From NCBI GenBank assembly GCA_018401015.1, contig JAGYLP010000017.1:1-39933 (forward strand): a stretch of DNA of 39,933 bases, written 5' to 3'. The DNA is from Bacteroidales bacterium (GTDB lineage: Bacteria > Bacteroidota > Bacteroidia > Bacteroidales > M50B96). Below, in pieces: positions 1 to 39,933 of the stretch. Numbering within the stretch: position 1 is the first letter of the stretch; each line of letters starts with the position of its first letter. A program made the translations under genes and the position numbers. A model generated the notes under the pieces. It was not told the DNA's origin and did not search any database. It saw nothing but the letters and a program-made list of their open reading frames with translations.

Positions 1-42
1 GCTGTCTATCTGGTTCAAGGGTAAAATTGCAACAACGAACTA

Positions 43-81
43 GCCAAAAGCCAACCGCCAAAAGCCAACCGCCAACAGCCA
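43..81. repeat. degenerate 7-bp tandem repeat (GCCAAMM)
   Basis: About five and a half copies of a 7-base unit alternate between gccaaaa and gccaacc, ending in gccaaca and gcca. The tract lies between the window edge and the terminator of the first gene and carries no open frame of note. Function is unknown. It could be a slippage-prone intergenic tract. Confidence 0.7.
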
Positions 82-110
82 AGATCGAAAGAATCGACCT
101 AGCGAAATCA

Positions 111-141
111 AAAAAAAGCGATTCGGAGGGAATCGCTTTTT
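111..141 (-). terminator. intrinsic terminator after the T9SS protein gene
   Basis: A 7-bp stem (gcgattc at 118-124 pairs with gaatcgc at 130-136) has a 5-base loop. It is flanked by an A run on one side and a T run on the other, so it could work in both directions. It lies 20 bases past the stop codon of the minus-strand gene. Confidence 0.75.
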
Positions 142-161
142 GAGTAGCTAAGGGTTTCGTT

Positions 162-974
162 TTATTGTAAGAGGATTTTTTCGCTGACCATGCCTTTGTC
201 GGTTTGGATATTTATCCAATAAAATCCTTTTGGAAGACCTTGTAGATTAAGTTCGACAAATCCATTTTGTTGTGTGCTTTTAACGGAATGCATTTTACCC
301 TGCATGTCGATTAGACTCATGGAGCGGATTTGCTCTTGAGCAGATTGAATTTGTAATCGTTCTGTAGTTGGGTTTGGAAATACCAGCACACTTGGCCGTT
401 CGGTAGGAGAGTTAATTGAAACGGTTTCTTCGAACTCATCGACACTTATTTGAGCCAGGTAAATTACATCGCCCGATGTAGTTCCGTTTCCGTTTGCTGC
501 ATTGATGGCTGCATAAAAGGTAACGGAGCCGGTTCCGGCCTCGGGTGCAATCCATTGGACGACCCATTCAGCGGCATCGTTGACAGGAGTTATCCCCAAG
601 TTAGTATGGGTAACGGCTACTGCAGCAGCAGTTGTTAGTTGGGTGTAGGAGTCTTGTATGATTTGGAATTTTCCTACTTTCCCATTGCTGGCGTTTTCGC
701 TGGTTAGTTCAAAGCCGTAGCGTTGAGCTCCGACATGTGAGCCGCTAAGCGTGATGTTGTAGGTTTCGCCGGGGACATAGCCGGTGGCGGGGATGTCGGT
801 AGTAATCCAGGAGGCATCTTGAACGGGTGATCCTGCGTGGCATTGAGTGCAGTTCGCACCACCATCGCCGAGTGAACCGGAGCGACCGCCCGGTGAGCCG
901 GCATGGTACATTGTTCCGGCGGTGAGTAAAAAGAAGGAGATAATCCCTCCAACGAGTAAAGGATACGTTTTCAT
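162..974 (-). CDS. secreted CXXCH-containing protein with T9SS type A sorting domain (choice-of-anchor V-like)
   Basis: This is a 270-residue protein predicted to be exported and then secreted or surface-anchored by the type IX system. Residues 1-20 form a signal peptide with a hydrophobic core. A glycine-rich stretch follows, with a CTQCH motif at residues 42-46 that matches the c-type heme attachment signature. The middle (about 50-195) is a beta-rich domain resembling the choice-of-anchor V/Reeler-like family. The last ~80 residues match a Por-secretion sorting domain (PNPTTERL, then a GLPKGFYWINI-like segment, then a basic end EKILLQ). I chose the start at 974 because the signal peptide begins there; the longer frame adds 21 residues with no signal character. 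The ccsBA gene for heme ligation lies just upstream on the same strand, but a terminator separates them. Whether the motif binds heme is inference. The function is unknown. Confidence 0.85.
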   Translation of the reverse strand: MKTYPLLVGGIISFFLLTAGTMYHAGSPGGRSGSLGDGGANCTQCHAGSPVQDASWITTDIPATGYVPGETYNITLSGSHVGAQRYGFELTSENASNGKVGKFQIIQDSYTQLTTAAAVAVTHTNLGITPVNDAAEWVVQWIAPEAGTGSVTFYAAINAANGNGTTSGDVIYLAQISVDEFEETVSINSPTERPSVLVFPNPTTERLQIQSAQEQIRSMSLIDMQGKMHSVKSTQQNGFVELNLQGLPKGFYWINIQTDKGMVSEKILLQ

Positions 975-1181
975 AGCGTTTTGCTTGTCTTGTTTAATGA
1001 ATGATTCAATTACTAATGTATTTCTTGATCCTTGCAACGAAATTTTCTGTTCAAGGAGTATTTAAGACTCCATGGTCTGAAATAGGTTTCTCCGAACTTT
1101 TGTTAAAAACAGTTAAACTGCATTAAGCGCATTAAGTTCAATCAAAGCTTGAATTTCTTTCATTCATTACGGAGTGACAAC

Positions 1182-1236
1182 AAAAAACCGGCTTCCTCTA
1201 TTTTGTCGAATGACAAGAAAGGGAAGCCGGTTTAGA
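1182..1236 (-). terminator. intrinsic terminator after ccsBA
   Basis: A 12-bp perfect inverted repeat (aaaccggcttcc at 1185-1196 and its complement at 1222-1233) encloses a second small stem (ttgtc/gacaa). On the minus strand the structure ends in a T run (complement of the A run 1182-1187). It lies 40 bases past the stop of ccsBA. The rest of the gap from 975 to 1276 shows nothing else that I can name. Confidence 0.8.
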
Positions 1237-1276
1237 TTTGTCCGATAAAAAACGCTCTGAATTTTAGCGGAGGGGT

Positions 1277-4200
1277 TTATGATTTGGCTTGCACCCGCGA
1301 TTCTTTAAAGTAGGCAACCAAGATAGTAATAGCTATGGCTACTAAGCTAATCCAGGTTGAAGTGGAAAGGTCGAAAGCATCTCCTTTCCCGTAGCTATGC
1401 ATTCCGCCAAGGAAGTAATTAACCCCGAAATAAGTCATCAGGATGGTGCTGAAAGCGAGCAAGTTTGCCAGGTTGAACGCATATCGGCTGCGTAGTGAGG
1501 GGATGTGTTTAATGTGCGCAATGAATCCGTAAACCAGAATGGCGACCAGGCACCAGGTTTCTTTGGGGTCCCAACTCCAGTATGTTCCCCAGGATTCGTT
1601 GGCCCAGATACCCCCTAAAAAGCATCCAATGGTAATTAAATACAGCCCGATAATCAGCAGGATTTGATTCAGGGTGGTAAACTCATCGATGATTCCGTTA
1701 AAACGGTTTGTATGCGGTTTGAAAAAGGCCATCAGAATAAGGTTCAACAAGCTTATGAAGGCAATGAATCCGAAGAAGGCATAGCTAGTGGTAATCGTTG
1801 CTACGTGAATGGTAAGCCAGTAAGATTTCAACACCGGAACCAGGTTCGTTAATTCGGGGCTCATTAAGTTGAGGTGAGCAACGAAAAGCGGGGCTGCCGC
1901 GAAAATGGCAGTGACAAAAATGAGAATTGGATTTCGGTAGGAGAGGACCAATCCGATGAGCAATCCGATGAGCGAAATGTACAGCATGGCTTCGTATCCG
2001 TTACTAAAGGGAGCATGCCCTGAAATGTACCAGCGGATTCCGAGCGCAATGGTTTGGATCAGTGCCCCCAACCATAATAGGTAATGCATGCCGGTGAGAA
2101 CACCTTTGAGAGTTTTCCACTGGGTGAACATGATGAGAGCAATCAGAATGATAGCAAAAAGGGCCACCAGTGCATAGGCTACCGCCAGCTTACTGAAAAA
2201 GTTAAATCGTTCGTAGGTGATTTCCAGCGCCACTTTGCTTTCGCTTGGAAGGATATCGGAGGCTACCCGTTGCTGATATTTTGCAATTCCGTTGAGGATT
2301 AAATCGGCGTATTCGTACTGATGATGGTACAGGGCGTCGAAGAATAGCGTAAAGGTTGATTTGATAAAGAGGGAATCTACTCCGGAAAGATGACTGATAT
2401 CGGACGAAGGGTTATACCATTCTTTGGTGGGTTGAAGCGGGTCGGGGAAAACGGTGAAAAAATCGTAGCCGAAGAGCATGAGTAAGATGTTTACTTTTTC
2501 GTCGAGTTTAATGATTTCGTTGTCGAAGAGGCTGCGGTCGGCAGGCGATAATTTGTAGGCAGTTTCGACGTATTCACTGAGGCGGTAGTTGCGTCTTCCG
2601 TTTTCACTGATAGAGATTAATTCACTGAGGCTGAGTTGTTTCCTTCCGTCGCTGAATAATTCGGTGAGTGCTTTTTTATCGTAAGAGATAATTTCTTTGG
2701 TGATCCACTTTTCGGGGAAAGTGATCATTTCCGGGATTGCCAGGTGAGCCGGAATTCCGTCGAGCTGATTTTTCCCGCTGATTTTTCGGCTAATCTCATA
2801 GAAAAGGGTGTTCATGGGTTTGATTCTTCCTCCCCGATCGAGGGTTAGTATTTTCGATAGCTTAAGAAAGATGGCTTCTCGCTTAACTTTTTGTTCGGCT
2901 TCGTTAAGTATGGCTGATGTTTTATTCCCGACCGATTCTTCTTGGATGGTATCCGTTAAGAGGGGCTGCGATGGAGAGCCTGGTTCGGCTTCTGCTTGGC
3001 TAAAAGCTTGAAGAGGCAGGAGGAAAAGAACGAGCAGTATCCATTGGAATTCTTGTTTCCGTGCATACACTTTCGACAAATAAAAACGGAAGGAAGTTCC
3101 TTTCCAGAAGAGCGAGACAATCATGCTTAAAAAAAGCAAGAAATAGCCAATATAAGTGACAACAATTCCGGCCTCGTCGTAGGTGACTGAAAGCACGGAG
3201 CCTTGTTCATCGTCGTCGTACGACGATTGGAAGAATCGCCAGCCTTTGTAATGCAACACATGATTCATGTAGATATGAAAGTCGAAGAGTTTCTCTTTGT
3301 CTTTGTTTAAAATGGATACGAAACTATCGTATGAGCTGGGGCTATTGGATCCGGGGTATCGGTTTACCACAAAATTATCCAGTTTCACGTAAAAGGGGAG
3401 GTAATAGTAAACCGGTCCGAAGGAGACATCGACCTGATGATTTCCGAAGGGGAATACTTTGCTAATATGGCTTGCTTCCGGATAGGGGAAATAGGTGGTG
3501 AATTGATGTTGGTCGTTTTCGAGGCTCACTTCGAGCACATCGGCTTGATTTCGGGCGTCGGCTTGGGCGGGTTGGAAACTAATTTCGGCCGAAGGGTAGA
3601 AGGCGCGTGCTACCATTCGAATATTGAAGGCCTGATATAATTGTAGGAGGTCGAAGCTCTGTTCTATTCCCGGGTTAAGTGTTTCGTTTGCCCCGTTGAA
3701 CATATTTTCTTTGATTACTTCCTGATTGGCTCTGAATACCAGTTTCCCTCCTTTCGTACTTATTTGCAGGTCGGTCGGTTGGTTGGTTTCGAATCCGATT
3801 GTTTTTCCATTGATTAGGACGGTTTCACCTGCTGCCAGGATGATATTTTTAGGCAGGTTATAGGCACTAATCATCATGTCGAGATAAGCTTTTCCCGATT
3901 CAGAAGCAGTAAAGACTGGCGACACCCCTTTTTGATAGTTCACGCTTTTTACCCGATACACTTGTTCGTCGAATTTGATACGTGTATTGAGGTTCTTCTC
4001 ACTGATTTCGGAGATGCGAACCAGTTCTTCGAAAGAGGCTTTTTCGGTAGCGTTTTCGAAATTAATCCTCAGGTACTGGTCGGTAGTTTGAATGTAGTTG
4101 CTTGTTTTCCCCACACGAATGTGCATCATTCCATCTATTCCGACATAGCGGGTTAAAGCTGCTCCTATTATGATGACGATGAAGGAGATGTGGAAAAGAA

Positions 4201-4432
4201 ATACCGGTAGCTTATGTCGTTCGAAGAGTCGGTGTTTGAATACATTGAGCAGTAGGCTGATAGAGAGGTAAACCATGATGGCTTCAAACCAGGTTGTATT
4301 ATAGATAACTGCTTTTGCGGCCGGAGTTCCGTGAATATCTTCGACAAAGGTGGCTATTCCAATAGCGGCAGCAAAAACGAGTAACATGAATGCCATGAGC
4401 GGCATGGAGAATATTTTATAGAGGTATTTCAT
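1277..4432 (-). CDS. ccsBA: cytochrome c biogenesis protein CcsBA (ResB-CcsA fusion)
   Basis: This inner-membrane protein of 1051 residues carries heme across the membrane and attaches it to CXXCH motifs of apocytochrome c (System II). The N-terminal half is ResB/CcsB-like, with membrane segments in the first ~100 residues, a large periplasmic domain and another membrane segment near 430. The C-terminal half is CcsA-like, with many membrane helices, an external heme-site histidine in ISGHAPFSN (near 804), the WWD heme-handling motif WGTYWSWDPKE (near 948-958) and a second histidine in GGMHSYG (near 1009). Fusion of the two subunits is known from Bacteroides and epsilonproteobacteria, and the length fits. 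About residues 470-480 (LLPLQAFSQ) look like a signal-peptide end at the join between the halves. The gene stands alone, with a terminator downstream and 355 bases of unassigned DNA upstream. Confidence 0.93.
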   Translation of the reverse strand: MKYLYKIFSMPLMAFMLLVFAAAIGIATFVEDIHGTPAAKAVIYNTTWFEAIMVYLSISLLLNVFKHRLFERHKLPVFLFHISFIVIIIGAALTRYVGIDGMMHIRVGKTSNYIQTTDQYLRINFENATEKASFEELVRISEISEKNLNTRIKFDEQVYRVKSVNYQKGVSPVFTASESGKAYLDMMISAYNLPKNIILAAGETVLINGKTIGFETNQPTDLQISTKGGKLVFRANQEVIKENMFNGANETLNPGIEQSFDLLQLYQAFNIRMVARAFYPSAEISFQPAQADARNQADVLEVSLENDQHQFTTYFPYPEASHISKVFPFGNHQVDVSFGPVYYYLPFYVKLDNFVVNRYPGSNSPSSYDSFVSILNKDKEKLFDFHIYMNHVLHYKGWRFFQSSYDDDEQGSVLSVTYDEAGIVVTYIGYFLLFLSMIVSLFWKGTSFRFYLSKVYARKQEFQWILLVLFLLPLQAFSQAEAEPGSPSQPLLTDTIQEESVGNKTSAILNEAEQKVKREAIFLKLSKILTLDRGGRIKPMNTLFYEISRKISGKNQLDGIPAHLAIPEMITFPEKWITKEIISYDKKALTELFSDGRKQLSLSELISISENGRRNYRLSEYVETAYKLSPADRSLFDNEIIKLDEKVNILLMLFGYDFFTVFPDPLQPTKEWYNPSSDISHLSGVDSLFIKSTFTLFFDALYHHQYEYADLILNGIAKYQQRVASDILPSESKVALEITYERFNFFSKLAVAYALVALFAIILIALIMFTQWKTLKGVLTGMHYLLWLGALIQTIALGIRWYISGHAPFSNGYEAMLYISLIGLLIGLVLSYRNPILIFVTAIFAAAPLFVAHLNLMSPELTNLVPVLKSYWLTIHVATITTSYAFFGFIAFISLLNLILMAFFKPHTNRFNGIIDEFTTLNQILLIIGLYLITIGCFLGGIWANESWGTYWSWDPKETWCLVAILVYGFIAHIKHIPSLRSRYAFNLANLLAFSTILMTYFGVNYFLGGMHSYGKGDAFDLSTSTWISLVAIAITILVAYFKESRVQAKS

Positions 4433-4787
4433 GGAATTGGGAATTAGTATTTATCGAAATAAAATAGCATTTAATCGTGCGAGGTGCTGTTAGTTCTTAT
4501 TTTTCTGAGTAGTTTTTATTTTTAAAAATGCATGAAATCAATCCTTTAAGATGAAGATTTTATTTTAAAGATGATCACTTATTACTCCATACATGATAGT
4601 AGATAAGTTCATTTTTTAAACACCTTGTTTTGACAAAGGTTGCCGAAAATTAATACGTTTTTGCATCAAAAATGAGGATGGTAAATGGAGACTTCCTGCC
4701 ACAACCGGGTAAGGGGTCGTAATCCAAGTCGTTTCTAAATCTTTTGTTGAGCTTTAGATTTGGTTGTCAGCTTATTACTATGGGTCA
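4433..4787. other. 355-base gene-free stretch upstream of ccsBA
   Basis: The region is AT-rich and contains no convincing coding frame, tRNA or known RNA. It must hold the ccsBA promoter on the minus strand, but I find no clean TAnnTTTG box there. A GC-richer patch at about 4690-4735 has no structure I recognise. Confidence 0.5.
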
Positions 4788-4823
4788 AAAAAAAGAGAAA
4801 CCAAATCGGGTTTCTCTTTTTTT
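4788..4823 (-). terminator. intrinsic terminator after serS
   Basis: Two 15-bp arms pair perfectly (aaaaaaagagaaacc at 4788-4802 and its complement at 4809-4823) around a 6-base loop. The arms end in A and T runs, so the hairpin could act in both directions. It starts 18 bases past the serS stop. Confidence 0.85.
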
Positions 4824-4841
4824 AGCAGAGTTGAAGGATGT

Positions 4842-6116
4842 TTAATCGATAAAATCGAAAGCCAGGTATTTATGGAGTGCTTTGGGCACTTCGATGCCGT
4901 GTTCGGTTTGATTATTTTCGATGAGAGCTGCCATGATACGGGGTAGCGCCAGTGCGCTTCCATTCAGGGTGTGAGCGAGTTGTGTTTTTTTCTCGCCATC
5001 CTCTTTGAAGCGTAGTTTCAGCCGGTTGGCCTGATACGATTCGAAGTTGGAGACCGAAGATACTTCGAGCCAACGTTCCTGAGCAGCCGAATACACCTCG
5101 AAGTCGAAGGTGAGGGCTGAGGTAAAACTCAAATCTCCGCCACATAGCTGTAGGATTCGGTAGGGAAGGTTGAGTTGTTGGATGAGCGATTCTACGTACT
5201 GCACCATTTCGTTGAGTAAGGCATACGATTCTTTCGGGTGTGTAATGCACACAATTTCTACTTTATCGAATTGATGCAGACGGTTGAGGCCGCGTACATC
5301 TTTTCCGTAGGAACCGGCTTCGCGACGAAAGCAAGGTGTGTAAGCAGTGTTTTTGATTGGGAAGTCTTTAGCCTGAAGGATAACATCGCGATACATGTTG
5401 GTAACGGGTACTTCGGCGGTTGGGACCAAGTAAAGTTTGTCGAGTCCGACGTGGTACATTTGACCTTCTTTGTCGGGCAATTGTCCGGTTCCAAAGCCAC
5501 TGTCTTCGTTAACGAGGATGGGCGGTTGCACTTCGAGGAATCCGGCTTTTTCGGCTTCGTCGAGGAAGAAATTGATGAGTGCTCGTTGCAGCTTAGCGCC
5601 TTTTCCTTTGTAAACCGGGAACCCGGCACCGGTGAGTTTGGTTCCGAGGTCGAAATCGATGAGGTCGTATTTTTTTGCAAGGTCCCAATGCGGGAGAGCG
5701 TTATCGATAAGCGTGGGTTGGTTTCCACCGCTGCGAATGGTCAGGTTGTCGGATTCCGATTTGCCCGGTGGGACAGATTCATGCGGAAGGTTTGGGATTT
5801 CGACCAGGATGTTTTGCAATTCTTGTTCGATTTCCCCGGCTCGTTGGTTTAATTCTTTAGAACGTTCTTTTAGGAAGGTGGTTCGGTCTTTTGCTTGATT
5901 CGCTTCGTCGGTTTTTCCTTCTTTGAACAGCCGCCCGATATCTTTCGAGAGTTGGTTTAATTCATTCAGTGTTTGGTCCAGTTCGGTTTGATTATCGCGA
6001 CGCGCTTGGTCGGACTGAATTGCTTTTTGCACGAGGTCCTCGGCCCGGAAGTTTTTAATGCTTAGTCGACGGATTACTTCGTCGGGATTGTTTCGGATTT
6101 CTTGAATAGTTAGCAT
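4842..6116 (-). CDS. serS: seryl-tRNA synthetase
   Basis: This cytoplasmic class II synthetase charges tRNA(Ser) with serine using ATP. Its 424 residues are the usual length. Residues 1-110 form the antiparallel coiled-coil arm that grips the long variable arm of tRNA(Ser); they are rich in E, K, Q and L. The catalytic core follows, with motif 2 (FRREAGSYGKD, near 264-285) and motif 3 (LALPRIMAALIENNQ, near 389-403). The start is the ATG at 6116. A near-consensus -7 box, TATTTTCG (6150 to 6143 on the minus strand), lies 27 bases upstream. The serS transcript is separated from the ribosomal protein genes by the rpmA terminator. Confidence 0.97.
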   Translation of the reverse strand: MLTIQEIRNNPDEVIRRLSIKNFRAEDLVQKAIQSDQARRDNQTELDQTLNELNQLSKDIGRLFKEGKTDEANQAKDRTTFLKERSKELNQRAGEIEQELQNILVEIPNLPHESVPPGKSESDNLTIRSGGNQPTLIDNALPHWDLAKKYDLIDFDLGTKLTGAGFPVYKGKGAKLQRALINFFLDEAEKAGFLEVQPPILVNEDSGFGTGQLPDKEGQMYHVGLDKLYLVPTAEVPVTNMYRDVILQAKDFPIKNTAYTPCFRREAGSYGKDVRGLNRLHQFDKVEIVCITHPKESYALLNEMVQYVESLIQQLNLPYRILQLCGGDLSFTSALTFDFEVYSAAQERWLEVSSVSNFESYQANRLKLRFKEDGEKKTQLAHTLNGSALALPRIMAALIENNQTEHGIEVPKALHKYLAFDFID

Positions 6117-6151
6117 GTGGTGTACGAGTTAAATTGCGGGAACGAAAATAA

Positions 6152-6192
6152 AAAAACTCCTGTTGCTAATTGAAATAACAACAGGAGTTTTT
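6152..6192 (-). terminator. intrinsic terminator after rplU-rpmA
   Basis: A perfect 14-bp stem (aaaaactcctgttg at 6152-6165 with its complement at 6179-6192) has a 13-base loop and ends in a T run on the minus strand. It ends the rplU-rpmA transcript just upstream of the serS promoter region. Confidence 0.85.
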
Positions 6193-6246
6193 CAAACTTT
6201 GGAAGTTCGAAATTACCTTGAAAAGAGGTCTTTCGAGCAGAAGCTT

Positions 6247-6513
6247 TTAAGCTTGTCCTTCGAATGGGATTACCGACACAAACGATTTGTTGTCTTTTTT
6301 CTTTTGGAATTGGACAACTCCATCGACGGTAGCGTAGAGAGTATGGTCTTTACCGATACCAACGTTTTTACCGGGGTTGTGTTTGGTGCCGCGTTGACGA
6401 ACAATGATGTTACCTGCAATAGCAGCCTGGCCGCCAAAAATTTTCACTCCTAGTCGTTTGCTTTCCGATTCGCGACCGTTTCTGGAACTACCGACTCCTT
6501 TCTTATGTGCCAT
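6247..6513 (-). CDS. rpmA: 50S ribosomal protein L27
   Basis: L27 is a large-subunit protein whose N-terminus reaches toward the peptidyl-transferase centre. The 88-residue product starts [23 protein letters not shown], which is the family signature region, and has the usual length. No N-terminal extension of the Firmicutes type, cleaved by the Prp protease, is present. The gene follows rplU by 19 bases on the same strand, the order found in most bacteria, and shares its promoter and terminator. Confidence 0.97.
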
Positions 6514-6532
6514 TTCTTTTAATTTTTAATGA

Positions 6533-6844
6533 TTAAGCGATAATGTTTTCAATTTGAATTTGAGTAAGATACTGGCGGTGGCCATTTTTCTTTTGGTATC
6601 CTTTTCTACGTTTCTTTTTGAAAACGATTACTTTGTCTCCTTTTAGGTGTGACAGGACCTTAGCAGTAACCTTAGCGCCTTCGACAGTAGGCGTACCGAC
6701 AGCAACTTTACCTTCGGCATCGACCAGCAAAACGGAGTCGAATTCCACGTTGGAACCTTCCTCTGCGCTCAAGCGATGCACGTATAGCTTTCTGTCTTTC
6801 TCAACTTTAAATTGTTGACCTGCTATTTCTACGATTGCATACAT
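6533..6844 (-). CDS. rplU: 50S ribosomal protein L21
   Basis: L21 binds 23S rRNA in the large subunit. The 103-residue product begins [17 protein letters not shown] and ends with a basic region ([16 protein letters not shown]), both typical of the family. It is the first gene of the rplU-rpmA pair. A full Bacteroidota-type promoter lies 38 bases upstream of the start. No leader structure of the autoregulatory kind is evident in the short 5' region. Confidence 0.97.
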
Positions 6845-6881
6845 TGATTAAAATCTATTTAGTTAGAAAACTTTCGGACGG

Positions 6882-6912
6882 CAAAAGTATCTTTTTTATC
6901 CTTACAAGCAAA
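6882..6912 (-). promoter_or_regulatory. promoter of rplU-rpmA
   Basis: On the minus strand TTTG (6912-6909) and TACTTTTG (6889-6882) are separated by 19 bases. This matches the Bacteroidota primary-sigma consensus TTTG-N19-TAnnTTTG at both elements. Confidence 0.8.
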
Positions 6913-7057
6913 TAGTTATGTCATCTTTTTGCGATTTTATCCAGCTTTCGATCGGCATTGGAGTAAAGGATGGCTAAGCGCTTGTTTCTATTTATGTTGC
7001 GTGTTTATTTTTAGATAAAAGGATGGACCCATCGGCGCGAATATTTTGTTCCAGGAT

Positions 7058-7705
7058 TCAGGGTTGTCGGAACTCTTTTTGGTAGGCGTTTTGGGCTTGT
7101 TCAATTTTTTTGATCGCTTCTTCGCGGTCGTGTATTTGAAGTATCTCGATTGCCTTGTTGCCTTTGTAATTGAGCAGCCAGGTCTCGATGATTTCCAGCA
7201 CTCCGGGATAGCGGTTCCTCAAATCGGCTATTCCTTCCAACTTATTGAAATTTCCGGTTGCATCGGCTAGCAATATTTTGTCGTCCTCTTCGCCTGCGTC
7301 GAGCATTTCAATGTAACCGATAACCTGTCCTGTTTGAATACTTCCGGAGGGGCGGGCGGGTCCGAGCAGAAATACGTCTAAGGGATCGCCATCGCCGCCT
7401 GAGTTTTTTGGGGAAAGGGTTCTTGGAATGATTCCGTAATTGGCCGGATAGGGGAGGTAGTTAATGGTTCGAATCGAGTCGGTGGTTATTTGTTCTGCCA
7501 TAAGTTTTCCGGATTCCTTATCAATTTCGAATTTGATTTGAGTCCCGGCAGCTATCTCAAGGGCCACTTGGAATAAAACATCCTGTTTAGCGTCGAAATC
7601 GTGCCATAAATGCTTGAAGCTGTCGGTGGTTTTGGTATTTTTCGGTTCAGGATTACAGGCCGCAAGTAGAAGGATTAATCCGAGTGATAAAAGTTTATTG
7701 AGCAT
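7058..7705 (-). CDS. ppa: inorganic pyrophosphatase, lipoprotein form
   Basis: This is a family I soluble pyrophosphatase that hydrolyses PPi to two phosphates with Mg2+. The 215-residue product has the family signature GDGDPLDVFLLG at 104-115, where Asp105, Asp107 and Asp110 are the metal ligands, preceded by YPANYGIIPRT (86-96). Unlike the usual cytoplasmic enzyme, it opens with a lipoprotein signal: a hydrophobic segment and the lipobox LLAAC with Cys17. It is therefore expected in the periplasm or anchored to a membrane. Lipoprotein pyrophosphatases are known in Bacteroidota. The gene stands alone and is divergent from the HIT gene. I see no clear -7 box upstream. Confidence 0.92.
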   Translation of the reverse strand: MLNKLLSLGLILLLAACNPEPKNTKTTDSFKHLWHDFDAKQDVLFQVALEIAAGTQIKFEIDKESGKLMAEQITTDSIRTINYLPYPANYGIIPRTLSPKNSGGDGDPLDVFLLGPARPSGSIQTGQVIGYIEMLDAGEEDDKILLADATGNFNKLEGIADLRNRYPGVLEIIETWLLNYKGNKAIEILQIHDREEAIKKIEQAQNAYQKEFRQP

Positions 7706-7810
7706 GATTATCAGGTAATTACTAAGATTTCTGAATGCATGCGCAAAGATGTGGATTTATTTGCGAATCGCTCATTTAGGAGATTAAAATCATATAATAA
7801 AATTGATGCT

Positions 7811-8272
7811 ATGGACGCATGTCCTTTTTGCCAGTCGGGAATTATTACCCATGTATTTGCCGAAACCAATCATTTTTGGGCGGTGTATAATCGAGCTCCG
7901 ATTTTACCCGGGCACAGCCTCATTCTCCCGAAGAAGCATTACGAATCGTTTTTTGAATTGGATGCGGCCGAACGACTCGAACTAATCGAATTCATCGATT
8001 CGACGGGACGGTTGTTGCTCCATCACTTTAAGGGCGAAGGATTTAATTTGGCCTTACAAGATGGTTGGCTAGCGGGGCAAACGGTGGTCCATTTGCATTT
8101 TCATCTGATGGTACGGTACGAACAGGATTTGCCTGAGCCGGGTTCCTGGTACCGAGCTCTTTTCCTCGACGAGTTGGAACCGACGGGTGAAGAGGAAAGA
8201 ACGATTTTATCCGTTTCGGAAATGCACGAAATGGTTACTTCGCTTCGAGGGTTAACCGGATTCAGGAAATAG
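7811..8272 (+). CDS. HIT family (histidine triad) nucleotide hydrolase
   Basis: The 153-residue cytoplasmic protein carries the histidine triad HLHFH (His94, His96, His98), which binds the alpha phosphate of nucleotide substrates such as AMP conjugates or diadenosine polyphosphates. An N-terminal CPFC (Cys4, Cys7) matches the zinc site of many HIT proteins. I chose the ATG at 7811 because the family alignment begins at MDACPFC; the 24 codons upstream look non-coding. The exact substrate cannot be told from the sequence. The stop codon lies three bases from that of the convergent pirin gene. Confidence 0.9.
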   Translation: MDACPFCQSGIITHVFAETNHFWAVYNRAPILPGHSLILPKKHYESFFELDAAERLELIEFIDSTGRLLLHHFKGEGFNLALQDGWLAGQTVVHLHFHLMVRYEQDLPEPGSWYRALFLDELEPTGEEERTILSVSEMHEMVTSLRGLTGFRK

Positions 8273-8275
8273 GTT

Positions 8276-9145
8276 TCAGAGTTTCATCGGTACTTCCATC
8301 AGGAGGATTGTGCTCTTTGTTAACGACTTGCCTTCAATTTGAGGGGTGTTCCAGACACCAAGACCGTCGCGGGAATTCATTGATTGGTTATTCCATTCGA
8401 TGTTCCCATCAAGCAGGAAGGTATAAACCCCATTGTCGGGACTTCTCAGTTCATAGCTCATGGTTTGGTTTGCGTCGAATTGCCCGAGTTGAAACCACGC
8501 GTTTTGATGAATCCAAACACCCTGGTCGTTTGCGTTGGGCGAGAGGATTTGGTAAAATTCGTTATTGCGATGGAGGTTCGCCAGTGAAATTTGGTCGTAG
8601 CGCGGGGTCACATTTTTTTTATTAGGGAAGACCCAGATTTGTAGGAACTTGACAGCTTTATCAGCATTTTTGTTGAATTCACTGTGATAGATACCGGTAC
8701 CGGCGCTCATGACCTGCACATCGCCTTCGCGGATAATGGCTACATTCCCCATGGAATCGCGGTGTTCCAGATCGCCATAGAGCGGAATGGAGATAATTTC
8801 CATGTTGTCGTGCGGATGGGTGTTGAATCCTTTTCCTGCTTCGACAATATCGTCGTTCAGAACGCGTAACACGCCAAAATGCATTCGTTCCGGGTTGTAG
8901 TAATTCGCAAAGCTAAAGGAGTGATGTGAATTGAGCCAACCGTGATTGGCATGGCCGCGACTATTGGCCGGATGAAAGATGGAGTTCATGGTTTTGGTTT
9001 CGTTTGAAGGGAGGTGATTAAATCCGACTTGATCCATTAGTTTATCGTAGGTTGACTGCTGAGGTTTATCTGTCAGCATTGCGGGTGCCAACAAGCTTGC
9101 CGCACCTGCGATTAACGAATTTTTGAGGAAATCTTTTCGGTTCAT
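8276..9145 (-). CDS. pirin family protein with Tat-like export signal
   Basis: This is a bicupin of the pirin family, 289 residues, resembling the bacterial YhaK/YhhW branch. Metal ligands are visible: two His in the HPHDNMEI segment (near 108) and His and Glu in GIYHSEF about 45 residues later. Some relatives have quercetin 2,3-dioxygenase activity. The protein starts with NRKDFLKNSLIAGAASLLAPAML, a Tat-like signal with RK in place of RR, so it may be exported, which is unusual for this mostly intracellular family. The start at 9145 is supported by a TATGTTTG -7 box at 9185-9178 that overlaps the alternative ATG at 9184. The substrate is unknown. Confidence 0.88.
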   Translation of the reverse strand: MNRKDFLKNSLIAGAASLLAPAMLTDKPQQSTYDKLMDQVGFNHLPSNETKTMNSIFHPANSRGHANHGWLNSHHSFSFANYYNPERMHFGVLRVLNDDIVEAGKGFNTHPHDNMEIISIPLYGDLEHRDSMGNVAIIREGDVQVMSAGTGIYHSEFNKNADKAVKFLQIWVFPNKKNVTPRYDQISLANLHRNNEFYQILSPNANDQGVWIHQNAWFQLGQFDANQTMSYELRSPDNGVYTFLLDGNIEWNNQSMNSRDGLGVWNTPQIEGKSLTKSTILLMEVPMKL

Positions 9146-9177
9146 AGTACATTTAGATTCGATGTTATTTACGAATC

Positions 9178-9185
9178 CAAACATA
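9178..9185 (-). promoter_or_regulatory. -7 box of the pirin gene
   Basis: TATGTTTG on the minus strand matches TAnnTTTG, 32 bases before the chosen ATG. There is no matching TTG 19 bases upstream, so only the -7 element is supported. Confidence 0.5.
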
Positions 9186-9274
9186 CTACTGAGGAGCTTG
9201 TTTAGTCGGCTCTCCGCTTTAACAGCCTTTTAAGAAAACGCCTTTAAGGACGGTATGGGGAAAGAGGTGTCGGA

Positions 9275-10138
9275 TTATTTTTTGTCCGGATAATTGAAAT
9301 CGCCGAGTGTTTCTTCCAGTTGAGCCAGAGCTTGAGACAATTGCTCGTTGTTGGGAGCTATACCGTGCCAGGCATGGCTACCCATCATGAAGTCCACTCC
9401 TTGTCCCATTTCGGTATGCATCAGAATGACGCTCGGTTTACCTTTCCCTCTTTCTTCTTTGGCCAACTGAATAGTATTGCGGATTTGGTCGAAATCGTGT
9501 CCGTTCATCTCGAACACTTTCCATCCGAAGGCTTCCCATTTTTGATTCAGGTTGCCGAGCGAGATGACATCGTCGGTGCTGCCATCGATTTGTTTTTTGT
9601 TGTAATCGACGATGGTAATGAGGTTATCGACTTGGTGATGAGCGGCGAAGAGAGCCGCTTCCCAGATTTGACCTTCTTGCAATTCGCCGTCGCCGGTTAG
9701 GCAGAAGACCCATTTGGGGTCGTTGGAGAGGCGTTTGTTGAGTGCAGCGCCAATCGCGACCGAGAGGCCTTGGCCGAGCGAACCACTGGCTACCCTCACT
9801 CCGGGCAAATTTTCTTCCGGGGTGGGATGACCTTGGAGCCTGGAATGAATCATTCGGAACGTGCTTAATTCGTCGATGGGGAAAAAGCCTGCTCGGGCCA
9901 GCGTGGCATACCACACGGGAGAGATGTGTCCATTGCTAAGAAAGAACATGTCTTCGTTTTCGCCTTCGTAGGTAAAATTAGCCGGTTGATAGTCGAGAAT
10001 CTCAAAGTACAAAGCGGAGAACAGATCGGTGCAACCGAGCGAGCCACCGGGGTGACCTGAGTTTTGAGCGTGAACCATGCGAACAATGTCGCGACGAATT
10101 TGACTGGCAATAGCCGAAAGCGATGGATGATCTTTCAT
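9275..10138 (-). CDS. transketolase, N-terminal (thiamine diphosphate-binding) subunit
   Basis: This is the N-terminal part of a split transketolase, which moves two-carbon ketol units between sugar phosphates in the non-oxidative pentose phosphate pathway. The 287-residue product has the SGHPGGSLG substrate/cofactor segment (27-35), the thiamine diphosphate motif GDGELQEGQ (149-157) and its closing Asn180. The pyrimidine-binding and C-terminal domains, which complete the active site, are absent. Split enzymes normally have the second subunit next door. Here the downstream gene is pirin and the upstream gene, on the other strand, is ychF. The second subunit must be elsewhere if the enzyme is active. 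A role in another pathway using a split transketolase is possible. Confidence 0.9.
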   Translation of the reverse strand: MKDHPSLSAIASQIRRDIVRMVHAQNSGHPGGSLGCTDLFSALYFEILDYQPANFTYEGENEDMFFLSNGHISPVWYATLARAGFFPIDELSTFRMIHSRLQGHPTPEENLPGVRVASGSLGQGLSVAIGAALNKRLSNDPKWVFCLTGDGELQEGQIWEAALFAAHHQVDNLITIVDYNKKQIDGSTDDVISLGNLNQKWEAFGWKVFEMNGHDFDQIRNTIQLAKEERGKGKPSVILMHTEMGQGVDFMMGSHAWHGIAPNNEQLSQALAQLEETLGDFNYPDKK

Positions 10139-10434
10139 CTGTGTCTATTTAATTGGTTTTTTCGTCGGTTGGGACTTGGACTCTGTTTCCTTACATAAGA
10201 GAAACCAAGAAAAGATGGCAGGCCCAACGACGTTTCATTACATGTGTTTGTATATGCTTGGTAGAAGGCTTAATTGGCTGAAAAATAGTTTTATGGTCAA
10301 TGATCTTCTGGTGCTTTAAGTCGTTTATTTGTTGGTTTTTTCTTCGATGGGCGCAAAAATAGATTAAATTTTGGATGCGAAAGGAATAGATGCTGTTTAA
10401 TATCCTGAAGGAAAAAATGATTCGTTCATTTAGC
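10139..10434. other. gene-free stretch between transketolase and ychF
   Basis: No coding frame is supported. A TATTTTTG box on the minus strand (10361-10354) could drive the transketolase gene with a leader of about 210 bases, but it has no -33 partner. Nothing else is recognised. Confidence 0.4.
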
Positions 10435-10442
10435 TAAATTTG
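10435..10442 (+). promoter_or_regulatory. -7 box of ychF
   Basis: TAAATTTG matches TAnnTTTG, 24 bases before the ATG. No TTG is seen at the expected distance upstream. Confidence 0.55.
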
Positions 10443-10466
10443 CGGCCTGAACTAAAAAAAGAATTC

Positions 10467-11564
10467 ATGGCACTACAATGCGGAATCATTGGCATTACCA
10501 ATGTGGGGAAAACCACCATTTTTAATAGTATTTCGAATACCAAGGCTGAAGCGACAGCATTTGCTTTTAGCACCAACAAATCGAATGTTGGGATGATATC
10601 GGTACCCGACCCACGTTTGCATGCTTTAGAAAAATTACAACCCACTGAGCGATTAATTCCCACTTCGGTCGAAATTGTGGATATTCCCGGGTTAACTAAA
10701 GGAGCGAACAAAGGAGAGGGAGTTGGTAACTCTTTTCTTTCCGACATTCGAAATACGGATGCTTTGATTCATGTAGTTCGCTGTTTCGACAGTGAAGATT
10801 TGCCTCACATTGATGGATCGGTTAATCCGGTACGCGATATTGAAACCATCGATTTAGAGTTGCAAGTAAAGGATTTAGAATCGGTGGAAAAGAAGATGCA
10901 GAAGCTCGACAAATTGATTCGGGTGGGCGATAAGGAGGCCAAGCGGGGTTTAGAGGTTTTGAAGGTTTACAAAGATCATTTGGAGAATTTTCAGAACGCT
11001 CGCACTGCTCCGGTCGATGAGGAAGATCGAAAATGGATTGCTGATTTGTCGTTATTAACGGTTAAGCCGGTTCTGTATGTGTGCAATGTAGATGAATCGA
11101 GTGCTAATGATGGAAATGCTTATGTTGAGGCGGTTCGAGCTGCTGTTTCAGGTGGCGATGCCGAGGTTTTGGTCATTGCCGGAGCTTTGGAAGCTGAGAT
11201 TGCTGAGTTGGAGGATATCGATGATCGAATGGTGTTTTTGCAGGATGCCGGATTAACCGAGCCGGGAGTAAATAAGTTGATTCGTTCGGCGTATTCCTTG
11301 CTGAATCTGGAAACCTTCTTCACGGTAGGTCCGAAGGAGATTCGCGCCTGGACCATTCGCAAGGGAGCAACAGCGCCGCAAGCTGCAGGAGTTATTCATT
11401 CCGATTTGGAGCGTGGTTTTATTCGTGCCGAGGTAATGGCTTATGACGATTTTATTCAGTATGGGAGTGAAACAGCGGTTAAAAATGCCGGTAAGTTTCG
11501 TGTCGAGGGGAAGAGCTATTTAGTGAAAGATGGCGATATACTGCACATTCGTTTTAATGTGTAA
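10467..11564 (+). CDS. ychF: redox-/stress-linked translation-associated ATPase YchF (Obg/OLA1 family)
   Basis: This P-loop NTPase of 365 residues is close to the family norm of 363. It belongs to the Obg clade, binds ribosomes and prefers ATP over GTP. The P-loop is GITNVGKTTIFN near the N-terminus, with Thr where many homologues have Pro before NVGK. The switch II motif is DIPGLTKGANKGEGVGNSF. The G4 position reads NVDE in place of NKxD, which explains ATP preference in the family. The C-terminal TGS-like domain (SDLERGFIRAEVM to the end) is intact. The start at 10467 is the family start and follows a -7 box; a TTG nine codons upstream is less likely. It converges on citrate synthase through a shared terminator. 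Confidence 0.95.
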   Translation: MALQCGIIGITNVGKTTIFNSISNTKAEATAFAFSTNKSNVGMISVPDPRLHALEKLQPTERLIPTSVEIVDIPGLTKGANKGEGVGNSFLSDIRNTDALIHVVRCFDSEDLPHIDGSVNPVRDIETIDLELQVKDLESVEKKMQKLDKLIRVGDKEAKRGLEVLKVYKDHLENFQNARTAPVDEEDRKWIADLSLLTVKPVLYVCNVDESSANDGNAYVEAVRAAVSGGDAEVLVIAGALEAEIAELEDIDDRMVFLQDAGLTEPGVNKLIRSAYSLLNLETFFTVGPKEIRAWTIRKGATAPQAAGVIHSDLERGFIRAEVMAYDDFIQYGSETAVKNAGKFRVEGKSYLVKDGDILHIRFNV

Positions 11565-11596
11565 GTCCATCTTCGATTGCTGAAAATTTGATCGAA

Positions 11597-11628
11597 AAAA
11601 AAACCTGCCAACGAGGGCAGGTTTTTTT
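11597..11628. terminator. bidirectional terminator between ychF and gltA
   Basis: Arms of 13 bases (aaaaaaacctgcc at 11597-11609 and its complement at 11616-11628) enclose a 6-base loop. The A and T runs let it serve both converging genes. Confidence 0.85.
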
Positions 11629-11657
11629 ATTGAGTATAGCTTGTTTGTTGTTTGTGT

Positions 11658-12980
11658 TTAGAATTTTTGTCCGGTTGCTTTCTGAACCATTTCTTCGAGC
11701 ATGCTGGTAGTTACCGATTTGGGGCGTTCGAGTGGATAACCCAGGGCACGATCCCAGATAATATTTGCGGAGATACCGATGGCACGACCGATTCCGAAAA
11801 GTACGGTGTAGAAATCGTATTCGGTTACGCCGTAATACCACTGAATAACACCACTTTGCGCATCGACGTTCGGCCATGGATTCTTGGCTTTCCCTTGTTC
11901 TACCAAGATGGGTGGTACCACTTTGTAGAGCATGTCGACGTATTTGAAAAGATTGTCGTCTTTCAGGTATTTCAGGCTGAAGTCGCGTTGTAAGGAGTAA
12001 CGAGGGTCGGTTTTACGCAGCACGGCATGACCGAATCCGGGAATAACCTGCCCCGAATTGAGGGTTTGCCATACGTATTGTTTCATTTCGTCTTCGGTTG
12101 GTACTTCGCCACCCATCATATCCATGAGGTTTTGGAGCCAACGCAGCACTTCTTGGTTTGCCAGACCGTGTAGCGGGCCTGCCAGACCATTGATCATAGC
12201 GGAAATGGAGTAGTAGATATCGGAAAGCGAGCTGGCGACCAGGTGTCCGGTGTGAGCGCTTACGTTTCCGCTTTCGTGGTCGGAGTGGATGAGGAAGTGC
12301 ATCCGGGATACATCGTCGTAAGGATCGGCTTTGCCCATCATGTGAGCGAAATTCGAACCGAAGTCGAGGTTTGGATTGGATTGAATTCTTTTTTGCCCTT
12401 CGCGATAGAGTTTGGTGTAGATGTAGGCTCCAATTTCGGGCAGTTTAGCCAGCAGGTTGAGCGTGTCTTCGTAGGTTGGATCCCAGTAATCTTGTTTGTT
12501 TAGACCTACCTGATATTTTTTGCTAAAGAAGGATTCCCGTTGCATGGTCATGATAGCCGCCGAGAAAATAGGCATTGGATGGCTACAGCATGGGAAAGCG
12601 TCGATAACTTCGTACACATATCGAGGCAGAATTCTGCGTTTGCGGAATTCGTCGATTACGTCGGCTACTTCTTCTTCGGTGGGGATATCGCCCGTTAAGA
12701 GCAGATAAAATAGTCCTTCTACATAAGGAGCTTCTTTTCCTTTAGGCTTTGGGAGTTTTTTGAAAACTTCGGGTAGGGTAAATCCTCTGAATCGAATTCC
12801 TTCTTCCGGATCAAGGTAGGAGATGTCGGTTACCAAACTTTTAATTCCACGCATGCCTCCAATTACTTGGCTTACGGTTACCTGGTCGATAACCACATCG
12901 CCGAAGTCGGACAGGAGTCGTTTCGTTCTTGGACGGTGCTCTTCGATTTTCCTTGCTAGTTTTTCTTTTAATGATTCCAT
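11658..12980 (-). CDS. gltA: citrate (Si)-synthase, eukaryote-like type I
   Basis: The enzyme condenses acetyl-CoA and oxaloacetate to citrate at the entry to the TCA cycle. The 440-residue product resembles the dimeric, mitochondrial-type enzymes more than the hexameric NADH-inhibited ones. Active-site histidines appear in LHSDHESGNVSAH (oxaloacetate binding), GPLHGLANQ (near 270, general acid/base) and GFGHAVLRKTDPRY (near 317). The C-terminal end SMLEEMVQKATGQKF is typical. It is a single-gene unit. A near-consensus -7 box TATTTTCG lies on the minus strand at 13026-13019, 38 bases upstream of the start, the same variant seen before serS. Confidence 0.95.
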   Translation of the reverse strand: MESLKEKLARKIEEHRPRTKRLLSDFGDVVIDQVTVSQVIGGMRGIKSLVTDISYLDPEEGIRFRGFTLPEVFKKLPKPKGKEAPYVEGLFYLLLTGDIPTEEEVADVIDEFRKRRILPRYVYEVIDAFPCCSHPMPIFSAAIMTMQRESFFSKKYQVGLNKQDYWDPTYEDTLNLLAKLPEIGAYIYTKLYREGQKRIQSNPNLDFGSNFAHMMGKADPYDDVSRMHFLIHSDHESGNVSAHTGHLVASSLSDIYYSISAMINGLAGPLHGLANQEVLRWLQNLMDMMGGEVPTEDEMKQYVWQTLNSGQVIPGFGHAVLRKTDPRYSLQRDFSLKYLKDDNLFKYVDMLYKVVPPILVEQGKAKNPWPNVDAQSGVIQWYYGVTEYDFYTVLFGIGRAIGISANIIWDRALGYPLERPKSVTTSMLEEMVQKATGQKF

Positions 12981-13479
12981 ATCTATCTTGATCCTTTAAG
13001 TGATTAATGTGCGTCCTGCGAAAATATTCAAGCCCAGTTAAATCAGTATATATAACTATTTAAATAGGTCAAACATTTATCGCATAAATATCTAATTTGT
13101 AAGCCATTTTTGAAATAAAACCCTGATGATAAAATTATGTTATGCAGCAGTAAATCCCTTTGTTTTCGGAGGCTTCGGCGTTCAAGTGACTGAAAATTAG
13201 CCGATGAATGCTTTTGCCTTCGTTTCGTTAAAAAATCTTATTGAAAACTTCGGATTTTTCTTAAGCAAAACCTGACTAATTAACACCGGTTCATGGTTTT
13301 TGTTGAAGCTGAGAAGTGGATTTTTGAGGGGTTGTCAATTTCTGTAGACCGATTGCTTCGGAGCTTTCTGTTCGCCAACTTTTTCCTCGGTTTAGAAAAG
13401 GAAAAACCTATACGTTCTGACTTTAGCTAAAGGGGCCAGGCTTTAGAACATTTCGGCTGATTTACCTGTTCTTGAGCTT
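12981..13479. other. 499-base gene-free stretch between gltA and msrB
   Basis: This divergent intergenic region is AT-rich and contains no supported gene or known RNA. It must hold the promoters of gltA and msrB. A perfect 12-base palindrome, ctttagctaaag (13421-13432), lies about 48 bases before msrB and could be an operator, but one palindrome of this size can arise by chance. Confidence 0.4.
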
Positions 13480-13974
13480 ATGAAACCTAAACTGATTTTA
13501 CTCTATGCGCTCATCGCTTGGTGGACCATTATACCTGCCTGTACGCAGGTTACTGCTCCAACGAACGATGCTGTGAATCAAAAGGATAGTCTTATGGTAG
13601 AAAAAGAAAACTGGAAAAATAAACTTACTCCCATTCAGTATTATGTGACCCAGGAGCAAGGTACTGAACGTCCGTTTACGGGCGAGTACGATAATTTTTA
13701 TGAACCCGGCTCGTATCATTGCGTTTGCTGCGGAAGTCATTTGTTCGATTCGGAAACTAAATTCAAATCGGGTTGTGGATGGCCCAGTTTTTACGACATC
13801 CGTTCGGAAAAAAGTGTTCGCGTTTTAAAGGATTACAGCCATGGTATGATACGCGACGAAGTTCGCTGTGCCTCGTGCGATGCGCATTTAGGTCATGTGT
13901 TTGAAGATGGTCCGAAGCCAACCGGCTTGCGCTATTGCATCAATTCGGCTGCCATGACCTTTACACCTTTATAA
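13480..13974 (+). CDS. msrB: peptide-methionine (R)-S-oxide reductase MsrB, lipoprotein form
   Basis: MsrB reduces methionine-R-sulfoxide in proteins. The 164-residue product has two zinc-binding cysteine pairs (Cys81/Cys84 and Cys130/Cys133), the GCGWPSFYD segment at 98-106, and the catalytic Cys153 in RYCINSAAM, where RYCINS is the family hallmark. The N-terminus is a lipoprotein signal ending in IIPAC with Cys21, so the enzyme is expected in the cell envelope, repairing oxidised periplasmic or outer-membrane proteins. Its stop codon lies ten bases from that of the convergent gatD. No clear -7 box is seen upstream. Confidence 0.93.
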
Positions 13975-13984
13975 GAAGAATAAA

Positions 13985-15409
13985 CTATTTCCGGAATTTT
14001 CTTACAAAGTCCTCCACTTCGTCCACTCCACCCTGGTACACCAGGTAACCATTGTAGGGTTCACGTTCGGTTATTTCGTCGTTAATGGGAGTAAGCATGA
14101 GTTCTTTAACTCGTGCGTGTTTCTCTTCGGAGGTAAAGGATTCTCCTTGTCTGATTTCTTCTTCAACTACTCCCAAGGACCAGCCTAGTTTCACGAAGGC
14201 TACTTCGGGAAGCATGTTGCCGGCTGGAATTACTCCCTTGGCCATCATATCGCGACCGGTATCGTACACGAACATGTGCACGTAGCCCCAAATGGTTTGT
14301 AAGGTCATGTACACCGAGATTCCTTTTGCTTTTGCTCTCTCCAGAGCCGGATACAATTCTTTGTTTACGTGTCCTAGCCCGGTTCCAACAATCACAATTC
14401 CTTCGTAACCCAGGTCGATAAGGCTATCAATCACATCTGCTTTCATGTGGGGATAGTAATAGACCATGGTCACTTTTTCGCTGAAGTAGGGCTGTAGTTT
14501 AACCGATTTATCTTTCCTCCGGTGATTATACTGCTGTTTGATTGGTTTTATTTCGCCTCGCTTTACAGTAGCCACTGGCGTATCGCCGATAGTGCGGAAG
14601 GTGGAGCGGTAACTGGAGTGCATTTTTCGAACCCTTGTTCCACGGTGGAGAAATCCGTATTCGTCGGAGGTTGGCCCGAACATACAGACCATAACTTCGG
14701 CAATGTCGCCATGTCCGGCGGCATAGTTAGCGTGAATCAGGTTGAGCGCTGCATCGGAAGAGGGACGATCGGACGAACGTTGCGAGCCCACCAAAACAAT
14801 CGGCACCGGCGGGTTTTGCACCATGAACGACAGGGCTGCAGCGGTGTGGTGGAGGGTGTCGGTTCCATGTCCGATGACAATTCCGTCGATCCCGTTTTCG
14901 ATTTCTTTTCCAATACGGATAGCTAATTGTTTGTACTGATCGGGGCCCATGTTTTCGCTAAACACGGCGAATACTTTTTCGGTGGATAAGTTGCAAATAT
15001 CGGCCAGTTCGGGCACCGCACCGTATAGTTCGCCGGGCGAGAAAGCGGGGATTACCGCTCCTGTCCGATAATCGAGCCGAGAAGCGATGGTTCCGCCGGT
15101 TCCAAAAAGTTTCACAAAAGGAAGGTTATCGCTGAAGGGGAATTCTTTTTCCGGGATTTTATAGTTCGCTTTTTTGTATCCGGTTTCTTTCATTTTATGG
15201 ATGGTCCGGATATCGATACCGATGTTGTATCCGGTGGCTACCTTCATAACGATATGCAGGTCGTCGTCGTTTTCCGACCGAGGGAGGACGGTTCCGATGA
15301 ATAGTCCGCGACTGGTGTCAATTTCAGCTTGTCCCCAAACGCGTACGTTGTATTTTTTTAAAATTTCCAGGGCGTGCCCTTTGTATCCTTGGAAGAAGTC
15401 GTTGCTCAT
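13985..15409 (-). CDS. gatD: Glu-tRNA(Gln) amidotransferase subunit D (archaeal-type GatD)
   Basis: GatD is the amidase half of the archaeal GatDE enzyme. It splits glutamine (or asparagine) and feeds ammonia to GatE, which amidates Glu-tRNA(Gln). The 474-residue product has a ~90-residue N-terminal beta domain with no counterpart in ordinary asparaginases (VWGQAEIDTSRGLFIGTVLPR), followed by a type I L-asparaginase fold. The expected catalytic residues are visible: Thr107 in GTGGT, Thr183 and Asp184 in HGTDT, and Lys262 in RVRKMH. The segment HRGTRVRKMHSSYRSTF and the C-terminal tail (EREPYNGYLVYQGGVDEVEDF) are GatD-like, not plain AnsA. It follows gatE by 12 bases on the same strand, so the two are almost certainly co-transcribed. 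A plain asparaginase is the alternative, made unlikely by the gatE neighbour. Confidence 0.92.
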   Translation of the reverse strand: MSNDFFQGYKGHALEILKKYNVRVWGQAEIDTSRGLFIGTVLPRSENDDDLHIVMKVATGYNIGIDIRTIHKMKETGYKKANYKIPEKEFPFSDNLPFVKLFGTGGTIASRLDYRTGAVIPAFSPGELYGAVPELADICNLSTEKVFAVFSENMGPDQYKQLAIRIGKEIENGIDGIVIGHGTDTLHHTAAALSFMVQNPPVPIVLVGSQRSSDRPSSDAALNLIHANYAAGHGDIAEVMVCMFGPTSDEYGFLHRGTRVRKMHSSYRSTFRTIGDTPVATVKRGEIKPIKQQYNHRRKDKSVKLQPYFSEKVTMVYYYPHMKADVIDSLIDLGYEGIVIVGTGLGHVNKELYPALERAKAKGISVYMTLQTIWGYVHMFVYDTGRDMMAKGVIPAGNMLPEVAFVKLGWSLGVVEEEIRQGESFTSEEKHARVKELMLTPINDEITEREPYNGYLVYQGGVDEVEDFVRKFRK

Positions 15410-15421
15410 AATGGTTTGAAA

Positions 15422-17407
15422 TTAAGCTAATTGATTGACAATGGTTTTTATTTCGTTTCGAAGGTCCGATAAATTATAGTTCCCCAGTGCTTGTCGGTGA
15501 ATTTGTCCCATTAGCCAATTGATTGCATTTTCATGGCTTGGGTTATGGCTGATTTCTTTGAATTTTTCGTATAGGAACTCGATGGGTGCCAGTAATTCGT
15601 CTTTGCTTCTCTTCTTGTATTTTAGGGTAATCAGGACTGATTCAAAATCCATATTAGGATATTGATAGAGAATGGGCAGCATCCATTTAACGATTTCGGG
15701 CTCAATTTCTTTTGCATGCAGGAAGAGCAAGAGTTTTTCGACGAGTTCGTAATCGAAATCAGGGTGGCGTTTCGATTTTCCTTCGATGTTTTTCAGGTCG
15801 TGAGCAAATAGGGTGGCGAGCCACTTTGGTTCGAGTGGCATGTTTTGGGCTATTCTTTCGATGAGAGGAACCAGGTTGTTTCGGAGGATGTAATCCATTG
15901 CATCTTCGGGTACTTCCCAATTTCTCATTTGTTGATAGCGTTCCCAAATATCTTTAGGAAGGTTTTGTGCGAGTTGTTGAATGTATTCCTCTTCAACAGG
16001 GATAGGAGCTGAGTCGGTGTCGGGGTACATCCGGTCGGCCCCCGGTAAAACCCGCTCGAACATGGTGGTTCCGTTTTCAAACGATTTTCGGGTTTCGTTG
16101 GGTACGCCTTCAAGGGCCATTTTACATCGTTCTTCGATGGTCTCGATGGCTGTTTGAACATCGTCGGCAGGAGCCCAGAAAATGATTTGAGCATCGTTTT
16201 CGCCGGCACCAATCAGGTTGCTGAATAAGTCGAAATCGGGAACCGGTAATTCATATTCGAACTGTTCGGTATGGATCATAAACGGAGCAATCAGGCAAGC
16301 GATAACTTGCAGCCGGTCGGATAGTTCGTGAGCGAAGGTTTTCTCCGGTTGGGTGAAATGCGATAGAATCCCTTTAAATTCGGGAAGGTTTACCAGCATG
16401 AGTTTATGATGCGTGTCGCGCGCTGCTTTGAGCGAGAAGCTTAATTGCTCGAATGCATCGTAATCGAGTTCCATGGCTTGCAGGTTCCATTCCGTTGGGT
16501 TTGGAATCCGACTTTGTAAAATATCCCGGATATGCAGGAGAGCCCATTGCCGAAAAGCTTCGTTATGCGATAATTCTGGTATCCATTTATTGTGGGCTAC
16601 CCCTTTAATCTCGACTCGTGTTCCTCCTTTGCAGCTAACATTTACATCCTCTCGACCTGCTCCGATACCGATGCGTACTTTGCCGGTAGAGCGATTTAGA
16701 AAGCGGATGTATTGCGCTGCTTCCATCAATTCGTCGGGAGTGAATAATTCCGGATAAGTAACCGTTTCGATGAGCGGCATGCCCAGTCGGTCGGTTTTGT
16801 AAAGTCTTTTATGTCCTATGTCGCTTATTTCGCGGCAACTATCCTCTTCGATGCTGAGCTGAATGAGTTTTACTTTTTTGTTTTTTAGTTGAATTTCACC
16901 TTCAACTCCAATGATTGCGGTTCGCTGGAAACCGGTTGGAATGGAGCCGTCGAGGTATTGTTTTCGGGTAATGTGCACTTCGCCAACGATGTTCAATTTG
17001 GAAAGCAAGGAGATTTCGATAGCTATTTCCAGTGCTTGGCGGTTAATCGGGAAAGGAGGGGTATCATCCACTTCATAGGTACAAGCTGTTTCGTTATTGA
17101 TTCGGTAGGTGATCTCTTTTCGGGTTTTGAACTCCATGAGGGCTGTTCCATCGTATTCTCCCAATTCGGAGAGTGTCGGGCGCATGTGTCGGATAATTTC
17201 CGCATCGTAATCGTTATGGTCGTGATAGATTCCGGCCGGGCAGTTGCAAAAAAGTTTTTTCTGGGTAAGGAGTTGCTGATGGACTTCGAGCCCCGACATG
17301 AAGCCGATTCGTTGATAATCGTCGGGAGTGGCTTCTTTTCGGCTTACATATCCAATTGCTTTTTTGGACTGTTCGTAATTGGCTTTCGAATCAAAACTAG
17401 CTTTCAT
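15422..17407 (-). CDS. gatE: Glu-tRNA(Gln) amidotransferase subunit E (archaeal-type GatE)
   Basis: GatE activates Glu-tRNA(Gln) with ATP and amidates it to Gln-tRNA(Gln). The 661-residue product is slightly longer than typical archaeal GatE (about 620-635). The GatB-like kinase core includes GFMSGLEVHQQL (35-46), a cysteine pair in LFCNCP (54, 56), MRPTLSELGEYDGTALMEF (75-93) and GAGREDVNVSCKGGTRVEIKG (249-269). An AspRS-like GAD insertion spans about 330-450, with GAGENDAQIIFWAP (400-413), and is followed by the segment LPGADRMYPDTD (454-465) seen in GatE. The GAD insertion distinguishes GatE from bacterial GatB, which lacks it. The C-terminal part has the helical and YqeY-like tail domains that bind tRNA. 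The gene is first in a gatE-gatD pair, with a possible -7 box 141 bases upstream. Confidence 0.93.
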   Translation of the reverse strand: MKASFDSKANYEQSKKAIGYVSRKEATPDDYQRIGFMSGLEVHQQLLTQKKLFCNCPAGIYHDHNDYDAEIIRHMRPTLSELGEYDGTALMEFKTRKEITYRINNETACTYEVDDTPPFPINRQALEIAIEISLLSKLNIVGEVHITRKQYLDGSIPTGFQRTAIIGVEGEIQLKNKKVKLIQLSIEEDSCREISDIGHKRLYKTDRLGMPLIETVTYPELFTPDELMEAAQYIRFLNRSTGKVRIGIGAGREDVNVSCKGGTRVEIKGVAHNKWIPELSHNEAFRQWALLHIRDILQSRIPNPTEWNLQAMELDYDAFEQLSFSLKAARDTHHKLMLVNLPEFKGILSHFTQPEKTFAHELSDRLQVIACLIAPFMIHTEQFEYELPVPDFDLFSNLIGAGENDAQIIFWAPADDVQTAIETIEERCKMALEGVPNETRKSFENGTTMFERVLPGADRMYPDTDSAPIPVEEEYIQQLAQNLPKDIWERYQQMRNWEVPEDAMDYILRNNLVPLIERIAQNMPLEPKWLATLFAHDLKNIEGKSKRHPDFDYELVEKLLLFLHAKEIEPEIVKWMLPILYQYPNMDFESVLITLKYKKRSKDELLAPIEFLYEKFKEISHNPSHENAINWLMGQIHRQALGNYNLSDLRNEIKTIVNQLA

Positions 17408-17420
17408 TTGGATGTTTTTA

Positions 17421-17510
17421 TCAAGTTAAAGAGACTAAAATGGTGCGCCCGAGGGCTGGTTTATACGGCTGAGGAATCTTCAAAAAATCGAAACAATGCG
17501 TCTTTTTCAT
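17421..17510 (-). CDS. possible 29-residue upstream ORF in the gatE leader
   Basis: An ATG at 17510 opens a 29-codon frame that ends in TGA at 17423-17421, 13 bases before the gatE ATG. The peptide begins MKKTHCFDFLKIP and ends in LGRTILVSLT. It lies inside the leader if the -7 box at 17555-17548 is used. There is no independent evidence that it is translated. It has a single Cys and no run of Gln codons, so it does not look like a classical attenuator peptide. Confidence 0.2.
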   Translation of the reverse strand: MKKTHCFDFLKIPQPYKPALGRTILVSLT

Positions 17511-17547
17511 TGCGGTGTACCTCAAGCCTAAGCCCCTAAGTTGCAAG

Positions 17548-17555
17548 CAAAGATA
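17548..17555 (-). promoter_or_regulatory. possible -7 box of gatE-gatD
   Basis: TATCTTTG on the minus strand matches TAnnTTTG and has the same sequence as the boxes before comEC and lepA. It lies 141 bases before the gatE start, so the leader would be long. No TTG stands 19 bases upstream. Confidence 0.45.
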
Positions 17556-17606
17556 AAAAAACTGTGCCCCTTGTTCAGCTGTTGTAGAGCAGCGTGAAAT
17601 GTGCGA

Positions 17607-18845
17607 TTAGGAAAAGCGGATGGCTCGGGAGGGGCTAATGCGCGCAACCAATAAGCCCGGGAGCCAGAGTGAGGCAAGGATAACGAGTGCAGCTCCCAGA
17701 TTCAGCACAATTATCTGCACCGGGTCGAGCAAAATGGGAACAGCGTCAACGTAGTAGCTTTCCGGATTCAGCTTAAGCCATTTTCCATAGTATTGCGTGA
17801 ATGCCAGCGATAATCCTATCAGATTCCCAATGAGTAAACCTTTCAATGTAAGGTGAACTCCCTGGTAGAAGAAAATTTTTCGGATGCTTCGATTTTCCGC
17901 TCCCATGCTTTTCAAAATTCCGATCAGTTGGGTCCGTTCCAGAATCATGATAAGCAGACCGGAAATGATGTTGATGATGGCCACCAGGAGCATCAGGCTG
18001 ATAATTATGCTTGTGTTCAAATCGAAGAGTGAAATCCAGTTGAAGAAAAGCGGGAATTGCTCCTCGACGGTCTCAATTTGCAGCATGTTTTGATTTTCGA
18101 GGAAGAAGGTTCCCAATTTTTGATCGATCTGATAAGCTACCCGATCCATCTGATCCTTTTGTGACAGGATGATTTCCAGGCTACCAGCTTCGTTTTCTTT
18201 CCAGCCTTTTAGTTTCTGAATGTGCTTGAGATCGCAATAAACCAACTGGTCGAAATCTTCGAGATTATTGTTGAAAATGCCGCTCACTGAAAATTTACGC
18301 GCTCTCACCTGATCGAGAATAAAATAGACACTGAATCGGTCGCCTACTGATAAGTCGAGTTTTTGGGCTAGAGCCGAAGATAACAGCACCTCGTTGGACG
18401 TTGTTGAATCGTTGAAGACAGGCAGTTGACCCTGGGTTAGTTCTTTCTCAAGAAAATGGGGGTAGTAGTTTGGAGCTACTCCTTTAAAGAGTGCTCCCTG
18501 CACGTAGTCGGTAGTTTTTATAATGCCACCCATACGGCCTGTAAGTGTTGCCGCCTCTACCGCTTGCATGGATCGAATCTCTTCAATAATAGGCAGTTGA
18601 GAGTCGAATGCTTGTTCGTCGTAAACCGATGATCCGGCATAGACATTTAGGTTTAAATGCCCGCTGATGCCGGCAATCTTGCCGACAATTTCTTGCTTGA
18701 ATCCATTCACGATACTCAAGGTGAGTAGCATGACAGCCAGTCCGAGAGCAATTGCTCCTATGCTGATACGGAAGATGGGAGCCGAAAAGTTCTTTTTCCC
18801 CCCTTCTGCTCGAATTTTTTTTGCCAGATAATACTCCAGATTCAT
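17607..18845 (-). CDS. FtsX-like ABC transporter permease, LolC/LolE family
   Basis: This is an inner-membrane permease of 412 residues with the MacB/FtsX layout: one membrane helix near 25-47 (ISIGAIALGLAVMLLTLSIVNGF), a large periplasmic domain to about 270, then three helices at the C-terminal end. The N-terminus MNLEYYLAKKI and the segment GFKQEIVGKIAGISGHL are typical of the lipoprotein-releasing LolC/LolE branch in Bacteroidota. In that system lipoproteins are handed from the inner membrane to a periplasmic chaperone with energy from the LolD ATPase. No ATPase gene is adjacent. I chose the start at 18845; the longer frame to 18995 would run over the comEC promoter and start and adds no family sequence. 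Confidence 0.88.
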   Translation of the reverse strand: MNLEYYLAKKIRAEGGKKNFSAPIFRISIGAIALGLAVMLLTLSIVNGFKQEIVGKIAGISGHLNLNVYAGSSVYDEQAFDSQLPIIEEIRSMQAVEAATLTGRMGGIIKTTDYVQGALFKGVAPNYYPHFLEKELTQGQLPVFNDSTTSNEVLLSSALAQKLDLSVGDRFSVYFILDQVRARKFSVSGIFNNNLEDFDQLVYCDLKHIQKLKGWKENEAGSLEIILSQKDQMDRVAYQIDQKLGTFFLENQNMLQIETVEEQFPLFFNWISLFDLNTSIIISLMLLVAIINIISGLLIMILERTQLIGILKSMGAENRSIRKIFFYQGVHLTLKGLLIGNLIGLSLAFTQYYGKWLKLNPESYYVDAVPILLDPVQIIVLNLGAALVILASLWLPGLLVARISPSRAIRFS

Positions 18846-18938
18846 TGCAATAATAAAGTCGTAAAAGTATAAAATGAAGCGAGAGAATACAGTGGTAAAC
18901 TCAAGAATACCAACAAAACTTCGGGGCGACTGCTTCTT

Positions 18939-18946
18939 TATCTTTG
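18939..18946 (+). promoter_or_regulatory. -7 box of comEC
   Basis: TATCTTTG matches TAnnTTTG and lies 19 bases before the comEC ATG. No -33 TTG is found at the normal distance. Confidence 0.55.
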
Positions 18947-18965
18947 AAGGACCAGCACGGGCACT

Positions 18966-21008
18966 ATGGAACTTCGGGAACAAATTACCAAACATCCTTT
19001 TCTGCGAATCCTGTTTTTTATGATTTTGGGATTAGTAGGGTTTCGGCATTTACACGAATCCGTGTGGTTCGTTTATTTGCCCTTGCTTGTGTTTAGCATG
19101 ATGCTTCTGATTCTTTTTCGAAGGAAGAGGGTATGGCTTCGGGTGGTGCAGGGAGTGCAAGTAATGGTTGTCTTACTTGCTTTTGGTTCAGGTTTGCAGT
19201 TCTTGCACGAAGAGTTGTTGCATCGTAAGACTTTTGTGCCGCAACAGGGGTATTATTTGGCTCGGGTAGAAGAGATTGCCCGGAGCCGGGGAGCAGGGTT
19301 TGTTTCGGTGGTTGCTCTTTTCCCTCCCGATTCGCTGGTCGCTGTTGAACCTGTTAACATTCAGTTGGTTTGGCCCTCCGATTCGGCTTTCGTTCCACCC
19401 CGGTTGCATGCTTTGTTCTCGCTGTATTGTACTCCCGATTCGATACGCAACGACCCGAATCCCTTTGCCTTTGATTATCGAAGTTTCATGGGACGAAAAG
19501 GAATTTGGTACACGGCCAGGGTCGATTCCGGCGATTTTAAAATCCTTAACGGTGGATTACCTGATTCAACCGGTTCGTGGCAAAATCGAATTGACCGCGT
19601 CCGGGGACATTTGCTTCATCGGCTTCGCAATAGCCAATTATCGGACGATGCCGCAGCTCTAACAGCAGCGCTGGTTTTAGGGTACAAGTACGACCTGGAC
19701 CAGGAGGTGAAGCAAACCTTTAGCGAAGCCGGGGTGGTTCATGTACTGGCCGTATCCGGCTTGCACGTTGGAATCATCTACTTGATTCTGGATAAACTCT
19801 TCCACTTTTTATCCCGACGTAAAAAAGGAATTTGGATTCGTTACGCCCTGATATTGACTTTCTTGTGGTTCTATGTGTTTCTAGCCGGTTTTTCAGCTTC
19901 TGTTTTTAGGGCTGCATTAATGTTCTCACTCTTTCAAACTGCTAAAGTCTTGCGTCGTGATGCAAGTATTTATAATGTGATGGCAGCTTCAGCTTTCATC
20001 ATTTTAGTGTATAACCCTCATACCTTATATGAATTGGGCTTCCTTTTCAGCTACCTGGCTGTGGCAGGGATTGTTTTACTGCACTCTTTTCTGTATCGAA
20101 AAATTTATATTCGATGGAAAGTGCTCGATTATGCTTATTCAGCCATGTTGGTTTCATTCAGTGCACAATTGCTCGTTACACCGATTAGTTTGTATTATTT
20201 TCAGCAGTTTCCCAGCTATTTTTTATTAGCCAATTTACTAATCCTGCCTTTGGTTGTTGCCTTCATCTATCCGGCTATTTTGTTTGTTATGGCCTCCGAT
20301 ATCAGTCTTTTAGCTCGTTTGCTGAGCCTCTTGTTAAATGGATTGTTCGAAGTGCTCGCTTTTCTCTCCGAATGGATCGTTCAGTTTCCTGGAGCTCTTG
20401 TTCAGGGAATTTACCTCGACCAAGTAGAAGTGTGGTTGGCTTATGCTTTGATTATAAGTCTTCTGCATTATGTTTTGCGAAAATTTAAACCATCCTTGAT
20501 TGTGCTTTTAGCACTACTGTTTATATTCTCGGGCTATCGAACAGCTATGCAATACCAGGCGGCAAAAGGGGAGGAGTTGATGGTTTTTTCATCTCCCGGA
20601 TCCTGGTTGCTCGGTGTAAAGGAGCAGCGAACCTGTTACCTGCTATACCGAGATGGGCATCCTGAAAACTTACGCCGAAAAGTAAGTGGTTATCTGAAAC
20701 ATCATCGAATCAAGGATGAGATTTGGGTTCCCCTCGATTCCCTTATTCATCAGGCTGATTTTCCGTTCTTGTATCAGGATAATTACCTGTTTTGGCAGGA
20801 CAAGGTGTATTTCTTTCAAGACAATTCATGGTGGAGCGAAGCTGTTTGGCACAAAGCAGAATATGTGTTGAGTCCCTTCCCCTTACAAGGCGATACGAGC
20901 GGAATTCGGGAGAATATTTATCAGCGTTCGTATTCATTTTCCAGCCAAAATATGTTATACAAAAGGAGTCATGAATTGGCCGTTTTGGGCGCCCGTAAAT
21001 TCGATTAA
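18966..21008 (+). CDS. comEC: ComEC/Rec2-family competence protein
   Basis: ComEC forms the inner-membrane channel for single-stranded DNA uptake during natural transformation. The 680-residue product starts with two or three membrane helices, then a DUF4131-type outer domain (about 80-220), then the competence domain. The signature VLAVSGLHVGIIY lies near 257-270 and is followed by many hydrophobic helices to about 520. The last ~150 residues are soluble but show none of the HxHxDH-type motifs of the metallo-beta-lactamase domain found at the C-terminus of Bacillus ComEC. Such shortened ComEC proteins are common in Bacteroidota. The gene is divergent from the Lol permease and stops 37 bases before pepD. 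Confidence 0.9.
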   Translation: MELREQITKHPFLRILFFMILGLVGFRHLHESVWFVYLPLLVFSMMLLILFRRKRVWLRVVQGVQVMVVLLAFGSGLQFLHEELLHRKTFVPQQGYYLARVEEIARSRGAGFVSVVALFPPDSLVAVEPVNIQLVWPSDSAFVPPRLHALFSLYCTPDSIRNDPNPFAFDYRSFMGRKGIWYTARVDSGDFKILNGGLPDSTGSWQNRIDRVRGHLLHRLRNSQLSDDAAALTAALVLGYKYDLDQEVKQTFSEAGVVHVLAVSGLHVGIIYLILDKLFHFLSRRKKGIWIRYALILTFLWFYVFLAGFSASVFRAALMFSLFQTAKVLRRDASIYNVMAASAFIILVYNPHTLYELGFLFSYLAVAGIVLLHSFLYRKIYIRWKVLDYAYSAMLVSFSAQLLVTPISLYYFQQFPSYFLLANLLILPLVVAFIYPAILFVMASDISLLARLLSLLLNGLFEVLAFLSEWIVQFPGALVQGIYLDQVEVWLAYALIISLLHYVLRKFKPSLIVLLALLFIFSGYRTAMQYQAAKGEELMVFSSPGSWLLGVKEQRTCYLLYRDGHPENLRRKVSGYLKHHRIKDEIWVPLDSLIHQADFPFLYQDNYLFWQDKVYFFQDNSWWSEAVWHKAEYVLSPFPLQGDTSGIRENIYQRSYSFSSQNMLYKRSHELAVLGARKFD

Positions 21009-21013
21009 ATCGA

Positions 21014-21021
21014 TAACTTTG
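21014..21021 (+). promoter_or_regulatory. -7 box of the pepD operon
   Basis: TAACTTTG matches TAnnTTTG and lies 24 bases before the pepD start at 21046, just past the comEC stop. It supports the ATG at 21046 over the longer frame that begins inside comEC. Confidence 0.6.
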
Positions 21022-21045
21022 TGTGATTCATTTAAATTTAACGAT

Positions 21046-22500
21046 ATGAGCGACTTAAAGAAATTAGAGCCAGCCCTTGTGTGGCAATACTTTTCAGAAA
21101 TTCTGGAAATTCCCCGGCCATCGAAAAAGGAGGAAAAAATTATCCAATATTTAATGGATTTTGGAGCAGCGCACGGTCTTCCGACGAAGAAGGACAAAGC
21201 GGGAAATGTGCTGATTTCCAAACCGGCTACTCCCGGTAAGGAGCATGTGCCACCAGTGGTGTTACAAAGTCATGTGGACATGGTTTGTGAAAAGAACAGC
21301 GATGTGGAGCATGATTTTGAGAAGGATCCTATTAAAGCAATCGTCGATGGCGAATGGGTTACAGCCGACGGGACAACCCTGGGCGCCGACGATGGAATAG
21401 GGGTCGCCGCTCAATTAGCAATTTTAGCTTCGAAAGATTTGGAGCATGGCCCGATTGAGTGTTTGTTTACCACCGACGAAGAAACCGGGCTTACCGGTGC
21501 ATTTGCTCTGGAGTCGGGCTTTTTTACCGGCAAAACTTTGCTGAATCTCGACTCGGAAGATGAAGGAGAATTGTTTATTGGATGTGCTGGTGGAATCGAT
21601 ACCGTGGCGCGTTTTAAGTACAAAAAACAACGATTACCCAAGAATTATGTGTCGGTTCGCGTAATGGTCTCCGGTCTCAAAGGGGGGCACTCCGGCGACG
21701 AAATCCACAAAGGTCTGGGTAATTCGAATAAGATTTTAGCTCGTTTCCTTTGGGAAGCAACGGAAAAATATAAAATGCGTTTGGTTCATTTCGACGGAGG
21801 TAATTTGCGTAACGCTATTCCCCGCGAAGCCTCGGCCATTGTTGCGGTTGCTCCCAAACGATTTAAGGAATTACGCGAAGCCATGATGGAATTCAAACCA
21901 CAGGTTGAGTTTGAATATGCCCTTACCGAACCTCAGTTAAAAATAGAATGCGAAGACATTGCTCTGCCTCGATATGCCATCGATAAGCGCACGCAACTTA
22001 ACCTGTTACGCTCCTTACTGGCTTGCCCTCACGGTGTGATCCAAATGAGTAGTCGTATGCCCGGATTAGTCGAAACCAGTACCAACCTGGCTTCGGTTAA
22101 ATTCAAAGACAAGAAAATTATCGAAATAACCACTAGCCAACGAAGCGATATCGATAGTGCAAAACACATGATCGCTACACAGGTGAGTGCCGTGTTTGAA
22201 TTAGCCGGAGCTAAGGTGCGCCATACGGATGGTTACCCGGGATGGTCGCCCAATCCGGAATCGCATATCAAAACTATTACGGTTGCTGCCTACAAAGATT
22301 TATTCAAAGTTGAGCCGGTCGTTCGTAGCATCCATGCCGGTCTCGAATGCGGCTTGTTTAAGGAAAAATATCCGGACCTCGATATGATTAGTTTTGGTCC
22401 TACCCTGAGGAATGTTCACTCACCCGATGAACGAATTCACATCGGAACTGTTCAGAAGTTTTGGGATTTATTATTAGAAGTTCTCAAACGATTTGAATAA
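21046..22500 (+). CDS. pepD: aminoacyl-histidine dipeptidase (peptidase M20 family)
   Basis: This cytosolic di-zinc peptidase of 484 residues cleaves Xaa-His and other dipeptides. The metal site is visible: His76 and Asp78 in SHVDMV, the bridging Asp115 in GADDG, and the catalytic/ligand pair Glu145-Glu146 in DEETG. Further conserved segments are SGLKGGHSGDEI, which belongs to the lid domain, and SIHAGLECG, which carries a late metal-ligand His. The start at 21046 fits the family N-terminus (LEPALVWQYFSEI) and the -7 box. It begins a tight three-gene cluster with the DUF4159 gene and the response regulator. Confidence 0.94.
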   Translation: MSDLKKLEPALVWQYFSEILEIPRPSKKEEKIIQYLMDFGAAHGLPTKKDKAGNVLISKPATPGKEHVPPVVLQSHVDMVCEKNSDVEHDFEKDPIKAIVDGEWVTADGTTLGADDGIGVAAQLAILASKDLEHGPIECLFTTDEETGLTGAFALESGFFTGKTLLNLDSEDEGELFIGCAGGIDTVARFKYKKQRLPKNYVSVRVMVSGLKGGHSGDEIHKGLGNSNKILARFLWEATEKYKMRLVHFDGGNLRNAIPREASAIVAVAPKRFKELREAMMEFKPQVEFEYALTEPQLKIECEDIALPRYAIDKRTQLNLLRSLLACPHGVIQMSSRMPGLVETSTNLASVKFKDKKIIEITTSQRSDIDSAKHMIATQVSAVFELAGAKVRHTDGYPGWSPNPESHIKTITVAAYKDLFKVEPVVRSIHAGLECGLFKEKYPDLDMISFGPTLRNVHSPDERIHIGTVQKFWDLLLEVLKRFE

Positions 22501-22513
22501 GTAAATCAAGGTT

Positions 22514-23197
22514 ATGACGAAACTGAGTTTAAAAAATGCCGGAATAGTTTGTTCCGGCATCTTTTTAATGGCCATGCTTATAGCAGGGTCGCCGCCACCA
22601 TCGGTAAAGATTGCATTGCTCAAATATTCCGGAGGTGGCGATTGGTATGCAAACCCAACCTCCCTACCCAATCTTATTCGTTATTGCAACGATGAGTTAA
22701 ACATGAATATTCATCCGGATTACGCTATGATTGATCCGGCTAGTAGCGAACTATTCAATTATCCTTTCGTCCACATGACGGGTCATGGCAACGTAGTGTT
22801 CTCGCCGGCGGAAGTGAATAACCTGCGTAAGTACCTCATGGCAGGCGGTTTTTTGCATATCGACGACAATTATGGACTCGATACATACATCCGAAGGGAA
22901 ATGAAAAAAGTATTTCCCGATAAGGATTTTGTCGAGTTGGGTTTCGATCATCCTATTTACCATCAGGTATATGAATTTCGGAAAGGGCTCCCGAAAATTC
23001 ACGAACACGACAATAAACCTCCGCAAGGTTTTGGAATTATCCACGAAGGGCGACTGCTATGTTTTTACACCTACGAAACCGATTTAGGCGATGGTTGGGA
23101 AGATGCTGCCGTTCATCATAATTCGCCCGAAACCCGCCTGAAAGCCTTGAAGATGGGAGCCAATATTGTTTCATACGCATTTAACCGAGGAATTTAA
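22514..23197 (+). CDS. DUF4159 domain-containing exported protein
   Basis: The 227-residue protein begins with a hydrophobic signal segment (about 8-26) and continues with a DUF4159 domain. Conserved-looking stretches include KYSGGGDWYANPTSLPNLI (37-55), the HMTGHGNVVFS segment and GGFLHIDDNYGLD, which suggest a Rossmann-like or glutamine-amidotransferase-like fold with no proven activity. The molecular function is unknown. Homologues are widespread in Bacteroidota, often beside MoxR/DUF58 genes, but those are not present here. The gene follows pepD by 13 bases and precedes the response regulator by 4 bases, so it is probably co-transcribed with both. Confidence 0.85.
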   Translation: MTKLSLKNAGIVCSGIFLMAMLIAGSPPPSVKIALLKYSGGGDWYANPTSLPNLIRYCNDELNMNIHPDYAMIDPASSELFNYPFVHMTGHGNVVFSPAEVNNLRKYLMAGGFLHIDDNYGLDTYIRREMKKVFPDKDFVELGFDHPIYHQVYEFRKGLPKIHEHDNKPPQGFGIIHEGRLLCFYTYETDLGDGWEDAAVHHNSPETRLKALKMGANIVSYAFNRGI

Positions 23198-23201
23198 TAT
23201 C

Positions 23202-24377
23202 ATGGCACGAATTCTAATTGTCGATGATGAACGAGCGATACGCAACTCATTGAAAGAAATATTAAGCTTGGAACAATACGAAGTGGAGGTAGCCGAGAAT
23301 GGTTTACAAGCGATAGACTTTATAAAGAAAATGGATTTCGATGCGGTTCTGTGCGATATTAAAATGCCCGAAATGGATGGTATCGAAGTCTTGGAAAAAA
23401 AGAACGAGTTGGCTCCCGATTTGCCGATGATTATGATTTCCGGACATGGCACCATCGATACAGCCGTTGAGTCGTTGAAAAAAGGGGCCTACGATTACCT
23501 GGAAAAGCCTCCCGATTTGAATCGCTTACTAGTTACCTTGAGGAATGCTCTGGATCGGTCGAATTTGGTTCAGGAAACCAAAGTGTTAAAGAAAAAGATT
23601 TCTTCGCGCTATACCATGGTTGGAGAGTCGGAGGCGATTCGCAACATTCAGGAGATGGTAGAACGGGTTGCTGCCACCGATGCCAGAGTGCTCATTACCG
23701 GCGAAAATGGAACCGGGAAAGAAGTGGTTGCTCGCTGGTTGCATGAGAAAAGTGGGCGTGCACAGGGGCCTTTTATCGAAGTGAATTGTGCTGCTATTCC
23801 ATCGGAACTCATTGAATCGGAGTTGTTCGGGCACGAGAAAGGAGCATTTACTTCGGCCATTAAACAACGGAAAGGAAAGTTCGAGCAAGCCGAGGGAGGA
23901 ACTCTTTTTCTCGACGAAATTGGCGATATGAGCCTGAGTGCTCAGGCTAAAGTGCTGCGAGCCTTGCAAGAGAATAAAATTAGCCGGGTGGGAAGCGACA
24001 AAGATATCGACGTGAATGTGCGGGTAATTGCGGCAACGAATAAAAACATGAAAGTGGAAATTGCGCAGAATCGTTTTCGCGAAGATCTGTATCATCGAAT
24101 CAGCGTCATTCTGATACACGTGCCTTCTCTGAATGAACGAATCGATGATGTTCCGCTGTTAGTCGATCATTTTAATCGCCTCATTTGCAGTGAGCATGGT
24201 GTACCTCCCAGGCATTTTACTCCGGAGGCTATCCACGCATTGCAGCAAATTAAATGGACCGGTAACGTACGGGAACTACGCAATGTTGTCGAACGCTTAA
24301 TCATCCTTTGTCCGGCTCGGGTAACGGCCGACGAGGTAAATCGTTATGCTCGACCCATTAGTGGTAGTTCGGGATAA
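23202..24377 (+). CDS. response regulator with sigma-54-interaction AAA+ domain, no DNA-binding domain
   Basis: This is an NtrC-type response regulator of 391 residues. The receiver domain (1-120) has the acidic pair Asp8-Asp9, phosphoacceptor Asp52 and Lys102 in EKPPD. The AAA+ domain (about 140-385) has Walker A GENGTGKE (167-174), the sigma-54 contact loop GAFTSA (214-219, Ser replacing the usual second Gly of GAFTGA) and Walker B GGTLFLDEIGD (232-242). The protein stops just after the AAA+ lid, so the C-terminal Fis-type helix-turn-helix is missing. It may therefore act from solution without enhancer binding, or may not activate sigma-54 at all. No histidine kinase gene is adjacent. The start at 23202 is the family start. 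Confidence 0.9.
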   Translation: MARILIVDDERAIRNSLKEILSLEQYEVEVAENGLQAIDFIKKMDFDAVLCDIKMPEMDGIEVLEKKNELAPDLPMIMISGHGTIDTAVESLKKGAYDYLEKPPDLNRLLVTLRNALDRSNLVQETKVLKKKISSRYTMVGESEAIRNIQEMVERVAATDARVLITGENGTGKEVVARWLHEKSGRAQGPFIEVNCAAIPSELIESELFGHEKGAFTSAIKQRKGKFEQAEGGTLFLDEIGDMSLSAQAKVLRALQENKISRVGSDKDIDVNVRVIAATNKNMKVEIAQNRFREDLYHRISVILIHVPSLNERIDDVPLLVDHFNRLICSEHGVPPRHFTPEAIHALQQIKWTGNVRELRNVVERLIILCPARVTADEVNRYARPISGSSG

Positions 24378-25347
24378 AAACTTCCAGAAACTCGCAGCTC
24401 CCATGGGGCTCCAATTTTAAATGATCGATGATTGCGGGGATGAGCAAGGTTTCACCTTTTTTCAGATCGAGCGAATCTCCTTCCGAAGGATGAATCGTCA
24501 TCACCCCCGACAAGACCATATAAATTACAAAGGAATCGAGTTCGTGGTAGTCTTTAAGGATGTTTTGATTGAGTAAAAAGTAGTTTGTTTTAAAATACTT
24601 TTGGTCCGTCAATTCGATTGCTGTATCAGCTTGAGGTTCAAAGGCAATTTTCCCGGAATTTGTCGAGTGGTAGTCTATCGCATCTTGAGCCAGATCGAGG
24701 TGCAGTTCTCGTTTAGCACCCTGAGCGTCGATTCGATCGTAATCGTAAATGCGGTAAGTAACATCGGAGGTTTGCTGTATTTCAGCTAACAAGATCCCTT
24801 TCCCAATGGCGTGAACTTTCCCGGCGGGAATAAAAAAAGCATCTCCCTGATTTACCTCCACCGCTTCGAGGTATTCCATAATGCGGTTTTCTTCAACAGC
24901 CGTGCGATACAAGTTCGGGTTCAAAGCTTGATTGAAGCCAAAATAGAGTTTCGCTCCCGGATCGGCTTGCAGAATATACCACATTTCTGTTTTACCATAA
25001 GCCTTGTGGCGTTCCTTCGCCAATTCATCGTTCGGATGAACCTGAATCGATAAATCGTCGTTTGCGTCGATGAATTTTACCAGCAGGGGGAATTCTATTC
25101 CAAATTGCTCGTACACCGTATCGCCCATGAGTTCCCCCATGAAAATTTCGCATAAATCCTGAAGCGAATTTCCGGCGAGCGGACCATTGGCCACTTCGCT
25201 TATATGATCTTGTACACCCGAAATTTCCCACGATTCGCCGGCTAATAGTTCCTGGTTGCCAGGTTTACCTAATTCGTTTAAGAGTTTGGTGCCGCCCCAA
25301 ATTTTTTCATGAATCTGAGGGATGAATTTTAGCGGATAAAGTTCCAT
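24358..25347 (-). CDS. manA: mannose-6-phosphate isomerase, class I
   Basis: The enzyme interconverts mannose-6-phosphate and fructose-6-phosphate, linking glycolysis to GDP-mannose supply. The 329-residue cupin has the zinc ligands expected for the family: Gln and His in QVHPND (near 101-106), Glu in GKTEMWY (near 120) and His in PAGKVHAIG (near 177). The last third is the second cupin half, in the short form common in Bacteroidota and Firmicutes. Its last 20 bases overlap the 3' end of the response regulator on the opposite strand. It lies 12 bases after the Dabb gene and probably shares its transcript. Confidence 0.93.
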   Translation of the reverse strand: MELYPLKFIPQIHEKIWGGTKLLNELGKPGNQELLAGESWEISGVQDHISEVANGPLAGNSLQDLCEIFMGELMGDTVYEQFGIEFPLLVKFIDANDDLSIQVHPNDELAKERHKAYGKTEMWYILQADPGAKLYFGFNQALNPNLYRTAVEENRIMEYLEAVEVNQGDAFFIPAGKVHAIGKGILLAEIQQTSDVTYRIYDYDRIDAQGAKRELHLDLAQDAIDYHSTNSGKIAFEPQADTAIELTDQKYFKTNYFLLNQNILKDYHELDSFVIYMVLSGVMTIHPSEGDSLDLKKGETLLIPAIIDHLKLEPHGSCEFLEVFIPNYH

Positions 25348-25359
25348 GTTGGTTGGGGT

Positions 25360-25662
25360 TTATAAATGATAATCGACCACTTTGGCGTCGAAACAATATT
25401 CGTTTATTAGGCTTACAACGCTTAAATGCAGGGGATGTTTTTGATAGATGGCCAATGCTTCTTCCGATTCAAAATGAGCCGTAAGAACCCAGTCCATCGC
25501 TCGTTCCGAATCCTTAAAATTGAGGCCAACCTCCATGTTTAAAAGGCTTTCAATCGGACCGACCAAAGCCTCTAGAGCAGTTCGGATTTTACGAAAGTTT
25601 TCAATACTACGTTCACGGGGAATTTCCGGTTTGAATCGGAACATTACAATGTGCTTAATCAT
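25360..25662 (-). CDS. Dabb (stress-responsive alpha/beta barrel) domain protein
   Basis: The 100-residue protein is a single Dabb domain, an antiparallel barrel that forms dimers. The opening IKHIVMFRFKPE, with a His in the second strand, and the later WVLTAHFESEEALAIYQKHPLH are typical. Members include plant stress proteins and small enzymes such as olivetolic acid cyclase, but most bacterial members have no known role. It precedes manA by 12 bases on the same strand. No clean -7 box is seen; TTACTTTG on the minus strand near 25735 is one base off. Confidence 0.85.
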   Translation of the reverse strand: MIKHIVMFRFKPEIPRERSIENFRKIRTALEALVGPIESLLNMEVGLNFKDSERAMDWVLTAHFESEEALAIYQKHPLHLSVVSLINEYCFDAKVVDYHL

Positions 25663-25687
25663 GCTTATCGAATTTGGGATATAAGAT

Positions 25688-25695
25688 TATATTTG
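25688..25695 (+). promoter_or_regulatory. -7 box of udk
   Basis: TATATTTG matches TAnnTTTG and lies 53 bases before the udk start, in the divergent gap with the Dabb gene. No -33 TTG is found at normal spacing. Confidence 0.45.
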
Positions 25696-25748
25696 TGAGC
25701 GCATCGGCCGCGAAAGTATTAATTTCTGCAAAGTAAATATCAAAATTT

Positions 25749-26360
25749 ATGTTGATTGTTGGGATTGCCGGAGGAACCGGTTCGGGAAAAACCACTGTAG
25801 TAAAGAAGATTTTAGAGATGCTACCTGCCGATAAGGTTTCCATCATTCCTCAAGATTCTTATTACAAAGACAGTAGCCATGTTCCATTGGAAGATCGGAA
25901 AGAGATTAATTTCGATCATCCCGATAGTATCGAGTGGCCCCTGCTCATCAGTCACATCGAAGAACTGAAGCGCGGAGTTCCCATTCAACAACCCATCTAT
26001 TCCTACCTTACTTGTACCCGCTCGACGGAAACTGTACCAATCAATCCGCATCAGGTGGTTATTATTGAAGGAATCATGATTTTAACGCATCCGGAATTAC
26101 GCCAGTTGATGGATATTAAAGTTTTTGTCGATGCCGATGCCGACGATCGCCTCTCACGCGTTATTCAGCGCGATGTGGAGGAACGCGGACGCTCTTCGAT
26201 GAATGTTTTGGACCGGTACCAGAAAACCGTAAAGCCGATGCACTTGCAGTTCATTGAACCCAGTAAGCGCCACGCCGACTTAATCGTTCCCCAAGGGGGC
26301 AATAATCGTGTGGCCATCGAATTAATTGCTTCCATCATTACCAAACACCTCGATCATTAA
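25749..26360 (+). CDS. udk: uridine kinase
   Basis: Uridine kinase phosphorylates uridine and cytidine in pyrimidine salvage. The 203-residue product has the P-loop GGTGSGKT (8-15), the family segment IPQDSYYKD (36-44) with the catalytic Asp, NFDHPDSIEW, and the nucleoside-binding stretch PIYSYLTCTRS. The length is normal for bacterial Udk. The next gene, the PolB-like exonuclease, starts six bases after its stop, so both are likely on one transcript. Confidence 0.95.
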   Translation: MLIVGIAGGTGSGKTTVVKKILEMLPADKVSIIPQDSYYKDSSHVPLEDRKEINFDHPDSIEWPLLISHIEELKRGVPIQQPIYSYLTCTRSTETVPINPHQVVIIEGIMILTHPELRQLMDIKVFVDADADDRLSRVIQRDVEERGRSSMNVLDRYQKTVKPMHLQFIEPSKRHADLIVPQGGNNRVAIELIASIITKHLDH

Positions 26361-26366
26361 ACGCTT

Positions 26367-27101
26367 ATGGATTACGCTACTCTCCCTCTCGATCATATTT
26401 TGTTTCTCGATATAGAAACCGTTCCTCAAAACGAAAACTACTCCGATATGTCGGAACGCTTTCGGGATTTGTGGGACAAAAAATCCCGACCTTTTCGCTC
26501 GGCCGAAGAAACGGGCGAAGAGGTATATCAGCGTGCCGGAATCTATGCTGAATTCGGGAAAATCGTGTGCGTGTCGGTTGGAATGGCTGGTGGCGAGCGA
26601 GATCACCCGGTTTTTCGACTCAAATCCTTTTTCGGACACGACGAAGCAGCTCTTTTAAAGCAATTTGCCCAGTTATTGGAAAAGCTTTCCGGCCAAAAAG
26701 ATTTATACCTGTGTGGCCATAATGCAAAAGAATTTGATTTTCCATACCTCTCCCGAAGAATGATTGTGAATCGGATTTCATTGCCAACCCCGCTGCAATT
26801 AGCCGGCAAAAAACCCTGGGAAATCAAACATCTCGATACCATGGAATTATGGAAGTTTGGCGATTATAAAAGCTATACATCGCTCGATTTACTAACTGCC
26901 TTATTCGATATTCCAACCCCTAAAAACGACATCGACGGCAGTCAAGTGGCCGAAGTCTATTACAAGGAAAAGGATTTAAATCGTATCGTTCGATATTGCG
27001 AGCAAGACGTACTTGCTTTGGCTCAGGTGTTTTTGCGCTATCGGAATGCTCCCTTGTTCGACGATTCCCAAGTGAGTTCAGCAACGGAATGGCTTGATTA
27101 A
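26367..27101 (+). CDS. PolB-like 3'-5' exonuclease (DnaQ/RNase H fold)
   Basis: The 244-residue protein matches the family of predicted 3'-5' exonucleases related to the proofreading domain of DNA polymerase B. The three acidic motifs are visible: Exo I LFLDIETVP with Asp15 and Glu17, Exo II CGHNAKEFDFPYL (near 116-128) and Exo III RYCEQDVLAL (near 208-217). No polymerase domain is attached. The substrate is unproven; RNA or DNA are both possible in this superfamily. It lies between udk and lepA. Confidence 0.88.
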   Translation: MDYATLPLDHILFLDIETVPQNENYSDMSERFRDLWDKKSRPFRSAEETGEEVYQRAGIYAEFGKIVCVSVGMAGGERDHPVFRLKSFFGHDEAALLKQFAQLLEKLSGQKDLYLCGHNAKEFDFPYLSRRMIVNRISLPTPLQLAGKKPWEIKHLDTMELWKFGDYKSYTSLDLLTALFDIPTPKNDIDGSQVAEVYYKEKDLNRIVRYCEQDVLALAQVFLRYRNAPLFDDSQVSSATEWLD

Positions 27102-27161
27102 GAGTTTGTTGTTCCGTTTTTTTGGTCGCTCGATTTTTAGCAGATTAATCCGTCCAAATTC

Positions 27162-27169
27162 TATCTTTG
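27162..27169 (+). promoter_or_regulatory. -7 box of lepA
   Basis: TATCTTTG matches TAnnTTTG, is followed by GCAGC as in many Bacteroidota promoters, and lies 21 bases before the lepA ATG. No TTG stands at the usual spacing. Confidence 0.6.
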
Positions 27170-27190
27170 CAGCAAATTTGATATCGATTC

Positions 27191-28981
27191 ATGAAGAATA
27201 TTAGGAATTTCTGCATTATAGCGCACATCGACCATGGTAAAAGTACTTTGGCCGATCGATTATTAGATGCTACCCAAACGGTAAGCAACCGAATGATGAA
27301 GGAGCAGGTTCTCGATAGCATGGACCTGGAACGAGAAAAAGGGATTACGATTAAAAGTCACGCCATTCAAATGAACTATGTGCATACCGATGGCCAGCAA
27401 TTTACTTTAAATCTCATCGATACCCCCGGTCACGTCGATTTTTCCTACGAGGTGTCGCGCTCCATTGCTGCCTGCGAAGGAGCGTTATTGGTTGTCGATG
27501 CTACTCAGGGAATACAGGCGCAAACCATCTCCAACTTATACCAGGCTATCAATCACGATCTGGAAATAATTCCCATTCTGAATAAAATGGACATGGCCGC
27601 TGCGATGCCCGAGGAGGTGAAGGATCAGATCATTGATTTGATTGGTTGCGACCCCGACGATATCATCGAAGCCTCCGGTAAAACCGGAATGGGTGTGCCG
27701 GAAATTCTTCATGCCATCATCAATCGGGTTCCCGCTCCTAAAGGCGATCCTAACGCACCCCTTCAAGCGCTCATCTTCGACTCTGTTTTCAATTCTTATC
27801 GGGGTATAATTGCGTATTTCCGCATTCTAAACGGTACCATCAAAACGATGGATGAAGTGAAGTTCTTCAATACCCAAAAAGTATATCATGCCGATGAAAT
27901 TGGAGTGCTTCAATTAAATCAGGTTCCGAAAAAAGAGCTAAGCGCCGGGAACGTAGGTTACATCATTTCCGGAATAAAAACTTCGCTCGATGTGAAAGTA
28001 GGCGATACAATTACGCATGTAAGCCGCCCTTGCCAAACGGCCATTGCCGGATTCGAAGAGGTGAAACCCATGCTCTTTGCCGGAATCTATCCCGTGGATG
28101 CCGACGATTACGAAGAGCTTCGCGCTTCGATGGAAAAATTACAACTCAACGATGCCTCGCTCACCTGGGAACCTGAAAGCTCCGCTGCACTTGGCTTCGG
28201 ATTCCGTTGTGGCTTCCTCGGTTTGCTCCACATGGAAATCATTCAGGAACGCCTCGATCGGGAATTCGACATGGATGTGATTACGACCGTTCCGAACGTA
28301 AGCTACCTGGTCCATACCAAGAAAAAAGAACTCATCGAAGTGCACAACCCTTCCGGATTACCCGATGCCAATGCCATCGATTACATTGAAGAACCCTACA
28401 TTTCAGCTCAAATCATTTCCCGTTCGGAATACGTCGGTTCAATCATGAGCTTGTGTATCGATCGACGTGGAATCCTGAAGAACCAGGTGTACCTCACTTC
28501 CGATCGCGTTGAGCTTTCCTTTGAAATGCCATTGGCCGAAATTGTATTCGATTTTTACGATAAACTCAAATCGCTCTCACGAGGATATGCTTCCTTCGAT
28601 TATCATCAAATCGGCTTTCAACCGGCGAAACTTGTTAAACTCGACATTTTACTCAATGCCGAATCGGTCGATGCTCTTTCAACCTTAATTCATCAAGCCA
28701 ATGCTTATGACTTTGGACGGCGAATGTGCGAAAAACTCAAAGAGCTGATTCCTCGTCAGCAGTTCGATATTGCTATCCAGGCCGCAATAGGCAGTAAAAT
28801 TATTGCCCGCGAAACCGTCAAAGCGGTTCGGAAAGATGTAACAGCAAAGTGTTACGGTGGCGATATTTCTCGTAAACGAAAATTGCTGGAGAAACAAAAG
28901 AAAGGGAAGAAGCGGATGCGTCAGGTAGGTAATGTAGAAGTGCCTCAGTCGGCATTCCTGGCTGTGCTTAAGTTAGATTAA
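27191..28981 (+). CDS. lepA: translation elongation factor 4 (LepA)
   Basis: This ribosome-bound GTPase affects initiation and back-translocation. The 596-residue product is the standard size. It has G1 AHIDHGKST (11-19), the G2 region with [14 protein letters not shown]3 DTPGHVDF, G4 NKMD and the LepA-specific C-terminal domain ending with [35 protein letters not shown]. The latter part is diagnostic against EF-G. It is preceded by its own -7 box and followed by the SpoU gene after 43 bases. Confidence 0.97.
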
Positions 28982-29011
28982 CCATCTGCCGGAATCAACA
29001 CGATTCTCGCG

Positions 29012-29019
29012 TATATTTG
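29012..29019 (+). promoter_or_regulatory. -7 box almost adjoining the SpoU start codon
   Basis: TATATTTG matches TAnnTTTG and ends five bases before the ATG at 29025. Initiation at the usual distance would give a leaderless or nearly leaderless mRNA. No in-frame ATG exists upstream before the TAG at 28974-28976. Confidence 0.5.
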
Positions 29020-29024
29020 TTTGT

Positions 29025-29531
29025 ATGTTTCATACCGCTTTTTTTCAACCACGCGATCCCAAGAATGTGGGTATGACCATGCGCAGTCACGCCGCTTTCG
29101 GAGGAGGGTGGTTCGTGCTCATTGACCCGCTCGAAACGAGTTTGAACGCCCATAAATTGAAGAAGACTGCTCGCTCGATGAATCGTTTCGTCGAAACCAT
29201 TGTCCTCCCCGATTTTTCTGCGTTTCATGCTTGGGTTCAAGAGAAAGGTTTTTTGCTGGCAGCCATCGAAATAGCTGAGCAGGCAGTGTCCTTGCCCGAA
29301 TTTAACTTCCCCGAAACTGTAATTTTTCTTCTAGGAAACGAGGTTCATGGTATTCCCGGCGAAATCCTACAAGCTTGCGAAGTAGTGATACGGATTCCGC
29401 AAAATGGTCGTATTGGCAGCCTGAATGTTTCGGTAGCAGCATCGCTCGCCATGTATGAATATTCGCGTACCCGAATCGAAGCTTTACCGGTAATCGGGAG
29501 TCGATTCGATATTCAGGCCTCTCCTAAATAA
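29025..29531 (+). CDS. SpoU-family (SPOUT) RNA 2'-O-methyltransferase
   Basis: The 168-residue protein has the three SpoU motifs: motif 1 NVGMTMRSHAAFG (14-26) with Asn and the catalytic-type Arg, motif 2 IFLLGNEVHGIP (with the conserved Glu), and motif 3 RIPQNGRIGSLNVSVAASLAMYEY. The knot fold and SAM site are in motifs 2 and 3. There is no N-terminal RNA-binding extension as in RlmB. The substrate, a tRNA or rRNA 2'-OH, cannot be assigned. Its stop codon overlaps the recO start by one base (TAATG), so the two are translationally linked. Confidence 0.88.
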   Translation: MFHTAFFQPRDPKNVGMTMRSHAAFGGGWFVLIDPLETSLNAHKLKKTARSMNRFVETIVLPDFSAFHAWVQEKGFLLAAIEIAEQAVSLPEFNFPETVIFLLGNEVHGIPGEILQACEVVIRIPQNGRIGSLNVSVAASLAMYEYSRTRIEALPVIGSRFDIQASPK

Positions 29532-30259
29532 TGGCCGTTCAATCAACATCGGCTATTGTGCTGCATACTATCAAATATGGCGATTCCAGCTTAATTGTCG
29601 ATACCTATACCCGGGAGTTTGGCCGAATGGCTTTTATGGTCAATGGTGCTCATCGGAAAAAATCGTCGACGAAAGCCAATCTGTTTCAGCCTTTGTTTCT
29701 CCTGCAATTGCAGGTTAATTATCAGCCTAAACGAAATTTACAGGGAATCAGGGAAATGTCTCTTCAGCCTCCCCTGGCTTCCATCAGCGATAATATTTTT
29801 AAAAGGACTTTAGCGCTTTTTTTAGCCGAAGTGGTGGCTCGAACGGTTCGTGAAGAAGAACAGAATCAGTCGCTCTATCGATTTATTGAACAATCGATTC
29901 TGTTGTTGGAGGAAGAAGATCCGGTTCCCGCAAATTTTCATCTCAGCTTTTTACTCCAACTTTCAGCCTTTTTAGGCTTTTATCCAAACGACGACGGAAT
30001 CGACCAAGCAAATTATTTCGACTTAAAAGAAGGCGATTTCACCCTCCATGCACCTGCTCATCGTCATGTAATCAATCATCCTGAGATCGATTACTTCAAA
30101 CCTTTGGTTCAGGAAAAAATGAGTGAATCCATGCACTTTCGGATTCCCAAAGAGAGTCAACAGCAATTAATCCATCAGTTCCTCGAATATTATCGCTTGC
30201 AATTGGGGAACTTTCCCGAAATTCGCAGCCTCGAAATTTTACAGGCAGTGTTTGCTTAA
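29531..30259 (+). CDS. recO: DNA repair protein RecO
   Basis: RecO helps load RecA on SSB-coated single-stranded DNA in the RecFOR pathway. The 242-residue product has the N-terminal OB fold (STSAIVLHTIKYGDSSLIVDTYTREFG) and the helical C-terminal domain. The zinc-binding cysteines of some RecO proteins are absent, as in many Bacteroidota. It overlaps the SpoU gene by one base and is followed by era after 48 bases; recO and era are neighbours in many bacteria. Confidence 0.9.
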   Translation: MAVQSTSAIVLHTIKYGDSSLIVDTYTREFGRMAFMVNGAHRKKSSTKANLFQPLFLLQLQVNYQPKRNLQGIREMSLQPPLASISDNIFKRTLALFLAEVVARTVREEEQNQSLYRFIEQSILLLEEEDPVPANFHLSFLLQLSAFLGFYPNDDGIDQANYFDLKEGDFTLHAPAHRHVINHPEIDYFKPLVQEKMSESMHFRIPKESQQQLIHQFLEYYRLQLGNFPEIRSLEILQAVFA

Positions 30260-30307
30260 CGAAGGTAAAATCAATGTCATTATACAGTTACTTTAAAAAT
30301 AGATACC

Positions 30308-31189
30308 ATGCATAAAGCCGGATTTGTAAACATCATTGGTAATCCGAACGTAGGAAAATCGACCTTAATGAATCAATTGGTCGGTGAGCGCTTATCCATC
30401 ATCACCTCTAAATCGCAAACCACGCGACACCGCATCATGGGAATTGTTAATGGCGAGGATTATCAGATCGTTTACAGCGACACCCCCGGCATTATCAAAC
30501 CCAGCTATAAGTTGCAGGAATCGATGATGAAATTTGTGCATACTGCCATGATCGATGCCGATATCTTGTTGTATGTAAGCGATGTAAAGGAAGATATTGA
30601 AAAGAATCTCGATTATATCGAACGCGTAAAAGAATCGGGCATTCCGGTTTTACTCATTATCAATAAGATCGATTTGAGCAATCAGGAGCGGGTGGTAAAG
30701 CTCATCGATCGATGGAGAACTTTGCTTCCCGATGCCGAAATCATGCCTGTTTCTGCAAAAGAAAATTTCAATGTGGAAGGGGTCTTTCAGCGTATTCTCG
30801 ATTTACTGCCTGAAAGTCCGCCGTATTACGAACGCGAAGAATTAACCGATAAAACCGAACGCTTCTTCGTTTCCGAAATTTTGCGGGAGAAAATCCTCCT
30901 CAATTACCAAAAGGAAATTCCTTATTCAACCGAAATCGAAATTGAGTCTTTTGTCGATACTCCTGATTTATTGAGTATTCGCGCCGTTATTCATGTTATT
31001 CGCGATTCGCAAAAAGGAATCCTTATTGGGCACCAGGGACAAGGTTTGAAAAAAACCGGTCGAATGGCACGGGAAGACATGGAAGCCTTTTTTGAGAAGA
31101 AGGTATTCCTTGAATTATATGTAAAGGTAACGAAGGACTGGCGCGATAAATCCTCGCATTTAAAGCGATTTGGTTACGATAATGAGTAA
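30308..31189 (+). CDS. era: GTPase Era
   Basis: Era is an essential GTPase that binds 16S rRNA near its 3' end and assists 30S assembly. The 293-residue product has G1 GNPNVGKST (11-19), G2 around TSKSQTTRHR, G3 DTPG, G4 NKID and G5 VSAKE, then the KH domain with GHQGQGLKKTG (near 239-249). The length and domain order are standard. The gene follows recO and precedes mobA by 15 bases. Confidence 0.96.
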   Translation: MHKAGFVNIIGNPNVGKSTLMNQLVGERLSIITSKSQTTRHRIMGIVNGEDYQIVYSDTPGIIKPSYKLQESMMKFVHTAMIDADILLYVSDVKEDIEKNLDYIERVKESGIPVLLIINKIDLSNQERVVKLIDRWRTLLPDAEIMPVSAKENFNVEGVFQRILDLLPESPPYYEREELTDKTERFFVSEILREKILLNYQKEIPYSTEIEIESFVDTPDLLSIRAVIHVIRDSQKGILIGHQGQGLKKTGRMAREDMEAFFEKKVFLELYVKVTKDWRDKSSHLKRFGYDNE

Positions 31190-31204
31190 TCTCCAAAGAG
31201 CATT

Positions 31205-31765
31205 ATGGAACTAAGCGGACTGATTTTGTCCGGCGGGAAAAGCAGTAGAATGGGGCAAGATAAAGCTGGATTAAGTTATCGGAATCAGGCTTTTCTGGAA
31301 AAAGCCATCCAATTGGCTTCTCAACGCTGTTCTCGGGTTTTTATCAGCAGTAGTCACGAACATCATGTGGTACCCGGTGTAACCCGAATCCCCGACGCTT
31401 ATCCTTCCGATGGTCCTCTGTCGGGTTTGGTAAGTGCCCTCGAATTTTATGCTGCCGAAGCCTGGTTAGTGCTGGCCGTCGATCTCCCCCTTTTGCGTTC
31501 CGATAGTCTCGACTTGCTGTTGCAATTGGCCCATCCTGAAAAGGTAACCGCCTATTCCATTGCCGGATTGCCCGACCCCTTATTTGCCATCTACCCAAAA
31601 GCAAGCTTCGCTGCCATTCAAGCCTATTATCAGGCTGGAAAACGGAAAATGCGCGGTTTGTTAATGGAGTTGCACTACCACGAAATTAAAGCAGAAGATT
31701 ATCCCGCTTTATCGCTTCCGGAACAGTTGCATAATGTGAATCGCCCCGACGATATTCATTGGTAG
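31205..31765 (+). CDS. mobA: molybdenum cofactor guanylyltransferase MobA
   Basis: MobA adds GMP to molybdopterin to form the guanine-dinucleotide cofactor. The 186-residue product has the nucleotide-binding opening LILSGGKSSRMGQDKA (6-21), the Asp-containing AVDLPLL (Mg2+ site) and a closing NVNRPDDI segment typical of the family. No other molybdenum cofactor gene is in the window, and the assignment to MobA over a related nucleotidyltransferase rests on the N-terminal motif and length. It follows era by 15 bases. Confidence 0.87.
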   Translation: MELSGLILSGGKSSRMGQDKAGLSYRNQAFLEKAIQLASQRCSRVFISSSHEHHVVPGVTRIPDAYPSDGPLSGLVSALEFYAAEAWLVLAVDLPLLRSDSLDLLLQLAHPEKVTAYSIAGLPDPLFAIYPKASFAAIQAYYQAGKRKMRGLLMELHYHEIKAEDYPALSLPEQLHNVNRPDDIHW

Positions 31766-31817
31766 GAAAACAGGATTGAATCGAGTTCGTCCTGGTTTCG
31801 AAAAATCACCCATTTGT

Positions 31818-31845
31818 AAACAATCTTCTTGTAAAGAAGTTGTTT
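31818..31845 (+). promoter_or_regulatory. near-perfect inverted repeat upstream of the RND operon
   Basis: Arms AAACAA(T)CTTCTT and AAGAAGTTGTTT pair over 12 bases with one bulged T and a 3-base spacer. It lies about 104 bases before the adaptor start and 77 bases before the -7 box. It has no strong T run, so an operator for a repressor is as likely as a terminator for mobA. A second palindrome, tttcttaagaaa, lies at 31882-31893. Confidence 0.4.
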
Positions 31846-31921
31846 GTAACTAGTAAGTTAAGTTTCTTGCTTGTGCTAACATTTCTTAAGAAAACAATTC
31901 AACAGGCAAAGGCATTTATGA

Positions 31922-31929
31922 TACTTTTG
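31922..31929 (+). promoter_or_regulatory. -7 box of the RND efflux operon
   Basis: TACTTTTG matches TAnnTTTG, 20 bases before the adaptor ATG. The surrounding 16 bases, GATACTTTTGCCGTCC, are identical to those of the rplU promoter. No TTG is found 19 bases upstream. Confidence 0.6.
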
Positions 31930-31949
31930 CCGTCCAAATATTTCCTTGT

Positions 31950-33071
31950 ATGAAAAGAAAACTCATTGTAAGTGGTTCCATTTTGGGGATACTATTTGTT
32001 TCCTTCCTGGCCATGTCCTATTTATCGAAAGGTAAAACCGAAGAAAAAGCTCCGATTCCGGTAAGTGTCAAGAAAAAAGTTAAAGCAGAGGAAGTGGTAT
32101 ACTCCGATGCGCTGATTCAGCTATCGGGCACCGGTCGGGTTGTTTCGAAAAACGATTTTAATTTATCGGCCGAGGTTCCGGGTAAGATTTTAACCGGGAA
32201 TGTCAGTCTGAAAAAAGGAGCTAGTTTCCGAAAAGGCGATCTATTGTTTCGTATTCATCAGGAAGAAGCTTTGTTTGCTCTCAAAGCAAGGAAGAGCCGC
32301 TTCATGACTACTTTAGCTGGTTTGCTACCCGATGTGAAGGTCGATTTTCCCGAAGAATATGCCAAGTGGGCTGCCTTTTTCGATGCCATTTCGGTAGAAA
32401 AAAACATGCCCGATTTTCCCACCTTAAGCAATCAACAAGAGAAAGTATTTATGGCAACCCGGAATATTGTTCCGGAGTACTACAGCATTCAAGCCGATGA
32501 GGTTCGTTTGGAAAAATATCGAATCTATGCGCCTTTCGACGGTGCTTTTTCCGAGGTCTATGCCGAAGTAGGATCGGTTGCTAATCCCGGACAAAGCCTG
32601 GCCAAATTGAGTCGCACCGATAAATTAGAAATCGAACTGCCGGTTGCTTTCGAAGAGGCATCGCACGTTTCCTTAGGCGCTATGGCAAGTATCACCAACG
32701 AATTAGATCCTTCTGCTCCACTCAAAGGGAAGGTGGTTCGTATTGCCGATTTTGTCGATCCAACTACGCAGTCGGTGCCGGTGTACATCGAACTAACCTA
32801 TGAGGAGAACCGTCCGGTTTACCGGGGGCAGTATGTGCGGGTCGAAATGCAAGGGAAAAAGATGTCGGGTGTAATGGAACTGCCACGCCGAGCTTTAGTC
32901 AACGCCGAATATGTTTATGTGGTACGCGATGGTAAGCTTCAGAAGGAACCAGTCATCATCCATAAACTGTACGAGAATAGTTTTCTGTTCAGTGGAATTT
33001 CTGCCGACTTATGGGTGGTGACCGAGGCGCTGGTTAATCCGGTAGAAGGAACCGAAGTTGAAATTTTGTAA
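31950..33071 (+). CDS. RND efflux transporter periplasmic adaptor (membrane fusion) subunit
   Basis: The 373-residue protein is the membrane fusion protein of an RND tripartite pump. It bridges the inner-membrane pump and the outer-membrane channel. Residues 1-27 form an N-terminal membrane anchor; no lipobox Cys is present. The barrel-sandwich (biotinyl-lipoyl) halves lie near 60-110 and 185-215 (ADEVRLEKYRIYAPFDGAFSEV), separated by a short helical hairpin. The beta-barrel (LEIELPVAFEEASHV onward) and the membrane-proximal domain follow. The hairpin is shorter than in AcrA. It is the first gene of the three-gene operon. Confidence 0.92.
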   Translation: MKRKLIVSGSILGILFVSFLAMSYLSKGKTEEKAPIPVSVKKKVKAEEVVYSDALIQLSGTGRVVSKNDFNLSAEVPGKILTGNVSLKKGASFRKGDLLFRIHQEEALFALKARKSRFMTTLAGLLPDVKVDFPEEYAKWAAFFDAISVEKNMPDFPTLSNQQEKVFMATRNIVPEYYSIQADEVRLEKYRIYAPFDGAFSEVYAEVGSVANPGQSLAKLSRTDKLEIELPVAFEEASHVSLGAMASITNELDPSAPLKGKVVRIADFVDPTTQSVPVYIELTYEENRPVYRGQYVRVEMQGKKMSGVMELPRRALVNAEYVYVVRDGKLQKEPVIIHKLYENSFLFSGISADLWVVTEALVNPVEGTEVEIL

Positions 33072-33098
33072 ACACGATTCCTAACAAACGGACAAAGC

Positions 33099-36000
33099 AT
33101 GAAAAGCATAATCAGTCAATTTATAAAGTATCCCTTTTACGCCAATTTGGCCATTGCCGTGTTTTTGCTGGCGGGTATAATTGGGTTAAGCAACATGAAG
33201 CTTTCCTTTTTCCCGGAGATGTCTAGTCGCGATATTTTTATTACGGTAGCCTATCCCGGTGCTTCGCCAGAAGAAATGGAAGAAGGGGTAACCATGAAAA
33301 TAGAAGAGGCATTGCGCTCGGTAGTTGGAATCAAAGAAATCAATTCGACCTCTACCGAAAATGCTGCCAGTATTCAAGTTCGAATTCAGCAAAATCAGAA
33401 GATCGACGATGTACTGGTCGAGGTGAAAAACGCCGTCGATGGTATTCCATCGCTTCCGGTCGATGCCGAAAAACCAATCGTTTACAAGCGCCGTTCAACC
33501 ACCAATGCAGCCTTCCTTTCCCTAACCGGAAATACCGACCTGCTCACGCTAAAACGACTGTCCGATCAAATTGAAAACGATTTTCTTAATTCCGGAATTT
33601 TATCGCAGGTTACGGTTAGTGGGGTACCCGAATTGGAAATTGCTATCGAAACTCGCGAGGAAGATTTGCTTCGCTACAATATTTCCTTTGCCGATATCAT
33701 GCTGGCAGTCAGTTCGAATAACATCGATCTGTCCAGCGGATTAATCCGTTCCGGGGAGGAAGAAGTGCTGATCCGTGCTCGTAACCGTTCGGTCGATCCC
33801 GATGAACTCGGGAATATCGTTGTGCGCTCCGATGAACAAGGAAAGCTCCTCTACTTGCGCGACTTAGCCGATGTTAAATTGCAGTTTGCCGAAGGTCCGG
33901 GCGAGAGTTACATGAATGGAAAACCAGCTATTTCTTTCCAAATCATGAAGTTGCCGGAGGAAGACCTCGCTGAAATCGATTCCTACATCAGTACTTATGT
34001 CGAGGATTTCAATCAAAAGTACGAAGATGTAGAACTGCTGGTCACGTTTACGTTTATCAAAAACTTAAAAGCCCGCCTGGCTTTGCTGCTGAATAACGGT
34101 GGGGTGGGGTTAATTCTCGTCCTTGTTTTCCTCGGATTGTTCATGAGCTTTCGCCTTGCAGCATGGGTAGCTTGGGGAATCCCCGCTGCCTTCCTCGGAA
34201 TGTTCCTGCTGGGTGCCATAACAGGCGTAACCATCAACATGATTTCCCTTTTCGGAATGCTTATCATCATTGGTATTTTGGTCGATGATGGAATCGTAAT
34301 CGGCGAAAATATTTTCTCCCATTTTGAAGCAGGTAAATCACCGGCCCGCGCAGCCATCGATGGAACCCTCGAAGTAATTCCCGCGGTTACCACCTCCATC
34401 CTGACGACCATTATCGCTTTTTCTCCGCTCTTCTTTGTCGAAGGGCAGCTCGAAATGATGAAAGATGTCGCTTTTGTGGTGGTTGTAAGTTTGGCTCTGT
34501 CGCTTATCGAAGCCTTTTTCGTGCTTCCCGCACATATTGGTAATCCAAGCGTGCTTCGAAGCGAAGAAAGTAAAGGTTGGATTGGCCGACAAAAACGAGG
34601 TTTTGAAAAATCCTTAGAGTGGTTTCGCGATAAAGTATATGGGCGTTTGCTCCAAAAAGTGATTCAATACCGATTGGTTTTCATTACGATTCCGGTCGGC
34701 TTGGTCCTCATAACGGTGGGACTTATCCGCGGAGGACACGTAAACCTTACCTTCTTTCCCAGCATTCCTTTTGATCAGTTTTACATCAACATTGCTTTCA
34801 AACCCGGGATAGGCGAGGATATTACCAACAACTACCTCGTTCGTTTCGAGGAAGCGGTTTGGGAAGTAAACGAAGAGTTGAAAGAGGAATTCCAGGACAG
34901 CGTCGATTTTGTCGATTATACCTTCCGAGGCGTTGGTTCAGCCTTCGATGGAGAAGAAATGGGGTCGCACGCCGGGAATATTTTCGTGCTCTTGCGCGAT
35001 CTGGAAAATACCGAAACATCCAGCTTCGAAATTGTGAGTCGGGTGCAAGCCCGTATTGGCGAAGTGCCCGAAGCAGAAAAATTCGTGGTAGCCGGTCGCA
35101 GCACCTTTGGCGATCCGGTGTCGGTTAGCCTTTTGGGAAATAACATGGACGAATTAGGTAAAGCAAAGTCTTTTCTGGAAGCCGAATTGAAGCAAATTGA
35201 TGCGCTCAACAATATTTCCGACAACAATGTAATTGGAAAGCAGGAAGTTGTAATCAAACTGAAGCCCGAAGCGTATATTCTCGGCTTGAATTATGGGCTC
35301 ATCAGCAATCAGATTCGATATGGTTTTTTTGGTGGACAAGTTCAGCGAATTCAATCCGGACGTGATGAACTGCGCCTTTGGGTCCGATATCCACAAGAAG
35401 ATCGATTGGCAGTGGGTCAGCTAGAAAACATGAAAGTAAAAACTCCCACCGGTGGAGAATTTCCCTTAACCAGTTTGGTCGATTACGAAGTATTACGTGG
35501 CCCGGTCGCTATTAAACGATACAATGGGAATCGAGAAATTCGCGTATCAGCTCAGGTGAAAGACCCGAACGAACCGGTTATTCCCATTACGGAGAAGATT
35601 CAGAATGAAATCGTGCCACGTCTTTTGGCACAGTTCCCGGGAGTGCGAGTCGATTATCTCGGACAGCAAAAAGAGTCCCGCGAATCGGGTCAATCGCTTG
35701 GAAATACCTACATGATAGCTTTCCTATTGATGATGCTAATCATTGTTATCCAGCTTAAATCCGTCGCTCAGATGCTCATCATCATGGCAATGATTCCCCT
35801 TGCAATTTTAGGTGCTATATGGGGGCATGGATTGCAAGGGATACCTTTGTCGATGCTTAGCGTATGGGGAATAGTCGCCCTTACCGGAGTAATTATTAAC
35901 GATGCCATCGTGTTTATTTCCAAGTATAATTCCCTGATTAAAGAAGGAGTGGAAGTAGCCGACGCAGCCTTCAAAGCGGGTATTAGCCGTTTTCGCCCTA

Positions 36001-36284
36001 TTTTACTCACTACCATTACCACCACCGTTGGGTTGTATCCGCTGGTGCTTGAGAAAAGTTTCCAGGCTCAATTCCTTATCCCATTAGCCGTGTCCTTGGT
36101 CTATGGCGTATTTATCGGAACACTTTTTATCCTGATTTTCTTTCCTGCAATCCTCATGGCATTGAACGATTTCAACCGTGCCATGAAGTGGTTATGGACC
36201 GGAAAAAAACCGCTTCCCCACGAAGTGGAAATTGCATGGCGCCATCAGGAACGAGAAAAAAGTTTTAACGAACAAAAACTGTAA
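33099..36284 (+). CDS. RND efflux transporter permease subunit
   Basis: This 1061-residue inner-membrane pump belongs to the AcrB/MexB (HAE-RND) superfamily. The first helix (about 10-30) is followed by a porter domain, a membrane block, a second porter domain and a second membrane block, the usual internal repeat. The proton-relay pair is seen as Asp396-Asp397 in VDDGIVIGEN. The N-terminus reads FIKYPFYANLAIAVFLLAG. Sequence alone does not say whether the substrate is a drug, solvent, bile-type compound or lipid. It lies 27 bases after the adaptor and three bases before the outer-membrane channel gene. Confidence 0.95.
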   Translation: MKSIISQFIKYPFYANLAIAVFLLAGIIGLSNMKLSFFPEMSSRDIFITVAYPGASPEEMEEGVTMKIEEALRSVVGIKEINSTSTENAASIQVRIQQNQKIDDVLVEVKNAVDGIPSLPVDAEKPIVYKRRSTTNAAFLSLTGNTDLLTLKRLSDQIENDFLNSGILSQVTVSGVPELEIAIETREEDLLRYNISFADIMLAVSSNNIDLSSGLIRSGEEEVLIRARNRSVDPDELGNIVVRSDEQGKLLYLRDLADVKLQFAEGPGESYMNGKPAISFQIMKLPEEDLAEIDSYISTYVEDFNQKYEDVELLVTFTFIKNLKARLALLLNNGGVGLILVLVFLGLFMSFRLAAWVAWGIPAAFLGMFLLGAITGVTINMISLFGMLIIIGILVDDGIVIGENIFSHFEAGKSPARAAIDGTLEVIPAVTTSILTTIIAFSPLFFVEGQLEMMKDVAFVVVVSLALSLIEAFFVLPAHIGNPSVLRSEESKGWIGRQKRGFEKSLEWFRDKVYGRLLQKVIQYRLVFITIPVGLVLITVGLIRGGHVNLTFFPSIPFDQFYINIAFKPGIGEDITNNYLVRFEEAVWEVNEELKEEFQDSVDFVDYTFRGVGSAFDGEEMGSHAGNIFVLLRDLENTETSSFEIVSRVQARIGEVPEAEKFVVAGRSTFGDPVSVSLLGNNMDELGKAKSFLEAELKQIDALNNISDNNVIGKQEVVIKLKPEAYILGLNYGLISNQIRYGFFGGQVQRIQSGRDELRLWVRYPQEDRLAVGQLENMKVKTPTGGEFPLTSLVDYEVLRGPVAIKRYNGNREIRVSAQVKDPNEPVIPITEKIQNEIVPRLLAQFPGVRVDYLGQQKESRESGQSLGNTYMIAFLLMMLIIVIQLKSVAQMLIIMAMIPLAILGAIWGHGLQGIPLSMLSVWGIVALTGVIINDAIVFISKYNSLIKEGVEVADAAFKAGISRFRPILLTTITTTVGLYPLVLEKSFQAQFLIPLAVSLVYGVFIGTLFILIFFPAILMALNDFNRAMKWLWTGKKPLPHEVEIAWRHQEREKSFNEQKL

Positions 36285-36287
36285 TTC

Positions 36288-37604
36288 ATGAAAATAAAGG
36301 TTCTTCTTCTCTTCCTGCTTGCGAGTGTTGCTCTCCATGCGCAGGAAAACGAAACGACTCCATTAAGCTTAAGCGATGCTATCCAACTGGGATTAAAAGA
36401 GAATTACCAGATTCAAATCGTTAAGCTGAACGAAGATATCGCTCGCAATAACAACAAGTGGGGTGTAGCGGGAGCCTTACCATCGGTAAGCTTCGATGTG
36501 AATAGCACCAATCAGCAAAGCAATGGGCCTAACATGTGGACCCGACAAATTGAAACCTCTCAAACCATTTATTTAACACCCGGTGTTAGCTTGAATTGGG
36601 TGCTTTTTGATGGCTATCGCATGCAAATCAATAAACAGAATTTGGAAGATCTGGAACGTTTAAGCGAGGGGAACTCTGCGGTTGTAATCGAAACGGCAGT
36701 TCAGAGTATGGTGTTGGCTTATTACCAGGTTATTGTTGAGTCGCAAAAGCTTGATGTACTTACTGAAGTATATCGTTTGAGCCGCGATCAATACCGCGCT
36801 CAGAAAGAACGAAAAGAATTGGGAACCATTGGCACGTACGAGCTGCTGCAAGCGAAAACAGCTTTCCTTTCCGATTCTGCTTCCATGCTCATGCAAGCCA
36901 TGAATGTGAAAAATGCAACCATGAACCTGAATCTCTTGCTCGCTCAGCCTCCCGGAAAATCCTATCAATTGAGCGATACCTTGCCCGTTTACCTCGATTT
37001 GTATCATCCCGACGATTTGTTTCAGGCCATGACCGCCAATAATACCACCCTTAAGAATCAGTACATTAATCAGGAATTATTGAAAAATGCTACCGGAATG
37101 CAGCGAAGTGCCATGTATCCCGTCGTGAGTATGCGTACCGGTAGTAATGCCAATTTTGGACGACTCATCTTCCAGGATTTTGATATCAATGCCCAATCGA
37201 CCGATATCTATGCCAATTTCACTTTGAGCTTCAACCTGTATAATGGAGGCAAAACCCGAACAGCTATTCAAAACGCGAAAATTCAAGAACAAATCGGCAG
37301 GATTCAAACCAACGAAATGGTCGATCAAATGAGTATTCGTTTGTTCAACACCCTCGATTTATATACCGTTCGACAGAATTTGTATATGGTTGCCAAAGAA
37401 GCGTATGCCAGTAATGCACTCAATTTAACCTTGTCCGAAGAAAAATTTGAAGCCGGAGCGATTACTTCCTTCGACTTTAGAAACGTTCAGAACCAATACC
37501 TCGATGCAGCTTTTAACCGCTTACAGGCTCAGTTTCAACTTATCGAAGCGCACTTGGAAATTGCGCGATTAACCGGAGGATTACTAAGCGAGTTTCAGGA
37601 ATAG
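36288..37604 (+). CDS. TolC family outer membrane efflux protein
   Basis: The 438-residue protein has a cleavable signal peptide (KIKVLLLFLLASVALHAQ) and two outer-membrane efflux (OEP) repeats rich in helices, with LSLSDAIQLGLKENYQIQI at the N-terminus. Beta-strand segments for the barrel are near 60-110 and 280-310. It forms the trimeric exit duct of the pump coded by the two preceding genes. It starts three bases after the permease stop, so it is the third gene of the same transcript. Confidence 0.93.
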   Translation: MKIKVLLLFLLASVALHAQENETTPLSLSDAIQLGLKENYQIQIVKLNEDIARNNNKWGVAGALPSVSFDVNSTNQQSNGPNMWTRQIETSQTIYLTPGVSLNWVLFDGYRMQINKQNLEDLERLSEGNSAVVIETAVQSMVLAYYQVIVESQKLDVLTEVYRLSRDQYRAQKERKELGTIGTYELLQAKTAFLSDSASMLMQAMNVKNATMNLNLLLAQPPGKSYQLSDTLPVYLDLYHPDDLFQAMTANNTTLKNQYINQELLKNATGMQRSAMYPVVSMRTGSNANFGRLIFQDFDINAQSTDIYANFTLSFNLYNGGKTRTAIQNAKIQEQIGRIQTNEMVDQMSIRLFNTLDLYTVRQNLYMVAKEAYASNALNLTLSEEKFEAGAITSFDFRNVQNQYLDAAFNRLQAQFQLIEAHLEIARLTGGLLSEFQE

Positions 37605-37640
37605 TTTCTCTATCTTGGAGAAAATTTTCAATGAAAACCC

Positions 37641-39776
37641 ATGGGACGACCCAAAAAATCTCGTTTAACCAAGAAATCCCTCATACAAGAGGTAATCGAT
37701 TTGTTTTCGGCTGCACCGAATACACCTTTAAATTATAAACAAATTGCTGCGAAGCTCTCCTTGCAACATGGAGCGCATAAACAACTGCTCAATACCGTTC
37801 TGTACGAGCTGGTCGATATGCAATTGCTCGAGGAAATTTATCGCGGTAAGTTTAAATTCCGCTTCCAGGGAGCCTACATCCAGGGTACCGTCGATATGAC
37901 GGCATCCGGATCTGCCTATATCATTTCCAACGATGCCGGAACCGATGTCTTTGTATCGCGCGAAAATTTGATGAATGCCTTGCATGGCGATGAGGTCAAA
38001 GTATATGTTTTTGCACGGAGAAAAGGACGAAAAATGGAAGGCGAAGTGGTCGAAATTATTCAACGTGCCCGCGAAACTTTTGTGGGAACCATTGAACGTT
38101 CCGAACGATATGCCTTTTTGGTTTCCGATAGCAAAAACATGCCTTTCGATATTTTCCTTCCTCTTTACCAGGAAAAACCGGTTAAGCATGGCTATCGAGC
38201 CATTGTTCGCATTGTGGAATGGCCCAAGAGGGCCAAAAATCCAGTGGGCGAAATAGTCGAGTTGCTCGGTAAGGCCGGAGAACACGAGTCGGAAATCCAC
38301 ACTATTATGGCGGAGTTTGAGTTGCCCTATCATTTCACGAAAGAGGTAGAAGAGGCGGCTGAAGATTTATCCGATCTTATCTCAGATCAGGAAATAGCTC
38401 AAAGAAAAGATTTTCGCTCCGTTACCTGTTTTACGATCGACCCCGAAGATGCGAAGGATTTCGACGATGCTTTGTCGATCGAGTACCTCGAAGATGGTCG
38501 CTATCGAATTGGGGTTCACATTGCCGATGTAACCCATTATGTAAAGCCCGATAGCATCCTGGAGAAAGAAGCGCAGCGTAGAGCCACATCTGTTTACCTG
38601 GTCGATCGCGTCGTGCCTATGCTGCCCGAAAAGTTATCCAATCAGGTTTGTTCCTTGCGCCCTAACGAAGATAAATTGACCTTTAGCGCTGTGTTTGAAA
38701 TGGACGATCAGGCCAAGGTTTATTCCGAATGGTTTGGACGGACCATCATTCATTCCCAACGACGCTATTCTTACGAAGAAGCTCAGCAAGTGATAGATAG
38801 TAGCGAAGGTGATTTGAACCGAGAGTTAACCTTGCTCAACACTCTTGCACAGACCATGCGTCAGCAGCGGTTTAAGCAAGGTGCCATCGCGTTTGATCGC
38901 ATCGAGTTAAAGTTTAAAATTGATGAGCAAGGAAAGCCTCTGGGGGTGTATGAGCGGCAGCATGGAACCGCTAATGAATTAATTGAGGAGTTCATGCTCC
39001 TGGCCAATCGGAAAGTGGCCGAGTGGGTGCATCGTCAGGAAAAAGGTAGCAAGGCTCGTACCTTTGTGTACCGGATTCATGATAAACCCGACCCGGAGAA
39101 GCTCAGTAATTTTACAAATTTTATCCAACGATTCGGTTATGTGGTGAATCCTTCCGAAGGAGAATCTACGTCGCATTCGATTAATCGCATACTCGATCAG
39201 GTCGAAGGGAAGCCCGAACAAAACATCATCGAAACCCTCGCGGTGCGGGCCATGGCCAAAGCCGTCTATTCTACCAAAAATATTGGTCACTACGGTTTAT
39301 CCTTCCCCCATTACACCCATTTTACCTCGCCCATTCGTCGCTATCCCGATATGATGGTTCATCGCTTGTTGCATGCTTACTTAGAGGGAGCAAAATCCTT
39401 CGATGTGGAACCATTCGAGCGACAGTGCAAGCATGCTTCTTTTCAGGAGCAACAAGCTGCCATGGCCGAACGAGCATCCATCAAGTACAAAGCTGTCGAG
39501 TTCATGCAAGACAAGGTAGGGATGGTGTTCGACGGAATTATATCCGGTGTAACCGATTGGGGATTGTATGTCGAGATTGTCGAGAACAAAATTGAGGGAA
39601 TGGTTCCCATACGCGAGATCGACGACGATTTTTATTATTTCGATGAATCGGAATATTCCCTGATTGGACAGCGTAAGGGCAGGGCCTTTCGTTTAGGCGA
39701 TGCGGTTAAGGTGCTCATTAATCGAACGAATTTGGTTAAGAAACAGATCGATATGCTGTTGGCAATGGACGAGTAA
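37641..39776 (+). CDS. rnr: ribonuclease R
   Basis: RNase R is a processive 3'-5' exoribonuclease that degrades structured RNA, including rRNA and trans-translation targets. The 711-residue product has an N-terminal basic/winged-helix region (1-70), cold-shock OB domains (about 75-215), the RNB catalytic domain with TIDPEDAKDFDDALS (265-279; Asp267, Asp273, Asp275 and Asp276 hold Mg2+), and a C-terminal S1 domain (about 627-710). The basic C-terminal tail of E. coli RNase R is absent. The start at 37641 gives the usual N-terminus. A TATCTTGG box (37611-37618), one base off the -7 consensus, lies 22 bases upstream. Confidence 0.95.
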   Translation: MGRPKKSRLTKKSLIQEVIDLFSAAPNTPLNYKQIAAKLSLQHGAHKQLLNTVLYELVDMQLLEEIYRGKFKFRFQGAYIQGTVDMTASGSAYIISNDAGTDVFVSRENLMNALHGDEVKVYVFARRKGRKMEGEVVEIIQRARETFVGTIERSERYAFLVSDSKNMPFDIFLPLYQEKPVKHGYRAIVRIVEWPKRAKNPVGEIVELLGKAGEHESEIHTIMAEFELPYHFTKEVEEAAEDLSDLISDQEIAQRKDFRSVTCFTIDPEDAKDFDDALSIEYLEDGRYRIGVHIADVTHYVKPDSILEKEAQRRATSVYLVDRVVPMLPEKLSNQVCSLRPNEDKLTFSAVFEMDDQAKVYSEWFGRTIIHSQRRYSYEEAQQVIDSSEGDLNRELTLLNTLAQTMRQQRFKQGAIAFDRIELKFKIDEQGKPLGVYERQHGTANELIEEFMLLANRKVAEWVHRQEKGSKARTFVYRIHDKPDPEKLSNFTNFIQRFGYVVNPSEGESTSHSINRILDQVEGKPEQNIIETLAVRAMAKAVYSTKNIGHYGLSFPHYTHFTSPIRRYPDMMVHRLLHAYLEGAKSFDVEPFERQCKHASFQEQQAAMAERASIKYKAVEFMQDKVGMVFDGIISGVTDWGLYVEIVENKIEGMVPIREIDDDFYYFDESEYSLIGQRKGRAFRLGDAVKVLINRTNLVKKQIDMLLAMDE

Positions 39777-39802
39777 GGAGTGTTTAGTTTTTGATTTTTA
39801 GG

Positions 39803-39833
39803 CTTGTCAATATTCGATTTTTTTATACTTTTG
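39803..39833 (+). promoter_or_regulatory. full Bacteroidota-type promoter facing the window edge
   Basis: TTG (39804-39806) and TACTTTTG (39826-39833) are 19 bases apart, matching both elements of the Bacteroidota primary-sigma consensus. It lies 26 bases past the rnr stop and points out of the window. The transcript it would start is unknown. Confidence 0.55.
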
Positions 39834-39851
39834 CGCTGCTTCAGAAGCAAC

Positions 39852-39933
39852 TTAATCGATAAGATTTTTCAGCTTCCGAAACCGTTCATAGAAGTATTCG
39901 CCCAGATGGCGGACCCGACGAAGGAGAGCCCGC
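39852..39933 (-). CDS. possible 3' end of a minus-strand gene, cut by the window edge
   Basis: Read on the minus strand, the last 81 bases form an open frame that ends in TAA at 39854-39852. The 26 residues read RALLRRVRHLGEYFYERFRK and then a short tail ending in LID. The composition is protein-like and basic, but the stretch is too short to identify. It would be transcribed against the promoter at 39803-39833, so one of the two may be a coincidence. A plus-strand ATG at 39906 opens a nine-codon frame to the edge and is a rival reading. Confidence 0.3.
   Translation of the reverse strand, partial: RALLRRVRHLGEYFYERFRKLKNLID

Follow-up and report, generated by a model that had tools for sequence, protein, structure and literature searches.

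A gene pair of the archaeal GatDE amidotransferase type in a Bacteroidales genome, present in addition to glutaminyl-tRNA synthetase

The amidotransferase GatDE was still called exclusively archaeal in reviews of 2022, which raises the question of whether a bacterial genome can encode a genuine pair of this kind and what such a pair would do there. The locus considered here lies in a 39,933-nucleotide stretch of a Bacteroidales bacterium (contig JAGYLP010000017.1), referred to in full as the window, and comprises the following features:

15,422 to 17,407, minus strand: gatE, 661 aa, kinase/transamidase and tRNA-binding subunit (NCBIfam GatE equivalogs, PDB 2d6f and 1zq1, predicted fold)
15,410 to 15,421, minus strand: gap of 12 bases between the genes, in the order gatE then gatD
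13,985 to 15,409, minus strand: gatD, 474 aa, glutaminase (asparaginase-like) subunit with GatD_N (NCBIfam GatD equivalogs, Pfam, PDB 1zq1_A, active-site tetrad)
16,091 to 16,498, minus strand: GAD-like insertion of GatE, residues ~304-439 (alignment to the GAD region of AspRS)
15,425 to 15,955, minus strand: helical and tail part of GatE, residues ~485-661 (predicted helices, weak 3tl4 match; putative function only)
15,200 to 15,301, minus strand: GatD N-terminal domain, matched residues 37-70 (Pfam PF18195)

The original prediction of two subunit genes 12 bases apart agrees exactly with these coordinates, and its placing of them on a bacterial chromosome among ordinary genes is borne out by the neighbours (MsrB, a LolCE-like permease, citrate synthase and a ComEC-like protein, by NCBIfam and Pfam) and by an even GC content of 0.42-0.48 across the window. 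In 67 of 78 related loci gatD likewise sits downstream of gatE in the same orientation; the pair is a recurrent one, and both genes are probably carried on one transcript.

Profile searches, which had been proposed along with the prediction, place both subunits above the curated GatD and GatE cut-offs and far under those for GatB. GatD scores 469.1 bits against NF003217 (cut-off 310) and 467.1 against TIGR02153 (324); it also exceeds the asparaginase I subfamily cut-off (345.7 vs 260.5 bits) and matches the Asparaginase N and C domains of Pfam, while the predicted extra N-terminal domain is recovered as GatD_N (36.3 bits, cut-off 25.7). GatE passes NF003107 barely (465.7 bits, cut-off 456) and TIGR00134 clearly (408.3, cut-off 319.55); its Pfam match is GatB_N, and among the six GatB models listed its top score is 127.4 bits against a cut-off of 338. 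In the PDB, both proteins match archaeal chains best, namely GatD and GatE of 1zq1 and 2d6f (E 1.2e-105 to 6.7e-79), with 1zq1_A at E 1.2e-105 for GatD. Thr107, Thr183, Asp184 and Lys262 of GatD are present as predicted and invariant in 62/62 aligned sequences (window included), and the GLEVHQQL core and the LPGADRMYPDTD segment anticipated for GatE are both found. The nine GatE positions examined are invariant in all 71 bacterial rows, including the window; eight of them (E41, H43, D114, E187, E188, E214, D254 and E266) are identical in both archaeal chains, and D115 is Glu in both. These acidic and histidine positions are presumably the catalytic ones, by analogy with GatB. Judged by these sequence criteria, 13,985 to 17,407 encodes a real archaeal-type GatDE pair with intact active-site residues.

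The predicted fold of GatE is nearest to the archaeal GatE in complex with tRNA(Gln) (2d6f_D, Z 25.0 over 468 residues), with GatB chains at Z 18.2-20.6. Although the Pfam GAD model gives no match in GatE, the predicted GAD insertion is backed by the modelled fold, in which residues 304-439 align with the GAD region of AspRS structures (Z 8.2-10.1). From residue 481 onwards the chain is predicted to be helical (block pLDDT 79-93); alignment to 2d6f extends to residue 580, and residues 485-661 resemble the tRNA-binding domain of yeast GlnRS (3tl4) weakly (Z 6.4); binding of the tRNA elbow is the putative role of residues ~485-661. Conservation is uneven, with identities among 11 bacterial GatE of 0.78 in the cradle, 0.44 in region 301-420 (insertion) and 0.41 in the tail; further, 36 columns are near-invariant in bacterial GatE yet unlike the residue common to both archaeal chains (97 of 197 are shared). 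Both genes are under strong purifying selection (dN/dS 0.005-0.145 in 13 GatE pairs and 0.004-0.156 in 12 GatD pairs).

GatE occurs in 78 other bacterial genomes at 57-82% identity, and hence GatDE in the window genome is not an isolated transfer. Sixty-five of these are Bacteroidota and the others are titled Neomarinimicrobiota, Calditrichota, Aminicenantes, Chlorobiota or Deltaproteobacteria; taken together, the genome titles name six bacterial phyla or groups as hosts of an enzyme held to be archaeal only. The loci were sought by short patterns from the window protein, by which distant bacterial GatE would be missed, and the E-values are relative to the candidate stretches. With regard to a third partner gene, gatD is the sole common neighbour, the next cluster being present in only 14/78 loci.

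The window genome, which is 99% complete, encodes GlnRS, GluRS and AsnRS and yields no GatB. Its GlnRS is full length (569 aa) with GlnRS structures as best PDB matches, and with this enzyme beside GluRS the genome does not depend on the archaeal route to Gln-tRNA(Gln), contrary to what the original prediction implied. Of the genes for which a genome search had been advised, glnS is present and gatB absent, so that the combination named as adverse to the prediction does not occur as a whole. In a class sample of 396 genomes, GlnRS is found in 9/9 GatE-scoring genomes and 144/387 others; the eight GatE genomes other than the window were called by PF02934 E-values of 1e-39 to 1e-45 with one match each among the matches listed, not by sequence, while GatB was counted at E <= 5.7e-70 and G297 (a 1e-4 match alone) as neither. 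Among the 78 related genomes, 64 carry GlnRS above cut-off, which rules out that GatDE replaces GlnRS: it is an addition. The remainder comprise G063 and G078 with GlnRS pieces under cut-off, seven with a GluRS match and no GlnRS (G013, G024, G033, G037, G046, G071, G072) and five with neither (G009, G025, G055, G068, G075). Since GluRS is also missed by this model in six genomes with GlnRS or a piece of it (G001, G003, G035, G043, G045, G078), incompleteness of the bins can explain much of the GlnRS absence, and some true losses may exist. Simple replacement of GatCAB is likewise a weak proposal: GatB is absent in 45/50 GatE genomes and five hold both, and within genus g28, GlnRS too distinguishes the GatE genomes from their relatives with GatB.

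As the GatDE lineage occurs in bacteria already possessing GlnRS, the reading we prefer, at a probability of roughly 60%, is that GatDE is an active Glu-tRNA(Gln) amidotransferase that would serve as a second or repair route to Gln-tRNA(Gln). The observations behind it are the family, the active-site residues, the predicted fold, the gene pair, its spread, purifying selection and the co-occurrence with GlnRS. In the proposed mechanism, GatD would hydrolyse glutamine (or asparagine), the ammonia would pass to GatE, and GatE would phosphorylate and then amidate the side chain of Glu on tRNA(Gln). The substrate would arise from misacylation by GluRS, in large amounts if that enzyme is still non-discriminating and in small amounts if not.

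The GluRS sequences speak to this supply in two ways. The window GluRS has Arg at the position of Thermus Arg358 (the ‘discriminating’ type), as do 66/71 GluRS of GatE genomes (Lys358 in 4/71, Asn in G039) and 29/30 of GlnRS genomes without a GatB_N-family gene (Lys358 in G367), so that little Glu-tRNA(Gln) may be made; 25 of the 140 stretches sampled, lacking a complete GluRS, were dropped (2 GatE, and 23 GlnRS-only taken around glnS). Conversely, Lys358 is kept in GlnRS-bearing, GatE-scoring genomes of genus g28 (G134, G197, G224) and genus g92 (G377), as a GatDE that used Glu-tRNA(Gln) would permit; these GluRS are sister to, or grouped with, those of GlnRS-less relatives, and G093, a g28 relative with GlnRS and no amidotransferase, has Arg358. 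An association of GatDE with Lys358, striking in these two genera, vanishes in the larger count (4/71 vs 1/30, Fisher p = 1.0, kinship ignored). Arg358 is itself no sure marker, its change being without such effect in Helicobacter GluRS1 according to an excerpt of PMC3927822.

According to PMC9499178 (in excerpt), archaeal GatDE uses the first pair A1-U72 of tRNA(Gln) together with its D-loop. The tRNA(Gln) of the window genome instead begins with U1-A72, as in all 14 GatE genomes (window included) with a tRNA(Gln) gene in the stretches examined; the discriminator base is A73 in 13 of these and G73 in G034, as in G085, the sole comparison genome. The expectation that GluRS and tRNA(Gln) identity elements would fit the archaeal route finds no backing in the sequences, which show Arg358 and U1-A72. 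The lack of A1-U72 and the much lower conservation of the GatE insertion and tail than of the cradle would both count against the preferred reading.

It is conceivable, though on balance doubtful, that in bacteria with GlnRS and a GluRS that is mostly discriminating GatDE has parted from its archaeal job and serves another aminoacyl-tRNA. The simplest candidate is Asp-tRNA(Asn) in cells lacking asparagine synthetase, either alone or, in the manner of GatCAB, together with Glu-tRNA(Gln); if true, an enzyme regarded as confined to archaea and to glutamine would have changed its substrate. The specific form in which GatDE amidates Asp-tRNA(Asn) from a relaxed AspRS, as Bdellovibrio GatCAB does, and thereby supplies the cell with its own asparagine, is rather unlikely. 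In its favour, the window genome has AsnRS but no AsnA (two partial Asn_synthase matches score below 26 bits), and 8/23 GatE genomes examined have neither AsnA nor an Asn_synthase match above 40 bits; GatB is absent from all seven of these eight that were tested (G065 lay outside the GatB test). A comparison table excerpted from PMC4206432 gives asparagine synthetase as missing in 9/89 genera with AsnRS and GlnRS and without GatCAB, against 7/17 GatB-less GatE genomes here (Fisher p = 0.004, kinship ignored, bins being set against genera) or 5/15 with four rumen-clade genomes counted once (p = 0.03). Nevertheless, four of the eight belong to that one rumen Bacteroidales clade, among them G046, a 1.4 Mb bin, and 15/23 GatE genomes do possess AsnA or an AsnB-like gene (three of them weak, at ~110-130 bits). 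The AspRS sequences would also count against it. The window enzyme lacks the pair His31 and Gly82 (it has Phe at 31), which we take to be the signature of the non-discriminating Pseudomonas AspRS; among the 17 of 20 AspRS that were extracted, those of G040, G047, G050 and G065, all without asparagine synthetase, carry the Leu of discriminating AspRS, and His31 is present in G045, a Calditrichota bin. Moreover, PMC9499178 (in excerpt) assigns the Gln function in archaea to GatDE and the Asn function to GatCAB.

That GatDE has turned to a substrate beyond Gln and Asn decoding, be it a different tRNA or a metabolite to be amidated, is distinctly unlikely. The less conserved GatE insert and tail, the 36 columns peculiar to the bacterial proteins and the lack, in most hosts, of an evident source of Glu-tRNA(Gln) would suit it, whereas the active-site residues and overall predicted fold are the same as in archaea and, with no conserved neighbour but gatD, nothing points to another pathway. 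Far less probable is that GatDE alone makes Gln-tRNA(Gln) in the usual archaeal way, with GlnRS silent or otherwise employed: GatDE is intact and conserved and 7/78 related genomes show GluRS without GlnRS (from bins that may be incomplete), but the window GlnRS is full length with clear best matches, the co-occurrence counts given above run the other way, and tRNA(Gln) and GluRS keep U1-A72 and Arg358. Finally, archaeal genes binned with bacteria by chimeric assembly or contamination, a concern since nearly all related GatE records are metagenome-assembled or uncultured genomes, can be considered already refuted for practical purposes by the bacterial neighbours and even GC of the window, by a match on a 50 kb contig of a titled strain (Perlabentimonas gracilis M08_MB) and by the separation of bacterial from archaeal GatE.

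The system can be set beside known ones. With archaeal GatDE (2d6f; Pyrococcus abyssi 1zq1) it shares the two subunits, their domain order, the GAD-like insertion, the catalytic residues and the GatD N-domain; it differs in the GlnRS of its host, the U1-A72 of tRNA(Gln), ~29 extra N-terminal residues of GatE and identities to the archaeal chains of 0.41 (cradle) and 0.17-0.21 (tail and insert). The GatB/GatE catalytic fold and, putatively, the amidation of aminoacyl-tRNA are common to bacterial GatCAB, whereas the glutaminase here is asparaginase-like GatD, not GatA, in a genome without GatB. GatD shares its asparaginase domains with type I asparaginase, but its score as GatD is the higher one, and it has GatD_N and a gatE partner. 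The Bdellovibrio-type redundancy (GlnRS, AsnRS and GatCAB with one AspRS and no asparagine synthetase) is similar in that an amidotransferase coexists with GlnRS and AsnRS and the window genome yields no asparagine synthetase; it differs in having GatCAB in place of GatDE, and the window AspRS is without the non-discriminating signature His31 and Gly82. Published schemes that read ‘GlnRS present, GatCAB absent’ as the sign of a discriminating GluRS (PMC3927822, in excerpt) overlook GatDE. Why bacteria bearing GatDE keep GlnRS too is a testable question, and since Perlabentimonas gracilis is a titled strain, it can be taken to the bench.

As to origin, transfer from an archaeon, which the original prediction favoured, is plausible, but in the trees a long stem separates the bacterial proteins from the two or three archaeal sequences, and they do not branch from within these (for GatE, two chains from the PDB and the initial portion of a Natrinema plasmid gene whose frame is broken). 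In a GatB-rooted tree of the catalytic region the archaeal clade is firm (100/97) and the bacterial GatE form one clade weakly (58/30); within the preferred reading, the bacterial GatDE are regarded as a deep bacterial lineage. Two single bins titled Chlorobiota (L027) and Aminicenantes (L029) are placed among Bacteroidota by the GatE tree, which may reflect recent transfer or a wrong title.

The genes for an archaeal-type, two-subunit Glu-tRNA(Gln) amidotransferase (GatDE), which the original prediction placed 12 bases apart at 13985-17407, are confirmed by curated models, whose cut-offs are exceeded by both GatE (465.7 bits against 456; 408.3 against 319.55) and GatD (469.1 against 310; 467.1 against 324). 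The six models listed for GatB (the counterpart subunit of bacterial GatCAB) all fall far short of their own cut-offs.

15422-17407, minus strand: gatE, 661 aa, upstream partner of the pair
13985-15409, minus strand: gatD, 474 aa, beginning 12 bases after gatE
Flanking genes: MsrB, LolCE-like permease, citrate synthase, ComEC-like protein and dipeptidase, all bacterial

Among solved structures, both proteins come closest to the chains of archaeal GatDE, 1zq1 and 2d6f. The flanks are of the bacterial kind that had been described, with an even GC level across the pair; the GatD tetrad had likewise been read correctly, and is kept in 62/62 bacterial GatD (the window's counted).

The window's assembly (2.88 Mb, 84 contigs, 99% complete) encodes one GlnRS of 569 aa (matching best, in the PDB, the GlnRS of 5bnz and 1o0b), one GluRS and an AsnRS; no GatB was found in it, gatE being the sole GatB_N-family gene. 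A tRNA search, in which 150 of 204 candidates were scored, yielded at least 29 genes, and those listed include one tRNA(Gln) (TTG) and one tRNA(Glu) (TTC). The tRNA(Gln) has U1-A72 as first pair and A73 as discriminator; in the set of tRNA(Gln) compared (which includes those of loci L100, L270, L271 and L314), A73 is found in 13 of 14 GatE genomes, and G73 in the remaining one as well as in one GatE-less genome. A review gives G73 as the bacterial and A73 as the archaeal discriminator (PMC9499178). The sole tRNA(Asn) among the tRNAs listed (L110:1500-1577; G000:C14:13602-13677 of the window's genome) scores low with the covariance model (41.6); its T-loop is long and its acceptor stem mismatched, as small insertions and deletions would cause. 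Errors of assembly, decay of this copy or a better copy that was missed could each account for it.

GatDE goes with GlnRS. Among the 78 related GatE genomes, GlnRS scored above cut-off in 43/50 and 21/28, and GatB was present in 5 of the 50 checked for it. Of 396 Bacteroidia genomes sampled, nine were taken as GatE genomes (the window's and eight others, these assigned by score range and not by sequence); GatB occurs in 0/9 and GlnRS in 9/9 of these, against GlnRS in 144/387 other genomes (Fisher p = 0.0002, relatedness ignored). All 18 same-order genomes in the sample have GlnRS and none (0/18) has a GatB_N match. Within genus g28, GatE occurs together with GlnRS in three genomes, a fourth has just GlnRS, and two more have GatB but no GlnRS; within family f18, the genomes with GlnRS are G360 and G377, which also have GatE, and G310, the remaining 16 of 19 genomes having GatB without GlnRS. 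In GlnRS-bearing genomes of g28 and genus g143 (L216, L217, L218, L219, L226, L227), glnS and gltX are no more than about 4 kb apart, as though GlnRS had been acquired beside GluRS.

The supply of Glu-tRNA(Gln) was approached through GluRS residue 358, compared across 115 sequences; one paper describes Arg358 (Thermus numbering) as confined to discriminating GluRS, and Helicobacter provides a caveat (PMC3927822). As a sequence-based marker the residue is handy in Bacteroidia, where it tells GatB-bearing genomes without GlnRS (Lys in 11/11) from those that have GlnRS and lack any GatB_N-family gene (Arg in 29/30), relatedness being ignored; Arg is also found in 3/3 genomes having both GlnRS and GatB. 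The 71 GatE genomes carry Arg (66), Lys (4) or Asn (1). Lys is found in the three g28 GatE genomes and in G377; their GluRS are sister to, or grouped with, those of GlnRS-less relatives, which fits lineages in which GatDE may cope with a GluRS that is still relaxed; the g28 genome lacking GatE has Arg, and G367 has Lys although GatE-less. Over the whole GluRS set, no association between Lys358 and GatE was seen (p = 1.0). By this marker, the window's own Arg358 argues for little Glu-tRNA(Gln) being made. The proposal that the cell relies on the archaeal route to Gln-tRNA(Gln) is thus unsupported, given a full GlnRS gene, U1-A72 in tRNA(Gln) and a GluRS with Arg358. Most likely (probability about 0.6), GatDE would give the cell an additional or repair pathway to Gln-tRNA(Gln).

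The rival that is kept holds that GatDE serves tRNA-dependent asparagine formation, amidating Asp-tRNA(Asn) from a relaxed AspRS. In 8 of 23 GatE genomes examined, neither AsnA nor an Asn_synthase match above 40 bits was found; the window's is among them, with no AsnA and just two partial Asn_synthase matches, both below 26 bits. Against this, the signature of relaxed AspRS, including His31, is missing from AspRS in the window genome and in four more of these eight genomes; His31 is present in the AspRS of G045, a Calditrichota genome. Both asparagine synthetases are lacking in 7/17 GatB-free GatE genomes (G065 left out), compared with 9/89 genera having AsnRS and GlnRS only in a published table (PMC4206432), giving p = 0.004, or p = 0.03 when a rumen clade is counted once (5/15), the samples being not truly comparable.

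As regards the protein itself, an AlphaFold model of GatE (built with 34 bacterial sequences; mean pLDDT of 76.9, the longer regions under 50 being 53-114, 150-159, 190-208 and 451-464) is nearest to GatE of the 2d6f tRNA(Gln) complex (Z 25.0, 468 residues), followed by 1zq1 (Z 22.4, 440 residues), which Foldseek puts at the top; GatB chains come behind archaeal GatE (Z 18.2-20.6). The predicted GAD insertion is upheld, despite its absence from the Pfam listing, by the match of model residues 304-439 to the GAD region of AspRS (Z 8.2-10.1). Across 11 divergent bacterial GatE, identity falls from 0.78 in the cradle to 0.44 for the insertion and 0.41 for the helical plus tail part; against the archaeal chains, the three regions give 0.41, 0.21 and 0.17. 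Nine acidic or His positions checked do not vary in 71/71 bacterial rows (window counted), and of 197 columns near-invariant in these rows (at least 97%), 97 are the same in both archaeal chains; in 36, the two archaeal chains agree on a different residue.

The 78 related loci were obtained by scanning GTDB genomes with GatE from the window (best-segment identity 57-82%, the top values from partial genes). By record title or taxonomy, hosts comprise 65 Bacteroidota, 6 Fidelibacterota (Neomarinimicrobiota), 3 Aminicenantes, 2 Calditrichota, 1 Chlorobiota and 1 record titled Deltaproteobacteria (Myxococcota in the taxonomy table). A same-strand gatD follows gatE in 67/78; of the 11 loci without one seen, 8 end at or shortly past gatE, and L009, L019 and L035 run 1.2-4.7 kb further with no gatD there. 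No further neighbour beside gatD is common, the best gene occurring in 14/78 loci. The dN/dS ratio is 0.005-0.145 for GatE (13 pairs) and 0.004-0.156 for GatD (12 pairs), the saturated pair L038-L080 giving none. In a GatE tree that includes two archaeal chains, bacterial GatE lie on one side of a long branch (support 100) and the window GatE clusters with L038 and L080 (support 99); because Fidelibacterota GatE are nested among those of Bacteroidota, this tree points to putative transfer of gatE between bacteria. With GatB as root, a catalytic-region tree joins the three archaeal rows in a clade (100/97), and a single bacterial GatE clade is weakly supported (58/30).

GatDE is called exclusively archaeal in three papers (PMC8762117, PMC9499178, PMC8007984), and no report of bacterial GatDE was found in the literature within reach of the search, subscription papers being mostly outside it. 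Bacterial GatDE are probably annotated in databases, because NCBI's models already name such proteins. The enzyme family is known; its host range, GlnRS as partner and the bacterial tRNA are new.

Two GatE genes are irregular. That on a Natrinema thermotolerans plasmid (L276:3890-5854), split over two overlapping frames and absent from the record's gene table, is frame-broken or misread. That of Marinilabiliales BM703 (L025:6001-7977) is a single frame with four in-frame stops (TAA, TAG), where relatives mostly have Glu or Ser; in the same genome (G022) a stop also lies inside a LysRS-range match and AspRS is split into two short open frames, with gatD open.
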